NCBI GenBank assembly: GCA_030039095.1
Contig: JASHQP010000268.1
Location: forward strand, 1 to 7,303
Direction of reading: 5' to 3'
Length of the DNA stretch: 7,303 bases
Source: Streptosporangiaceae bacterium
GTDB lineage: Bacteria > Actinomycetota > Actinomycetes > Streptosporangiales > Streptosporangiaceae
Positions 1 through 7,303 of this stretch are shown here, one piece after another. A model generated the notes under the pieces. That model had not been told where the DNA came from. It saw only the letters and a list, made by a program, of their open reading frames with translations, and made no database searches. Each line of letters opens with the position of its first letter. Position 1 is the first letter of the stretch. A program made the position numbers and the translations under genes.

Positions 1-794
1 AGCGGCCGGGGGGAGCGGAGCCTGAGTTCGCGGAGTACGGAAACGAGCTGGACGAGGCCGCGGCGGTGGCGCGCCGGGCGGCGTCGCTGATCCGGGCGGG
101 GACCGCGCCGCGTCAGATCGCGGTGCTCGTGCGGACCAACGCGCAGACGCCCGCGTTCGAGCAGGCGCTCGGCGACGCCGGCGTGCCGTTCGCGGTCAAG
201 GGAGCGGAACGCTTCTTCGACCGTGCCGAGGTGCGCCAGGCGGTCGGCCTGCTGCGGGCCGCCGCGCGCTCGGCGTCAGCGGGCGAGGACCCGCCCGGCC
301 AGGTCAGGGCCGTGCTATCCGGCATCGGGCTGAGCCACCAGCCGCCGTCGGGCCAGGGCAGGGCGCGGGAGCGGTGGGAGTCGCTGGAGGCGCTGGCCCA
401 GCTTGCCGGCGACTTCTTCGCCGCAACCCCCGGTGCGCCGCTGGCCGGCCTGTGCGCCGAGCTTGCCGCCCGCAGCGCCATCGGCCACGCTCCGGCGATG
501 GACGGGGTGACGCTGGCCTCGCTGCACGCGGCCAAGGGACTGGAATGGGACGTGGTGTTCCTCGCCGGGCTCACCGATGGGATGCTGCCGATCGTGTACG
601 CGCAGACCGATGAGGCGGTCGAGGAAGAGCGGCGGCTGCTGTACGTGGGGATCACCAGGGCACGGGACCTCGTCTGCCTGTCCTGGGCCCTGGCCAGGTC
701 GGCCGACGGGCGGCACAGCCGCAAGCCGTCGAGGTTCGTCGCAGAGATCCGGCCGCGCGGCCTCCGGCTCGGGGCCGGGGGCGCACGATCATGA
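1..794 (+). CDS. uvrD2: UvrD/PcrA-type ATP-dependent DNA helicase, C-terminal part (probable UvrD2); 5' end outside window
   Basis: This is the carboxy-terminal part of a superfamily 1A 3'-5' DNA helicase, a DNA repair enzyme. The frame is open from base 3, so the start and motifs I to III lie upstream of the window. Near base 120 it reads IAVLVRTNAQ, and FFDRAEVRQAV follows near base 211; both are typical of domain 2A of UvrD-like enzymes. Motif V (GVTLASLHAAKGLEWD) falls near bases 504-551 and motif VI (EEERRLLYVGITRAR) near bases 624-668. After the usual SRKPSRF sequence it ends within about 20 residues. Mycobacterial UvrD2 continues there with a tetracysteine module and an HRDC domain; neither is present here. 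Assignment to UvrD2 over PcrA or UvrD1 rests on the neighbouring whiB7 block. Its stop overlaps the tesB start as ATGA. Helicase identity is certain; the paralogue is likely. Confidence 0.9.
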   Translation, partial: RPGGAEPEFAEYGNELDEAAAVARRAASLIRAGTAPRQIAVLVRTNAQTPAFEQALGDAGVPFAVKGAERFFDRAEVRQAVGLLRAAARSASAGEDPPGQVRAVLSGIGLSHQPPSGQGRARERWESLEALAQLAGDFFAATPGAPLAGLCAELAARSAIGHAPAMDGVTLASLHAAKGLEWDVVFLAGLTDGMLPIVYAQTDEAVEEERRLLYVGITRARDLVCLSWALARSADGRHSRKPSRFVAEIRPRGLRLGAGGARS

Positions 795-1657
795 GCGAGG
801 CCCTCGACCAGGTGCTCGAGCTGCTCGACCTGGAGCAGATCGAGGTCCACATCTTCCGCGGGTGCAGCCCAGAGGGTGAGCGCCGGCAGCGCGTGTTCGG
901 CGGCCAGGTCGCCGGGCAGGCGCTGGTCGCGGCCGGCCGCACGGTGCCCGCGGACCGGCCCGTGCACTCGCTGCACGCGTACTTCATCCGGCCGGGTGAC
1001 CCCACGACCCCGCTGATCTACCTGGTGGAGCGCGTCCGCGACGGCCGCTCGTTCACCACCCGCCGGGTGACCACGATCCAGCACGGCAAGACGATCTTCA
1101 CGCTTTCCGCGTCGTTCCACCGTGACGAGCCCGGTGTCGAGCACGCCGAGCCGATGCCCGATGTTCCGCCACCGGACGCGATCGCCACGACCGCGGAGCG
1201 GATGGAGAAGCTGTTCGGGCCGAGGGTGCGCGAGTGGTACGGCGGCAACCCGATCGACATCCGGCACATCGGGCCGCTGAGCTTCGAGGCCGAGCGTGAC
1301 CCGTCGCTGCGGACGACCCGCAACATGGTCTGGCTCCGAGCCGACGGTGATCTGCCCGACGACCCGTTGCTGCACGTGTGCCTGATGACGTACGCCTCGG
1401 ACATGACGCTGCTCGACTCGGTGCTGCTCGCCCACGGGCTGTCCTGGGCGGACGGGCGGACCAGCGGGGCGAGCCTCGATCACGCGATGTGGTTTCACGG
1501 GCCGTTCCGGGCCGACCGGTGGCTGCTGTACGCGCAGGACTCACCGGTCGCGCGCGGATCGCGGGGGCTGGCGCGCGGCGAGGTGTACACGAGCGGCGGC
1601 GACCTCGTGGTCTCGGTGGTGCAGGAGGGGCTGGTTCGCACCTCCCGGGCGACCTGA
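791..1657 (+). CDS. tesB: Acyl-CoA thioesterase II (TesB family)
   Basis: This 288-residue protein should hydrolyse acyl-CoA to free fatty acid and CoA in the cytoplasm. It has the double-hotdog layout of TesB. The first hotdog carries RVFGGQVAGQAL (34-45) and HSLHAYFIRPGD (59-70). The second carries TYASDMTLL (200-208), SLDHAMWFH (228-236) and VQEGLVR (277-283). The E. coli TesB catalytic residues Asp204, Thr228 and Gln278 align at identical numbers with Asp204, Ser228 and Gln278; Ser for Thr is a conservative change. The length matches the family (about 285-290). The ATG overlaps the helicase stop by four bases and has only a weak G-rich ribosome site upstream, so translation is probably coupled. 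I see no terminator between the two genes. The physiological substrate cannot be told from the sequence. Confidence 0.95.
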   Translation: MSEALDQVLELLDLEQIEVHIFRGCSPEGERRQRVFGGQVAGQALVAAGRTVPADRPVHSLHAYFIRPGDPTTPLIYLVERVRDGRSFTTRRVTTIQHGKTIFTLSASFHRDEPGVEHAEPMPDVPPPDAIATTAERMEKLFGPRVREWYGGNPIDIRHIGPLSFEAERDPSLRTTRNMVWLRADGDLPDDPLLHVCLMTYASDMTLLDSVLLAHGLSWADGRTSGASLDHAMWFHGPFRADRWLLYAQDSPVARGSRGLARGEVYTSGGDLVVSVVQEGLVRTSRAT

Positions 1658-1680
1658 GTTCGTGCCGGAAGAATTCGTAG

Positions 1681-1721
1681 AGAAAAACCAGTTGCCCCGC
1701 CGCGGAACGGCTACATAGGCT
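1681..1721 (+). promoter_or_regulatory. Probable autoregulated whiB7 promoter (AT-rich element, -35, -10)
   Basis: An A-rich run (AGAAAAA, 1681-1687) stands out in very GC-rich DNA. Four bases after it comes a -35 candidate TTGCCC (1692-1697), then an 18-base spacer and a -10 candidate TAGGCT (1716-1721), which fits the actinobacterial TANNNT pattern. Known WhiB7 target promoters, including whiB7's own, carry an AT-rich patch just upstream of the -35, which the AT-hook of WhiB7 contacts while WhiB7 binds the main sigma factor. This arrangement fits positive autoregulation. The start of transcription would be near 1728. The call is inferred from pattern and context. Confidence 0.6.
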
Positions 1722-1759
1722 TCTCCCATGTCCGCGGCTCTGCTGACGACGCCACATGG

Positions 1760-1766
1760 AAGGAGG
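1760..1766 (+). promoter_or_regulatory. Strong ribosome binding site of the whiB7 upstream ORF
   Basis: AAGGAGG is a near-perfect anti-16S match, eight bases before the ATG at 1775. It decides the start: a GTG at 1766 in the same frame lies inside the site and cannot be the start. It is the best Shine-Dalgarno sequence in the window, which argues that this leader ORF is heavily translated. Confidence 0.75.
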
Positions 1767-1774
1767 TGCCCGGG

Positions 1775-2071
1775 ATGCTGACGATGGATTCAGGTTCCGA
1801 GGCTGCCGCCGTCGCGCGCGCGCCGTTCAGCATGGGCACCTGCCTGCCGCTGGCCGCCGTCCCGACCGCTCAGCCGCGCATGGGCGCAGTCGCATTTGCG
1901 CGCCCGCGCGCGTGGGCTCCCGGCTCGGAGCAGCGCCACCCGGCTGCTGACCTGAGCGCAGTTCTCGGACGGCCCAACCAGAGCAAGCAGAACTACCCGT
2001 ACCCGACCCGCATCGCCGCCGGCGGTGGTGCAATGGGTCCGCATCCGGCGAGGGATCCGGAACCGGTCTAG
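1775..2071 (+). CDS. whiB7 leader peptide (upstream ORF, 98 aa) of a translation-sensing attenuator
   Basis: This 98-codon ORF lies wholly within the 5' leader of whiB7. Its ATG is eight bases after AAGGAGG, and codon use is GC3-rich as in a real gene. The peptide is Ala/Pro-rich, matches no domain I recognise, and has no signal peptide or membrane segment. Near the end it has QSKQNYPYPTR (69-79), where Asn73-Tyr-Pro-Tyr-Pro77 covers bases 1991-2005, right at the foot of a leader hairpin. The UAG stop (2069-2071) sits in the loop of another hairpin, 23 bases before the terminator. Upstream ORFs that couple ribosome stalling to whiB7/wblC read-through are established in mycobacteria and Streptomyces. 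The product probably has no function beyond being translated, though a free small protein cannot be excluded. Confidence 0.7.
   Translation: MLTMDSGSEAAAVARAPFSMGTCLPLAAVPTAQPRMGAVAFARPRAWAPGSEQRHPAADLSAVLGRPNQSKQNYPYPTRIAAGGGAMGPHPARDPEPV
2005..2039 (+). promoter_or_regulatory. whiB7 leader hairpin A (candidate anti-antiterminator)
   Basis: Bases 2005-2009 (GACCC) pair with 2035-2039 (GGGTC). Bases 2010-2018 pair with 2023-2031, including two G-U pairs, closing a CCGG loop; AAT (2032-2034) is bulged. This makes a stem of about 14 pairs. It would hold GGGTC, the first part of the arm needed for antitermination. A ribosome paused over codons 73-79 of the leader ORF would melt it. Pairing was worked out by eye; no energies were computed. 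Confidence 0.5.
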
Positions 2072-2106
2072 AAAGACCGGCCAGAACCCTCAGAGGCCGC
2101 GGACCC
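2035..2106 (+). promoter_or_regulatory. Candidate antiterminator pairing in the whiB7 leader
   Basis: GGGTCCGC (2035-2042) is a perfect 8-base complement of GCGGACCC (2099-2106), which is part of the 5' side of the terminator hairpin. If this long-range helix forms, the terminator at 2094-2125 cannot. A smaller stem, CCGGTCT (2063-2069) with AGACCGG (2074-2080), sits inside and is compatible. The pairing is mutually exclusive with both hairpin A and the terminator. It is a hypothesis from complementarity only. Confidence 0.45.
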
Positions 2107-2126
2107 GAAATCGGGCCCGCGGCCTT
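2094..2126 (+). terminator. Intrinsic terminator in the whiB7 leader (attenuator)
   Basis: AGGCCGCGG (2094-2102) pairs perfectly with CCGCGGCCT (2117-2125). After one A/C mismatch the stem continues as CCCG/CGGG around an AAAT loop. The hairpin is followed by TCGTC; a true U-tract is missing, as is common in actinobacteria, but TTTT occurs at 2145-2148. It lies between the leader ORF stop (2071) and the whiB7 ribosome site (2183), where an attenuator should be. A small anti-helix, CGGCC (2078-2082) with GGCCG (2095-2099), could also compete with it. Confidence 0.7.
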
Positions 2127-2199
2127 CGTCATGCGAGGCCACCGTTTTGTCAGACGTGTGAGAGACCGTAAGACGAGTGGATGAGAGGGGATGGCACCG

Positions 2200-2580
2200 A
2201 TGCATCGGCCCGGCACCACCGCCGTTCTGGATGACCAGGCGGGGTTCGAGGCGGTATCCGTGCAGGTAGCGGCGATCACGAGCGCACAGGGGCAGGCACA
2301 GCGGGGCGCCCCGATCCCGGTGACGATGGCCGGAGTTCCCAGCGGCCGGATCCTGCCGTGCACGGATGACCCGGACCTGTTCTTCGCCGAGTCTCCGCAG
2401 GACGTGGAGTGCGCAAAGGACCTGTGCAGGAGCTGCCCGGCGCGTATGGCGTGCCTCGCCGGGGCGCTCGAGCGCCGGGAGCCCTGGGGCGTCTGGGGCG
2501 GCGAGCTGTTCCTTCGCGGCGAGGTCGTGCCGCGTAAGCGGCCGCGCGGACGGCCCAGGAAGGACGAAGTAGCGGCCTGA
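2200..2580 (+). CDS. whiB7: WhiB7 (WblC), iron-sulfur transcriptional activator of antibiotic resistance genes
   Basis: WhiB7 binds the primary sigma factor and activates promoters of intrinsic resistance genes in actinomycetes. Four family cysteines for the [4Fe-4S] cluster are present (C-X21-C-X2-C-X5-C: LPC, DLC, RSC and MAC). A fifth cysteine lies in DVECAK. The sigma-contacting turn EPWGVWGGE follows, and the C-terminus ends in the AT-hook RKRPRGRPRKD, which is diagnostic of WhiB7 among Wbl proteins. An ATG at 2191 is only two bases from the GAGG core of GAGAGGGG (2183-2190), so the ATG at 2200 (126 aa) is preferred. The protein has about 45 more N-terminal residues than the conserved core needs; an internal ATG at 2326 would give a size nearer the 92-aa M. 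tuberculosis protein but has no clear ribosome site. Expression is probably controlled by autoactivation plus the leader attenuator. Confidence 0.95.
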   Translation: MHRPGTTAVLDDQAGFEAVSVQVAAITSAQGQAQRGAPIPVTMAGVPSGRILPCTDDPDLFFAESPQDVECAKDLCRSCPARMACLAGALERREPWGVWGGELFLRGEVVPRKRPRGRPRKDEVAA

Positions 2581-2616
2581 CCAGCCGCTATGGCAGACGT
2601 TGAGGTGGTGGAGCAG

Positions 2617-2814
2617 ATGAATCTGACCCGTGAAATGGTCAGCGAACGACAACAGGCAATGCTGGCGGACGCCGCGGCCGGGCGTCAGGGCGCGCGGGTG
2701 GTCGCACTGACCCGGGCCACCCGCAGGGCCGAGCGAGCGCAGCGTCAGCTGGCCCGCTCACGGCGCGAAGCCAGACGGCTCGGTGTCGAACTGGCGGCCG
2801 AGCAGAGCTCTTGA
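2617..2814 (+). CDS. Small Arg-rich hypothetical protein downstream of whiB7
   Basis: This 65-residue protein is not recognised. It begins 36 bases after the whiB7 stop. The start at ATG 2617 is chosen because GAGGTGG (2602-2608) lies eight bases upstream; an in-frame ATG at 2590 (74 aa) has no ribosome site. It holds 14 arginines in 65 residues and no cysteine, proline, signal peptide or membrane segment. The middle reads VVALTRATRRAERAQRQLAR, which looks like one long basic amphipathic helix. Short basic helical proteins are frequent in actinomycetes, and RNA, DNA or ribosome binding would fit, but this is only a guess. It likely shares the whiB7 transcript, since the first terminator-like hairpin begins three bases after its stop. 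Codon use is normal for the region. Confidence 0.6.
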   Translation: MNLTREMVSERQQAMLADAAAGRQGARVVALTRATRRAERAQRQLARSRREARRLGVELAAEQSS

Positions 2815-2816
2815 GA

Positions 2817-2872
2817 CGGCGCAGTTCCTGCGCCGCACGAGGGCCCGGGAGGCGCACGTCTCCCGGGCCCTC
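2817..2872. terminator. Tandem hairpins between convergent genes (bidirectional terminator)
   Basis: Two hairpins fill the gap between the small ORF and the 3' end of the ABC1 kinase gene. The first is CGGCGCAG (2817-2824) with CTGCGCCG (2828-2835) around a TTC loop. The second is a perfect 13-bp inverted repeat, GAGGGCCCGGGAG (2839-2851) with CTCCCGGGCCCTC (2860-2872), around an 8-base loop. Neither side has a long U-tract. A bidirectional terminator is the natural reading between converging units. Confidence 0.8.
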
Positions 2873-2902
2873 CGCTGCCTTCCGCTGCCTGGCCGCTTCC
2901 GG

Positions 2903-4303
2903 TCAGCTCCCGGGGCTCGCCGCGCCGGCCACGGCGCCGTCCGGGTCGTCACGACCGGGGCCCGGCTCGTCCGCCCCGCCTTCTGCGGGCTCTGCCTCGT
3001 CGATGTAGCCGGGCATCCACCGGAGCACTTCGGCGCGGAACTGGCCCTCGCACTCGAGCTGGCAGAGCACCCCGATCCCGGCGGTGGAGACGCGGTGGAT
3101 GAGGACATACGTGGGCGGCAGGTTGAGGCGCCGGCCGATGGCGGCCGACCGCATGTCCGTGACGCGCGACGCCTCGGCCCGCAGCCACTCCCGGGTGAAC
3201 TTGAACGACTCCACCCTGGACGGATCGGCGAGCGGCGCCAGGTAGGCGTGCAGCGCGTCGAGATCGACGTCGACGTCCTCCTTGAGGAAGCCGTGCACGC
3301 GTAGTTCCGCCTCGACCGTCTCGATGTCCCGGTTCTCGTGCATGAGGCGCAGCAGCTTGCCGAAGAAGTGCGGGAAACCGTCGGGCAGCCGGTCCACGGC
3401 CCCGAAGTCGAGGACGCCGAGCCGGCCGTCGTGCATGAGCCGGAAGTTGCCCGGATGCGGGTCAGCGTGCAGCAGGCCCGCCCGGGCCGGCCCGGAGAAC
3501 AGGAACCTGACGAGCAGGATGCCCGCCCGGTTCCGGTCCTCGGTGCTTCCCTCGGCGATGACCCTGGACAGCGGGGTGCCGTCGATCCACTCGGTGACCA
3601 GGACGTGGCCGGTGGCCATGACGACATGCGGGATGAGGAACTCGGGGTCGCCGGAGTAGGCGTTCGCGAACGCCTCCTGCGACGCGGCCTCGAGCTGGTA
3701 GTCGAGTTCCTCGGCGACCCGCTTGCGCAGTTCGTCCAGCAGCGGCTTGACGTCCAGGCCCGGCATCAGCACGCTGAACAGCCGCCCGAGCCTGCTGAGC
3801 TGGGTGAAGTCGCTGATCAGGGCCTTCCCTGCGCCCGGGTACTGGATCTTCACCGCCACCTGGCGGCCGTCGTGCCAGGTGGCGCGGTGCACCTGGCCGA
3901 TGGAGGCGGCGGCCGCCGGGCTGTCGCTGAAGTCGGCGAAGTTGTCCCGCCAGTCCGCGCCCAGGTCGGCCACCAGCACCCGGTGCACGGTAGCGGCCGG
4001 CAGCGGCGGCGCGGCTTCCTGAAGCTTGGTCAGCGTGGCCCGGTAGGGCCCGGCGATCTCGGCGGGCAGTGCCGCCTCGAAGATCGACAGGGCCTGGCCG
4101 AGCTTGAGCGCGCCACCCTTCAGCTCGCCGAGGACCCTGAAGATCTGCTCCGCGGTCCGCTGCTGGATCTCCTGCGCCACGGCCTCCGCGGGACGCCCGC
4201 CGATCCGCTTGCCGAGGCCGAGCGCCGTCCGCCCGGCCAGACCGACCGGCAGTGTGGCGAGTTTCGCCGTCCGGGTCACGGCACGGCGGGGCAGGTCGCT
4301 CAC
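2903..4303 (-). CDS. ABC1/AarF/UbiB-family atypical kinase (Rv3197-like)
   Basis: This 466-residue protein belongs to the ABC1 (ADCK/UbiB) protein-kinase-like family, which binds ATP and often acts in lipid or quinone metabolism. Family marks run in order: the KxGQ motif (KLGQ, 67-70) that covers the active site, the Ala-rich nucleotide loop (AAAASIGQVH, 130-139), the invariant lysine in VAVKIQYPG (Lys152), the ExD pair (Glu199, Asp201), the catalytic HADPHPGN (279-286) and the metal-binding LDFG (298-301). All key residues are present, so it should be active. I see no obvious membrane anchor. The last 35 residues are Gly/Pro/Asp-rich and probably disordered. The start is GTG at 4303; an in-frame stop nine codons upstream excludes a longer form, and there is no Shine-Dalgarno at the usual distance. 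It resembles mycobacterial Rv3197, an ABC1 protein beside whiB7. Its substrate is unknown. Confidence 0.93.
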   Translation of the reverse strand: MSDLPRRAVTRTAKLATLPVGLAGRTALGLGKRIGGRPAEAVAQEIQQRTAEQIFRVLGELKGGALKLGQALSIFEAALPAEIAGPYRATLTKLQEAAPPLPAATVHRVLVADLGADWRDNFADFSDSPAAAASIGQVHRATWHDGRQVAVKIQYPGAGKALISDFTQLSRLGRLFSVLMPGLDVKPLLDELRKRVAEELDYQLEAASQEAFANAYSGDPEFLIPHVVMATGHVLVTEWIDGTPLSRVIAEGSTEDRNRAGILLVRFLFSGPARAGLLHADPHPGNFRLMHDGRLGVLDFGAVDRLPDGFPHFFGKLLRLMHENRDIETVEAELRVHGFLKEDVDVDLDALHAYLAPLADPSRVESFKFTREWLRAEASRVTDMRSAAIGRRLNLPPTYVLIHRVSTAGIGVLCQLECEGQFRAEVLRWMPGYIDEAEPAEGGADEPGPGRDDPDGAVAGAASPGS

Positions 4304-4359
4304 GGATTTCGCGGCACGCAGGTACTAGTTGTCAGCCCGGACACGGCGAGCCGCTTCAC
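4300..4359 (-). other. Possible micro-ORF overlapping the ABC1 kinase start (GTGA)
   Basis: On the minus strand GGGGAGG (4365-4359) looks like a ribosome site but lies about 55 bases before the kinase GTG. A short frame follows, either 19 codons from GTG 4359 or 14 codons from GTG 4344. Its TGA (4302-4300) overlaps the kinase GTG (4303-4301) as GTGA. Translation by coupling would explain the kinase's missing ribosome site. The first GTG overlaps the site and the second is 14 bases away, so neither spacing is good. Confidence 0.25.
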
Positions 4360-4398
4360 CTCCCCTGGTACATGTCATTCCCAAGATCCCATTGTCCG

Positions 4399-5385
4399 CT
4401 ACCTGGCGGCATGACTGCCACACCAGCAGGCCGGGTGGCGCGGCCAGGTCCGGCGGCGCCACTGCCAGCCAGGCAGGACGAGTTCCAGGGTGCCATTTGC
4501 CACCGCGTCGACCGCGACCGCCCTGTCGATGAACGCCAGCACCTGCGCCGCGGCCTGCGCGGCAACGGCCGCCGCGAGCGGCGCGTCGCAAGCCTGCGGA
4601 TCGGGTTCCCGCCCCTCGAGCTGGGCGAGGATCAGCGGCCAGGCGGGGTCGCGCTCGGCCCTGGTCAAATCCAGGCATCTCAGGCACGCGGTGCGGCCGG
4701 GGATGACCAGCGGGCCGACGACCCCGATCGCCTCGTCGGCCGTCACGGCCAGGTGCGGGACCCCGTCGCGCATCAGGCTGGCCCGCAGATCCATGGAGGG
4801 CCTGCCGGCCAGGATCGCGAGGTCGGGCAGGGCCATGCCAGATGGCACCGGGCCGGACGGCGCCGTGCCGGGCCCGCCGGCAGCGGCCCGCGCGGCCCCG
4901 GGGCGTAACGTTCCGGGTTCCGACGATGTGACCCGGCCGATGCCGGACCTCTCCAGAAGGCTCGCGATCCCGGTTCCCACGGGACCCGCGCCATGAACCC
5001 GGATCTGTGCGGTGAGCCTGCGCGCCAGGGTGCGTGCACCGCCATCGCCGTCCCGGTGTGCCAGGGACGCGGCGGCAAGCTCGGCGGCCAGGCGTGCCCG
5101 TAGCGGCGGGGGCAGCAGCCGTAACGTGCCAGCGGGGAAGTCATCGAGCGCGCCGGCGGCCGCCAGCAGGTCCAGGACCCGCTCGGTGGTTTTCACGGGA
5201 ATGCCGTGCCCGGCGGCGGTCTCGACGACCTGCGCCCGGTCGCGGCTGCCGTCGAGGAGGCCGATCACACACGCCACGCCGGCCATCCCGGACAGCGCCA
5301 CCGCGCGCCGCGAGTCGACGCCGATCTGCAGCGTGTCCCGATCCCGCCATACCGGCAGCAGCCCGCGCTTCAGCACTGGTCTCAT
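4399..5385 (-). CDS. ThiF/E1-like protein with zinc site (Rv3196-like; related to TOMM leader-binding proteins)
   Basis: This 328-residue protein resembles the actinobacterial Rv3196-type family that databases often label ThiF-family or TOMM leader-peptide-binding protein. The opening (MRPVLKRGLLPVWRDRDTLQ) and the first 100 residues form a winged-helix-like front part. A Rossmann-type GxGxxG (GAGPVG, 132-137) follows. Two pairs of likely zinc ligands, CLRC (234-237) and HPACWC with Cys320 and Cys322, correspond to the structural zinc site of E1-like and cyclodehydratase proteins. The E1 Arg/Asn/Gln and attacking-lysine pattern that binds and uses ATP is not evident between 150 and 230, so adenylation is doubtful. 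A scaffold or substrate-binding role is more likely. There is no TOMM precursor, YcaO or dehydrogenase gene nearby. It is followed 95 bases later by the ABC1 kinase gene on the same strand and is probably co-transcribed with it. Confidence 0.8.
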   Translation of the reverse strand: MRPVLKRGLLPVWRDRDTLQIGVDSRRAVALSGMAGVACVIGLLDGSRDRAQVVETAAGHGIPVKTTERVLDLLAAAGALDDFPAGTLRLLPPPLRARLAAELAAASLAHRDGDGGARTLARRLTAQIRVHGAGPVGTGIASLLERSGIGRVTSSEPGTLRPGAARAAAGGPGTAPSGPVPSGMALPDLAILAGRPSMDLRASLMRDGVPHLAVTADEAIGVVGPLVIPGRTACLRCLDLTRAERDPAWPLILAQLEGREPDPQACDAPLAAAVAAQAAAQVLAFIDRAVAVDAVANGTLELVLPGWQWRRRTWPRHPACWCGSHAAR

Positions 5386-5617
5386 GCCTCAGAGCGTGAC
5401 AGGCGACGCCGACAGTCCGGACGTTACGGGTTCGTTCGTATCGTGGCCGCCGGCCACCGGGTCCGGGGGGCCCCCGGGCGCCGAAGCGACATGGCGGGCG
5501 ACCGCTCGCTCCGCTGCGGGCCGTCCGCCCCCCTTCCCCAGAAGACGTGCGGCCCGGAGCCCGGGGACTCCTGCCTGGCGAAGCTAGGCCCGCTGCCCCG
5601 CAGGGTCAATACGCCCT

Positions 5618-5675
5618 TGTGGGCAGCGATGTGGACAACCTGGGGAAACGCCGGAGCGTCCCTGTGGGCAGCGAT
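5618..5675 (+). repeat. 13-bp direct repeat, two copies 45 bases apart
   Basis: TGTGGGCAGCGAT occurs at 5618-5630 and again at 5663-5675. Both copies are preceded by CCCT or CCCTT. The sequence between them contains TGTGGACAA (5630-5638). The first nine bases of the repeat (TGTGGGCAG) differ at two positions from that sequence. No transposon ends or target duplications are evident. Confidence 0.85.
5630..5638 (-). promoter_or_regulatory. DnaA-box-like site TTGTCCACA
   Basis: Read on the minus strand, these nine bases are TTGTCCACA, the preferred DnaA box of high-GC actinomycetes such as Streptomyces. Weaker relatives (7 of 9) occur at 5618-5626, 5663-5671 and 5749-5757 in the same orientation. 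A single 9-base match can be chance, and no origin genes (dnaA, dnaN, rpmH) are in view, so this is not oriC. Confidence 0.35.
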
Positions 5676-5735
5676 CGGCGTGCCTGCGGAGTTCGTGACG
5701 CCTGGGCCAGCGCGACGTCGTCTAGCAGGGATGTC

Positions 5736-5758
5736 GCCGTCCACGGCCTGTGGACGGC
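5736..5758 (-). terminator. Hairpin downstream of the zincin-like gene (probable terminator)
   Basis: GCCGTCCAC (5736-5744) pairs perfectly with GTGGACGGC (5750-5758) around a five-base loop. It begins 43 bases past the zincin-like gene's stop in its direction of transcription. No U-tract follows on the minus strand, so termination may be partial and some transcription may continue into the ThiF-like gene. Confidence 0.55.
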
Positions 5759-5801
5759 AGATTGCAGACCCGCGCGGGGCCCCGTTCCTCCCGCCAGAGG
5801 G

Positions 5802-7241
5802 TCAGGAGCCCGTCGGCGGATCGTCCCCCGGAGGCGAGCCTCCCTCGCCGCCTGGTTCCTGGGCGTCTGGTTCCTGGGCGCTGTCCGACTCCAGGTCGGA
5901 GATGTCGAACTCTGGCCGGCCCCTGACGAAGCCATCCGGGTCGTCGAAGTCCTCGGCCGTCGGCAGCAGGTCCGGGTGAGCCCAGATCGCGTCGCGGCCG
6001 TCGATGCCGCGCGCGTCGGTCAGCCCGCGCCAGATGGCCGCGGCCTCCCGGAGCCGGCGAGGCCGTAGTTCCAGCCCAACGAGAGTCGCGAAAGTCCGCT
6101 CGGCCGGGCCGCCGCTGGCCCGTCGCCGCCTGATCGCCTCGGCCAGGGCGTCAGCCTGGGGCAGACGGCTGCCGGCGGCGGCGTCTACCACGGTCGCGAC
6201 CCACCCCTCGACCAGGGCCAGCACGGTCTCCAGCCGCGCCAGCGCCGCCTTTTGCTGCTCGGTGTCCTCCGGCTGGAACAGCGCTGCGCCCGACAGCGCC
6301 TCGCGCAGCGCCTCCGGGTTGGCCGGGTCGATCTGCGGCATGGCCTCGCGCAGCGCGTTGGCGTCCACGGTGATGCCGCGCGCATAGTCCTCCACGGCGC
6401 CCAGCAGCCGGGCGCGCAGCCACGGCACGTGGGCGAACAGCCGCTGATGGGCGGCCTCGCGCAGCGCCAGGAACAGCCGTACCTCGTCCTCGCTCACGGA
6501 AAGCCCGTCCCCGAAGGCCTTGACGTTGGCCGGGAGCAGCGCGGCCGTTCCCGCCGGGCCGAGGGGGAGACCGACGTCTGTGGAGCTGACGACCTCCTGC
6601 GCGAGCGCCCCGACCGCCGCACCGGTCTGGCCGCCGACCATCATCCCGCCGATCCTGCGCATCATCTGGCCGAGCCCGCCGAGCGCGCCGAACCCCCCGG
6701 TCAAGGCGGTCATCGCGGAACGCATCTCGGGCGGGAGCTCCCCGGCGAGTTCCTCGGGGTCCTCGGTCAGCATCCCGCCCATGGCCTCGACGGCCCGGGC
6801 CGCGATCGGGTCACACAGCTTCGACCAGACCGGGAGCGTCGCCTCGACCCACTCCGACCGGCTCCACGCCTGGGCGATGCGGATGCCGGTTGGCAGGGTC
6901 GTGGCGTCCTCCAGCCACAGGTCTGCGGTGCGGATCGCGTCGGTGGTCTTGCGGCGGTCGATCTCCAGAACGCTCGCGTCGCCCTGCGACGCGACGGTCT
7001 GCCGTGCCACGTTCTTGGCGAGATCCCAGTTCACCGGTCCGCCCTGCCAGGACATCAGGTCGGCGAACTGGCGCAGGGCGTCGGCGAACTGCTGCGGGTC
7101 GCCGAACGGGCCCATCGGTCCGCCGGGACCGCCAGCGCCCGGGCCACCCGGGCCCGCGCCGCTGCCACCGCCGCCGCCGGGCTTGTCAGGATCCCGGCCG
7201 CGGTCGCCGGGCAGGCCAAAGCCAAAGGGAGGGTCAGTCAT
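5802..7241 (-). CDS. Zincin-like metallopeptidase-family protein (DUF2342, Rv3195-like)
   Basis: This 479-residue protein belongs to the actinobacterial DUF2342 / zincin-like family that includes M. tuberculosis Rv3195; databases call members zinc-dependent metalloprotease or putative hydrolase. After a Gly/Pro-rich disordered stretch (about 11-47) come family-typical sequences: SWQGGPVNWDLAKNVARQ (64-81), a Gly-rich helix region (182-212), LREAAHQRLFAHVPWL (260-275), VEGWVATVVDAA (344-355) and IWAHPDLLPTAEDFDDPDGF (419-438). Classical HExxH is absent; the only histidines are His265, His271 and His422, with Glu262 three residues before His265. The tail is acidic and contains a short repeat. 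No signal peptide or membrane segment is seen, so it should be cytoplasmic. GAGAGG lies eight bases before the ATG. Its substrate is unknown and proteolytic activity is unproven. Confidence 0.9.
   Translation of the reverse strand: MTDPPFGFGLPGDRGRDPDKPGGGGGSGAGPGGPGAGGPGGPMGPFGDPQQFADALRQFADLMSWQGGPVNWDLAKNVARQTVASQGDASVLEIDRRKTTDAIRTADLWLEDATTLPTGIRIAQAWSRSEWVEATLPVWSKLCDPIAARAVEAMGGMLTEDPEELAGELPPEMRSAMTALTGGFGALGGLGQMMRRIGGMMVGGQTGAAVGALAQEVVSSTDVGLPLGPAGTAALLPANVKAFGDGLSVSEDEVRLFLALREAAHQRLFAHVPWLRARLLGAVEDYARGITVDANALREAMPQIDPANPEALREALSGAALFQPEDTEQQKAALARLETVLALVEGWVATVVDAAAGSRLPQADALAEAIRRRRASGGPAERTFATLVGLELRPRRLREAAAIWRGLTDARGIDGRDAIWAHPDLLPTAEDFDDPDGFVRGRPEFDISDLESDSAQEPDAQEPGGEGGSPPGDDPPTGS
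5852..5880 (+). repeat. In-frame 15-bp tandem repeat in the tail of the zincin-like gene
   Basis: CTGGTTCCTGGGCG occurs at 5852-5865 and 5867-5880, with a period of 15 bases, i.e. five codons. On the coding strand it encodes AQEPD-AQEPG in the acidic disordered tail. The frame-preserving unit can vary in copy number without harming the protein. Confidence 0.8.
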
Positions 7242-7283
7242 CTCCGCTGCCTCTCGGGCAGGATGGAAGAGTCCACGTCCGCC

Positions 7284-7289
7284 ACGTTA
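7284..7289 (-). promoter_or_regulatory. Weak -10 candidate for the zincin-like gene
   Basis: On the minus strand TAACGT (7289-7284) fits the actinobacterial TANNNT pattern and lies 42 bases before the ATG. The same hexamer lies at a similar distance before the ThiF-like gene (5426-5421). The -35 here would fall outside the window, and the one at the ThiF-like gene is not recognisable. Confidence 0.3.
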
Positions 7290-7303
7290 TCCCGGGAGCA
7301 CGC

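Follow-up and report, generated by a model that had tools for sequence, protein, structure and literature searches.

The DNA analysed here (7,303 nt of a soil bacterium; hereafter the window) raises the question of how a long leader might decide whether the whiB7 gene behind it is transcribed. In actinobacteria, intrinsic resistance to drugs that target the ribosome is under the control of whiB7. The primary papers on the whiB7/wblC attenuator of Streptomyces and Mycobacterium, which uses an upstream ORF (uORF), are reportedly those of Lee, Lee and Roe (2022) and Burian and Thompson (2018). uORF-mediated attenuation of whiB7/wblC is described or mentioned in the available text of PMC11550727, PMC10727445, PMC13393426, PMC9618640, PMC4128351, PMC7157823 and PMC13236596; a terminator and an antiterminator are named in that of PMC11550727, PMC10727445, PMC13393426 and PMC9618640, and in the part of PMC10727445 at hand the antiterminator is built from overlapping uORF and terminator sequences. 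Among open-licence papers searched by title, no paper on the whiB7 leader in Streptosporangiales was found. An initial annotation of the window had read the leader as a three-state attenuator sensing translation. From sequence and folding models, we consider it quite probable that the region is a whiB7 attenuator, in which translation of the uORF would decide whether transcription stops before whiB7.

The gene downstream of the leader was identified as whiB7/wblC by both Pfam and a solved-structure match. The product of 2191..2580 (forward strand, as are all leader features below) matched PF02467 (E 7.8e-14), and its best solved-structure match was WhiB7 (E 2.5e-29, residues 54-128 covered). 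The start is more likely ATG 2200 (126 aa) than the listed ATG 2191, because ATG 2191 abuts GAGAGGGG and the relative L091 has ATC there. The top whiB7 loci by E-value (best of 80) were L001 and L002, each 64% identical over the best segment; both are metagenome-assembled, and L002 is titled Streptosporangiales. Also inside the window are the C-terminal part of a UvrD-like helicase (3-794) and, ahead of the leader, an acyl-CoA thioesterase II (791-1657). A 74-aa ORF without a Pfam match (2590-2814) lies just 3' of whiB7.

Relatives of the leader were collected in steps. The uORF peptide as a single query matched one of five genomes behind the nearest loci, and the uORF alignment matched 15 of 297 genomes in the family of G002, one of these matches (L096, in G050) being partial, with stops inside. 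An alignment of 16 leaders including the window (A2; L096 was left out, and L081 and L085 duplicate L002) was the source of a model, R1. The nearest leader was that of G041, and in the order of this genome R1 had matches in 281 of 345 genomes; class-wide, it had them in 41 of 296, and R1 is therefore centred on the order. From the places listed for the 281 genomes, we took 120 among the better-scoring ones. Together with L018 and the window they made up 122 loci, all of which precede a WhiB domain gene; L018 and L120 have the same peptide end and probably represent a single record, leaving about 121 distinct loci. Removal of L122, L138 and L171, in which the patterns GGCCGCG[GA] or CGCGGCC were absent, left 119 leaders; had L122 stayed, the terminator would have gained a compensated pair and the antiterminator helix a mismatch. 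Tests based on the antiterminator arm used 115 leaders (4 lacked the arm pattern) or 104 non-redundant ones, and thinning the 104 by an 88% similarity cut gave 52 diverse leaders (A3). At the Rfam gathering score, neither the window nor 8 related loci gave a match. With E up to 1, a phage thermoregulator appeared in the leader at 1812-1864, which we treated as chance (18.4 bits, where the threshold is 50).

The leader begins with a putative WblC/WhiB7-type promoter (1683..1721), recognized by the pattern given in the available part of PMC7157823 (GAAAWY 3 nt upstream of the -35, and a -10 of TANNNT). It consists of an AT-rich box AAAAAC (1683-1688), which is one base (the first) off GAAAWY, followed after 3 nt by the -35 TTGCCC (1692-1697), an 18-nt spacer and the -10 TAGGCT (1716-1721); transcription is expected to start near 1728, as judged from these elements. 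A relaxed form ([AG]AAAWY, gap 2-4, TTG) occurred in 19 of 32 leaders, the window included and one record (L018/L120) probably counted twice, against 0.02 expected from base shuffles. The promoter would thus be of the autoregulatory type, in line with the WblC promoters in the part of PMC7157823 at hand.

The uORF (1775..2071) has 98 codons and ends with TAG at 2069-2071. Its Shine-Dalgarno sequence AAGGAGGT (1760..1767), which we take to be identical to the full consensus, lies 7 nt ahead of ATG 1775, confirming the leader ORF with an ideal ribosome site of the initial annotation. A protein database contained 59 uORF homologues (84-102 aa, 55-96% identity), and the leader peptide gave no Pfam or NCBIfam match at E 0.001 and no plasmid match. 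In 121 of the 122 loci, including the window, a frame open for 40 codons or more (counted from stop to stop) ended in the matched region; the exception was L119, with a frame of 32 codons.

Past the uORF stop, where the initial annotation had put it, a terminator hairpin pairs 2093-2107 with 2112-2126 (2093..2126; 14 pairs and one A.C mismatch, 2103.2116). The stem has a free energy of -29.5 kcal/mol (z -6.2), and none of 200 shuffles was equally stable. The GGCC of the terminator is followed by UUCGUCAUGC, with 4 U in 10 against a mean of 6.6 in the 119 leaders, and a terminator scan of the window did not flag the main hairpin. That is, the strong terminator claimed earlier is strong in its stem, but its U-run is weak and the scan is silent. 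In the 52 diverse leaders, 11 terminator pairs were paired in 100%, which partly reflects selection of these leaders for GGCCGCG and CGCGGCC, and 21 showed U-A changed to C-G. The terminator core GGCCGCGG also occurs upstream of whiB7 in Streptomyces, Pseudonocardia, Nocardioides and other loci, which suggests common descent; none was found in the seven loci titled Mycobacterium in our terminator/antiterminator screen of 80 whiB7 loci. The 3' GGCCT of the terminator (window 2121-2140) is also complementary to an AGGCC at 2136-2140, which is followed by ACCGTTTTGT, and the scan calls this pairing terminator-like. AGGCC occurred within 22 nt of the terminator stem in 19 of 119 leaders, and GGCCT/AGGCC could possibly form a second terminator or an alternative fold.

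The poor U-run after the stem would suit a different control, in which the leader hides the whiB7 ribosome site and transcription is not stopped. The stretch 2184-2190 was also partly paired, with a mean unpaired probability of 0.42-0.52 in three contexts. However, this probability changed little with or without the switch region in the fold (a comparison of contexts, not of one state with the other), and the studied helices end near 2126, more than 50 nt ahead of the whiB7 ribosome site. The available text of PMC4128351 also reports that in mycobacteria transcription is attenuated at the uORF 3' end. We therefore regard control of whiB7 translation by the leader as highly improbable.

For control at the level of transcription, the leader needs an alternative to the terminator, and the end of the uORF contains a candidate. 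The 5' arm GGGTCCGC (2035..2042), which codes for Gly88-Pro89 and neighbours, is a perfect complement of the switch segment GCGGACCC (2099..2106), exactly as claimed in the initial annotation. The switch segment is common to the antiterminator, where it pairs with 2035-2042, and the terminator, where it pairs with 2113-2120. The 8-nt match alone is weak evidence, as one also arises in 365 of 5000 sequences made by shuffling the final 87 nt of the uORF; it is credible because it is conserved and favoured by codon choice. The antiterminator extends beyond these 8 pairs and spans 2035-2106, comprising the 8-pair helix, a middle helix and a stem-loop (2050..2091) with the stop codon at its apex. 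The stem-loop, missed by the initial annotation as part of this larger structure, pairs 2050-2054 with 2087-2091, 2056-2060 with 2081-2085 (interrupted) and 2063-2069 with 2074-2080. Folded alone, 2030-2110 gave -45.5 kcal/mol, and none of 200 shuffles was as stable.

Conservation of these helices was assessed in the two alignments; because R1, with which the loci were collected, includes the antiterminator helix in its score, the following pairing percentages are somewhat favoured by selection. In A2, 100% of cells were paired in the antiterminator helix and 93.8% in the stop hairpin; in A3, 98.1% were paired in the antiterminator helix, 75.2% in the middle helix and 93.8% in the apical stem of the stop hairpin. 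Five measures for the antiterminator and stop stem together exceeded all 500 shuffles (52 leaders). Selection of the loci does not explain the shuffle and recoding controls. Four of the 8 antiterminator pairs were invariant over the 52 leaders. Examination of the helix 2035-2042/2099-2106 in relatives did reveal, at 98.1% pairing, a compensatory change: L087, which shares its place with L106, has C-G changed to U-A, a thin sign because it falls on one branch. On the tree of the 52 leaders, both bases of a pair changed on 6 branches in the stop hairpin and on 2 in the terminator (as many in 0 of 300 permutations each), on 1 in the antiterminator helix (16 of 300) and on 3 in the middle helix in one fixed register (93 of 300). 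The antiterminator helix is nearly invariant, which is the main reason for its scant independent covariation. When 110 non-redundant leaders were scanned for covariation on a tree, no pair had E <0.05; the best pairs were in the terminator (0.09) and the stop hairpin (0.24), and many top pairs represent deep clade splits.

Two alignment-free tests provided stronger evidence than these covariation counts. In the arm swap, leaders paired better with their own antiterminator arms (-37.0 kcal/mol) than with swapped arms (-33.9 kcal/mol), with no gain between very similar leaders. The antiterminator duplex averaged -37.3 kcal/mol as encoded and -28.0 kcal/mol after synonymous recoding of the last 13 uORF codons; in 87 of 104 leaders no more than 5% of the recoded versions paired as well, and in the window none of 200 did. 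The Gly codon in the 5' arm was GGT in 113 of 115 leaders, whereas upstream parts of the same uORFs, taken as background, use GGT 114 times and GGC 524 times; the arm pattern accepts only T or C at this base, and 4 of the 119 leaders lack the pattern. The RNA, beyond the peptide alone, therefore appears to be under selection. A crude terminator/antiterminator screen of 80 whiB7 loci had placed 15 above 95% of shuffles, with the order members L002 (0.105) and L004 (0.175) below that mark; this screen scored the terminator arm only and shuffled triplets, and the synonymous test is better targeted. Structure and conservation thus point to attenuation coupled to the uORF, through pairing of its end with the 5' arm of the terminator, and the antiterminator proposed earlier stands, in extended form.

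Conservation of the uORF could also be read as that of an arrest peptide, in which the segment KQNYPYxTRIAA (codons 71-82, window 1985-2020) would sense a drug or metabolite and stall the ribosome, and the RNA switch would follow. Residues 71-76 and 78-82 are indeed near-invariant, being invariant or conserved in at least 90% of the window and its 59 close homologues. However, NYPY was present in just 2 of 122 peptide ends (the window and L111), while the antiterminator was retained nonetheless. The more widely conserved peptide end, approximately GPxP..R..P[VA], lies close to the stop and is encoded by the paired RNA arms; therefore, a constraint on the RNA can explain its conservation, and a separate function is not needed. 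An arrest peptide is, in our judgement, an unlikely basis for the switch. The segment KQNYPYxTRIAA itself may be a lineage-specific stall signal or may reflect a constraint from hairpin A.

Hairpin A (2005..2039) was confirmed at the place where it had been proposed, with 2005-2018 facing 2023-2039; its basal stem is 2005-2009/2035-2039 and its inner stem 2010-2018/2023-2031. Terminator, antiterminator and hairpin A had been described as all mutually exclusive. This is true of the five basal pairs of hairpin A against the antiterminator helix and of the antiterminator helix against the terminator; the remaining parts are compatible, as the inner stem of hairpin A can coexist with the antiterminator and both states contain the stop-codon stem-loop (2050-2091). 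Alone, hairpin A gave -22.6 kcal/mol, and 5 of 200 shuffles were equally stable. It was paired in 89.7% of cells in the 16 near leaders (A2) and 66.2% in the 52 diverse leaders (A3), against 64.2% in shuffles, 11 of 500 of which matched it; on other measures in A3 it was equalled by 36 to 188 of 500 shuffles. No branch carried a double change in the basal stem and 7 did in the inner stem (108 of 300 permutations). Under synonymous recoding, hairpin A weakened with a mean z of -1.4 over 104 leaders, 36 of which reached the 5% level; for the window, 12 of the 100 synonymous versions equalled it in stability. Its proposed role as a protector is thus backed in the near clade, but clear covariation is missing across the order.

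We folded the transcript with ribosomes masked, ending it before the terminator 3' arm and assuming a 30-nt footprint (2052-2081 at the stop). In the window, the probability (P) of the antiterminator was 1.00 without a ribosome and 0.98-1.00 with the P-site from 1973 to codon 82; it fell to 0.75 at codon 83 and to 0.05 or less at codons 84-97, and was 0.10 at codon 98. The base of hairpin A formed behind the ribosome at codons 94-98. The 119 leaders followed the same trend as far as some 12 nt short of the stop: mean P was 0.92 without a ribosome (below 0.5 in 8 leaders), 0.95-0.96 with the P-site 54-78 nt from the stop and 0.01-0.03 at 18-36 nt. At 6 and 3 nt before the stop, mean P was 0.47 and 0.69, respectively; therefore, a ribosome at the stop only would leave most leaders on in this model. 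In a shorter context of the window (1985-2110) with the ribosome at the stop, the antiterminator was slightly ahead (-34.1 versus -31.5), which contrasts with the P of 0.10. The initial annotation had the ribosome at the stop cover 2035-2042 and so favour the terminator. The first part is not supported, as the footprint 2052-2081 misses 2035-2042 and disrupts the stop-codon stem-loop instead; the outcome agrees with the window P of 0.10 and with the kinetic model at codon 98 for two rate constants (below), but not with the shorter context, which keeps the antiterminator.

At equilibrium, the window without a ribosome preferred the antiterminator to hairpin A by 6 kcal/mol before the terminator 3' arm (-60.5 versus -54.4), and the terminator to the antiterminator by 7 once the terminator was complete (-78.2 versus -71.3; mean P of the terminator over leaders 0.97). 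As the finished terminator wins at equilibrium, antitermination must be kinetic, that is, set by the order of folding. In a coarse kinetic model of co-transcriptional folding without a ribosome, the terminator was the end state in 95 of 119 leaders and the antiterminator was kept in 18, with a barrier of 8.1 kcal/mol in the window. In this model of the window with k0 of 2e5 and 2e6, the terminator formed without a ribosome, P-sites at codons 75, 79 and 83 led to the antiterminator, and those at 95 and 98 led to the terminator. With k0 of 2e7, the window was antiterminated without a ribosome; late positions were outside this run. Over 36 leaders, the kinetic model gave mixed results (727 of 864 tasks run).

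These results bear on a three-state switch of the trp type, in which hairpin A would form first without a ribosome and the terminator would follow, a stall at about codons 73-83 would give the antiterminator, and a ribosome at the stop would again give the terminator. The window shows all three states at k0 of 2e5 and 2e6, the terminator without a ribosome is shared by the window and the 95 leaders above, and both the pairing of hairpin A in the 16 near leaders and its weakening on recoding agree with such a switch. Conversely, equilibrium folding before the 3' arm and the run at k0 of 2e7 both give the antiterminator without a ribosome, hairpin A lacks clear covariation at the order level and is matched by synonymous versions in the window, and a regulatory codon run is absent, with no same-residue run longer than two (Ala81-Ala82) in uORF codons 68-83. 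The earlier claim that hairpin A and the terminator prevail without a ribosome thus agrees with the kinetic model at two of three rate constants and disagrees with equilibrium and k0 of 2e7; that of an antiterminator with the ribosome near codons 73-79 is reproduced in the model at codons 75 and 79, again at two of the three constants. We regard the three-state switch as a possible reading that we hold with some doubt.

For the attenuator as a whole, we propose the following course. GGGTCCGC, at the end of the uORF mRNA, resembles the terminator 3' arm, so that it could take the 5' arm GCGGACCC and form the antiterminator before the 3' arm emerges. The stem-loop holding the uORF stop codon would bring both antiterminator arms together. 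Ribosomes that keep pace with RNA polymerase, and stand in the last codons as the switch segment emerges, would open this scaffold and allow the terminator to form (off). Behind ribosomes slowed or stalled upstream, the scaffold would stay intact, so the antiterminator would form and whiB7 would be transcribed (on); WhiB7 may then amplify the response from its own promoter. The switch would read the presence of a ribosome at the uORF end at the right time, and hairpin A probably tunes it by holding 2035-2039. In its broadest form, which we put forward tentatively, the leader would belong to an order-wide RNA family, absent from Rfam, whose signal would be how far the ribosome is from RNA polymerase and not a stall at chosen codons. 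Its default without a ribosome near the uORF end would be antiterminated, it would be off only with a ribosome within roughly the final 15 codons as the switch segment emerges, and the peptide end GPxP..R..PV would be a by-product of pairing. If true, distance sensing would account for whiB7 induction by chemically unrelated drugs and by amino-acid starvation. Antibiotic-caused stalling within the whiB7 uORF is still to be tested according to the available text of PMC12121999; the named arms, the stop codon in a stem-loop and the calculated ribosome window make the mechanism easier to test.

As judged by sequence and structure, the leader is a conserved whiB7 attenuator of the published kind, absent from Rfam; the leader set is material for an Rfam family and leaves the accepted mechanism unchanged. 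In the trp attenuator, segments pair in the order 1:2, 2:3 and 3:4, and the order is the same here. As in the trp/ilv type, including actinobacterial ilvB1NC in the available part of PMC13236596, the uORF ribosome would set the choice between terminator and antiterminator; unlike that type, the uORF here has 98 codons and no run of codons for a single amino acid, and its protector hairpin is not clearly supported across relatives. The ARE-ABCF attenuators of Streptomyces likewise combine a uORF with a terminator and an antiterminator in the part of PMC12421871 at hand, where ribosome-targeting drugs induce them; their uORFs are very short (3 and 9 residues), with ribosomes stalling at the start codon, unlike here. 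With the whiB7/wblC attenuator of Streptomyces and Mycobacterium, as far as the sources cited at the outset cover it, the present system shares a long leader, a uORF with a Shine-Dalgarno sequence, a putative terminator of the Rho-independent type (strong in its stem, poor in its U-run in the window) with whiB7 3' of it, and an antiterminator made from overlapping uORF and terminator sequence, here deduced from structure and conservation. It differs in the arm, which is GGGTCCGC in the window and commonly GGGTCCG(C/T) in the order, and in having the stop codon in a stem-loop. In Streptomyces, the uORF side paired with the terminator arm above 95% of shuffles in 11 of 17 loci, mostly via a different, CCGCGGCC-like segment. 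In many order-wide leaders (e.g., L136, in A3), the uORF ends with CCTGGAGGC, which pairs with GCCTCCAGG or similar; the GGAGG in such ends is Shine-Dalgarno-like and might slow ribosomes near the stop.
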